Assembly: GCA_012511795.1 (NCBI GenBank)
Contig: JAAZFJ010000296.1
Coordinates: forward strand, 1-39,990
Direction: 5' to 3'
DNA length: 39,990 bases
Origin: Syntrophomonadaceae bacterium
Lineage (GTDB): Bacteria; Bacillota; Syntrophomonadia; Syntrophomonadales; Syntrophomonadaceae
Shown: one piece after another, positions 1-39,990 of the stretch
Layout of the letters: the number at the start of each line of letters is the position of its first letter
How positions within the stretch are numbered: position 1 is the first letter of the stretch
Translations under genes and position numbers: made by a program
The notes under the pieces: model-generated
The model's database searches: none
The model's input: the letters and a program-made list of their open reading frames with translations, nothing else
What the model was told of the DNA's origin: nothing

Positions 1-51
1 ATCTCTTAAAATTAAGCCATAATACCCTTATTTAGATTACTTGTTAAAGAT

Positions 52-110
52 TGACGAGACTTGGGCAGGAAACCCACCCAACGCGCTGACAGGGTCGTCA
101 GCCCCTACAT
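52..110. repeat. Compact palindromic cluster downstream of ppdK
   Basis: Just past the ppdK stop lie nested inverted repeats. GCTGAC/GTCAGC (85-102) forms a 6-bp stem. TTGGG/CCCAA (61-81) forms a second. TGACGA at 52-57 can also pair with TCGTCA at 95-100, giving an alternative outer stem that encloses the second hairpin. There is no convincing U-tract, so this is not a standard intrinsic terminator. It resembles the GC-rich dispersed palindromes found between genes in many clostridia, but no second copy is present in this window. It could still act as an mRNA 3' stabiliser for ppdK. Positions 1-51 hold nothing recognised. Confidence 0.4.
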
Positions 111-113
111 CGA

Positions 114-2762
114 TTAATGTTTGTTGTTAATAGCCGCCTGGGCGGCAGCAAGTCTGGCTACCGGAATTCTATAAGGCGAACAACTTACATAATTCAAGCC
201 GATCATGTGGCAGAACTCTATTGATTCCGGTTCCCCTCCATGCTCACCGCAAATTCCTAATAGGATTTCGGGTTTTACAGACCTGGCCTTTTGAGATGCA
301 ATAGTCATTAATGCCCCCACACCATTTCTGTCCAAGACTGCAAAAGGATTATCTTTAATAATTTTCTTGTCCAAATAAACAGGTATAAACTTGCTTTCAG
401 CATCATCTCGGCTGAAGCCTAAAGTAGTCTGGGTCAGATCATTGGTACCGAAGGAGAAGAAATCGGCCTCCTGAGCTATTACATCAGCAGTTACACAAGC
501 CCGGGGCAGTTCTATCATGGTGCCGATGCAGAATTTCAACTGAATTCCGGTTTCGGCAGATACTTTTTCATAGACATCGAGTATTTCATTTTTTAGTATG
601 CTAAGCTCTATTACATCCATTACCAATGGTATTTCTACTTCTGTGAATGTCTCGATTCCTTCTTTTTTCAGCATAACCATAGCTTCAAAAATAGCCCTGG
701 CCTGCATACGGTAAATTTCCGGATAAGTTATGCCTAACCGGCATCCTCTGTGGCCCAACATAGGATTTTTTTCCGCCAGAGAATGAATTTTTTTAAGCAG
801 TTCTTCTTTTTCGTACAATTCATGGTTGTTGATTTTATTAAACTTCATTTCAGCTATTTCCAGCAATAGCTCTTCATAGGCTGGAAGAAATTCATGTAAT
901 GGCGGATCTAAAAGTCTTATAGTTACCGGATGTGGTGCCATGGCTTTCAGGATCCCATAAAAATCCTCCCGCTGCATTGGCAGCAACTTTTCCAGTGCCG
1001 CTTCCCGTTCAGAAACATTTTCTGCCAGGATCATCTCTTGTACAAACGGCAATCTTTCAGATTGCATAAACATATGCTCTGTTCTGCACAGGCCGATACC
1101 TTCGGCACCGAATTCTCTAGCCCGGGCTGCGTCCTGGGGAGTATCAGCATTGGCTCTGATGGAGAGACTTTTTATATCATCTGCCCATTTCAAAAGTTGT
1201 TGAAACTCATCTGAAAGAGTTGGTTCAATCATGGGAACTTCACCCAGCATTACATTGCCGGTAGCTCCGTCAACGGTAATAATATCTCCTTCTTTAACTA
1301 CGGTCCCATTGACCATAAAGCAACGCTTAACCGGGTCTATTTTTAAGGTCTCACAACCACAGACACAGGGTTTTCCCATACCCCTTGCTACAACTGCAGC
1401 ATGAGAAGTCATACCTCCCCTCGAGGTCAACACGCCCTGGGCATTAATGATACCGTGAATGTCATCAGGAGTGGTTTCATTTCTCACCAGTACGACCTTC
1501 TCACCTGCTTCTCCCATTTTTTCAGCATGGTCAGCACTGAACACCACTTTTCCGCAAGCTGCACCTGGTGAAGCCGGAAGTCCAACTGCAATAGCTTCTA
1601 TATTATGATGGCTGTCAATTTGTCTATGTAAGAGCTGGTTTATTTGATTCGCATCCAGTCTGAGCAATGCTTCTTCTATGTTTATAATACCTTCGTTGAC
1701 CATATCCACTGCAATCTTTACAGCAGCTTTTGCAGTACGTTTGCCATTTCTGGTCTGAAGCATATAAAGTTTTCCTTTTTCCACAGTAAACTCAATATCC
1801 TGCATATCACGATAATGGTTTTCTAATTTTTTGCAGGTATCAACAAACTGATCGAAAACTCCCGGTAGTTTTTCCTTTAACTCCAGAATAGGCATCGGAG
1901 TACGTATTCCTGCCACTACATCTTCTCCCTGGGCATTAATCAGAAATTCGCCGTATAATTCATTCCTTCCGGTAGACGGGTCACGAGTAAATGCAACTCC
2001 AGTACCGCAATCCTCTCCCATATTCCCGAAAGCCATACACTGAATATTTACTGCTGTACCAAGTTTGCTATCGATCTTATTTAATTTACGATAAATGATT
2101 GCTCGTTGATTGTTCCAGGAATCAAATACGGCTTTTATGGCTAAATTCAACTGTTCCCTTACATCCTGGGGAAAGTCAAACTCCTTGATTTCTTTTACCA
2201 GAGCTTTGTATTCATTGATCAATAATATAAGTTCTGTTTCCGGAATTTCATAATCGAAAATCAGACTTAATTTCCGTTTATATCTTTCCACAATTTCTTC
2301 AAAACGGGTATGATCTATATCCAGCACTACATTACTGAACATTTGTATAAAACGGCGATAGCAATCATAGGCAAATCTTCTGTCATTAGTAAGGTTTGCC
2401 AGCCCAATCACTGATTCATCATTTAAACCCAGATTAAGAATTGTATCCATCATCCCCGGCATTGAAACCGGAGCACCTGATCTTACCGAAACCAGCAAAG
2501 GGTTATCTTTATCACCGAATACTTTTCCGGTTTTTCCCTCCAGGTCATTTAAGGCTGCCGCCACTTCATCCCACATCCCAGCAGGGAATTCGTTATCCTG
2601 GTTCAAATATTCATTGCATGCTTCTGTGGTGATTGTAAAGCCCGGAGGTACCGGCAGGCCTATATTGGTCATCTCCGCTAAATTAGCCCCTTTACCGCCT
2701 AACAATGAGCGCATATTGGAACTTCCTTGGGCAAACAAGTAAACATATTGGTTGCTAGACAT
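114..2762 (-). CDS. ppdK: Pyruvate, phosphate dikinase
   Basis: Cytoplasmic enzyme that interconverts pyruvate + ATP + Pi and PEP + AMP + PPi. Its 882 residues are the usual length for the family. The N-terminal nucleotide-binding domain starts with LLGGKGANLAEM near residue 20. The swivelling phosphohistidine domain carries GGMTSHAAV with His454, and the adjacent Thr452 is the expected target of the regulatory kinase encoded next door. The C-terminal PEP/pyruvate TIM barrel carries the catalytic Cys in GICGEHGG near residue 838. All key residues are present. The ATG follows GGAGG inside the end of ppdR, and the two genes overlap by 8 bp (ATGTCTAG), implying translational coupling. In an anaerobe living on organic acids its likely role is PEP supply for gluconeogenesis or PPi-dependent glycolysis; this role is inferred. 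Confidence 0.98.
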   Translation of the reverse strand: MSSNQYVYLFAQGSSNMRSLLGGKGANLAEMTNIGLPVPPGFTITTEACNEYLNQDNEFPAGMWDEVAAALNDLEGKTGKVFGDKDNPLLVSVRSGAPVSMPGMMDTILNLGLNDESVIGLANLTNDRRFAYDCYRRFIQMFSNVVLDIDHTRFEEIVERYKRKLSLIFDYEIPETELILLINEYKALVKEIKEFDFPQDVREQLNLAIKAVFDSWNNQRAIIYRKLNKIDSKLGTAVNIQCMAFGNMGEDCGTGVAFTRDPSTGRNELYGEFLINAQGEDVVAGIRTPMPILELKEKLPGVFDQFVDTCKKLENHYRDMQDIEFTVEKGKLYMLQTRNGKRTAKAAVKIAVDMVNEGIINIEEALLRLDANQINQLLHRQIDSHHNIEAIAVGLPASPGAACGKVVFSADHAEKMGEAGEKVVLVRNETTPDDIHGIINAQGVLTSRGGMTSHAAVVARGMGKPCVCGCETLKIDPVKRCFMVNGTVVKEGDIITVDGATGNVMLGEVPMIEPTLSDEFQQLLKWADDIKSLSIRANADTPQDAARAREFGAEGIGLCRTEHMFMQSERLPFVQEMILAENVSEREAALEKLLPMQREDFYGILKAMAPHPVTIRLLDPPLHEFLPAYEELLLEIAEMKFNKINNHELYEKEELLKKIHSLAEKNPMLGHRGCRLGITYPEIYRMQARAIFEAMVMLKKEGIETFTEVEIPLVMDVIELSILKNEILDVYEKVSAETGIQLKFCIGTMIELPRACVTADVIAQEADFFSFGTNDLTQTTLGFSRDDAESKFIPVYLDKKIIKDNPFAVLDRNGVGALMTIASQKARSVKPEILLGICGEHGGEPESIEFCHMIGLNYVSCSPYRIPVARLAAAQAAINNKH

Positions 2763-3576
2763 TACTTATCCTCCTATAGTATATTTCCATTATTTTACTA
2801 GCTGTTTCTTCAACTGCCTTATTGGTAACATCTATTACTGGACAACCTAAACGTTTCATAATTTCATCAGAGTATTCAAGTTCCTCAAGTATTCTTTCAT
2901 AATTTGCATAGTTTGCCTGCCCTTTTAGACCTAGTGTCATCAAACGCTCAGTTCTAATATGATTCAACAAATCCGGTTTTATAGTTAAACCAATGACTTT
3001 TCCTTTTTCCGCTTTAAAAAGCGCATCTGGGGGAGGTACTTCCGGAACTAACGGTACATTCGCGACTTTTATTCTTTTATGAGCCAGATACATGGATAAA
3101 GGAGTTTTTGAAGTGCGTGAAACTCCAACCAATACAATATCTGCCAGGTTGATTCCCCGGGGATCTTTGCCATCATCATATCGAACCGCAAACTCAACCG
3201 CTTCTATACGTTTGTAGTACATTTCGTCTACCTTTCTCAATAAGCCTGGTTCCCTTTTTGGTTCTATTTTACTTACACTTCTTAATGCACTGACCAATGG
3301 TCCTAAAATATCAACACAAATGACTTCCGAATTTTCGGCTGCTTTTTTTAAATGTACAGCCAGTTCCTCAATAACTAAAGTATAGGCAATCATGAATTTA
3401 TTAACCCGTGCCTGATTAATAATCTCATCAATAGTCTGGGTATCCGAAATGTTCGGAACCCTTTTTATCTCCATATCTCCAGAATTAAACTGGCTGGCAG
3501 CCGCCCTCACTACCATTTCTGCCGTTTCTCCGATAGAATCTGATAATATATAGATTCCAGGTAAATGATTAGTCAA
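2755..3576 (-). CDS. ppdR: PPDK regulatory protein (kinase/pyrophosphorylase, DUF299/YqfL)
   Basis: Bifunctional enzyme that inactivates PPDK by ADP-dependent phosphorylation of the Thr beside the catalytic His and reactivates it by Pi-dependent dephosphorylation. The N-terminus IYILSDSIGETAE and the P-loop-like GVSRTSKTP (residues 151-159) are family hallmarks. The ORF-track start at 3612 has no ribosome site. The TTG at 3576 is preceded by GAGGTG with 7-nt spacing and gives MTNHLPGIYILSDS, the expected N-terminus (273 aa). That TTG overlaps the ccpN stop by 8 bp (TTGACTAA). Position between ccpN and ppdK matches both family biology and Bacillus yqzB-yqfL order. Confidence 0.95.
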   Translation of the reverse strand: MTNHLPGIYILSDSIGETAEMVVRAAASQFNSGDMEIKRVPNISDTQTIDEIINQARVNKFMIAYTLVIEELAVHLKKAAENSEVICVDILGPLVSALRSVSKIEPKREPGLLRKVDEMYYKRIEAVEFAVRYDDGKDPRGINLADIVLVGVSRTSKTPLSMYLAHKRIKVANVPLVPEVPPPDALFKAEKGKVIGLTIKPDLLNHIRTERLMTLGLKGQANYANYERILEELEYSDEIMKRLGCPVIDVTNKAVEETASKIMEIYYRRISNV

Positions 3577-4243
3577 ACTCCAACACCTCAGTCCCATTTT
3601 CCGCCAGGTCAAGAAACAGCCTGGCTATGTTTGTTTTAGTTACTTTGCCGACGACCTCGTATTTTTCTTCTCCCTCAACATCAAGAAAGCATTTGACAAC
3701 CGGAAGGCTGTCGATTTCATGTACCACAATCTTCTTTACAACTGAAACCACTGTTTCTTCTGCATAAGCAGTAATTATATTTGGCATGCGTGTCATAATT
3801 ACACTGACCGGAACCTTGTGTATCTCTGCCTGCCCCAGTGTGGTTTTTAAAAAATCCTTACGTGATACTATGCCGGATAAAAGGTTATCATTGCTTACGA
3901 CAAATATACTGCCACAGTCTTCCACGAAAAGAGTAACAATGGCATCATAAATGCTGCAATTTTCTCTTATTATTACCGGCCTGGACTGAATATCCTTGAC
4001 CCGATAGCCTTTTAATATTTTGCCTATCTCATTTACAGTTCTTTCATTTTTGTATGTGTAGCCAACCCGGGGTTTGGCTTCCAAATACCCGGACATGGTC
4101 AAAACAGCTAAATCAGGCCGCAATGCTGCCCGAGTGACATTTAATAGATTGGCGATCTTCTCCCCGGTAATTGGGCCATCTCTTTTAACGATTGCCAGTA
4201 TTTTTTCCTGCCGATCATTCAAGTCGATAATTATCACCACCAA
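3569..4243 (-). CDS. ccpN: CcpN-type transcriptional repressor (HTH + two CBS domains)
   Basis: DNA-binding regulator of the CcpN/YqzB family, which in Bacillus represses gluconeogenic genes when ATP is high and binds nucleotides through CBS domains. An N-terminal winged HTH (GPITGEKIANLLNVTRAALRP, about residues 23-43) is followed by two CBS repeats (about 82-140 and 147-215). It heads an overlapping trio with ppdR and ppdK, so PEP-forming enzymes are a likely target. The start is uncertain. TTG at 4243 gives 224 aa without a clear upstream SD. A near-perfect SD, GGTGGTGAT, lies inside the first codons, which would favour TTG at 4222 but with rather long spacing. Confidence 0.92.
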   Translation of the reverse strand: MVVIIIDLNDRQEKILAIVKRDGPITGEKIANLLNVTRAALRPDLAVLTMSGYLEAKPRVGYTYKNERTVNEIGKILKGYRVKDIQSRPVIIRENCSIYDAIVTLFVEDCGSIFVVSNDNLLSGIVSRKDFLKTTLGQAEIHKVPVSVIMTRMPNIITAYAEETVVSVVKKIVVHEIDSLPVVKCFLDVEGEEKYEVVGKVTKTNIARLFLDLAENGTEVLEFD

Positions 4244-4283
4244 TATGCTATACTTTTTGAGTCATTTTCAATCAATTATATAT

Positions 4284-4312
4284 ACTATATTTAATTTGTT
4301 GAACATGTTCAA
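4284..4312 (-). promoter_or_regulatory. Promoter of ccpN-ppdR-ppdK with palindromic operator candidate
   Basis: Reading the minus strand, TTGAAC, 17 nt, then TATAGT form a good vegetative promoter between glyS and ccpN. The -35 hexamer is half of a perfect 14-bp palindrome, TTGAACATGTTCAA (4299-4312), well placed for a repressor to block polymerase. CcpN itself is the obvious candidate ligand, but the sequence was not matched to any known CcpN site. Confidence 0.55.
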
Positions 4313-4319
4313 TATTTTT

Positions 4320-6386
4320 CTAAACTAATTTACTAAAATCGGCAGCAAAATTACATAAATTTGCAATAATTTTCAACATACCCAAACGGGACGCTTTTAA
4401 TTGGGGATCAGGAGACATTACCATAACCTGATCAAAAAAGGCATCTATAAAAGGTCTCAGGTTCACTATTGCTTTTAGCCCTGTTTCATAATCTTTCATT
4501 TCAAAACTGGCTTTCACTTGCGGACAGACAATTTTTATCTCTTTGAGCAGTTTAATCTCAGTTTCTTCCAAAAGTACAGTTTCTTCAACTTCTTCGCTTT
4601 CCCAGGTTTTACTCAAATTATTTGCACGATTGTATACCACCATAAAGTCTTCCATCATAGCAGATTTTTTGAAATTACTTATTGCCTGTATACGCTGTTC
4701 TATCTCTTCCGGATCTTTCACCGGAGCAGCAAATACTGCATCAATTACATCGTATGAGTAACCTCTTTCTTGAAGAATACTGCGCAACCGCTGATGGATA
4801 AAATCCAAAACATCACTGATAACTTCTTCCCTGGAACGATCCAATTGTTCATCTGCCAAATTGTCATAGGCTTTGCCAATTGATTTTTCTAAATCTATTC
4901 CAGGTTTTTTATCTAGTATTATGGTTGCTATACCGATTGCCTGACGTCTGAGTGCATAGGGGTCCTGGGAACCGCTGGGTTTTATGCCGATAGCAAAAAA
5001 GCTGGTCAAATGATCGATTTTTTCTGCCAGGCTCAAAACAATACCTATAGGTGAAGATGGTAACTCATCACCTGCAAAGCGGGGCAAATAATGTTCATAA
5101 ATTGCATTGCAGATTTCTGCCTTTTCTCCTGCCTTAAGTGCATAATACCGGCCCATTATTCCCTGTAATTCAGGAAATTCATACACCATATTACTTAAAA
5201 GGTCGGCTTTGCATAAAAAGGCAGCCCGGTCTGCCAGTTTATAATCAATTCCTTTCATTTGCCCAGCTATAAATGCTGTATTCATCTGTAGACGGGATAC
5301 TTTTTTCCTTACTGAACCAAGTTTTTCATGGAATAAAACTGAGTCCAGTTTCTCTACCACTTCATCCCAATTCTTTTTCAGATCTTCGTTCCAGAAGAAC
5401 AGAGCATCTTCCAGGCGGGCTTTTAAAACTCTTTCATTACCGGCGCGCACGAAATCAAGATTATCAGCAGTTCCATTATTCACCCCAATAAACCCCGGCA
5501 TTAGTTTCCCCTCTTTATCGAAAACCGGAAAATATCTTTGGTGTTCGATCATGCTGGTAGTCAAAACTTCCTGGGGAACTTCCAGATAGGATGGATTAAA
5601 ACTGCCATAAAAGGCGGTGGGATATTCAACCAGATAAGTTATTTCATCTAATAAGTTTTCATTATCCATAGGCTCACCACCAACTTCAGCAGCCACCGCT
5701 TTAATTTGTCTTGAGATCACCTCTTTTCGCTCTTGCTGGTTTAAAATCACAAAGTTCTGTTTGAGCTGCTCACGGTAGTGGGAAACATTTTTCAACTCAA
5801 TTATTCCATTGGATAAAAACCTATGTCCAATAGTATGCATTACGCTCTCAATATTTTCTATTTTCAGTTCAATAAGCTGGTCATCATAAATAGCTGTCAG
5901 CCACCTTATGGGACGGGCAAATTTGAACTGGTGATAACCCCAGCGCATAGACTTGGGAAAACTTAATGATTGAATAATATCTGTCAATATGGAAGGTAAT
6001 ACTTCCTGACTTAAAAGTCCCTGGTCTTTTTTTATGGCATACATATACTCAACACCTGAGTATTCCCTTACTGTCAGCTCTTTAAAATCCAAGCCCTGAC
6101 TTCTGGCAAAACCGAGGCCTGCTTTACTGGGATTCCCTTCCCCATCAAAGGCTGCACTTTTCTTGGGCCCGCGGTTCTCAACCAATGCATCCTCCTGCTT
6201 TTCGTCAAGTTCTTTGACCAAGAGTGTAAGACGTCGCGGGGTTCCAAAAGTATTGATAGACTGATATCTCAATCTTGCTTTATTTAATTTTTGCTCAGCT
6301 ATATCTTTCAAGTCTGCGATTGCTTTTGGCATATACGCTGACGGTATTTCCTCCACACCAATTTCCAATAATATATCTTTAACCAT
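4320..6386 (-). CDS. glyS: Glycine--tRNA ligase beta subunit
   Basis: Beta subunit of the bacterial alpha2-beta2 glycyl-tRNA synthetase, which binds and positions tRNA-Gly while the alpha subunit carries out aminoacylation. Length 688 aa is typical. The N-terminus LLEIGVEEIPSAYMPKA and the following GTPRRLT segment are characteristic, and the C-terminal third is an anticodon-binding, DALR-like helical region. The ATG at 6386 follows AAGGAGG, which lies within the last codons of glyQ; only 4 bp separate the genes, so the subunits are translated in tandem from one T-box-controlled message. Confidence 0.97.
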   Translation of the reverse strand: MVKDILLEIGVEEIPSAYMPKAIADLKDIAEQKLNKARLRYQSINTFGTPRRLTLLVKELDEKQEDALVENRGPKKSAAFDGEGNPSKAGLGFARSQGLDFKELTVREYSGVEYMYAIKKDQGLLSQEVLPSILTDIIQSLSFPKSMRWGYHQFKFARPIRWLTAIYDDQLIELKIENIESVMHTIGHRFLSNGIIELKNVSHYREQLKQNFVILNQQERKEVISRQIKAVAAEVGGEPMDNENLLDEITYLVEYPTAFYGSFNPSYLEVPQEVLTTSMIEHQRYFPVFDKEGKLMPGFIGVNNGTADNLDFVRAGNERVLKARLEDALFFWNEDLKKNWDEVVEKLDSVLFHEKLGSVRKKVSRLQMNTAFIAGQMKGIDYKLADRAAFLCKADLLSNMVYEFPELQGIMGRYYALKAGEKAEICNAIYEHYLPRFAGDELPSSPIGIVLSLAEKIDHLTSFFAIGIKPSGSQDPYALRRQAIGIATIILDKKPGIDLEKSIGKAYDNLADEQLDRSREEVISDVLDFIHQRLRSILQERGYSYDVIDAVFAAPVKDPEEIEQRIQAISNFKKSAMMEDFMVVYNRANNLSKTWESEEVEETVLLEETEIKLLKEIKIVCPQVKASFEMKDYETGLKAIVNLRPFIDAFFDQVMVMSPDPQLKASRLGMLKIIANLCNFAADFSKLV

Positions 6387-6390
6387 CTGC

Positions 6391-7299
6391 TTAAGCCTCC
6401 TTAACTTCTAAAATCTGCCTGCGCATAGCCTCGTCTTTGATCAGTGGATAGCCCAGTCTTTTTCTTTGTTCCAGGTATTTTCCTGCAACCATTCGGGCCA
6501 GGTTTCTGACCCTTAATATATAACCGGTCCTTTCAGTAACACTGATAGCTCCCCTTGCATCCAGCAAATTAAAAAGATGAGAACATTTCAAGACATAATC
6601 ATAAGCAGGCTGGACCAGGTCATGCTCTGCTACTTTAAGCGCTTCTTTTTCGCACAGGTTGAACATAGCTGTCAGTGCTGCCGTATCAGCAAATTGAAAA
6701 TTATAATGGGAATAATCTACTTCGGTTTGATGGTGGACATCAGCATAAGTAATTCCATCTGCCCATTCAATATCAAAAACACTTTCCTTATTTTGAATAT
6801 ACATGGCAATTCTCTCCAACCCATAGGTAATTTCAGCACAAACCGGAAAACAGTCAAAACTGCCGCATTGCTGAAAATACGTGAACTGTGTTATTTCCAT
6901 ACCATCAAGCCAGATTTCCCAGCCTAAACCCCAAGCGCCAAGAGTAGGAGATTCCCAGTTGTCTTCAACCAGTCTGATATCATGTTCCTGTGGATTGATC
7001 CCGATTTGTTTCAGGCTTTCAAGATATAAATCGATTACATTATCCGGTGATGGCTTTAAAATTACCTGGAATTGATAATAGTGCTGCAAGCGGTTGGGAT
7101 TCTCTCCGTAGCGGCCGTCGGTGGGGCGGCGGGACGGTTCCACATAGGCTACCTGCCACGGTTCAGGGCCCAAAGCCCGCAAAAAAGTCGCCGGATTCAT
7201 GGTTCCTGCTCCTTTTTCCACATCATATGGCTGCTGAATAATACAACCCTGCTTACCCCAGTATTCTTGCAGGTTTAATATGATCTCCTGAAAATTCAT
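6391..7299 (-). CDS. glyQ: Glycine--tRNA ligase alpha subunit
   Basis: Catalytic subunit of the alpha2-beta2 glycyl-tRNA synthetase; 302 aa, standard length. It begins [19 protein letters not shown] and carries the class II synthetase segment [18 protein letters not shown] (about residues 31-48) followed by [17 protein letters not shown], both near-invariant in GlyQ. The ATG at 7299 is preceded by GGGGG. It is the first gene after a T-box leader, so transcription should rise when uncharged tRNA-Gly accumulates. Confidence 0.98.
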
Positions 7300-7328
7300 G
7301 TTATAAACCCCCTAGTATTTTTAAAAAT

Positions 7329-7550
7329 AAAAAAACTCGTCTCCTGGAGACAGGGACGAGCAAACCCGCGGTTCCACCCTGATTGGCTTGACTTTAAAGC
7401 AAGCCCACCTCTTGATCCGGGCTTTACTAACCAAAACTGGCTTTCCTCCCGGCAACTCCAAAGCCCCTTCAAAGACTCCGCTCATCGGCTTCCACCAATC
7501 CCGACTCTCTAAACAGCCAGATGTCTTCTACTCTTCTTTTTCATCGTTGT
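7329..7550 (-). promoter_or_regulatory. T-box riboswitch (glycine) leader of glyQS
   Basis: On the minus strand the leader contains stem I elements (AGAGAG, GGTGGAAGCC), then the canonical T-box AGGGTGGAACCGCGGG at 7365-7380, whose discriminator bulge pairs with the tRNA acceptor end. Downstream an alternative terminator forms from CTCGTC and GACGAG followed by seven T (7329-7360); the antiterminator uses AGGG with CCCT of the same region. A GGC triplet in GGGGCTTTG on the 3' side of stem I is the best specifier candidate, matching the glycyl-tRNA synthetase genes it precedes. The specifier assignment rests on partial folding by eye. Confidence 0.95.
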
Positions 7551-7572
7551 CATTATATTTTTATTATTAATA

Positions 7573-7601
7573 AGTTTATCAACCCGGAATGCCTGTGTCA
7601 A
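7573..7601 (-). promoter_or_regulatory. Promoter of the glyQS T-box transcript
   Basis: A perfect TTGACA (7596-7601) overlaps the recO stop codon and is followed 17 nt later by TAAACT. A second -10 option, TATAAT at 7552-7557, lies further downstream, with TTGATA 19 nt ahead of it. Either places the start just upstream of the T-box stem I. Confidence 0.6.
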
Positions 7602-8353
7602 TTTAGTTGGGTAAGGCGTTTTAGTTTTCTGATGGTATTTTTGAGATTGAATTTTCTTTCCAGATGATACTCAAGGTAGCTTTCCAGTATATGTTCCAGC
7701 CTGGACTGGGCGGAATCAGTTACTTTAAGCTTATTTAAGATACCAGGATCTGCAGTGATCAGTAATTTCATTATTGACAACACTTCTCCCGAAATGGGCA
7801 ATGAACCGGATATATTACTTTTGCATTCGTCGCAAATAACTCCGCCTTCTGCCGGACTGAAGCAGCTAAAGTTCTTCTGCTTTTTGCCGCAAGAGACACA
7901 TTCCAGCAAAAATGGCTTATACCCAAGGTTAGTAAGTAACCTCATTTCAAAAAAACGTATCAGCAAAGGATTGTACCCCACTTGATCAATGATCTGTAGA
8001 ACTGTCAGTGCTATATGAAACAGCTCAGGCATCTTTACCTTGTCCATAAGACTTTTGTCCAGTAATTCCATAATATATATGCAATATAAAGTACGTAATA
8101 GGTCTTCCCTGGAATTTCCAAAAAAATCTAGTAATTTACCCTGGGTAATTATATCCATGGATTTGCCTTGGCTGAAGTATAAAGAAGAAAATACAAAAGG
8201 CTGAACACATGCTCTCAGGCTGCTGTTTGGTTTTTTGGTACCTTTGGCAACAGCACTTATTTTGCCTTCTTTTTCCGTAAAAATGGTGACGATTTTATCA
8301 GATTCCCGATAATCCATTGCTTTTAAGACTATGCCTTTACTGCGGTAATACAC
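7598..8353 (-). CDS. recO: DNA repair protein RecO
   Basis: Recombination mediator that works with RecF and RecR to load RecA onto SSB-coated gaps. An N-terminal OB fold (YRSKGIVLKAMDYRESDKI) is followed by a helical domain with a four-cysteine zinc knuckle (CVSCGKK...CDEC, about residues 150-175). GTG at 8353 is preferred over the track start at 8368: GGGGAGG sits 6 nt upstream of it and it shares one base with the stop of the preceding gene (TAGTG). The protein is then 251 aa, normal for RecO. Its position between the era region and glyQS is conserved in Firmicutes. Confidence 0.95.
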   Translation of the reverse strand: MYYRSKGIVLKAMDYRESDKIVTIFTEKEGKISAVAKGTKKPNSSLRACVQPFVFSSLYFSQGKSMDIITQGKLLDFFGNSREDLLRTLYCIYIMELLDKSLMDKVKMPELFHIALTVLQIIDQVGYNPLLIRFFEMRLLTNLGYKPFLLECVSCGKKQKNFSCFSPAEGGVICDECKSNISGSLPISGEVLSIMKLLITADPGILNKLKVTDSAQSRLEHILESYLEYHLERKFNLKNTIRKLKRLTQLN

Positions 8354-9276
8354 TATTTTCCTCCCCAAAAAGCGTTAAACACATTAACAGGTTCATTGAC
8401 TGTTTCAACCTTTATGGCTAATTGTTCATGCAACCAATCTGCAAAAGCCAGAGCCTGGTATTTATCTATACTTTGATAATCAAAGGCCAGGTAAATCTTA
8501 TGTACATCATTGATACCTAGACGGCTGATTCTTTTTATCAATAGGCTGGGATTCTTATAATATTGGTTGTTGATATAGATAAATATATGATTATTATACT
8601 TGCTCATCCGGTTTTCGGCAGTTATTGAAAATTTTCCTGCAGGCTCTGCTCTGTAATCAGCTAGATTCAGTACAGTTTTGGTAATACTGACTAGCGCTTT
8701 TTCCTGCTTGATCAAGGCCCAACGTGGTAAAACTGCTATGACAGCCGGAGAATTGATATCTTTTAAAATGGCATGGATTTTTTCAACTTTCATCCCGTCC
8801 CGCATATAGCTGTGTACCGTATAACCTGCCATTTGAGGGACAATAATTATATCCGGTCCCAAGCCCAGTGTGGGCAGATGATGGCCGCCGTCAAATACCA
8901 CTGCCCGATACCCATGCTGATACATTTTATCCAGATAAGTTTTCCCTTTTGCAGTGGTATGCCAGTTATCCATTGCTGAGCACTGGATAATTGCAAAGCC
9001 TTTACTTTCAAAGAGTTGACCGACTATTTGTTCATAATCGTTATCACATTCAGGTAAGACAGCGGTAATTTTGATTTGCTCTTTGGGAACTGACAATTTA
9101 CGCAAACCCGGATCATAAATTATTTTAATATGCTCAGCATAACTGATCCGTGATGCATAATAATCAAGCATTGGTTTATAGCCAATTGCTTTTATCCCGT
9201 CATCCGGGTTATTAACCATAATATGAACATAGGCTGCTAAAACGATTGAAAATAAAAGAATTCTTTTTAGCCACAT
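8353..9276 (-). CDS. Unrecognised exported or membrane-anchored protein
   Basis: I do not recognise this 307-residue protein. It begins with a short positive segment and one hydrophobic helix (MWLKRILLFSIVLAAYVHIM), a signal peptide or membrane anchor without a lipoprotein Cys, so the bulk should lie outside the membrane. The rest alternates predicted strands and helices, for example YRAVVFDGGHHLPTLGLGPD (about residues 122-141) and HKIYLAFDYQ (about 261-270), suggesting an alpha/beta fold. The His pair and acidic residues in DGGHH might bind metal; that is speculation. It sits between deoC and recO, overlaps recO by one base and shares its message. The usual Bacillus order has no such gene here. 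The start ATG is weakly served by GGGAG located 12 nt away in a hairpin loop. Confidence 0.8.
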   Translation of the reverse strand: MWLKRILLFSIVLAAYVHIMVNNPDDGIKAIGYKPMLDYYASRISYAEHIKIIYDPGLRKLSVPKEQIKITAVLPECDNDYEQIVGQLFESKGFAIIQCSAMDNWHTTAKGKTYLDKMYQHGYRAVVFDGGHHLPTLGLGPDIIIVPQMAGYTVHSYMRDGMKVEKIHAILKDINSPAVIAVLPRWALIKQEKALVSITKTVLNLADYRAEPAGKFSITAENRMSKYNNHIFIYINNQYYKNPSLLIKRISRLGINDVHKIYLAFDYQSIDKYQALAFADWLHEQLAIKVETVNEPVNVFNAFWGGK

Positions 9277-9302
9277 AAAAAGGACTATCTCCCTAATAGT
9301 CC
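9277..9302 (-). terminator. Short hairpin with U-tract between deoC and the unknown gene
   Basis: Minus-strand GGACTA and TAGTCC form a 6-bp stem around a 9-nt loop (TTAGGGAGA), followed by five T and then the ATG of the next gene. The loop carries the only Shine-Dalgarno-like sequence for that gene. It could be a weak terminator or a structure presenting or hiding the ribosome site. The stem is short, so chance is possible. Confidence 0.35.
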
Positions 9303-9959
9303 TCCCCGATTTCTATACTCCTCTACTATCAGCCCGGCATTACTGCTGCCTACTCGGTTTACCCCTGCTTCAATAAATCCAAGACATGCTTCCAAGGTTC
9401 TGATGCCTCCGCTGGCCTTGATTTTCAGGTCCTTGCTTTTATAGCGGTTAATGATGTCAATATCTTTCAGGCTTGCTCCCCGGGATGAAAAACCGGTGGA
9501 TGTTTTTATATAGTCGGCTCCAGTATCAGAAATAATTTTTGTTATTATTTCCAGTTCTTTTTCATTTAACAAGGCAGTTTCAACTATAACCTTCAGTATA
9601 AAACGAAAATCTCTCTTTAACTGGTTCAGTTGTTCTATTTCCTTTTCAATCAGACTATAATTACCATCTTTTAATGCACCCACATTGATGACCATATCCA
9701 GTTCATCGGCTCCAGTAAGCAGTGATTCTCTGGCATTATAGTACTTTACTGCAGTTCTCTCTGCCCCCAGGGGAAAGCCGATTACTGTGCATTTGTTAAC
9801 CTGGCTGTGGTTTAAAACTGCTGCTGCCAGCTCCAGGCGTGAAGGATTTACACAAACAGCAGCCATCTTTAATCTGACTGCATCATCGCATAATTTTACA
9901 ATATCTTCACTGGTAGCCTCGGGTTTCAAATTGGTACTGTCCATATATGAAGCAATCAT
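9285..9959 (-). CDS. deoC: Deoxyribose-phosphate aldolase
   Basis: Class I aldolase that cleaves 2-deoxyribose-5-phosphate to acetaldehyde and glyceraldehyde-3-phosphate in deoxynucleoside catabolism. The 224 residues form one TIM barrel. The Schiff-base Lys lies in LKVIVETALL near residue 152, the assisting Lys in IKASGGIRT near 190, and the phosphate loop is GVNRVGSSNAG near the C-terminus. The ATG follows GAGGAATTAA. It lies 19 bp downstream of era, with cdd just upstream of era, so two pyrimidine-deoxynucleoside salvage enzymes flank era in one operon. Confidence 0.96.
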   Translation of the reverse strand: MIASYMDSTNLKPEATSEDIVKLCDDAVRLKMAAVCVNPSRLELAAAVLNHSQVNKCTVIGFPLGAERTAVKYYNARESLLTGADELDMVINVGALKDGNYSLIEKEIEQLNQLKRDFRFILKVIVETALLNEKELEIITKIISDTGADYIKTSTGFSSRGASLKDIDIINRYKSKDLKIKASGGIRTLEACLGFIEAGVNRVGSSNAGLIVEEYRNRGGLLGR

Positions 9960-9978
9960 TTAATTCCTCAAAAATTAT

Positions 9979-10860
9979 TTATAATCGATATCCTAATTGT
10001 CCCAGATTGGTCTCACTATCGCGCCAGTTTTTTTTCACCTTAACCCAAAGATCAAGATAAGCTTTTGTCTGCAATAGATGCTCGATATCCAGGCGGGATT
10101 GTTCTCCTATGGCTTTCAGCATCTGCCCGTTCTTACCGATAATTATTCCTTTTTGTGAATCTCTTTCAGTATAAATAACCGCCCTTATATAGACTTTGCT
10201 TTCACTAGAGTTCTTAAATTCTTCAATTTCAACAGCCAGTGAATGAGGTACTTCATCCCGGGTCAGTATCAGGGCTTTTTCTCTGATGAGCTCTGATACA
10301 ATAAAAGACACCGGTTGATCAGTTAAATCATCTTCCGGATAATATAGCGGCCCTTCCGGTAAATGAGCGAAAGTTTTTTCAAGCAATAGAGGTATATTAT
10401 CACCATTGACTGCCGAAAGAGGAAGAATCTCGTCGAAGTTCATCTGACTTCTGAATACTTTTATATACTCTTCTATTTCCTGCTCAGATACTAAATCGAT
10501 TTTATTGACCAGTAAAAAAACCGGAACATTGGTTTCCTTGAAATGGTTGAGGATGAACTGTTCACCACCGCCAAAAGGTCTGGTCACATCTGTCATATAA
10601 TAAATAATATCTGCTTCGAACAAGGTGCGGGTGGATACCTGGACCATATATTCACCCAATAAGTGCTTAGGTTTATGAATACCCGGTGTATCAATAAAAA
10701 TAATCTGCCCCGGGTCACTGGTATAAATACCCTGAATACGGGTCCTGGTAGTCTGAGGTTTATCTGTAACGATAGCTATCTTTTCGCCAATAACTGCATT
10801 CATTAAAGTAGATTTGCCTACATTGGGGCGGCCTACAATACTCACAAAGCCTGATTTCAC
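9979..10860 (-). CDS. era: GTPase Era
   Basis: Essential GTPase that binds the 3' end of 16S rRNA and assists 30S maturation. G1 is GRPNVGKSTL (residues 9-18), followed by the switch region TTRTRIQG, G3 DTPGIHKP and G4 NKID. The C-terminal KH RNA-binding domain contains GIIIGKNGQMLKAIGEQ. The 293 aa length is standard. The start is GTG at 10860, sharing one base with the cdd stop (TAGTG), which indicates coupled translation. Confidence 0.98.
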   Translation of the reverse strand: MKSGFVSIVGRPNVGKSTLMNAVIGEKIAIVTDKPQTTRTRIQGIYTSDPGQIIFIDTPGIHKPKHLLGEYMVQVSTRTLFEADIIYYMTDVTRPFGGGEQFILNHFKETNVPVFLLVNKIDLVSEQEIEEYIKVFRSQMNFDEILPLSAVNGDNIPLLLEKTFAHLPEGPLYYPEDDLTDQPVSFIVSELIREKALILTRDEVPHSLAVEIEEFKNSSESKVYIRAVIYTERDSQKGIIIGKNGQMLKAIGEQSRLDIEHLLQTKAYLDLWVKVKKNWRDSETNLGQLGYRL

Positions 10861-11261
10861 TATATATTAACCTCCTGGTTTTCTAAAGAAAAAAGTTGGG
10901 GCAGTAAATCTTTCAAATAATATTCCTGATAATTGTCGTTTTCATCTGTAAGCAGGATTTTGATTTGGGGTGAAAACTCTGCCAGAACTTGCAGGCAAGC
11001 ACCACAAGGATAAGTATATCCCTTATGATCCCCAGTTATTGCAATGGCAGAAAAATCTTTCTCCCCATTGCTTATGGCATTGAAAATTGCCACTCTCTCT
11101 GCACAAACTGTCAGACCAAAAGAGGCGTTTTCTACATTAACTCCCGTATAGATGTTGCCCCCATCAGTTAAGAGTGCTGCTCCCACCTTAAATTGAGAGT
11201 ACGGACTATATGAATTATTCTGAGCTTTCCTGGCCGCTGCTATTAGTTCTTCTGGGGTCAT
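10860..11261 (-). CDS. cdd: Cytidine deaminase
   Basis: Zinc enzyme that deaminates cytidine and deoxycytidine to uridine and deoxyuridine. The 133-residue small tetrameric form shows NVENASFGLTVCAERVAI, with zinc ligand Cys and catalytic Glu, and the second zinc site PCGACLQVLAEF. The ATG follows CGGAGG. The order dgkA-cdd-era is the standard Bacillus arrangement. Confidence 0.97.
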   Translation of the reverse strand: MTPEELIAAARKAQNNSYSPYSQFKVGAALLTDGGNIYTGVNVENASFGLTVCAERVAIFNAISNGEKDFSAIAITGDHKGYTYPCGACLQVLAEFSPQIKILLTDENDNYQEYYLKDLLPQLFSLENQEVNI

Positions 11262-11281
11262 TTTATACCTCCGTATATCAG

Positions 11282-11650
11282 TTAAGAATATATCAACTGC
11301 CTTAAATAAGGCCCAAGAATTATCAGTGCTATGATGACCGCGTTAACTGCACTCAACAATACTGCCCCTGCCGCAATGTTCTTTGCTTTTTTGGCCAAAG
11401 GGTGATAAGTATCAGTTACCAAATCAACTGTTTTTTCCACTGCAGTATTAATAGTTTCTGCAATTAATACCATAAATATAGTTATGATCAGCAAGGCCCA
11501 CTCGAGAGGACTGATACTAACCAGAAAACTGAAAATGACAACTACGATCATTGCCAAGAAATGAATTCTCATGTTTCTTTCACTTATTAAAACAGAAACT
11601 AATCCGACAATAGCATAGTAAAAACTTTCCGTCAATGTGTGTCTGGCCAT
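11282..11650 (-). CDS. dgkA: Undecaprenol/diacylglycerol kinase (DgkA family)
   Basis: Small integral membrane kinase. In Gram-positives this family mostly phosphorylates undecaprenol, which recycles the lipid carrier for cell-wall synthesis. Its 122 residues contain three hydrophobic helices (about 30-50, 51-67 and 92-115), and the signature AETINTAVEKTVDL with downstream DTYHPLAKKAKNIAAGAVLL carries the active-site Glu, Asn and Asp. It starts 4 bp after ybeY. Substrate choice is inferred from the phylum, not from the sequence. Confidence 0.93.
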   Translation of the reverse strand: MARHTLTESFYYAIVGLVSVLISERNMRIHFLAMIVVVIFSFLVSISPLEWALLIITIFMVLIAETINTAVEKTVDLVTDTYHPLAKKAKNIAAGAVLLSAVNAVIIALIILGPYLRQLIYS

Positions 11651-11654
11651 ACCA

Positions 11655-12125
11655 TTACCTTTCCAGTTTTACTGACTGCATAACCTTTTCCTCCAGGCTG
11701 CGCATTACCATTTTTTCATCTTCACTTTCATGATCATAACCTAAAAGATGCAACATTCCATGTACAACCAGATATCCCAATTCTCGCTCCAGGCTATGTC
11801 CATAGTCTTTACTCTGACAAAGGGCCTGTTCTATTGATATAACTATATCTCCCAGCAAATAAACATCCCCCGGAACATCGAAATCCGGTTCATTATCACT
11901 CATCTCATTCATGGAAAAGGATAAAACATCCGTTGGTTTATTTTGACTTCTATAAATGAAGTTTAGTTCCTGAATATAACTGTTATCTACAATCAATATA
12001 CTAACCTCAGTATTCTTCGGTAATCTTCCCAGTTTGGCTGTATGGTTCACCACATTATTGATCAGGTGCTGCATTTCTTTATTAAAATTAACCAGATTCT
12101 GTTGATTAATTATCATTATTTCCAT
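11655..12125 (-). CDS. ybeY: Endoribonuclease YbeY (rRNA maturation factor)
   Basis: Zinc metallo-endoribonuclease involved in 16S rRNA 3'-end processing and ribosome quality control. The catalytic motif HGMLHLLGYDHESED supplies the three His ligands near the C-terminus, preceded by PTDVLSFSM, also a hallmark. The ATG at 12125 has GAGGAGAG upstream and gives 156 aa; the track start at 12158 would add residues lying within yqfF. The real start still overlaps the end of yqfF by 20 bp. Confidence 0.96.
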   Translation of the reverse strand: MEIMIINQQNLVNFNKEMQHLINNVVNHTAKLGRLPKNTEVSILIVDNSYIQELNFIYRSQNKPTDVLSFSMNEMSDNEPDFDVPGDVYLLGDIVISIEQALCQSKDYGHSLERELGYLVVHGMLHLLGYDHESEDEKMVMRSLEEKVMQSVKLER

Positions 12126-14286
12126 TACCTTCTCTCCTCTTTTCAAATTCTTTAACAATTACTTCCGGATATTCAATTCGTTTATGGTAAACGCCTTCCA
12201 GTATCTTACAAAAAGAATTTGTCACTATTTCGAGGTCTTTTAGTGTTAATGGACTGTGATCCAATTGGCCATCTTCCAATTTATCCTTAACAATGGCTTT
12301 AACCATTTGCTTTATTTTTTCCGGCGTTGGGTTCGAAAGTGACCTGACTGCTGCTTCCACAGAATCCGCCAGCATTACCAATGCCAGTTCCTTAGACTCA
12401 GGTTTTGGCCCTTCATAACGGAAACTGTCTTCGCTGATAAAACCATCTATATCTTCTTCCAATGCCCGGTTATAAAAATACTTAGCCAGTCCGGTACCAT
12501 GGTGCTGCTCGATGAAATCGATGATCACCTGGGGCAGAGAAGCTTCCTTGGCTAATTCTACTCCTTCTTTCACATGTGAAGTAATTATCAGGGCACTTAG
12601 TGCCGGAGCTATTTTTTCATGTGGATTATCAAAGCTAAATTGGTTTTCCACAAAATATTCGGGACGTTTAATTTTGCCGATATCATGATAATACGCACCT
12701 ACCCTGACTAAAAGAGGATTAGCGCCAATTGATTCTGCTGAGGCCTCAGCCAGATTACCTACCATTAGACTATGGTGATAGGTTCCAGACGCTTCCAGGA
12801 GAAGTCTTTTTAATAAGTAGTGATTAGGATTAGCCAGTTCCAGAAGTTTGATCATACTGGTGATAGAAAAAGCAGATTCCAGATAAGGTAAAATACCAAT
12901 GGTTAAAACAGCTGATAAAATTCCGTTGGAGACACCAAAGATAATGCTGTATAATGCTACATTGAGATTTAAGCTTCCTTGGAACAGGTTTAGTGTAATA
13001 ATAGTGGCAATATTGGCTAAAGCAATGTATAAACCTGCACGGGCTAAATCAGATGTCTGGTTGACACGGTATACCTGGAAAATTCCCGCAGTACCGCCGA
13101 TAAATGCTGTAATCGCATAAAATAGGCCATTTCCTTCAAATAATAATCCTACAAATATGGCCATTATCATGGTAAGAAAATGAGCCAGGCGGTTATCTAT
13201 TAAGATGGCAATAAGCATCGAACCGGCTGCTACCGGCGCCAAATAGCCGGTTAAAGCATTAACCTCCGGTTGATTTCCTATTTTTATAATGGTAATAAAG
13301 CGGGTAATAAGCAGGATAATAATAAAAATCAGTCCGATCAGCAGCAAAAGCATATCATTATCCAATATTTCTTTATAATAACGGCGTAAAAATTCAATGA
13401 TCAATAAAAAAGTAATGAATACAAAAATACATACGCCGATAAAAGTGAAGCTGCTGTTTGGCGACTTTTGTATTCCTAACTGTTCCAATAAAGCAATCTG
13501 TTCTGCAGTGACCCTTTCGCCCTGACGTACTATAATCTCCCCTGCTTTTATAGTCTTTTGCACTGGTTGAACTGCATCGATGGCATCACTTATTGCATTA
13601 TCAGTTGCTTCTTGGTTAAAGATCAAATTCGGCCTGATACTGTTTATAACAACTATTCTAATTATATCTTTGGCCTGAGGTGAAAAACTTAACAAGTCGG
13701 TTTGGGCATTTATTTGTTCATATATACCGGCCAAAGCTTCCGCTGTTACAGGATTACTCATAGCATTTTGTGAGGCAGTGAGACAATTCTGGTGTATTAA
13801 GCCAATATCCTCAACAGATTTGCTTAAAAGAAAGCTTACTAATTGATTAGTGGTAAAACCAGGTTGAAACACATCGGTTTTTACATTGATGTTCTCCAGT
13901 AATACCTTTAACTGTACTTGTTTATCTTCGTCTTCAGAAGTTATTATTTCTTCCGCATTATTAAAGAACCCATTTATCTCATTATAAGTAGAAGATAAGG
14001 CATAATTATCTTCCTGATATACTTTTTGTACAGAACCTGCCGCCTGTTTTCTAAGTTCCTGAGTCTTGGCTTCATCTATAACCGTAGCATTGATACTTGA
14101 TTGTATGTCTCGCTGTGCGACTTCATCGGTCCTGAGCTGCACATGTTCAGGGGTGTAGTTGCTCAACAAAATAAATATTGTAACGCTAAAAAACAGGATT
14201 ATTCCTATTATTTTGCGAGTAGCTGATTTTTTAAAAAAGCTGGAAATACTTTTGCCTGTAAAATAAAAGATCCTGTTCAGTTTCAC
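12106..14286 (-). CDS. pgpH: YqfF/PgpH-type 7TM-HD phosphodiesterase
   Basis: Membrane protein of the 7TMR-HD family; characterised members such as Listeria PgpH degrade c-di-AMP. After one N-terminal membrane helix comes a long extracellular 7TMR-HDED region (to about residue 280), then several membrane helices (about 282-475). The cytoplasmic HD domain follows, with TYHHSLMVGNLAEA near residue 502 and YHDIGKIKRPEYF near 532; the HD metal residues are intact. GTG at 14286, with GAGGGGTG upstream, replaces the track's TTG at 14328, which lacks an SD; this gives 726 aa. Position between phoH and ybeY is conserved. Confidence 0.95.
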   Translation of the reverse strand: MKLNRIFYFTGKSISSFFKKSATRKIIGIILFFSVTIFILLSNYTPEHVQLRTDEVAQRDIQSSINATVIDEAKTQELRKQAAGSVQKVYQEDNYALSSTYNEINGFFNNAEEIITSEDEDKQVQLKVLLENINVKTDVFQPGFTTNQLVSFLLSKSVEDIGLIHQNCLTASQNAMSNPVTAEALAGIYEQINAQTDLLSFSPQAKDIIRIVVINSIRPNLIFNQEATDNAISDAIDAVQPVQKTIKAGEIIVRQGERVTAEQIALLEQLGIQKSPNSSFTFIGVCIFVFITFLLIIEFLRRYYKEILDNDMLLLLIGLIFIIILLITRFITIIKIGNQPEVNALTGYLAPVAAGSMLIAILIDNRLAHFLTMIMAIFVGLLFEGNGLFYAITAFIGGTAGIFQVYRVNQTSDLARAGLYIALANIATIITLNLFQGSLNLNVALYSIIFGVSNGILSAVLTIGILPYLESAFSITSMIKLLELANPNHYLLKRLLLEASGTYHHSLMVGNLAEASAESIGANPLLVRVGAYYHDIGKIKRPEYFVENQFSFDNPHEKIAPALSALIITSHVKEGVELAKEASLPQVIIDFIEQHHGTGLAKYFYNRALEEDIDGFISEDSFRYEGPKPESKELALVMLADSVEAAVRSLSNPTPEKIKQMVKAIVKDKLEDGQLDHSPLTLKDLEIVTNSFCKILEGVYHKRIEYPEVIVKEFEKRREGNGNNDN

Positions 14287-14348
14287 TGATCCACACCCCT
14301 CGTCCAGGTAGCTGAAAACAACCGGCAAACATAATTAACTAACATTGA

Positions 14349-15314
14349 TTATTTGTTCTGGTCTTCATAAGATTCATAGGCATCAATAATCTTTTGGACC
14401 AAAGGATGCCGAATGACATCTTCTTTGGTCAGATATTCAAAAGAGATACCCTTGACTTGTCCCAGTATTTTTTGAATTTCAATCAAACCAGAATATTCAT
14501 CTTTCGGCAAGTCGACCTGGGTTATATCACCAGTAATAACTGCTTTAGAACCGAAACCAAGCCTGGTCAAAAACATTTTCATTTGCTGAGGAGTAGTATT
14601 CTGGGCTTCATCTAAAATAATAAAGGCGTCATTAAGTGTTCTGCCTCTCATATAAGCCAAGGGAGCCACTTCAATGATGTTTTTTTCCAAATACCGTTCA
14701 GTTATTTCCACTCCCAGAATATCAAAGAGACTATCATAAAGAGGTCTTAAATAAGGATTGACTTTTTCTATGAAATCACCAGGGAGAAATCCCAGTTTTT
14801 CTCCTGCTTCAACAGCTGGCCTGACCAGAATTATTCTCTCAACTTCCCTGTTCTTGAGCGACCGCACTGCCATTACCACGGCCAGATAAGTTTTACCGGT
14901 ACCAGCAGGGCCTATGCCAAAAACTACGTCGTCCTTGATAATCGCTTCGATATATCTTTTTTGTCCAATGGTTTTAGCCTTAATGGATTTCCCTCTAACA
15001 GTCTTTAAGATGGTTCCCGAAACGATATCCTGGTGTTTGGACTTGTCCCCTTTTTTAAGTAAATTACTCATATAATTAATGTCATTAATGGTTAACTGCC
15101 CTTCACTCTCAACCACATCCAGAAGGTTCTGAATCAAGTCAAAAGTCAGATTAACATCTTCTTTTTTTCCTTTAATATTTATCTGGGAACCACGAGCAGA
15201 CAGCTCAGCACTGCATAATTCCTTCAGATATTTGAAATTCTCATCCCCATTGCCAAAAAAGACTGCCGCCTTGGCATTATTATCGATTACAATCGTTGCT
15301 TCATTTTCGGTCAA
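14349..15314 (-). CDS. phoH: PhoH-like ATPase (YqfZ/PhoH family)
   Basis: Cytoplasmic P-loop ATPase of the PhoH family, linked to RNA metabolism and consistently beside ybeY. An N-terminal KH-like region is followed by Walker A GPAGTGKT (135-142) and Walker B AFIILDEAQN (about 230-239), with LTRLGFGSKAVITGD just downstream. Length 321 aa is typical. The TTG start follows GGAGG by 10 nt. An extended -10 promoter precedes it, so the downstream genes can be expressed independently of the sporulation pair yqfCD. Confidence 0.95.
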   Translation of the reverse strand: MTENEATIVIDNNAKAAVFFGNGDENFKYLKELCSAELSARGSQINIKGKKEDVNLTFDLIQNLLDVVESEGQLTINDINYMSNLLKKGDKSKHQDIVSGTILKTVRGKSIKAKTIGQKRYIEAIIKDDVVFGIGPAGTGKTYLAVVMAVRSLKNREVERIILVRPAVEAGEKLGFLPGDFIEKVNPYLRPLYDSLFDILGVEITERYLEKNIIEVAPLAYMRGRTLNDAFIILDEAQNTTPQQMKMFLTRLGFGSKAVITGDITQVDLPKDEYSGLIEIQKILGQVKGISFEYLTKEDVIRHPLVQKIIDAYESYEDQNK

Positions 15315-15350
15315 AGAGTGTTTTCCTCCAATGCATCTTGGTTTTCCGTT

Positions 15351-15359
15351 ATTATATCA
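15351..15359 (-). promoter_or_regulatory. Extended -10 promoter upstream of phoH
   Basis: TGATATAAT on the minus strand is a TGn-TATAAT extended -10 element in the short yqfD-phoH gap. No good -35 hexamer is seen 17 nt upstream, as is common for extended -10 promoters. It would drive phoH and the housekeeping genes beyond. Confidence 0.55.
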
Positions 15360-15382
15360 TATGCCAATAGTTGAATACTATT

Positions 15383-16600
15383 TTACTGTTCATTTATAGG
15401 TTCAGGTTTAGCAATATCTTCAATCACATCCACAGCAACTTTACATCTTAAGACTGGATCGCTGGGAGCGGATAAAATCTCAATTTCCATTTCTCGCGGC
15501 AACTTATCCTGTTTCATAGCATCCGTAAGTGTTTGCATAGCTTTTTGGCGGGCAATTTTGACTGCCTCATTTTCACTTAAGTGAGTAACTACCTTCTTTC
15601 TTTCTATGCTCACCAGGTCATTCCATCCAAATACCCCTATAGGACTTTCGATTTCTCTTTTTTTAACTTGTGTTTTTGCCTGAACATAGCCCGGATCAGC
15701 AGCCCCATATATCCTAAAGTCAAACCATGGACTTTTAACAATGATTTGGCGATTCATTCGTCCTGTATTTATTATTCTCTCTGTAGTACGCTTGCACTCT
15801 CCGTAACCTTCATACCAAACACGTGCCCTCACAATACCTCTTGCCCTGACAATATCCACTGGTTTATCTTCTTTTGCATCCTCTTCTATCTCTGAAAACA
15901 AAGGATTGGGCTGATAGAACACAATGCCGGAAATTAATATGTCCCCTTTGGAAACCACATCTCCTTCTTTAACATTCACTTGTCCCTCCAGCAATAATAT
16001 TTCTTCCACCACCCCATCCTTGGCAGCTACTATATGACAGGGTCCGGTTATTTCATCACCAGGCAGTATTTTTTCCACTACTTCAATGGTTGCTTTTACC
16101 CCCCTGATATCAACTTTAATATATGATAACTGATTAATATCCAGCATCATCGCTTCTTCTACATCGGTACGGCTGAAATTCCATTTAGCAGCTCCTTTAT
16201 ATAGACCATGCCTGGCTGCTGTCATCATAATGGTTCCGGAGTCAACTTTTTCATTATTGACCACTTCAATAAACCAGATGAAAGAAGACACAAAATAAAT
16301 AGCCAGTAAAAAAAGAACTGCACCGCCGAAAAAGCCAAATCTGCGTTTTATAGTATTTTTGAAAAAAGGCAAACCCTTTTCATTAATTATCTCCATTTTA
16401 TAATTGTTTTCTGAAACTATATTGCTTAATGCTTCATAAGCACTTCTGCGAATTTTAAATTCCAAAAAATCTTCCCGACGTTTGATTTCCCAAATATAAA
16501 TACCTCTGGCTAATGCCATATTGATCACTTTTTCAACTTTTGTTCCGAATAACCTGATCCCAATGATTCCTTCCATTTGGTTCAAAACACGATTATCCAT
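15383..16600 (-). CDS. yqfD: Sporulation protein YqfD
   Basis: YqfD family protein, related to stage IV sporulation proteins and transcribed in the mother cell in Bacillus. Its 405 residues show a cytoplasmic N-terminal portion, one strong membrane helix (FFGGAVLFLLAIYFVSSFIWF, about 92-112) and a long C-terminal part with a conserved HIVAAKDGVVEEILLLEGQ segment resembling a lipoyl/hybrid-motif fold. ATG at 16600 follows GAGGAGAGGG. It lies 12 bp after yqfC. Its exact biochemical role is unknown. Confidence 0.93.
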   Translation of the reverse strand: MDNRVLNQMEGIIGIRLFGTKVEKVINMALARGIYIWEIKRREDFLEFKIRRSAYEALSNIVSENNYKMEIINEKGLPFFKNTIKRRFGFFGGAVLFLLAIYFVSSFIWFIEVVNNEKVDSGTIMMTAARHGLYKGAAKWNFSRTDVEEAMMLDINQLSYIKVDIRGVKATIEVVEKILPGDEITGPCHIVAAKDGVVEEILLLEGQVNVKEGDVVSKGDILISGIVFYQPNPLFSEIEEDAKEDKPVDIVRARGIVRARVWYEGYGECKRTTERIINTGRMNRQIIVKSPWFDFRIYGAADPGYVQAKTQVKKREIESPIGVFGWNDLVSIERKKVVTHLSENEAVKIARQKAMQTLTDAMKQDKLPREMEIEILSAPSDPVLRCKVAVDVIEDIAKPEPINEQ

Positions 16601-16612
16601 ATTCCCTCTCCT

Positions 16613-16891
16613 CTAATCGAAGAATTTAATCATATTTATGTCACCATAAACACTCATTTCATCGGGCAATAAATTTTTTATCTCCAGGTTATTACCCTGT
16701 ATTTCCAAAAAACCGCGGCTTAGATTTATCCGCAGTCTTGTTAAGTTGTACTCGATAATTCCACGATGGTTTTCCAGATAAAATTCATTCCTGCCAATCA
16801 TTGTTACTTTGGGAAGATCCATAACCAGATCTTTGGGTATATCCAGAAATTCAGCCATTGCCCGGCTCAATGCTTCTCTTTTTTTGTCCAA
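16613..16891 (-). CDS. yqfC: Sporulation protein YqfC
   Basis: Small YabP/YqfC-family protein (92 aa), one domain with no membrane segment. Features include FLDIPKDLVMDLPKVTMIG and a C-terminal half rich in beta strands, typical of the family. In Bacillus the yqfCD pair is sigma-E dependent. The TTG start at 16891 follows GGAGG with correct spacing. It is the first gene of the run after the CoA-transferase terminator. Confidence 0.92.
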   Translation of the reverse strand: MDKKREALSRAMAEFLDIPKDLVMDLPKVTMIGRNEFYLENHRGIIEYNLTRLRINLSRGFLEIQGNNLEIKNLLPDEMSVYGDINMIKFFD

Positions 16892-16959
16892 GTAAAGTAC
16901 CTCCCTCCGGGTTAATGCTTTCCATATCTACAGTATGCATAAGACAGTACAGTCATAAA

Positions 16960-16988
16960 AATATATGCCTTTTAAGTAAACATAATTC
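16960..16988 (-). promoter_or_regulatory. Possible sigma-E-type promoter of yqfCD
   Basis: GAATTAT, 14 nt, then CATATATT resembles the sigma-E pattern (KMATATT-N14-CATACAMT) with two mismatches in each box. It lies about 70 nt upstream of yqfC, which is sigma-E controlled in Bacillus. AT-rich context makes such matches easy, so this is tentative. Confidence 0.3.
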
Positions 16989-17018
16989 TAAAAACCCCTT
17001 GTTATCAATTTACTCATT

Positions 17019-17052
17019 AAAAAAGCCTCCAAATCTTTTGAGATTTGGAGGC
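17019..17052 (-). terminator. Intrinsic terminator after the CoA-transferase gene
   Basis: A perfect 12-bp stem GCCTCCAAATCT/AGATTTGGAGGC with a 4-nt loop is followed on the minus strand by six T. It starts 17 bp after the CoA-transferase stop and separates the inserted module from yqfCD. Confidence 0.93.
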
Positions 17053-17068
17053 TTCAATCAAAAGCCGC

Positions 17069-18409
17069 TTATATCCAGCCTATCCTTCTGGCCTGGAAAT
17101 TAAGCTCATCCCTGAACTGAGGATGGGCGATACTTATCATCTTTTTGACCCTTTGTGATACGCCCTGATATTTTAAATTTACAACTCCATATTCAGTAAT
17201 GATATATTCAATATCATTTCTAGAGGTGGTTACAATTGTTCCTGGAGGAATAAAAGGAACGATTGTAGATTTAAGGTTTCCGTCCTTATCTTTATAAGTA
17301 GAATTAAGAGACATTATACTTTTGCCGCCTTTGGAAAAATTTGCCCCGGTTACAAAATTAACCTGCCCGCCTGTTCCGCTGTATTGTCTGTGCCTGATGG
17401 ATTCCGCACCTACCTGCCCTGTCAGATCCATACATAAGGCATTATTTACAGATATGAGGTTGTCATTTTGTCCAATTACATAAGGGTCGTTATTATAGGC
17501 TACTTCTGTAAAAAGAAAATCTTCATTACGGTCACAATAATCCCATAGTTTTTTATCTCCTACACAAAATGTAGCAGTAAGTTTACCGGGATGGAGATTT
17601 TTCTTGGAATTATTAACCACACCTGTTTTCATAAGCTCCATAAAAGAATTCTGAACTACTTCTGAATGGACTCCCAGATCTTTTTTATCTTTTAAAAAAT
17701 ATCCTATGGCATTGGCAAGCCCCCCTAAGCCTAACTGGATAGTCGAACCATCAGGAATCAAATCAGCTATATAATGGGCAATATCTCTTTCGATATCGGT
17801 TATTGGTATTTCAGGAATTTCAGTGGGGGTTGCATCCGATTCATAAAAGTAGTCAATTTCAGATACATGAATCCTAAGATCATCACCATTTAACCAGGGT
17901 AAATTACTGTTTACTTCTGCCAAGACTATTTCAGCGTTGGCTATACTCGGCCTGGGAACCAATCCGCCAAAACAGGAGCGGTTCATATAACCGTTTTCAT
18001 CAGGCGGGGTAACCCCAAAACCTACAATACGAGGTTTTCTGTATTCCATCCAGGGTGCCAGTTGATTAAGATGAACCGGTATATATTCGGCAGTTTTCCA
18101 ATCCAGGCACATTCTTTCCACCGGGCCCACAAATGGGGTTTCAATGCGGAAGTGTTCTTTATACTGAGGCTGCATATAATCATACAGTTTTAAAGCCAGT
18201 CCTAAACAAATCGTCACATTTCTCAGGTCTTCTGCTCTTTTGCTCAATTCCACAGAAAAGTCATGAGGTATGTTTATACCTCCGGCAAGCATAATTACAT
18301 CATTGTTCCTGACCAATTTGGCTGCATCCTCTGCAGTTACCAACTTGCTCTTGTATTCTTCCTGCCATGATGAATAAGTCTTCCCTTTGTCCGGATATAT
18401 TTTGCTCAT
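17069..18409 (-). CDS. Acetyl-CoA hydrolase/transferase family CoA-transferase (acetate/butyrate or 4-hydroxybutyrate type)
   Basis: CoA-transferase of the family that includes butyryl-CoA:acetate and 4-hydroxybutyrate CoA-transferases, which move CoA between acyl-CoA and a free acid. Glycine loops GLGGLANAIG (227-236) and GTGGQVNFVTGA (345-356) bracket the likely catalytic Glu250 in GVHSEVVQNSF, which forms the glutamyl-CoA intermediate. Its 446 residues are about the usual length. ATG at 18409 is preceded by a run of seven G acting as SD; the track start at 18472 would begin inside the sigma-54 promoter. Monocistronic, from its own -24/-12 promoter to a strong terminator, with its presumed activator just upstream. 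It probably activates short-chain fatty acids or releases acetate in energy metabolism; exact substrates cannot be read from sequence. Confidence 0.9.
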   Translation of the reverse strand: MSKIYPDKGKTYSSWQEEYKSKLVTAEDAAKLVRNNDVIMLAGGINIPHDFSVELSKRAEDLRNVTICLGLALKLYDYMQPQYKEHFRIETPFVGPVERMCLDWKTAEYIPVHLNQLAPWMEYRKPRIVGFGVTPPDENGYMNRSCFGGLVPRPSIANAEIVLAEVNSNLPWLNGDDLRIHVSEIDYFYESDATPTEIPEIPITDIERDIAHYIADLIPDGSTIQLGLGGLANAIGYFLKDKKDLGVHSEVVQNSFMELMKTGVVNNSKKNLHPGKLTATFCVGDKKLWDYCDRNEDFLFTEVAYNNDPYVIGQNDNLISVNNALCMDLTGQVGAESIRHRQYSGTGGQVNFVTGANFSKGGKSIMSLNSTYKDKDGNLKSTIVPFIPPGTIVTTSRNDIEYIITEYGVVNLKYQGVSQRVKKMISIAHPQFRDELNFQARRIGWI

Positions 18410-18455
18410 AATGCCCCCCCTTTTTTTTGCAGCAGCATTGCTTAATAATATGTTT

Positions 18456-18472
18456 AGCAATAAGCATGCCAA
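18456..18472 (-). promoter_or_regulatory. Sigma-54 (-24/-12) promoter of the CoA-transferase gene
   Basis: The minus strand reads TTGGCATGCTTATTGCT. This matches the sigma-54 consensus TTGGCACG-N4-TTGCT with a single mismatch, and the GG and GC dinucleotides are exactly 10 nt apart. Transcription would start near 18445, leaving a leader of about 35 nt. The neighbouring gene encodes an enhancer-binding protein with the sigma-54 contact motif. Confidence 0.92.
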
Positions 18473-18473
18473 T

Positions 18474-18508
18474 AAAAAAAGGCTCTATAATGCAGTCTTT
18501 TATGAGCC
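18474..18508 (-). terminator. Intrinsic terminator of the regulator gene, abutting the sigma-54 promoter
   Basis: On the minus strand GGCTC(A)TAA and TTATAGAGCC form a stem of about nine pairs with one bulge and a 9-nt loop, followed by seven T. The T-tract ends one base before the sigma-54 -24 element. It stops transcripts from the regulator gene reading into the CoA-transferase gene. Confidence 0.75.
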
Positions 18509-18563
18509 GAGTTTATGAAATAGATATAAAATTGTTTTAAATTTTACACAGTTGTTTCCTTAA

Positions 18564-18615
18564 AGCCGTCTAATGCATTATATACACTGTGCTAAAAATA
18601 ATACAGTCGTCTAAT
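18564..18615. promoter_or_regulatory. Pair of 11-bp direct repeats, likely enhancer-binding sites
   Basis: AG(C/T)CGTCTAAT occurs at 18564-18574 and 18605-18615, 41 bp apart, close to four helical turns, which puts both on one DNA face. They lie about 95 to 160 bp upstream of the sigma-54 promoter, the usual position for activator sites. Next to the second copy ATAATACAGTC (18598-18608) recurs with one change inside the terminator hairpin (18487-18497). Binding by the adjacent regulator is inferred. Confidence 0.55.
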
Positions 18616-18644
18616 TATTTACACAATAATAAATTTTCTGTCAA

Positions 18645-20030
18645 TTAGTCATAAAATATTTTGTACTGATTCATTTTATAATAAAGCGCACTGCGACTGA
18701 TACCCAATAAATCAGCAGCCTTGGTACGGTTATTTTTAACATGCTTCAAAGCCCTTTTTATAGCAATTTTTTCTGCCTCCATCTTGGCTTTTTCCATATC
18801 AAATTCTTTAGGTGAGGTTTTGTTATTTAATTTGTCCAGACTCACGGAAAACCGCATTAAATTATCAATGGAGATTTCACCTGCCCGCACATCAATACAA
18901 CTTCGTTCGATCACATTATAGAGTTCCCTCACATTGCCCGGCCAGTGATAACTATACAAAGTTTCCAGAGCCTCCTGGCTTATTCCTGTTATATTCGTGT
19001 TATTCTCCGAATTATGTAATTTTATCAAGTGCATGCATAATGGTTCTATATCGGTCATTCTCTCTCTTAAAGGAGGTATATTGATGGGAAACACATCTAA
19101 CCTGAACAGCAGGTCACGGCGAAATTTCCCTTCCTTGACAAGTTCGGGTAAGGAACGATTAGTGGCCGAAATCACTCTTACATCAACCCTTATACTAGAG
19201 GTACCACCAATCCTGTCTATTTCTTTTTCCTGTAAAACTCTTAATAATTGGGCTTGGGCAGAGCTAGAAAGTTCTGATATTTCGTCCAAAAAGATTGTAC
19301 CCCGATGGGCCAATTCAAATTTACCTGGTTTACCACTCTTTTTGGCACCGGTAAAGGCACCTTCTTCATATCCAAACAATTCTGACTCAATGAGATTGGC
19401 AGGGATCGTAGCACAATTAACCCTTATAAAAGGATAATCCCGCCGCGAGCTTTCCATATGAATAGCATGAGCAAAGAGCTCTTTTCCAGTTCCAGTTTCA
19501 CCGGTGATCAAAATCGGGTATGTTGAGGGTGCTGCCATCCGAACTCTTACTTTAGCTTCCTGCAGGCCTTCGCTTTTTCCAATTATCGAGTTCAAAGAAT
19601 ACTTGGCTTCGGAAAGCCTTTTTACTTCTTCTTTATAATAGTTCAGTTCTGATGACAGGTGGGCAATTCTTTTGGCAAAACCTTTGGCATCATCTATATA
19701 TCTGAATACATTGTACCCTGCAGCCCCAATTATTTGTCCATCTACAGTTATGGGGACCCGGTTTACGATTTGTTTTTTGCCTTGTAGCTGCCAGATATCT
19801 GCTATGATTGGTTTTCCTGTTTTAAGCACTTCCAGCATACGGGTGGTGGGAAAAACTTCGTCCACTCTTTTTCCCACTACATCTTTTTTGCGCATTCCGG
19901 TTTCACGGGCATAATGGTCGGTAAATATTAATATTTTTCCGTCTTCATCAATAACTAATGCCCCCTCGAAATCGCTGAAAACTGTTTCAATAACATCCAG
20001 GTATTTTTTAGGCAATTTGCTAAGCCGCAA
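18645..20030 (-). CDS. Sigma-54-dependent transcriptional regulator (PAS, AAA+, Fis HTH)
   Basis: Enhancer-binding protein that activates sigma-54 RNA polymerase by ATP hydrolysis. An N-terminal PAS sensor (about 10-110) leads through a short coiled linker to the AAA+ domain: Walker A GETGTGKE (177-184), sigma-54 loop GAFTGA (224-229), Walker B GTIFLDE (244-250) and the arginine-finger region [14 protein letters not shown] Fis-type HTH ([17 protein letters not shown]) closes the protein. No phosphoacceptor receiver is present, so a small ligand or redox cue sensed by PAS is likely. TTG at 20030 is preferred, with GGTGG 8 nt upstream (461 aa); the track start at 20042 lies in that SD. It sits directly upstream of the sigma-54-driven CoA-transferase gene, its presumed target. 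Confidence 0.94.
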
Positions 20031-20051
20031 AAATATCACCACCTTATTTCT

Positions 20052-20080
20052 ATTTTACCCTTTTATTCCTTTTATCACAA
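20052..20080 (-). promoter_or_regulatory. Vegetative promoter of the sigma-54 regulator gene
   Basis: TTGTGA, exactly 17 nt, then TAAAAT on the minus strand, about 20 nt before the TTG start. It lies between the upstream terminator and the gene, so the regulator has its own constitutive-type promoter. Confidence 0.6.
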
Positions 20081-20098
20081 TTTTCTTTATTTTCTAAT

Positions 20099-20128
20099 AA
20101 AAAAACTGTTGGTTCAAAACCAACAGTT
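20099..20128 (-). terminator. Intrinsic terminator after the 37-aa membrane protein gene
   Basis: A perfect 11-bp stem AACTGTTGGTT/AACCAACAGTT with a 3-nt loop is followed by T residues on the minus strand. It ends the transcript of the small gene (and rpsU readthrough) before the regulator gene. Confidence 0.92.
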
Positions 20129-20144
20129 CATTAAATTATTTAAT

Positions 20145-20258
20145 TTATAGAGCAAATGCAACAATGGTTAATAAAAATGAAACTATTACCACTATGACTA
20201 TTGCTGTTACAATTCTCTTCTGTTTGCGATTTTGCATGCCTCTGTTCATAAATGACAT
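20145..20258 (-). CDS. 37-residue single-helix membrane protein
   Basis: A small gene below the ORF-track cutoff. It encodes MSFMNRGMQNRKQKRIV followed by one hydrophobic helix (about residues 16-37), so a basic cytoplasmic head and a C-terminal membrane anchor. It is supported by AGAGGTG 6 nt before the ATG and by a strong terminator 17 bp past the stop. It occupies the place after rpsU where many Firmicutes carry yqeY. Tiny membrane proteins of this shape occur in several Firmicutes, but I cannot name a family or function. Confidence 0.7.
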   Translation of the reverse strand: MSFMNRGMQNRKQKRIVTAIVIVVIVSFLLTIVAFAL

Positions 20259-20312
20259 AATAAGCACCTCTTTTGCACTATCGTCACTACACTCTTGTCA
20301 CCTATAGTAATA

Positions 20313-20342
20313 AAAGTCTGGTAAAATAGCTTACCAGACTTT
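20313..20342. terminator. Hairpin after rpsU
   Basis: A perfect 12-bp stem AAAGTCTGGTAA/TTACCAGACTTT with a 6-nt loop, flanked by A/T on both sides but with only a weak U-tract. It probably ends or attenuates the rpsU transcript ahead of the 37-aa gene, or protects its 3' end. Confidence 0.65.
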
Positions 20343-20381
20343 ATTGGTGTTTAAAGATATGGTTAAGCAGCAACCATAGTC

Positions 20382-20558
20382 TTAGAATTTTTTCTTTTTA
20401 CGCGCTGCTTCAGATTTTTTCTTTTTCCTTACACTCGGTTTTTCGTAATGGTCGTGTTTTCTTATATCCTGTAATACCCCTGATTTTTGGCAGGAACGCT
20501 TAAATCTCTTAAGAGCACTATCCAGGGATTCGTTTTTACCGACTTTTACTTCACTCAT
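20382..20558 (-). CDS. rpsU: 30S ribosomal protein S21
   Basis: Missed by the ORF track because of its length (58 aa). The protein begins [19 protein letters not shown] and continues with RSCQKSG and a very basic tail ([16 protein letters not shown]), a full S21. It binds the 30S platform near the 16S 3' end and affects initiation. The ATG follows GAGGGGAGG. It has its own promoter and a hairpin after the stop. Its place near mtaB and yqfC is standard for Firmicutes. Confidence 0.98.
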
Positions 20559-20605
20559 GGTCTCCCTCCCCTCAATTTAGCTAGGGTGTGAATAAATGCC
20601 ACTTT

Positions 20606-20634
20606 ATTTTACTATCACTGGGGACTTCAGTCAA
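20606..20634 (-). promoter_or_regulatory. rpsU promoter
   Basis: TTGACT, exactly 17 nt, then TAAAAT on the minus strand, lying between the HIT gene stop and rpsU. This gives a leader of about 40 nt. Confidence 0.7.
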
Positions 20635-20636
20635 GA

Positions 20637-20981
20637 TTAGCCTGGAGGCCAAATCATTTCCCTGCCTCCAAGTAGATGATAATGCAAATGCATTACTTCT
20701 TGACCACCCTCGGATCCATTGTTGTTTACCAGTCTATAACCGGTCTTGTCTATTTTCATTTCTTCAGCTATTTTCGCTGCAGTAAGTTGTATATGACCTA
20801 ATAATTCAAGATTTCCCACATTTGTTTCATTCAATGTGCTGATATGACCACGGGGAATTAACAATATATGTACCGGCGCAACCGGTTTTATGTCTTCAAT
20901 AGCAATTAGTTGTTCATCTTCATAAATCACCTTTGCGGGAATCTCCTTTGCAGCTATTTTACAAAAAAGACAATTTTCCAT
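20637..20981 (-). CDS. HIT family nucleotide-binding hydrolase
   Basis: Histidine-triad protein of the HINT/PKCI type (114 aa), which hydrolyses nucleoside phosphoramidates and similar adenylates. N-terminal CLFCKIAAKEIPA has the CxxC found in zinc-binding members, and the triad HLHYHLLGG lies near the C-terminus. The ATG follows AGGAGGTG. It sits between mtaB and rpsU, a common Firmicute arrangement. The physiological substrate is unknown. Confidence 0.96.
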   Translation of the reverse strand: MENCLFCKIAAKEIPAKVIYEDEQLIAIEDIKPVAPVHILLIPRGHISTLNETNVGNLELLGHIQLTAAKIAEEMKIDKTGYRLVNNNGSEGGQEVMHLHYHLLGGREMIWPPG

Positions 20982-21031
20982 CTTTTGTCACCTCCTAGAA
21001 GAAAAGAAAGTGGCCTCCGCAATCACTATTG

Positions 21032-21040
21032 ATTTTACCA
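21032..21040 (-). promoter_or_regulatory. Possible extended -10 promoter for the HIT gene
   Basis: TGGTAAAAT on the minus strand fits TGn-TAnAAT and lies in the 114-bp mtaB-HIT gap, about 50 nt before the start codon. No matching -35 is evident, and no terminator after mtaB was found. Confidence 0.35.
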
Positions 21041-21095
21041 GATATACGAACAAATAAAAACTGCTTTTATAACGAATTCGAGATTAATTCAAACT

Positions 21096-22400
21096 CTAAT
21101 CAATAATCTGCCCAATAACTTGTTGGTTTTCGATTCTCTCAGGAGAAATTTGCACAAAAGAACCAATCATATTATGGGGAGAATGAAACTGAATCTCTAT
21201 ATAATTATCACTCAATCCCAGATAAAGATCCGGCGAAATATGTTCCTGTACCAGTACAGTGAGTTTTTGACCAAGCATATCATTAATAAAGCTGCTTTTT
21301 TTAGCTGCAGCAAGTTTCAGCAAACTTTCACTGCGGGCTGTTTTTTCCCTTGCTTCCACCTGCGGTTTCATTAAAGCTGCTTTGGTGCCGGGACGCGGTG
21401 AATATTTGAATACGTGTAAGGAATGCAATGGTAAATTTTCTAAAAGATTTCGTGTATCAAAAAAATCTTGCTTGTCTTCGCCGGGGAAACCCACCATTAT
21501 ATCAGCAGCTACAGCAACGCCAGGTATTTTTCTGGTTATCTTATTGATCAGGGATTGATAATATTCTCTGGTATAACGCCGGTTCATTAATGATAAAATA
21601 CGGTTGCTGCCGCTTTGCAGCGGAATATGCAGATGACGGCAAATCTTTTGGTGCCCGGCTACAATATCCAACAGCCTGTCATCCAGTTCCAATGGCTCCA
21701 GTGAGCTTAGCCTGATTCTATATTCCCCTTTCACCTGATCAAGAATATATAGTAACAGAGAACTCAAATTCTCTTCTTTTAAATCTATGCCGTAAGTTCC
21801 GGTATGAATTCCGGTTAAAACGATTTCTTTATAACCCAGTGTCACTAGTTGGTTTACTTCTTCCACCACTTTTTCAGGTGTCTTGCTTCTTACCGGCCCC
21901 CGGGCCTGGGGCACAATACAATAAGAACAGAAACTCTGACAGCCGTCCTGTATTTTAATAAAAGCACGGGTTTTTTCGTGTTGCCTGCTGTAAATAACAG
22001 TTTTAAGTAAATCACTGTTTTTTATTCTCTCGTCGAAGATGACAGGCAGTCCCTTTTGAAAATTATGGTTTTCCAGTATGGACGGTAAATCTTCTTTATC
22101 CCGGTTGCCCACAACTAAATCAATACCTTCTATGTCAGCAAGCTGCTTACTGTTAGTTTGTGCCAGGCAACCAACCGCTGCTACGATTGCATCAGGATTT
22201 CGCTTTATTGCCCGCCTGATAACAGCTCTTGATTTCCTGTCACTGACATGGGTAACCGTACAGGTATTAACAACATAAATATCTGCAATCTCTTCGAAGG
22301 GCACTATTTCATAATCCTTTTGTAAAAAAGCTTCGATCAATTGTTCAGTTTCAACTGAATTCACTTTACAGCCCAAAGTGTGGAAAGCTACCTTTTTCAA
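21096..22400 (-). CDS. mtaB: tRNA (N6-threonylcarbamoyladenosine(37)) methylthiotransferase MtaB
   Basis: Radical-SAM enzyme that adds a methylthio group to t6A37 of tRNAs reading ANN codons. The N-terminal UPF0004 domain starts FHTLGCKVNSVETEQ, the radical-SAM cluster motif is CQSFCSYCIVP (about residues 145-155), and a TRAM domain closes the protein. Cys residues of both Fe-S clusters are present. TTG at 22400 with GAGG 7 nt upstream gives MKKVAFHTLGCKVN, preferable to the track start at 22421. Last gene of the hrcA-dnaK run. Confidence 0.96.
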   Translation of the reverse strand: MKKVAFHTLGCKVNSVETEQLIEAFLQKDYEIVPFEEIADIYVVNTCTVTHVSDRKSRAVIRRAIKRNPDAIVAAVGCLAQTNSKQLADIEGIDLVVGNRDKEDLPSILENHNFQKGLPVIFDERIKNSDLLKTVIYSRQHEKTRAFIKIQDGCQSFCSYCIVPQARGPVRSKTPEKVVEEVNQLVTLGYKEIVLTGIHTGTYGIDLKEENLSSLLLYILDQVKGEYRIRLSSLEPLELDDRLLDIVAGHQKICRHLHIPLQSGSNRILSLMNRRYTREYYQSLINKITRKIPGVAVAADIMVGFPGEDKQDFFDTRNLLENLPLHSLHVFKYSPRPGTKAALMKPQVEAREKTARSESLLKLAAAKKSSFINDMLGQKLTVLVQEHISPDLYLGLSDNYIEIQFHSPHNMIGSFVQISPERIENQQVIGQIID

Positions 22401-22423
22401 TCTTATACCTCTTTCAATCAATG

Positions 22424-23170
22424 TTACCCCAAGTCTCCGCCTTCATATAATATTATACTGGCAGCAACTAACCCAGCAGTTTCGGTCCTTAGGATTCCAG
22501 ATCCCAGGCTAATGGGGATCACGGAATTCTTTTTTGCTGCTTCTGCTTCGGAAGGTGAAAAGCCCCCCTCCGGACCAACTATAATTGTAATGCTTTGTGA
22601 TGCCAGACTGCCTTTAAACTTATGTAGTATATCCCTTAGTTTAGTCTTTTCTTCTCCCTCATACAGCATAACTGCTCTTTTATGTTGCAGATCTGCAATT
22701 AATTGGGGGAATTCAACAACTGATTTCACTTCCGGAACAAAATTACGCTTTGATTGTTTACATGCTTCCCGGGCAATGGTTTGCCATCTGCTGGTTTTTT
22801 GTGCAGCTTTTTTCCCGTCCAGCATGACTATCGTTCTCTCGCTTACAAAAGGAATAATGGCAGTTACCCCGATCTCTACTGCTTTTTGGATAACATAATC
22901 CATTTTTTCTCCTTTGGCAATTCCCTGAGCTAAGATTATACTGACAGATGGCTCATTCTGGTGTTGGGAACAACTAAGTATTTCAGCCTGGAGTACACCG
23001 TTTTTATTGCTATGCAGCCTGCAGTTAAATACATTGCCCAAACCATCAAAAAGTTCTACAGAATCTCCTATTCTCAGTCTTAGCACCTTTTCTATATGAT
23101 GAGATTGCTGTTTATCAATTTCTATTAAGTTGTTTTTGATCATATCTGTTGAAATAAAAAAGCGGTGCAA
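22424..23170 (-). CDS. rsmE: 16S rRNA (uracil(1498)-N3)-methyltransferase RsmE
   Basis: SPOUT-class methyltransferase that modifies U1498 in the decoding region of 16S rRNA. An N-terminal PUA-like domain begins MHRFFIS; the knotted SAM site contains IIVGPEGGFSPSEAEAA and LGSGILRTETA near the C-terminus. TTG at 23170 has GGAG 8 nt upstream and yields the family-typical MHRFF start (248 aa); the track start at 23206 lacks support. It follows prmA directly, as in Bacillus. Confidence 0.96.
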   Translation of the reverse strand: MHRFFISTDMIKNNLIEIDKQQSHHIEKVLRLRIGDSVELFDGLGNVFNCRLHSNKNGVLQAEILSCSQHQNEPSVSIILAQGIAKGEKMDYVIQKAVEIGVTAIIPFVSERTIVMLDGKKAAQKTSRWQTIAREACKQSKRNFVPEVKSVVEFPQLIADLQHKRAVMLYEGEEKTKLRDILHKFKGSLASQSITIIVGPEGGFSPSEAEAAKKNSVIPISLGSGILRTETAGLVAASIILYEGGDLG

Positions 23171-23215
23171 TAGTAACACTCCTTTCGCACCACCAGCCAA
23201 TTTCATTTATTTTAA

Positions 23216-24139
23216 CTATGCTTTATGTGCTGCTACTCCAACCCAGTCTACATCAGTTAGTATTTTTTCGGTTACAAAGCCATAAGCCAGAAGCTGTTTT
23301 TGAACTCCCGGGAAACGGCTGTCTACAATCCCGGAAGCGAAAAGATAGCCTCCCGGTTTCAGTGCTTTAGCTGCATGTGGAATGAGCAAATTTACAATAT
23401 CAGCGGTGATGTTGGCAAAAATTATGTCATTCTGCGGTTGTAGCAGTTCTTCAGTTACATCACCCAGTTTCACTTCAATGATATCCTGGAGATCATTAAG
23501 TTTAGTATTTTCACGGGCTACTTTTACTGCTACTTCATCTATGTCAAAGGCAGTTATTTTTCCCGCCCCCATTTTAGCTGCGGCAATGGACAGGATCCCT
23601 GACCCGCAGCCAGCATCAATTATATTTTCTCCGCCTTTAATATATTCATCAATAAAATTAAGACAAAACCGGGTGGAGGCATGAATTCCTGTACCAAAAG
23701 CCATACCCGGATCTATCTTAATGACTACCTCATCAGGATTAGCCTCATATTCTTCCCAGGATGGTTTAATTACCAGGTGTCGTCCCACTTTAAAAGTATG
23801 GTAGTATTTTTTCCATGATTCTTCCCAGTCTTCGTCCCTTACTTCTTCAATAAAAACGCGGCATTTGGTATTAAAACATTTATTTACCTGTTCCAGAGAT
23901 TCATTGATTTCTTCCATTACTTGTCGGTCTTCCTGAAAGTATGCTTTTATCACCACGAAATTATGTTCCAGAAAATCGGGAGATATAGTACTGGCATCGA
24001 ATTGATCTTTTTGCACATATTGACGTGCTGCCTGGGGATCTTCAATAACCACACCGCCAGACCCCAAACGATGGAAAATACCTGCAATCGCTTCTGCACA
24101 TGCTCCTTCAGTTACAACACTGATCTCTTTCCAATTCAT
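23216..24139 (-). CDS. prmA: Ribosomal protein L11 methyltransferase
   Basis: SAM-dependent enzyme that trimethylates ribosomal protein L11. The N-terminal domain begins MNWKEISVVTE. The Rossmann SAM domain has DPGMAFGTGIHASTR, then DAGCGSGILSIAAAKMGA (motif I) and the catalytic-loop IIFANITADIV. Length 307 aa is normal. The ATG follows AGAGG. Its position after dnaJ is conserved across Firmicutes. Confidence 0.97.
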   Translation of the reverse strand: MNWKEISVVTEGACAEAIAGIFHRLGSGGVVIEDPQAARQYVQKDQFDASTISPDFLEHNFVVIKAYFQEDRQVMEEINESLEQVNKCFNTKCRVFIEEVRDEDWEESWKKYYHTFKVGRHLVIKPSWEEYEANPDEVVIKIDPGMAFGTGIHASTRFCLNFIDEYIKGGENIIDAGCGSGILSIAAAKMGAGKITAFDIDEVAVKVARENTKLNDLQDIIEVKLGDVTEELLQPQNDIIFANITADIVNLLIPHAAKALKPGGYLFASGIVDSRFPGVQKQLLAYGFVTEKILTDVDWVGVAAHKA

Positions 24140-24155
24140 TAATTAAAACCTCTTT

Positions 24156-25286
24156 CTATCCCATTGCGTCCTTGAATTTTTCAAATAAGTTCTTCCTGTT
24201 TTCTTTATCTTCATTATCTTCATAAAAAGATGTTAATAGCGTTCTTTGCTTTTTGGTTAATTTAGTAGGGATAGTTACATCGATGATGATTTTTAGATCT
24301 CCCCATTTTTGACTGTTAATGTAAGGTATACCTTTCCCTTTAACGGTTATTATATCGCCAGGCTGTGTGCCTTCAGGAATTTTAACATTGTGACTGGCCC
24401 CGCCTAATAATGGAATTTCCAATTCTGTTCCCAAGGCCGCCTGTACAAAATTAATTGAAAGACGGGTTACAAGATTATGATCCTCTCTTTTAAATTTGGC
24501 ATGTGGCCTTACTACAATGGTGATAAACAAGTCTCCCGGAGGGCCTCCATAGATCCCTTGCTCCCCTTCATTTTGAATTTTAAGGCGCATTCCGGTGTCG
24601 ATGCCTGCCGGTATTCTTACATTTATCTTATGTTTTTTGCGGACTTGCCCGCTGCCCCTACAGGCAGTGCAAGGTTTTTCAATTATTTTGCCTTCCCCTT
24701 GACAGCGCGAACAGGTACGCAATGTTTCAAAACGCCCAAAAGGAGTACTCTGCACTGATTTTGTCTGTCCGCTTCCTTTACATGCAGGACAAGTCTTAAT
24801 CGGGGTACCCGGTTCCGCACCATTACCATTGCATTTTTCACATTTTTCTACGCGGTAAAGTTCCACATCCTTTTGCATGCCAAAAACTGCATCCTCGAAA
24901 TTTATATCAAGACGCATCTCTTTGTCAGCGCCTCTTTGAGGTCCTCTTCTGCGCCGGCCTCCGCCTGCTGCACCGCCAAAGAATAAATCAAATAAATCAG
25001 TAAAACCGCCTGCGCCAAAATCTTCAAAACCACCAAATCCACCAGCACCACGGCTGGGATCAAATGCATCGTGTCCGAACCGGTCATAAGCTGCCCTCTT
25101 TTGTTCATCACTTAATATTTCGTAGGCATCATTGATCTCTTTAAATTTTTCCGCCGCATTTTCGTCATCCCTGGCTACGTCAGGATGGTGTTTTCTGGCC
25201 ATTTGACGATACGCTTTTTTTATTTCCTCTTGTGTAGCATTTCTGGATATTCCTAAAACCTCATAATAATCCCTTTTTGATGACAT
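24156..25286 (-). CDS. dnaJ: Chaperone protein DnaJ
   Basis: Hsp40 co-chaperone that delivers substrates to DnaK and stimulates its ATPase. The J domain carries HPD (residues 34-36) in [12 protein letters not shown] Gly/Phe-rich linker ([15 protein letters not shown]) and four CxxCxGxG zinc repeats (about 147-215) follow, then the substrate-binding C-terminal barrels. The ATG at 25286 with AAAGGTGG upstream gives 376 aa starting [13 protein letters not shown], rather than the track start at 25316. Confidence 0.98.
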
Positions 25287-25317
25287 AATGCCCACCTTTC
25301 TTAAAAACAAGGGCAAC

Positions 25318-25339
25318 CCGGAGACTGTGAAATCTCCGG
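25318..25339. other. Hairpin in the dnaK-dnaJ intergenic space
   Basis: CCGGAGA/TCTCCGG forms a perfect 7-bp GC-rich stem with an 8-nt loop in the 75-bp gap between dnaK and dnaJ; AGGG/CCCT further out could extend it. A T-run follows about nine bases beyond the stem on the minus strand. It may be a weak terminator or processing site lowering dnaJ relative to dnaK. Confidence 0.5.
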
Positions 25340-25361
25340 ATTAAATGGTAACCCTGCGTAT

Positions 25362-27167
25362 TTATTTATCATATTCATCATCCGGGGTGGAGTAATCAGT
25401 ATTGATATAATCTTCGTCAGTGCCATCCTGAGGATTTGCCTGCTCGTACATTTTTGACGAATAATCATAAACCGCTTTGGTAAGTGCTTCTGTTTTCTCT
25501 TTGATCTCTTCCAGATCATTTTCTTGCAAAGCTGTTTGCAAAGCATCTTTGGCACTGGTAATTGCTTCTTTGTTTTCTTCATCCATTTGCTCGGCATTAT
25601 CTTTAAGTAATTTTTCTGCTTGATATACCATACTGTCAGCATTGTTACGGACTTCTATTTCCTTAAACCGCTTTTCATCTTCTTCTGCATGCTTTTCAGC
25701 ATCCTTAACCATTCTGTCAATATCCTCATCACTTAATCCGGTTGATGAGGTTATTGTGATCGTTTGTTCCTTGTTTGTAGCCAAGTCCTTGGCAGTAACA
25801 TGAACAATTCCGTTGACATCTATATCGAATTTTACTTCAATTTGCGGTATTCCGCGAGGTGCCGGAGGAATACCTGTCAATTGGAATCTCCCCAGAGTAA
25901 CATTATGCTCCGCCATTTTTCTTTCTCCCTGCAGAACATGAATATCAACTGAAGTCTGATTATCAGAAGCGGTGGTGAAATTCTGGCTTTTAGCAGTAGG
26001 TATGGTAGTATTCCTTTCAATTATTCTGGTAAAAACTCCTCCCAAGGTTTCTATTCCAAGGGACAAGGGAGTTACATCAAGTAAGACTACGTCAGTAACA
26101 TCTCCTGCCAGAACTCCAGCCTGTATAGCAGCACCTGCTGCTACGACTTCATCGGGATTAATACCTTTAAAAGGCTCTTTACCGGTAAAATTTTTGATGG
26201 CTTCCTGCACAGCTGGGATTCTGGTGGAGCCTCCTACCAGTATAACTTTATCTATTTCATTGGGTTTAAGCCCGGAATCTTTAATCGCCTGCCTTAGCGG
26301 GCCCATGGTTTTTTCCACTAATTCAGCGGTCATCTCATCGAACTTGGCTCTGGTCAGGGTTTTCTCCAGATGCAAAGGCCCTTCTTGTGTAGCTGTAATA
26401 TATGGTATGTTTATATCGGCAGTGATGACCCCTGATAGCTCATGCTTAGCTTTCTCCGCCGCTTCCTTTAAACGGTGCATGGCCATCTTATCATTTCTTA
26501 AATCAATCCTATGTTCTTTTTTAAATTCATCGATTAACCAATTTATGATCTTATCATCAAAGTCATCACCACCCAGTCGGTTATTACCACTGGTAGACTT
26601 AACTTCAAAGACTCCATCACCTATTTCCAGAATGGAAACATCAAAAGTACCGCCTCCCAGGTCAAAAACTAAAATAGTTTGTGTCCCTTCTTTATCCAAT
26701 CCATAAGCTAAGGCAGCAGCAGTTGGTTCATTGATAATACGCAGTACTTCCATTCCCGCTATCTTTCCTGCATCTTTGGTGGCCTGACGCTGAGCATCGG
26801 TAAAATAAGCTGGCACCGTAATAACTGCCTGAGTAATAGGTTGGCCCAAATAAGCTTCAGCATCATTCTTCAATTTTTGCAGAATCATAGCTGATATTTC
26901 CTGTGGTGTATATTTTTTCCCGTCAATTGATACTGTATAATCAGTTCCCATTCTTCTTTTGATAGAAACTACAGTACGTTCCGGGTTTGTAATAGCTTGC
27001 CTTTTTGCAATTCTTCCTGCCAGTCTTTCGTTGGTTTTGGAAAAACCTACTACGGAAGGAGTGATCCTTTCGCCTTCAGCATTGGTTATGATAACTGCTT
27101 CATTTCCTTCCATTACTGCAATGGCTGAATTAGTTGTTCCCAAGTCTATTCCAACTATTTTCCCCAT
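25362..27167 (-). CDS. dnaK: Molecular chaperone DnaK (Hsp70)
   Basis: ATP-dependent chaperone that binds hydrophobic peptide segments. The nucleotide-binding domain contains [13 protein letters not shown] at the N-terminus, [13 protein letters not shown] (about 172-184) and the connect-2 region [15 protein letters not shown]. The interdomain linker appears as [15 protein letters not shown]. The substrate domain and helical lid end in acidic DDEYDK. ATG at 27167, with GGAGGTG upstream, gives 601 aa; the track's five extra residues are not needed. Part of the CIRCE-controlled operon. Confidence 0.98.
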
Positions 27168-27209
27168 CAATAACACCTCCAAAAATATTTATGAATATTC
27201 TTCTTTTAT

Positions 27210-27746
27210 TTATGCCTGGCTGCTTACTTTTACCAAGCTGGGCCTAATTACCCGGCCATTCATAATATAGCCAACCTGTAATTCTTCAATTACAGTATTT
27301 TCTTCATGTTCTGAGCTTGGTTCAACGGTCAGGGGCTGGTGATATTCGGGATCAAAGGGCTGCCCCAGAGACTCAATCCTTTCTACCCCTTCCGCTTTAA
27401 TCAAATCATGCAGGCTGCTGTTGATCATTTCCACACCTTTGTATAGAGCCTCATTAGTCTGTACTCCGCTCGACATTTTTAGGGCCCTTTCCAGATCATC
27501 TATAACAGCCAATATCTTTTTGATCACCGGCAATGTTGCAAATTTCACATATTCATCTCTTTCTCTCACAGACCTTCTTTTCATGTTTTCAACATCCGCC
27601 AGCAAACGCAAATACAAATCTTTGTACTTTTGAGTTTCTTCCTGGCTTTTTGCCAATTCAGCTCTTAATTTACCTATGTCTTCCTCCTTTTCCAAAACTG
27701 GTTCTTCACTATTCATTGTTGTTTCTTTCAAATCCTCTTCTGACAC
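27210..27746 (-). CDS. grpE: Nucleotide exchange factor GrpE
   Basis: Dimeric exchange factor that releases ADP from DnaK. A long N-terminal coiled-coil (about residues 20-75, EELRAEL-type heptads) leads into the conserved DVENMKRRSVRERDEY segment, and the beta domain has GQPFDPEYHQPLT and VGYIMNGRVIRPSLVKVS. The track start at 27779 lies inside the chaperonin gene. GTG at 27746 with GAGGTG 8 nt upstream gives 178 aa starting MSEEDLKE and begins 13 bp after the chaperonin stop. Confidence 0.97.
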   Translation of the reverse strand: MSEEDLKETTMNSEEPVLEKEEDIGKLRAELAKSQEETQKYKDLYLRLLADVENMKRRSVRERDEYVKFATLPVIKKILAVIDDLERALKMSSGVQTNEALYKGVEMINSSLHDLIKAEGVERIESLGQPFDPEYHQPLTVEPSSEHEENTVIEELQVGYIMNGRVIRPSLVKVSSQA

Positions 27747-27759
27747 TGATCTTGCACCT

Positions 27760-29319
27760 CTATTCCAGGATATTTCCATTTATATTTGAATTAGTTTCAC
27801 GCATCTTTATGACTGAATTAATTCGTAATACAGCTGTTGCTACTTCACCTGCTGCTTTAAAAGCATAAGCCTTGACTAAAGTCGGATCTACAATGCCCTC
27901 TGTAAGCATATCGGTAATTTTACCGTTTTCAGAGTTAAAACTGTAATGGGCCGAATTACTATTTTTCTGAGCTGCATTTACCTCTGCCAATTTTTCCAAA
28001 GGGTTAAACCCGGCATTGGCTGCCATGCAGCAAAAGGGCTTCAATAAAGCTTCTTTGGCAGCTAGTATTCCCTGGCTTTCCATTCCTTCAATATCCCTGG
28101 CCATGGTTTCCAAATGTCTTGAGATCCAGACTTCAGCAGCTCCGCCTCCAGGTACTATGCCCCCTTTTATTGATGCCTGAACAGCTGCAGCAGCATCTTT
28201 GGCCATTCTCTCCCTTTCGTCAACAACTTCCTCAGTAGATGCTCCTATTAATAAAGTAACCCATTCCTTACCTTTTCCGTTCAGAAAATAAGTATGTTCA
28301 AGTTTTTCGTCAGTAATCACCTGAGCGGCTTCACCTAAATATGTATTGATCAATTCCATGCTGCTATTCAAAACATTTCTTTTTATTTTACGGGCACCGG
28401 TATGAAGGCATAATTTTTCAATTTCTCGGCCAGATACCCTTTGTAAAACGATAATTCCCGCCTGGGATAAAATCTGCTCAGCCAGGTCATCAATACTGCT
28501 GTCTACCACGATGACATTGATGCCAAGTTCAATACATTTGTTGAGATTTGCCTCAAATAGTCCCCGAGATTTTAAATAGTGCTGAAATCCTGCATCAGTC
28601 CTAAGTGCTTGCCCTTCAACCTCATCAGGTTTTAAGGCATCATCAACCACTAGAATTTTTGCGTCAGTGATTGATGATGGCATATCACGATTAACTGGTT
28701 GTCTATTTATTATCACTCCGGAAAAAACTTTACTTTCAGCGAACTCTTTAGCCACTACAGCATCGGAAAACTTGTAATCCTTATCTTTTATCATCTCTGT
28801 ACCTAATTTTTGCGCTCCCTCGATGATCAACCCAGCCAAATCCCGATATCCGCGGCCTGCTATGACAGCAATATTATTTAATAATTGATCATGCAGAGTG
28901 TTTACTGGATAACTCAGGCTGTTTAATAATTCACATGCCCTTTCAATACCCATATTTATACCTGTGATTACCTTGGTAACAGGAACTCCTTTTAGAATTT
29001 GTTCAGCTCCTTCAGCAATCAAAGCACCGGCTATAATGGTAGCAGTAGTAGTACCATCTCCCACTTCTGCTTGTTGGGCACGGGCAGTATTTATTATCAT
29101 ATGAGCAACCGGATGTGTGACATCCATCAGTTTTAAAATCGTCACTCCGTCATTGGTAACCACAACATCACCAAAACTATCCACCATCATTATGTCCAGG
29201 CCTTTTGGGCCAATGGTTCCCTCAACTGCCCTGGCAATAACCCTGGCTGCACTGGCATTGTTTAATAAGGTTTCAAAACGGTCTTCTTTGAGATTTTTGG
29301 CGAAACTACTTTCAGTCAT
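27760..29319 (-). CDS. Group II-like (archaeal/CCT-type, 'group III') chaperonin in a bacterial dnaK operon
   Basis: A complete 519-residue chaperonin of thermosome/CCT type, not GroEL. It shows [12 protein letters not shown] (36-46, thermosome-like), NDGVTIL (56-62), GDGTTTAT (88-95), VPGGGAAE (389-396) and a C-terminal [20 protein letters not shown]. The ATPase Asp in the equatorial domain appears kept (around 375, AKDAAAAV). The apical region after residue 220 contains the stretch expected for a helical protrusion, the built-in lid that removes the need for GroES. There is no GGM-type C-terminal repeat. The ATG follows AGGAGAG. It lies 26 bp after hrcA and 13 bp before grpE, so it is cotranscribed with both and under CIRCE/HrcA control. 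Similar genes in the same place are known in a few Firmicutes, notably Carboxydothermus hydrogenoformans. Confidence 0.95.
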
Positions 29320-29345
29320 AATCTCTCCTGCTTCCTGTTCAAAGT

Positions 29346-30371
29346 TTATCGATTTTGTCTGAAGACTTCTTCAATTGCAGCACGAACGGTTTCAACTGTT
29401 CCCGCTGCTTTCCAGTATTCCATCCTTATAGGTCCTAATAAACCTATTGCACCTGTTTCCCCCAGAGATTTATAGCCTGCATATACCAGACTTAGTTCCT
29501 TTATATCATCTAACTTGTTTTCATGACCAATGGTTATATCCACTTCATCACCTGTAACATCAGGAATAATACCTTTTAAAACTTCATTGGCTTCCAACAA
29601 GGTCAAAATCTTGCGCAGTTTTTCCAGATCTTTGAACTCCGGTTCATTTAGGATATTAAGGGTACCGCTTAGAAAAAGCTTCTCGTCACCAGTGTTTTTA
29701 AGCAAATTATCGATCTCTTCAAGAGCTAAATCAACAAGTAATCGCTTGTGTTTTAAACCTTCCCGCAGTTGCTGAAGAGACGTCCTGTTTATTTCACTGA
29801 TCTTTTTATTTTTTAGAACTCTATTAAAAACAGCACTTACCTGTTCCAAATCCTCATCATTTAAAGAGCTGGGGACATCTATTCTTCGATGTATGATCAT
29901 TCCAGTATCTGTTACCAATAGAATTAAGGCTTTATCCTTTCCAAGGGGTATCAATTGCATGGATTTGAATTCCTTAAACTTAATAGATGGAACGATAACA
30001 AAAGAAGCATAATTGGTAATCTGGGACAAAAAATAGCCGATCCTGCCAATAAATTCATTTAGTTCATCGGCATTGCTGCTTATTACTTTATTCAATAATT
30101 CTGTTTCCTCATCAGATAGTTTTTGTTTTTCCATAATAAAATCCACGAAGTAACGGAATCCAATTTCAGATGGGATCCTGCCCGCTGAAGTATGGGGCTG
30201 TTCCAAATAGCCCATTTCTTCCAGGTCGGCCATTTCATTTCTAACTGTAGCCGGACTTATTTTAAGTGCATACTTTTTCACCACAGCCCGTGAACCCACA
30301 GGCTCGGCAGTCTCTACATAATCTCTTACAATTGATTCCAGTATTTTGCGTTTTCTCTCATCCAGAGTCAT
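29346..30371 (-). CDS. hrcA: Heat-inducible transcription repressor HrcA
   Basis: Dimeric repressor of class I heat-shock genes that binds CIRCE and usually needs GroEL for activity. An N-terminal winged HTH ([20 protein letters not shown], about residues 18-37, then [20 protein letters not shown]), a GAF-like middle and the C-terminal [14 protein letters not shown] segment are all typical. Length 341 aa is normal. The ATG follows AGGTGAT. It is the first gene behind the CIRCE site, so it is autoregulated. Which chaperonin tunes this HrcA is open, given the adjacent group II-like protein. Confidence 0.97.
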
Positions 30372-30388
30372 TCATTATCACCTGCCTG

Positions 30389-30415
30389 TTAGCACTCTCA
30401 TTAGTTGAGTGCTAA
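30389..30415. promoter_or_regulatory. CIRCE operator (HrcA binding site)
   Basis: A perfect inverted repeat TTAGCACTC-N9-GAGTGCTAA, identical to the CIRCE consensus. It lies just downstream of the -10 element and upstream of hrcA, in the correct place to repress the hrcA-chaperonin-grpE-dnaK-dnaJ operon. Confidence 0.98.
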
Positions 30416-30428
30416 TAGTGTTTCCTAA

Positions 30429-30457
30429 AAAATATCACCTGTACGATTCTTTGTCAA
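30429..30457 (-). promoter_or_regulatory. Promoter of the hrcA-dnaK heat-shock operon
   Basis: TTGACA, exactly 17 nt, then TATTTT on the minus strand, with TG one base before the -10. The CIRCE element begins about 13 bp downstream of the -10. The promoter lies wholly between the hemW stop and hrcA. Confidence 0.85.
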
Positions 30458-30466
30458 GCAAACAAA

Positions 30467-31621
30467 TCAGGCGATAAAATGGCAAAGAACTTCATTTGAC
30501 AGGAAATAACCCCGTCTGGTTAAGAATAGCTGTCCATTCTTATAGTTAAGTAATCCTTTTTGAATATTGTTATCTATAGCTTTACCATATTCTTTTTCAA
30601 TATTAATTGAATAACGCTGATTTAATTCATTTATATTTATTCCCTCACATAGTCTCAAACCCAGAATAATAGTGTCCGAAACCTGCTCTTTCATTGTCAT
30701 GTTCTCCAATTCTTCAACGGCCTGTTTTTTTCCTGAAGTCAGGTTTTTGATATAATCGACTAAGTCGGGTTGATTGATAAAACGTCTATTGTCTATGTAA
30801 CTAACGGCGCCGGCGCCAAATCCCAGGTAATTTTCGCCCCGCCAGTATATCAAATTATGCTGGCATTTAAACTCAGGACGACTAAAATTGGAAAGTTCAT
30901 AATGTCTAAATCCACAGCCAGACAATAAATCGATGGTTCTTTCATACATCTCTGCTTCAGTATTTTCATCACACAGTTCAATAATATTTTGGGCAGCCAT
31001 TCTGGCCATTACTGTCTCTGATCCCAATTGCAATAAGTAGGCAGAAATATGAGCAGGTATGCAATCAATGGCTTTTGTCAAATTCGCTTCCCATCTTTTT
31101 ATGGATTGCCCAGGGATACCATAAATCAGATCCAGGTTAAAATTTTTTATTTTTTTCTTATGAAATAATTCTACAATGCGCAAAATATCATCAGCCTTAT
31201 GGATTCTTCCTAAAACTGATAATTCCTGATCAGAAAAACTCTGTGCACCCACGGAAAACCGATTAACTCCAGCCTCTAGATATTGGTCCATTTTTGGGGC
31301 ATCAATTGTTGCCGGGTTTGCTTCAACTGTTATTTCAGCGGTGGGTAAAACGGGAAATGAATCCTTGATTGTATCCAAAATTCCTTTAATATTCCGGGAA
31401 TTCAACAAACTTGGCGTCCCTCCGCCAAAAAAAATGGTAGTTACAAGTATATTATGCAATTGTTCTGAAGCTGCTCTGATTTCACATATTACTGCCTGAC
31501 AGTAATCATTAAGCAAGTGTTCATCTGAATTATTAACTGAGTAAAAATCACAATATATACATTTATTCTTGCAAAAAGGGATGTGAATATACACCCCTAC
31601 TGGTTTTGCTTCTATTACCAT
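30467..31621 (-). CDS. hemW: HemW-type radical SAM protein
   Basis: Radical-SAM protein of the HemW family, related to coproporphyrinogen dehydrogenase HemN but thought to act as a heme chaperone. The cluster motif CKNKCIYCDFYS (residues 18-29) has Phe where HemN has a fourth Cys, which favours HemW. FFGGGTPSLL follows, and a C-terminal winged-helix domain is present. Length 384 aa is typical. The ATG follows GAGG and starts 11 bp after lepA, an order kept in Bacillus. Confidence 0.93.
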   Translation of the reverse strand: MVIEAKPVGVYIHIPFCKNKCIYCDFYSVNNSDEHLLNDYCQAVICEIRAASEQLHNILVTTIFFGGGTPSLLNSRNIKGILDTIKDSFPVLPTAEITVEANPATIDAPKMDQYLEAGVNRFSVGAQSFSDQELSVLGRIHKADDILRIVELFHKKKIKNFNLDLIYGIPGQSIKRWEANLTKAIDCIPAHISAYLLQLGSETVMARMAAQNIIELCDENTEAEMYERTIDLLSGCGFRHYELSNFSRPEFKCQHNLIYWRGENYLGFGAGAVSYIDNRRFINQPDLVDYIKNLTSGKKQAVEELENMTMKEQVSDTIILGLRLCEGININELNQRYSINIEKEYGKAIDNNIQKGLLNYKNGQLFLTRRGYFLSNEVLCHFIA

Positions 31622-31632
31622 CTTACGATCCT

Positions 31633-33435
31633 CTAGTCATTAGCCTCAATATTCAAAACTGTCATAAATGCTTCCTTGGGTACTTCTATATGACCAATTT
31701 GTTTCATTCGTTTTTTGCCCTCTTTTTGCTTTTCCAATAGCTTTTTCTTACGGGTAATATCTCCGCCGTAGCATTTGGCTAAAACATCTTTGCGCAATGC
31801 TTTGACACTTTCCCGGGCGATGATTCGCGAACCAATTCCTGCCTGTACTACTACTTCATACATTTGCCGGGGTATGATCTTCCTAAGTCTCTCCACTACT
31901 GCTCTGGCTCTGTAAACAGCTTTTTCTTTATGTACAATATAGCTTAGAGCATCAACAATTTCACCGTTTAGCATTATATCCATTTTCACTAAATCTGAAA
32001 CTTCATACCCGCTGATTTCATAATCCAAAGAAGCATATCCCCGGGTCCTGGATTTAAGGCCATCGAAAAAGTCGTATAGAATTTCTGACAGGGGCAGTTT
32101 ATAATTGACCATTACCCGGTGGGTGGTCAAGTATTCAAGGGTCAAAAACTGACCGCGTTTTTCCTGGCACAATTCCATCACAGTCCCTACATAATCATTA
32201 GGAACCATAATCACAGCTTTTACGAATGGTTCCAGCACCCTATCAATTTTCTGAGGAGCAGGCCAGTGATTTGGATTTTGCACCAAGACTTCACTGTCAT
32301 CAGTTAAGATGATCTTATATATAACACTGGGTGCCGTTGCCAGAAGGCTCAGATTATATTCTCTTTCCAGACGTTCTTTGATAATTTCCAGATGAAGAAG
32401 TCCCAGAAATCCGCAGCGGAAACCGAAACCTAATGCATCTGAAGTTTCCGGTTCATATAATAGAGAAGCATCATTGAGCTTCAGTTTTTCCAAAGCTTCC
32501 CGGAGTCTTTCAAAATCGTTGTTTTCCAAAGGATAAAGACCGCAGAAAACCACCGGTTTAACTTCCTGATAACCAGAAAGCGGGTTCTGGGCAGGATGGG
32601 CAGTACCCGTTATTGTATCACCAACTTTGGTATCAATAACATTCTTGATCCCCGCAGCCAGAAATCCTACCTCCCCGCTTTTTAAGCTTTCTACTTCAGT
32701 CATGTACGGGGAAAGGATGCCTATATCTGATACTTCAAATTCTTTGCCTGATGACATCATCTTTATCATCTGGCCTTTGACGATCTGTCCGGATTTTACC
32801 CTTATATAGCAAATGGCCCCTTTGTAGGGATCAAAATATGAATCAAATATCAAAGCCTGTAGAGGAGCATCGTCATCTCCTGCTGGCGGGGGAATATTAT
32901 TTACTATTGCTTCGAGAACTTGGTCAATACCAACACCAAGTTTAGCGGAAATAGGAATAATATCATTTTTATCTATTCCCAGTACATTTTCCATTTCTTC
33001 TTTGACTGTATCCGGTTCCGCACCAGGCAAATCAATTTTATTTACTACCCCGATTATCTCCAGGTTAAGATCCATAGCCATATAAACATTGGCCAGTGTC
33101 TGTGCTTCTATCCCCTGGGTTGCATCAACAACTAACAGAGCTCCCTCACAAGCCGCCAAGCTCCTGGAAACTTCATATGAGAAGTCTACATGGCCAGGAG
33201 TATCAATAAGATTAATTATATAATTTTGTCCATCTTTGGCCTGATAGTTAAGTCTTACTGGCTGCAATTTGATTGTAATGCCTTTTTCTCTTTCCAAGTC
33301 CATTTTATCCAGAAACTGTTCCTTCATTTCCCGGTCACTTAAAGCTCCGGTAATTTGAAGCAAGCGATCAGCCAAAGTAGACTTACCATGGTCAATATGT
33401 GCGATTATGCTAAAATTCCTGATATTATTCTGCAA
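31633..33435 (-). CDS. lepA: Elongation factor 4 (LepA)
   Basis: Ribosome-associated translational GTPase. G1 is [14 protein letters not shown] (residues 12-25), G2 ITIK, G3 DTPGHVDF, G4 [11 protein letters not shown]-like domains II, III and V follow, ending in the LepA-specific C-terminal domain ([20 protein letters not shown]). 600 aa is standard. The TTG start at 33435 has GGAGG 9 nt upstream. It is cotranscribed with hemW. Confidence 0.98.
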
Positions 33436-33472
33436 TATATCAAACCTCCGGTTTGCAAAAGCTATGGAATAA

Positions 33473-33478
33473 ATTATA
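33473..33478 (-). promoter_or_regulatory. Candidate -10 of the lepA promoter
   Basis: TATAAT on the minus strand, about 38 nt upstream of the lepA TTG. The -35 region is poor, so this is tentative. The 190-bp gap between lepA and the divergent small gene holds this site, an inverted repeat and a plus-strand promoter. Confidence 0.4.
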
Positions 33479-33532
33479 ACCGATTTGAAGCGATTATAAA
33501 ATTTAATTCTCTGGCATGTATGTTTTAGTATA

Positions 33533-33560
33533 GCATTCCTTTTTAGGTTATTGGGAATGC
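33533..33560. repeat. Inverted repeat between divergent lepA and small membrane gene
   Basis: GCATTCC and GGAATGC form a perfect 7-bp inverted repeat with a 14-nt spacer in the divergent promoter region. It may be an operator; the spacing is also compatible with a weak hairpin. No regulator is implied by neighbours. Confidence 0.4.
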
Positions 33561-33582
33561 AGGTTTCTAACGGCTTTTGTTA

Positions 33583-33591
33583 TGATATTAT
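33583..33591 (+). promoter_or_regulatory. Extended -10 promoter of the 82-aa membrane protein gene
   Basis: TGATATTAT fits TGn-TATnAT, about 35 nt upstream of the TTG start. No good -35 box was seen. Confidence 0.45.
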
Positions 33592-33626
33592 AGATAAAAA
33601 CAATATAAATGAAAGGAAGGATCTGA

Positions 33627-33875
33627 TTGGAAACTGTTCTTTATATATTGCCACTATTGATTCTGGTTTACTATTTATGCACCCATTGGCCATCTTTAAT
33701 AAAGCAGCCCTCCATTTTGGGACTGCTGATTATAGGAAGCCTCCTATTGCTTGGCGGCATCTTTGCTTATGAATTTATTCCTAAATATGCTTCTTTGGCT
33801 AGGTTTTCCGGAACCTTACTGATACTGATCGGTATAGGAATAAAATTATTTAAGCGCAATAGAATAAATTATTAA
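33627..33875 (+). CDS. 82-residue multi-helix membrane protein
   Basis: A small hydrophobic protein with about three membrane helices (roughly 3-20, 30-48, 58-73) and a basic C-terminal tail (KLFKRNRINY). Function unknown. It is a real gene by context: AAGGAAGG 7 nt before the TTG, an extended -10 promoter upstream, and an intrinsic terminator overlapping its stop. It is transcribed alone, divergent from lepA. The overlapping frame at 33551-33772 is a shadow without an SD. Confidence 0.75.
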   Translation: METVLYILPLLILVYYLCTHWPSLIKQPSILGLLIIGSLLLLGGIFAYEFIPKYASLARFSGTLLILIGIGIKLFKRNRINY

Positions 33876-33888
33876 TTGCGCCTTTTTT
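33854..33888 (+). terminator. Intrinsic terminator of the 82-aa gene
   Basis: GCGCAAT/ATTGCGC (7-bp perfect stem, 14-nt loop), then C and six T on the plus strand. The 5' arm lies inside the last codons of the gene. The remaining stretch to 34013 is AT-rich with only weak short inverted repeats. Confidence 0.8.
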
Positions 33889-34013
33889 ATAAAAAGATTT
33901 CAAACTTTCATATTAGAATAAAAAGAATAAGCTTTCCCTTCGGGTTAATAAGTTCTTTTTGGCGCTATAGATTTGATAGCATGGAAATTATTTTATAAAA
34001 TAAGGTATAACTG

Positions 34014-34313
34014 CTAAAAAAATACCGCTCGAAATATCTTATAGCATTTAATAAAATGATCCACAACTAATGTTTCCATTTTATTAATTTTATAAGCAGC
34101 AAAGTCTGCTGCATCATTGAGCTTGTCCGTAAGGTATACATAACTATTGCCTATCAGATAGATTGTTATCTCTTCATTATTATAGTCTGCACCAATGACA
34201 GCTTCTCGATTTTGCATAGTTAATTGGTTTATAGCCTCATTACTGATATTTAAAGCTGTCCCCACTAAAAACAGTAATATTATCACAAGGAACATTCTGC
34301 CTAGCTTCTTCAC
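34014..34313 (-). CDS. YqxA-like small exported protein
   Basis: A 99-residue protein with an N-terminal signal or anchor (MKKLGRMFLVIILLFLVGTALNIS) and a short soluble remainder. In Bacillus the gene between spoIIP and lepA is yqxA (DUF3679), also a small protein with an N-terminal hydrophobic helix; the assignment here rests on position and shape rather than strong sequence identity. GTG start with GAGG upstream, overlapping the spoIIP stop by 4 bp (GTGA), so the two are cotranscribed and may share sporulation timing. Confidence 0.7.
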   Translation of the reverse strand: MKKLGRMFLVIILLFLVGTALNISNEAINQLTMQNREAVIGADYNNEEITIYLIGNSYVYLTDKLNDAADFAAYKINKMETLVVDHFIKCYKIFRAVFF

Positions 34314-35350
34314 GAATTTTCCTCCTTAAGGATTTCTAGAAAAACATCTGCCAGTAACTCCGCAGAATAACTTGTTTCAGCCAGTGAGTTGTAGTCACTG
34401 CCAAACTCCAATAATAAGCTCTGGGAGTGGAATTCCTGATTATAAGTTCCCGCTTTGGTTCTTATTCCTTTAATCAAACCGGGATACATCTTTTCTCCGG
34501 TCTCTCGTATTTGTTCTGCAAAAGCTAAATTCTTTTTCCAGTCTGAATGCTCTTTCCGTTCATCAGTGCCAACTATTATTAAAATTGGGGCAGCATGTTT
34601 ACCATTTATTTTGACCCTTTGTGCCTCACTAAGTCCTGGTATACTGTCTCGATGGATATCAAACAGCCATAGATTCTCATAGTCTGACTGCAGAATTTTT
34701 TTTACCGTTGCCCTTGAATTGGTATAACTCGCATTATAATTGGGATAGTCATGGATGGTATTTACAAATCGCGATTTTACTCCTTTTTTATTCAGTTGAC
34801 TGGCGGTTAATGCTGCTATTTGGTTAACCAGGCCTGGTTTCCCACCTTTCAGGTTGGCGGCGCCGCTTTCAGGAATATAAGTTTCACTGTTATGGGTACA
34901 GTAAAAAACCACCAGATAATTTTTTAATTTTTCATAGTCCATAGCTTCCGTATTTGTTTCTGAAACCGGTATATTGTTTGCCGGTAATTCTGTGCTTCTG
35001 TGATCATTTCTGCTGACATTAGCCTGGGCATAGCGGGATTCTGAAAATGCCAAGGCTTGTATATTGGATGACAATAATTGCTGTGGCATTGTCTTCAGGA
35101 TATAATCGCTGTTAATTATGCTCTTAGTATCCCCTGCAAAAGCAAAACTAGTTTTTTTAAATAATTTAACACAAACTTCTTCATCAATCGCTAATTTATT
35201 AAAGGGCTGCAAAATGCTTTCCAATTGCTCCGGAGAAGATATATTTAAATAGTAGCTGTTAATATCTATACTAACACCGGCAATTAAACAAAATACAAAA
35301 ATTTGCGTAAAAATAAGACTTTTTATAAAGACTGTAAAGTTATTGAGCAC
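34310..35350 (-). CDS. spoIIP: Stage II sporulation protein P (peptidoglycan amidase/endopeptidase)
   Basis: Cell-wall hydrolase of the SpoIIDMP complex that thins septal peptidoglycan and drives engulfment. An N-terminal membrane anchor (about 8-28) precedes a divergent stalk; the C-terminal amidase domain shows FYCTHNSETYIP (near 160), LWLFDIHRDSIP (near 230) and LLLEFGSDYNSLAE (near 315), which supply the metal His and catalytic Glu. GTG start at 35350 follows GGGGTGG. Length 346 aa is normal. In Bacillus gpr precedes it; here no gpr lies between it and rpsT. Confidence 0.95.
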   Translation of the reverse strand: MLNNFTVFIKSLIFTQIFVFCLIAGVSIDINSYYLNISSPEQLESILQPFNKLAIDEEVCVKLFKKTSFAFAGDTKSIINSDYILKTMPQQLLSSNIQALAFSESRYAQANVSRNDHRSTELPANNIPVSETNTEAMDYEKLKNYLVVFYCTHNSETYIPESGAANLKGGKPGLVNQIAALTASQLNKKGVKSRFVNTIHDYPNYNASYTNSRATVKKILQSDYENLWLFDIHRDSIPGLSEAQRVKINGKHAAPILIIVGTDERKEHSDWKKNLAFAEQIRETGEKMYPGLIKGIRTKAGTYNQEFHSQSLLLEFGSDYNSLAETSYSAELLADVFLEILKEENS

Positions 35351-35418
35351 CCTGTCCCACCCCTTTTAAAGCCTGCCTTTTTTATTTTATTGCCAACCGT
35401 TAAAGAGTAGAACTGCAA

Positions 35419-35447
35419 TTTATATGACTATACCCACATTAAAATGC
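35419..35447 (-). promoter_or_regulatory. Sigma-E-type promoter candidate for spoIIP
   Basis: GCATTTT, exactly 14 nt, then CATATAAA on the minus strand fits the sigma-E pattern KMATATT-N14-CATACAMT with one mismatch in the -35 and two in the -10. It lies about 70 nt upstream of spoIIP, which is a sigma-E gene in Bacillus. Confidence 0.5.
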
Positions 35448-35459
35448 TATGCTTAATTA

Positions 35460-35488
35460 TTGCAATTTAACTTTGGTAGTGCTATAGT
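35460..35488 (+). promoter_or_regulatory. rpsT promoter
   Basis: TTGCAA, exactly 17 nt, then TATAGT with TG just ahead of the -10. It lies about 35 nt before the rpsT start and is back to back with the spoIIP promoter candidate. Confidence 0.7.
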
Positions 35489-35523
35489 TATTTTTGTTAA
35501 TGAAAATTTGAGGAGGTGAAAAT

Positions 35524-35790
35524 GTGGCACAAAGCAAGACTCCGGCTAAAAGAGCCAGAATTGCAGAAGCAAATCGTCTAAGAAACAAAACTTACAAAAC
35601 CAGATTAAAAACATCAATAAAAAAATACGAAGAATCTTTAAAGCAAAATGATGTACAGGCAGCGAAAGACAATTTGTTACAGGTAACCTCCTTAATTGAC
35701 AAGAGTATATCTAAAGGGATTCTTCATAAAAATACTGCGGCTCGTAAAAAATCAGCCTTAAGCAAAAAACTTAATAATATGGTTAATTAA
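35524..35790 (+). CDS. rpsT: 30S ribosomal protein S20
   Basis: Primary 16S rRNA-binding protein of the small subunit; 88 aa, Lys/Arg/Ala-rich helices, beginning MAQSKTPAKRARIAEANRLRN and ending in the SKGILHKNTAARKKSALSKKL core. The GTG start is preceded by AGGAGGTG. It is monocistronic on the plus strand with its own promoter and terminator, convergent with holA, as in Bacillus. Confidence 0.98.
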   Translation: MAQSKTPAKRARIAEANRLRNKTYKTRLKTSIKKYEESLKQNDVQAAKDNLLQVTSLIDKSISKGILHKNTAARKKSALSKKLNNMVN

Positions 35791-35793
35791 TAG

Positions 35794-35819
35794 AAAAACC
35801 TGTCTTACGGCAGGTTTTT
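35794..35819. terminator. Bidirectional terminator between rpsT and holA
   Basis: AAAAACCTG/CAGGTTTTT is a perfect 9-bp stem with an 8-nt loop that supplies a U-tract in both directions. It lies just after the rpsT stop and 17 bp beyond the holA stop on the other strand. Confidence 0.9.
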
Positions 35820-35835
35820 ATTAATCCACTCTTTA

Positions 35836-36822
35836 TTAAGAACTGATACTGATATTGCATAACTCAAAGATTAAAGTTTCCATTACCAGCAGTTGATCCT
35901 TACTGGTTCTTTTAATACTGATATCTGCTTCTAAACAGCAGGCAAATACCTTTCTTAAATCTTCATTGGTATAATTGTTCAAATACCTTTCCATGTTTTT
36001 TACCTGGAATCCCTGCATTTTAGTCTTGTCAGCAATCTCTTTGCTGGTATAACCCTGGTTCTTAAAGTATTTGACCTTTCCGAACTGAGTGAATTGCTTG
36101 ACAATCATAAATAAAGCAACTATTGGCGATTGTTCCTGTTCAATATATTTATGTAAATAGGTGATTGCCATCTTTGCATTTCGCTTGAAAATCTCATCTG
36201 TAATCTTAAATACAGTAGTGTTTTCTATTTTGAGCAGGTCATCAGCCAGATCTGCTTCAGTCACTGTTTTATTCCCCACAATTAAGCAGGTTTTATCAAT
36301 CAAATTTTTTAAGTAGTGCAGGTCCTGCCCAGTAGATGCCAGAAGAGCAATTGCTCCTGTATTTGCTTTAAAATTTCTAGACTCAAATTGTTCAGCGATC
36401 CATTTTCTCAGTTGTACCGGTTCCAGGCTCTTACATTGGATCACCTCTATTCTTTTTGCAAAAGTTTTGACAATCATATTGGCAGGACTGTAATCTGCAG
36501 CAGTTAAGATTACATACTGATCCGTACCTGATGATTGCAGATAATTATGCCAGGCCTTGGCTATCTCTTCCAGCTTACTGTTCTTTCGTATTTTTTTATT
36601 CAACCAGAATGGACTTTTTATGAGTATTACCCTCAGTGAAGAAAATAATGGGCTGAACTCCAAAGTTTGTGCCAATTGCTGCGGGCTTATTTCATCAGCA
36701 TCAAGGTAGATAATTTCTGCCTCTTCTCCCCTGGACTGAATGATTTGCCTGATTGTTTCATTCACCTTTTCTTCTACTAAATAAGCGTCCTTGCCCCATA
36801 TATAAAAGTTATTGGCATTCAT
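35836..36822 (-). CDS. holA: DNA polymerase III subunit delta
   Basis: Delta subunit of the clamp loader, which opens the beta clamp. The N-terminus FYIWGKDAYLVEEKVNE and the middle region LLASTGQDLHYLKNLIDK match the family; an AAA+-like fold without Walker A is expected and none is seen. 328 aa is typical. The ATG follows GGAGAG. Genes comEC-holA-rpsT are neighbours in Bacillus; here two unrelated genes separate comEC from holA. Confidence 0.95.
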   Translation of the reverse strand: MNANNFYIWGKDAYLVEEKVNETIRQIIQSRGEEAEIIYLDADEISPQQLAQTLEFSPLFSSLRVILIKSPFWLNKKIRKNSKLEEIAKAWHNYLQSSGTDQYVILTAADYSPANMIVKTFAKRIEVIQCKSLEPVQLRKWIAEQFESRNFKANTGAIALLASTGQDLHYLKNLIDKTCLIVGNKTVTEADLADDLLKIENTTVFKITDEIFKRNAKMAITYLHKYIEQEQSPIVALFMIVKQFTQFGKVKYFKNQGYTSKEIADKTKMQGFQVKNMERYLNNYTNEDLRKVFACCLEADISIKRTSKDQLLVMETLIFELCNISISS

Positions 36823-36902
36823 TTAATCTCTCCGTAGTTTTTTGTTTATTATAACAGCAAAGATTGCCGGCTACATGAAATTTTATAGAATTAAGAGCAG
36901 TA

Positions 36903-36911
36903 TGCTATAAT
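36903..36911 (+). promoter_or_regulatory. Extended -10 promoter of the FAD dehydrogenase gene
   Basis: TGCTATAAT is a perfect TGn-TATAAT, about 38 nt upstream of the TTG start. No strong -35 is seen. Confidence 0.6.
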
Positions 36912-36948
36912 CTTTATTGTAAAACAAATCGTTTGGGGGGCAAATATT

Positions 36949-38337
36949 TTGAGTTCAAACTATGATGTCATAATAGTTGGGGCTGGTCCTGCCGGAATTT
37001 TTGCGGCAATGGAAATGACAAAACACAGTGTAGATAGAATTCTTATCTTAGAGAAGGGAAAGCGCGTTGAAAAACGTGTTTGCCCAATTAACGAAAACAC
37101 TGCCAGCTGCATCGAATGCAAACCATGTTCAATAATGTGCGGCTGGGGCGGAGCAGGTGCTTTTTCCGACGGCAAATTAACTTTGACAACCGACTTTGGG
37201 GGATGGCTCCAGGATTATATTGGCAAAGATAGTCTGGCCAAGTTAATCGATTATGTAGATGGTATTTATGTATCTTTCGGAGCACCTGACCGGGTTTTTG
37301 GCCGGGACAGTGATATTGTCAAAGATTTGCAGCTTAAGGCATCCTTTGCCGGCCTTCGGTTGGTACCCGCCGTAATCCGTCATATGGGAACCGAAAACAC
37401 CTTAAAAGTATTAAGCAATATGTACTTGGCACTGCAGGAAAAAACCACCATCAAAACTGATGAGACAGTAACTGAAATTGTTGTTAAAAATCAGCAGGTA
37501 AAAGGTGTAATAACCGACAAAGGAACTTACAAATCACCAGTGGTAATATTAGCTCCAGGTCGCGATGGTGCTGAATGGTTCTCTGAGCAGGCACAAAAAC
37601 TAAAAATACCCCTGAAAAATAATCAGGTAGACCTGGGTGTAAGAGTCGAAGTTCCCGCCATAACCATGAAGGAATTTACTGATAATATCTGGGAACCAAA
37701 AATTTTCTTAAACACCAAAGAATTTGACGACCTGGTGAGAACTTTTTGTGTTAATCCCAATGGCTATGTTGTAATGGAGAATACAAACGGAATAATAACC
37801 GTAAATGGACATGCTTATGCAGATAAAAAAAGTCCCAATACAAATTTCGCACTGCTTTTGAGCCAGGAATTCACTGCTCCATTTGACAAACCTATACTAT
37901 ACGGACGTTCTATTGCCAGTCTGGCAAATATGCTCAGCAAGGGCATTATAGTACAACGCTATGGTGACCTTAAGCGAGGCCGTCGTTCAACTAAAAGCAG
38001 AATTGAAAGAAGTTTGGTAGAACCTACTCTGCAAGGAGCTGTGCCGGGAGATTTATCATTAGTACTGCCTCATCGTTATATGGTTGGAATCATGGAATGC
38101 TTGGAAGCTCTGGACAGAATAATGCCTGGAGTTGCTTCAGATCATACTTTGTTATACGGCATTGAAGCTAAATTCTATTCTGCCCGATTGGAACTGGATA
38201 GTTCTTTGCAAACTTGTATCAGAGGCCTCTGGGCTATTGGTGATGGTGCAGGTGTCACCCGTGGATTGATTCAGGCCAGCGCATCAGGTGTAATAGCCGC
38301 TCGTTCGGCAATTCAGTCTTTTGGTCTTCTAAAATGA
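36949..38337 (+). CDS. FAD-dependent dehydrogenase (COG2509 type) with N-terminal Cys cluster
   Basis: Flavoprotein oxidoreductase of the family annotated as uncharacterised FAD-dependent dehydrogenases. The Rossmann FAD motif is VIIVGAGPAGIFAA (7-20); the C-terminal FAD segment is GLWAIGDGAGVTRGLIQASASG. Between them, Cys45, 54, 57, 60 and 64 (CxxCxxCxxxC plus one) precede GWGGAGAFSDGKL, a pattern I associate with this family and which might hold a metal or Fe-S centre. Substrate and electron partner are unknown. TTG start at 36949 follows a GGGGGG run. It has its own promoter and ends overlapping the MATE gene tail by 9 bp, on opposite strands. Confidence 0.88.
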   Translation: MSSNYDVIIVGAGPAGIFAAMEMTKHSVDRILILEKGKRVEKRVCPINENTASCIECKPCSIMCGWGGAGAFSDGKLTLTTDFGGWLQDYIGKDSLAKLIDYVDGIYVSFGAPDRVFGRDSDIVKDLQLKASFAGLRLVPAVIRHMGTENTLKVLSNMYLALQEKTTIKTDETVTEIVVKNQQVKGVITDKGTYKSPVVILAPGRDGAEWFSEQAQKLKIPLKNNQVDLGVRVEVPAITMKEFTDNIWEPKIFLNTKEFDDLVRTFCVNPNGYVVMENTNGIITVNGHAYADKKSPNTNFALLLSQEFTAPFDKPILYGRSIASLANMLSKGIIVQRYGDLKRGRRSTKSRIERSLVEPTLQGAVPGDLSLVLPHRYMVGIMECLEALDRIMPGVASDHTLLYGIEAKFYSARLELDSSLQTCIRGLWAIGDGAGVTRGLIQASASGVIAARSAIQSFGLLK

Positions 38338-39813
38338 ATCGAATTTCAACCAGGCTAAAGTTCTTTTAAGAAGATAACCGGGGTTTGAAAGAGTTATCAA
38401 ACTGATTTTATTTTTGAGCTGAAGCTCTCTCCATAATGAAATAAAAAAGGGCACCGACAAAAGTAATGATAATAGTTCTGAAATGGAAAATGCTGCCCAG
38501 ACTCCATTTATGCCAATATACTCTGGAAGTATCAGTAAAAATGGAAAGAAGAATACAAGATGCCTGATCAGTGAAAACCACATGGCTGTTGCCCCTTTTC
38601 CAATAGCTTGTAAAACAGTATGCAAGATCACGATTGGCCCCATAAAGGGAATAAAAATAGTTCCTAACTGCATGCAGATCACTCCTAAGGAAATCAAAGC
38701 GGTATCATGTGAGAAAAAACATAACAGCCATGACGACTTAAACTGCATAGCATAAAAGGCAATACCAGTAAAAACAACTGATAAAACCGAACTTTTCAAA
38801 AAAACCTCCTTCACTCTGTCAAAACTCCCGCCCCCAAAGGCAAAACCTGCTATGGGCATAACTCCCTGAGTCAAACCATATACAGGCATATAAAAAAACG
38901 ATCTTAACCGCAAAAAGATACCTAAGACTGCAATAGCATTATTGCCAAATCCGGCAAGAATTTTATTTAAGACCAACATAACAAATACACCAGTCAATTC
39001 CATTATTATTGTAGGGAATCCCACCTGAAAAATCTTATAAAAAACAACTAGTTTAAACCGAAAATTGTTGAACTGCCATGATAAATAACCTCGGCTTTTT
39101 CTGGCTATCATTATTACTAAAAAAGAACACACTGCCTGGGCATAAATGGTAGCTAAAGCCGAACCATTAAGACCCATGGCTTTTACCGGTCCATAACCGA
39201 AAATTAAAAGCGGGTCCAAGGCAACATTGATCAATATTCCTGCCAGAGCAACAGTCATAGGCCACAAAGTATTCCCTTCGCCCTGAATAACATTACTCAA
39301 CATGATCGGTAAAAAAATAAAAAAAGAGCCATATAGAATGATTTCCAAATACTCTTTAATAAGCAGGAATATTTCCGGTGTGCAGCCAGTGAAAACCAAC
39401 AGGTCATTCAAATAATATCTGGCAATTACAATAGAGAAAAAACCATAAATAATTGATAGCAATACCCCATGCCAGGCTATATTATCTGCCAATTTATAGT
39501 TTCCGGCACCCAGCGCCCTTGAAATTGAGGAGGTCAAGCCAACCCCTGTTGCTGATGCTATTGATACTAAAAAAACTTGAAGGGGTATGGAAAAGCTAAG
39601 GGCTGCAAGGGCCACTGATCCCAGTCTGGCAACAAAAAAAGTATCTGCCAGGCTAAACAGGGAATAAATAATCATCCCTGCCATAGCCGGAAAGGAAAGT
39701 TTTAAAAGTAACCATGGTATACTGTCTTTGGCCAACTGATTATTGATAAAAATCGCCCCCTTCCTAAAAATATGAGGAAAGAGCCGATAATATTTATTTT
39801 TTAAACATAGCAT
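38329..39813 (-). CDS. MATE family efflux transporter
   Basis: Multidrug and toxin extrusion-type antiporter. Twelve hydrophobic segments are visible, in two related halves beginning WLLLKLSFPAMAGMIIYSLFSLADTFFV and VGFPTIIMELTGVFVMLVLNKIL, and the substrate is not predictable. The start is uncertain. The ATG at 39813 (494 aa) has no clear SD and adds about 20 basic residues. A good GGAAGGGGG lies near codon 18, but no standard start codon follows it at proper distance; TTG about 22 nt on is the nearest. It begins 8 bp after comEC and may be cotranscribed with it. It has no counterpart at this site in Bacillus. Confidence 0.93.
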   Translation of the reverse strand: MLCLKNKYYRLFPHIFRKGAIFINNQLAKDSIPWLLLKLSFPAMAGMIIYSLFSLADTFFVARLGSVALAALSFSIPLQVFLVSIASATGVGLTSSISRALGAGNYKLADNIAWHGVLLSIIYGFFSIVIARYYLNDLLVFTGCTPEIFLLIKEYLEIILYGSFFIFLPIMLSNVIQGEGNTLWPMTVALAGILINVALDPLLIFGYGPVKAMGLNGSALATIYAQAVCSFLVIMIARKSRGYLSWQFNNFRFKLVVFYKIFQVGFPTIIMELTGVFVMLVLNKILAGFGNNAIAVLGIFLRLRSFFYMPVYGLTQGVMPIAGFAFGGGSFDRVKEVFLKSSVLSVVFTGIAFYAMQFKSSWLLCFFSHDTALISLGVICMQLGTIFIPFMGPIVILHTVLQAIGKGATAMWFSLIRHLVFFFPFLLILPEYIGINGVWAAFSISELLSLLLSVPFFISLWRELQLKNKISLITLSNPGYLLKRTLAWLKFDSF

Positions 39814-39821
39814 ATACTGCT

Positions 39822-39990
39822 TTATTTAAATGTTTTTACAATCCCGTTACTATCAAAATAAGTATTTCCATGTTGATCTGTGCGCAGAATTCTTATGTCT
39901 CTTCCCTCCAGGAACTCTATTACCTCCTTATGGGGGTGGCCGAAATTATTATTGCCCACACTTATCACTGCCCATTGTGGATCGGTCTGC
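39822..39990 (-). CDS. comEC: ComEC/Rec2 C-terminus (partial, runs off the window edge)
   Basis: Below the track cutoff. The minus strand translates without stop for 55 residues to TAA at 39822, containing AVISVGNNNFGHPHKEVIEFL and a tail ending in GIVKTFK. SVG-N-(Y/F)GHP is characteristic of the C-terminal metallo-beta-lactamase-like domain of ComEC, the DNA-uptake channel protein. Its placement upstream of holA matches Bacillus. The rest of the gene lies outside the window. Confidence 0.85.
   Translation of the reverse strand, partial: QTDPQWAVISVGNNNFGHPHKEVIEFLEGRDIRILRTDQHGNTYFDSNGIVKTFK

Follow-up and report, generated by a model that had tools for sequence, protein, structure and literature searches.

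A Group III chaperonin gene within the predicted HrcA/CIRCE-controlled dnaK operon of a Syntrophomonadaceae bacterium

Introduction

Group III chaperonins are defined by their phylogeny, a built-in lid and the lack of a nucleotide-sensing loop (An et al. 2017, PMC5635000). The closest described system is the prototype of the group, Ch-CPN of Carboxydothermus hydrogenoformans (PDB 5x9u and 5x9v, PMC5635000), and Group III genes have already been described in the dnaK operon. By comparison, the Group I chaperonin GroEL has no helical lid and needs GroES, while the Group II proteins (archaeal thermosome, eukaryotic CCT) carry a built-in helical lid and are partnered with prefoldin. An et al. 2017 (PMC5635000) point out that bacteria are without prefoldin and propose that the altered lid of Group III could favor contact with DnaK. 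Group III has been solved structurally and its physiology little studied; its clients, its division of work with GroEL and the hand-over from DnaK are questions raised before (PMC5220055; PMC5635000). Our literature search for surveys of Group III distribution returned nothing beyond the papers cited here.

Here we analyze a 39,990-nucleotide stretch of DNA from a Syntrophomonadaceae bacterium (the window), in which a chaperonin gene, cpn, lies between hrcA and grpE as part of a dnaK gene cluster. The class is already described, and the window gene adds a member from the Syntrophomonas lineage. The host is a relative of Syntrophomonas and, judging from that genus, presumably not an extreme thermophile, unlike the host of Ch-CPN.

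Class assignment of the window protein

The cpn gene (27760..29319, minus strand) is an intact open reading frame of 519 amino acids with an ATG start and no internal stops. Its product matches the Pfam family Cpn60_TCP1 (PF00118), whose cut-off is 34.3, with a score of 370 bits. The closest natural solved structure is Ch-CPN (5x9u, 445 bits); thermosome structures score about 226-246 bits and CCT about 180 or less. No NCBIfam chaperonin model reaches its own cut-off on the window protein: the three thermosome models give 323-329 bits, far under their cut-offs of 400-671, and the GroEL models at most 164 bits against cut-offs of at least 352.

We calculated a tree of 67 rows, comprising 57 copies from genomes of the phylum, Ch-CPN (5x9u), thermosomes and GroEL. 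The window protein falls within a Group III group of 58 rows that includes 5x9u (SH-aLRT 92, not above 95), and thermosomes (SH-aLRT 98) and GroEL (100) form separate groups. It lies nearest to the proteins of Syntrophomonas sp. UBA1368, at 70-71% identity, and of a congeneric genome. A contig scan with the window protein alone recovered one relative, again Syntrophomonas sp. UBA1368. By these sequence comparisons the window protein is a Group III chaperonin, belonging to a separate clade and not to thermosome or CCT proper. The initial annotation had called it thermosome/CCT-type, which is right for the lid and the related fold and has to be amended for the class; placement outside the GroEL clade agrees with it.

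Two further PDB entries carry the label 'Ancestral Group II Chaperonin (ACII)'. The window protein scores 280 bits to 9rwp and twice that, 558 bits, to 9rwq. The latter is without the sensing loop and looks like a Group III ancestor under the wrong label.

Diagnostic residues and the built-in lid

In the alignment, the nucleotide-sensing loop is gone from the window protein, leaving a six-residue gap (GRG------YRD, compared with TGKGAEKAKEK in Group II, where the longer loop holds a conserved Lys). The active-site residues N56, D57, R156 and D375 are kept, corresponding to N55, D56, R155 and D373 of Ch-CPN, among which Asp56 and Asp373 are catalytic; the ATPase motifs are thus intact, as first annotated. 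R156 is Arg in all 127 Group III rows, and L441, equivalent to the inter-ring L439 of Ch-CPN, is Leu in the same 127 of 127. The hydrophobic lid tip is likewise common to both proteins, with L239, F245, Y248 and F255 in place of Leu237, Phe243, Tyr246 and Phe253. The two proteins are 44% identical in the structural alignment and differ at Met417, an inter-ring contact of Ch-CPN that is Leu in the window protein, and at Lys405, which is Ala.

An AlphaFold2 model built from 52 sequences has a mean pLDDT of 89.9. Its helices 236-240 and 242-264 form an apical protrusion, so that the built-in lid expected at annotation is present in the predicted structure. The top fold matches are 5x9v and 5x9u (TM, query length, 0.88 and 0.89), with thermosomes and CCT next. 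Group II proteins share the helical lid and the fold at about 30% identity, although their lid segment is four residues longer than that of the window protein. GroEL rows are gapped at the protrusion in the alignment.

The genome contains one other Cpn60 gene, a GroEL with GroES preceding it. This bears on a reading of the window protein as a divergent GroEL paralogue that works with GroES, for which one could cite the shared superfamily and the presence of GroES in the genome. GroEL and the window protein have ATPase motifs in common and are 25% identical. The low scores of the GroEL models, the starred tree branch that separates the window protein from GroEL, the lid helix in the model and the existence of a normal groES-groEL pair elsewhere in the genome leave this reading with virtually no credibility.

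Operon organization and predicted control by HrcA

The same-strand neighbors of cpn are all identified by NCBIfam or Pfam profiles. Upstream lies hrcA, which encodes the heat-inducible transcription repressor (29346..30371, minus strand; TIGR00331, 318 bits against a cut-off of 197; PF01628). Downstream are grpE (27210..27746, minus strand; PF01025, 168 bits), dnaK (25362..27167, minus strand; TIGR02350, 925 bits, above cut-off) and dnaJ (24156..25286, minus strand; TIGR02349, 449 bits, above cut-off). The placement of a full-length chaperonin gene between hrcA and grpE was therefore annotated correctly. The hrcA stop and the cpn ATG are separated by 26 nt, read directly from the sequence, which include a GGAG Shine-Dalgarno motif. 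The start of grpE, also read from sequence, is likely a GTG at 27746, and the cpn stop codon TAG overlaps its Shine-Dalgarno motif AGAGGTG, so that translation of cpn and grpE is probably coupled.

A perfect CIRCE inverted repeat, the predicted HrcA binding site, lies before hrcA at 30389-30415 (TTAGCACTC-N9-GAGTGCTAA, 0 mismatches), where 100 shuffles gave an expectation of 0. Just upstream of CIRCE and hrcA sits a predicted sigma-A promoter, TTGACA-17-TATTTT (30429..30457, minus strand), which matches the consensus at 10 of 12 positions and is the best coding-strand site in 20800-30700. The CIRCE inverted repeat at a promoter by which HrcA/CIRCE regulons are recognized is thus found here as a predicted site.

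In a pattern scan of the coding strand from hrcA to the end of dnaK we found no terminator-like site. Based on this and on the gene spacing, we infer that hrcA-cpn-grpE-dnaK form one transcript; no feature of the sequence speaks against joint transcription of cpn with grpE and dnaK. A terminator-like hairpin with 13 pairs and a T-rich tail lies between dnaK and dnaJ (25314..25343, minus strand; pattern scan) and suggests possible attenuation. Equal induction of DnaJ is therefore not assured, and the promoter shared by cpn with GrpE, DnaK and DnaJ in the initial annotation is plausible as far as the end of dnaK, with a reservation for dnaJ. The hairpin possibly lowers dnaJ relative to dnaK.

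Genome-wide, two sites only match CIRCE with at most three mismatches: the one described here and a second, also perfect, before groES-groEL. Since CIRCE occurs at both operons, the window chaperonin and GroESL, whose presence elsewhere in the genome had been presumed, probably share one HrcA regulon. A search of the genome for two prefoldin families gave no match, with all four archaeal control genomes positive, in agreement with the published remark on bacteria (PMC5635000).

Distribution and evolution in the phylum

We searched a sample of 399 genomes of the phylum with the window protein. Genomes with GroEL alone give E-values of about 1e-13 to 1e-31, and about 1e-37 or lower was taken as the Group III range. 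A Group III gene or fragment is present in 129 of the 399 genomes (counted from the printed list, fragments included). We compared gene order in 134 loci, counting one per genome wherever duplicates could be recognized. In 132 of them hrcA is the immediate upstream neighbor of cpn, and in 130 grpE is the immediate downstream neighbor; the remainder consists of contig ends, two true exceptions (L030 and L074) and the ambiguous locus L066. Of 134 loci tested for CIRCE, 132 have a perfect copy before hrcA. Given this frequency and conservation, the arrangement is ordinary for the phylum and the description as 'rare' should be dropped; the initial annotation was right that it is not new. In the phylum, GroESL commonly occurs alongside a lid-bearing chaperonin, whose gene nearly always follows a CIRCE, so that a division of clients between the two chaperonins can be tested in many relatives. 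Some genomes, for example G321, G313 and G439, have a Group III chaperonin and seemingly no GroEL, as judged from draft assemblies in which only the top candidates were scored.

Pairwise identities of the chaperonin follow those of HrcA (Spearman 0.55; permuted maximum 0.10) and DnaK (0.49; permuted maximum 0.15), and several genomes of good quality from the window's order lack the gene. The conserved loci and the correlated identities fit one ancient entry between hrcA and grpE, followed mainly by vertical inheritance and by recurrent loss.

These data speak against the view that the dnaK operon recently received an archaeal thermosome gene, encoding a true Group II protein, by horizontal transfer. 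Such an origin could account for the built-in lid, the thermosome-like NCBIfam score of 329 bits and the failure of every NCBIfam model to reach its cut-off. However, the three thermosome models themselves fall far below their cut-offs, the sensing loop is missing, and in the tree the window protein joins Ch-CPN and 56 further copies from bacteria, apart from the thermosomes. The gene also occupies the same position in more than 130 loci, and its identities track HrcA and DnaK well above the permuted controls. We regard a recent transfer as extremely improbable. An ancient transfer into the ancestor of the group is possible.

The gene could also be a decaying, non-functional copy that is kept by the structure of the operon, as its absence from several good-quality genomes of the order and a broken frame within the family might suggest. 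In the finished genome G015 (2,936,195 bp), which belongs to the same family, the frame breaks within a TA dinucleotide tract (L135, about 3473-3504); from the sequence, decay, slippage and sequencing error cannot be told apart as the cause. The loss of the gene in related lineages and this broken frame indicate that the chaperonin is dispensable there. In the window, however, the frame is full-length and the active-site, inter-ring and lid residues are all kept, and intact copies with 66-70% identity occur in two genomes of the same genus, which makes decay of the window gene very improbable. Overall, a functional Group III chaperonin in an HrcA/CIRCE-repressed operon is very likely the best explanation of the locus.

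Proposed mechanism

By homology to Ch-CPN, we infer that a functional window chaperonin would form two stacked rings of eight identical subunits each, which would close on ATP. ATP binding would move the stem loop and the intermediate domain and make the apical domains swing inward. The chamber would be closed, without GroES, by the helical protrusions at about residues 230-264. At normal temperature, HrcA bound to CIRCE would repress both the hrcA-cpn-grpE-dnaK transcript and the separate groESL operon. Heat or unfolded protein would inactivate HrcA, and both chaperonins and Hsp70 would rise together. Ring assembly, ATPase activity and heat induction of the window chaperonin are all expected by analogy. 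That DnaK/DnaJ takes the role of prefoldin and passes clients on to the chaperonin is speculative.

Unusual loci and active-site variants

The two true exceptions to the conserved gene order come from a sister pair of genomes, G234 and G282 (L074, L030; L152, L153). Their gene order is hrcA-cpn-dnaJ, with dnaK and grpE placed together on a separate contig. The tie of cpn to hrcA can thus outlast its tie to dnaK. Loss of DnaK and GrpE from these genomes was considered and ruled out, as both genes are found elsewhere in them. With hrcA rather than dnaK as the constant neighbor in this pair, the Group III chaperonin might itself fold or activate HrcA and so serve as the sensor in a feedback loop, an idea that we consider unlikely. 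GroE is credited with such an HrcA-activating sensor role in Bacillus subtilis.

A few loci show irregularities of other kinds. In the finished genome G342, the chaperonin frame is interrupted toward its C-terminal end, near a run of A (L130, about 4256-4320). In G172, more than 1 kb of extra DNA separates the end of hrcA from the main part of the chaperonin gene (L143, about 2978-4696), and the chaperonin gene itself is interrupted. An apparent insert in L142 (G261) was rejected as a run of N with no real insertion. In G436 (L039), CIRCE is missing before hrcA and the hemN and hrcA frames almost abut near 4045-4068, which may reflect a deletion or an assembly fault.

In eight copies from four families (L091, L097, L099, L111, L115, L117, L118 and L132; also L165 and L167-L169), Ala takes the place of the catalytic Asp56, which corresponds to D57 of the window protein. 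The eight form one clade in the tree, pointing to a single change. They have Lys at position 64 and keep the second catalytic residue, Asp373, and in two of the genomes GroEL retains its own Asp. The clade represents a natural variant of the ATPase site.
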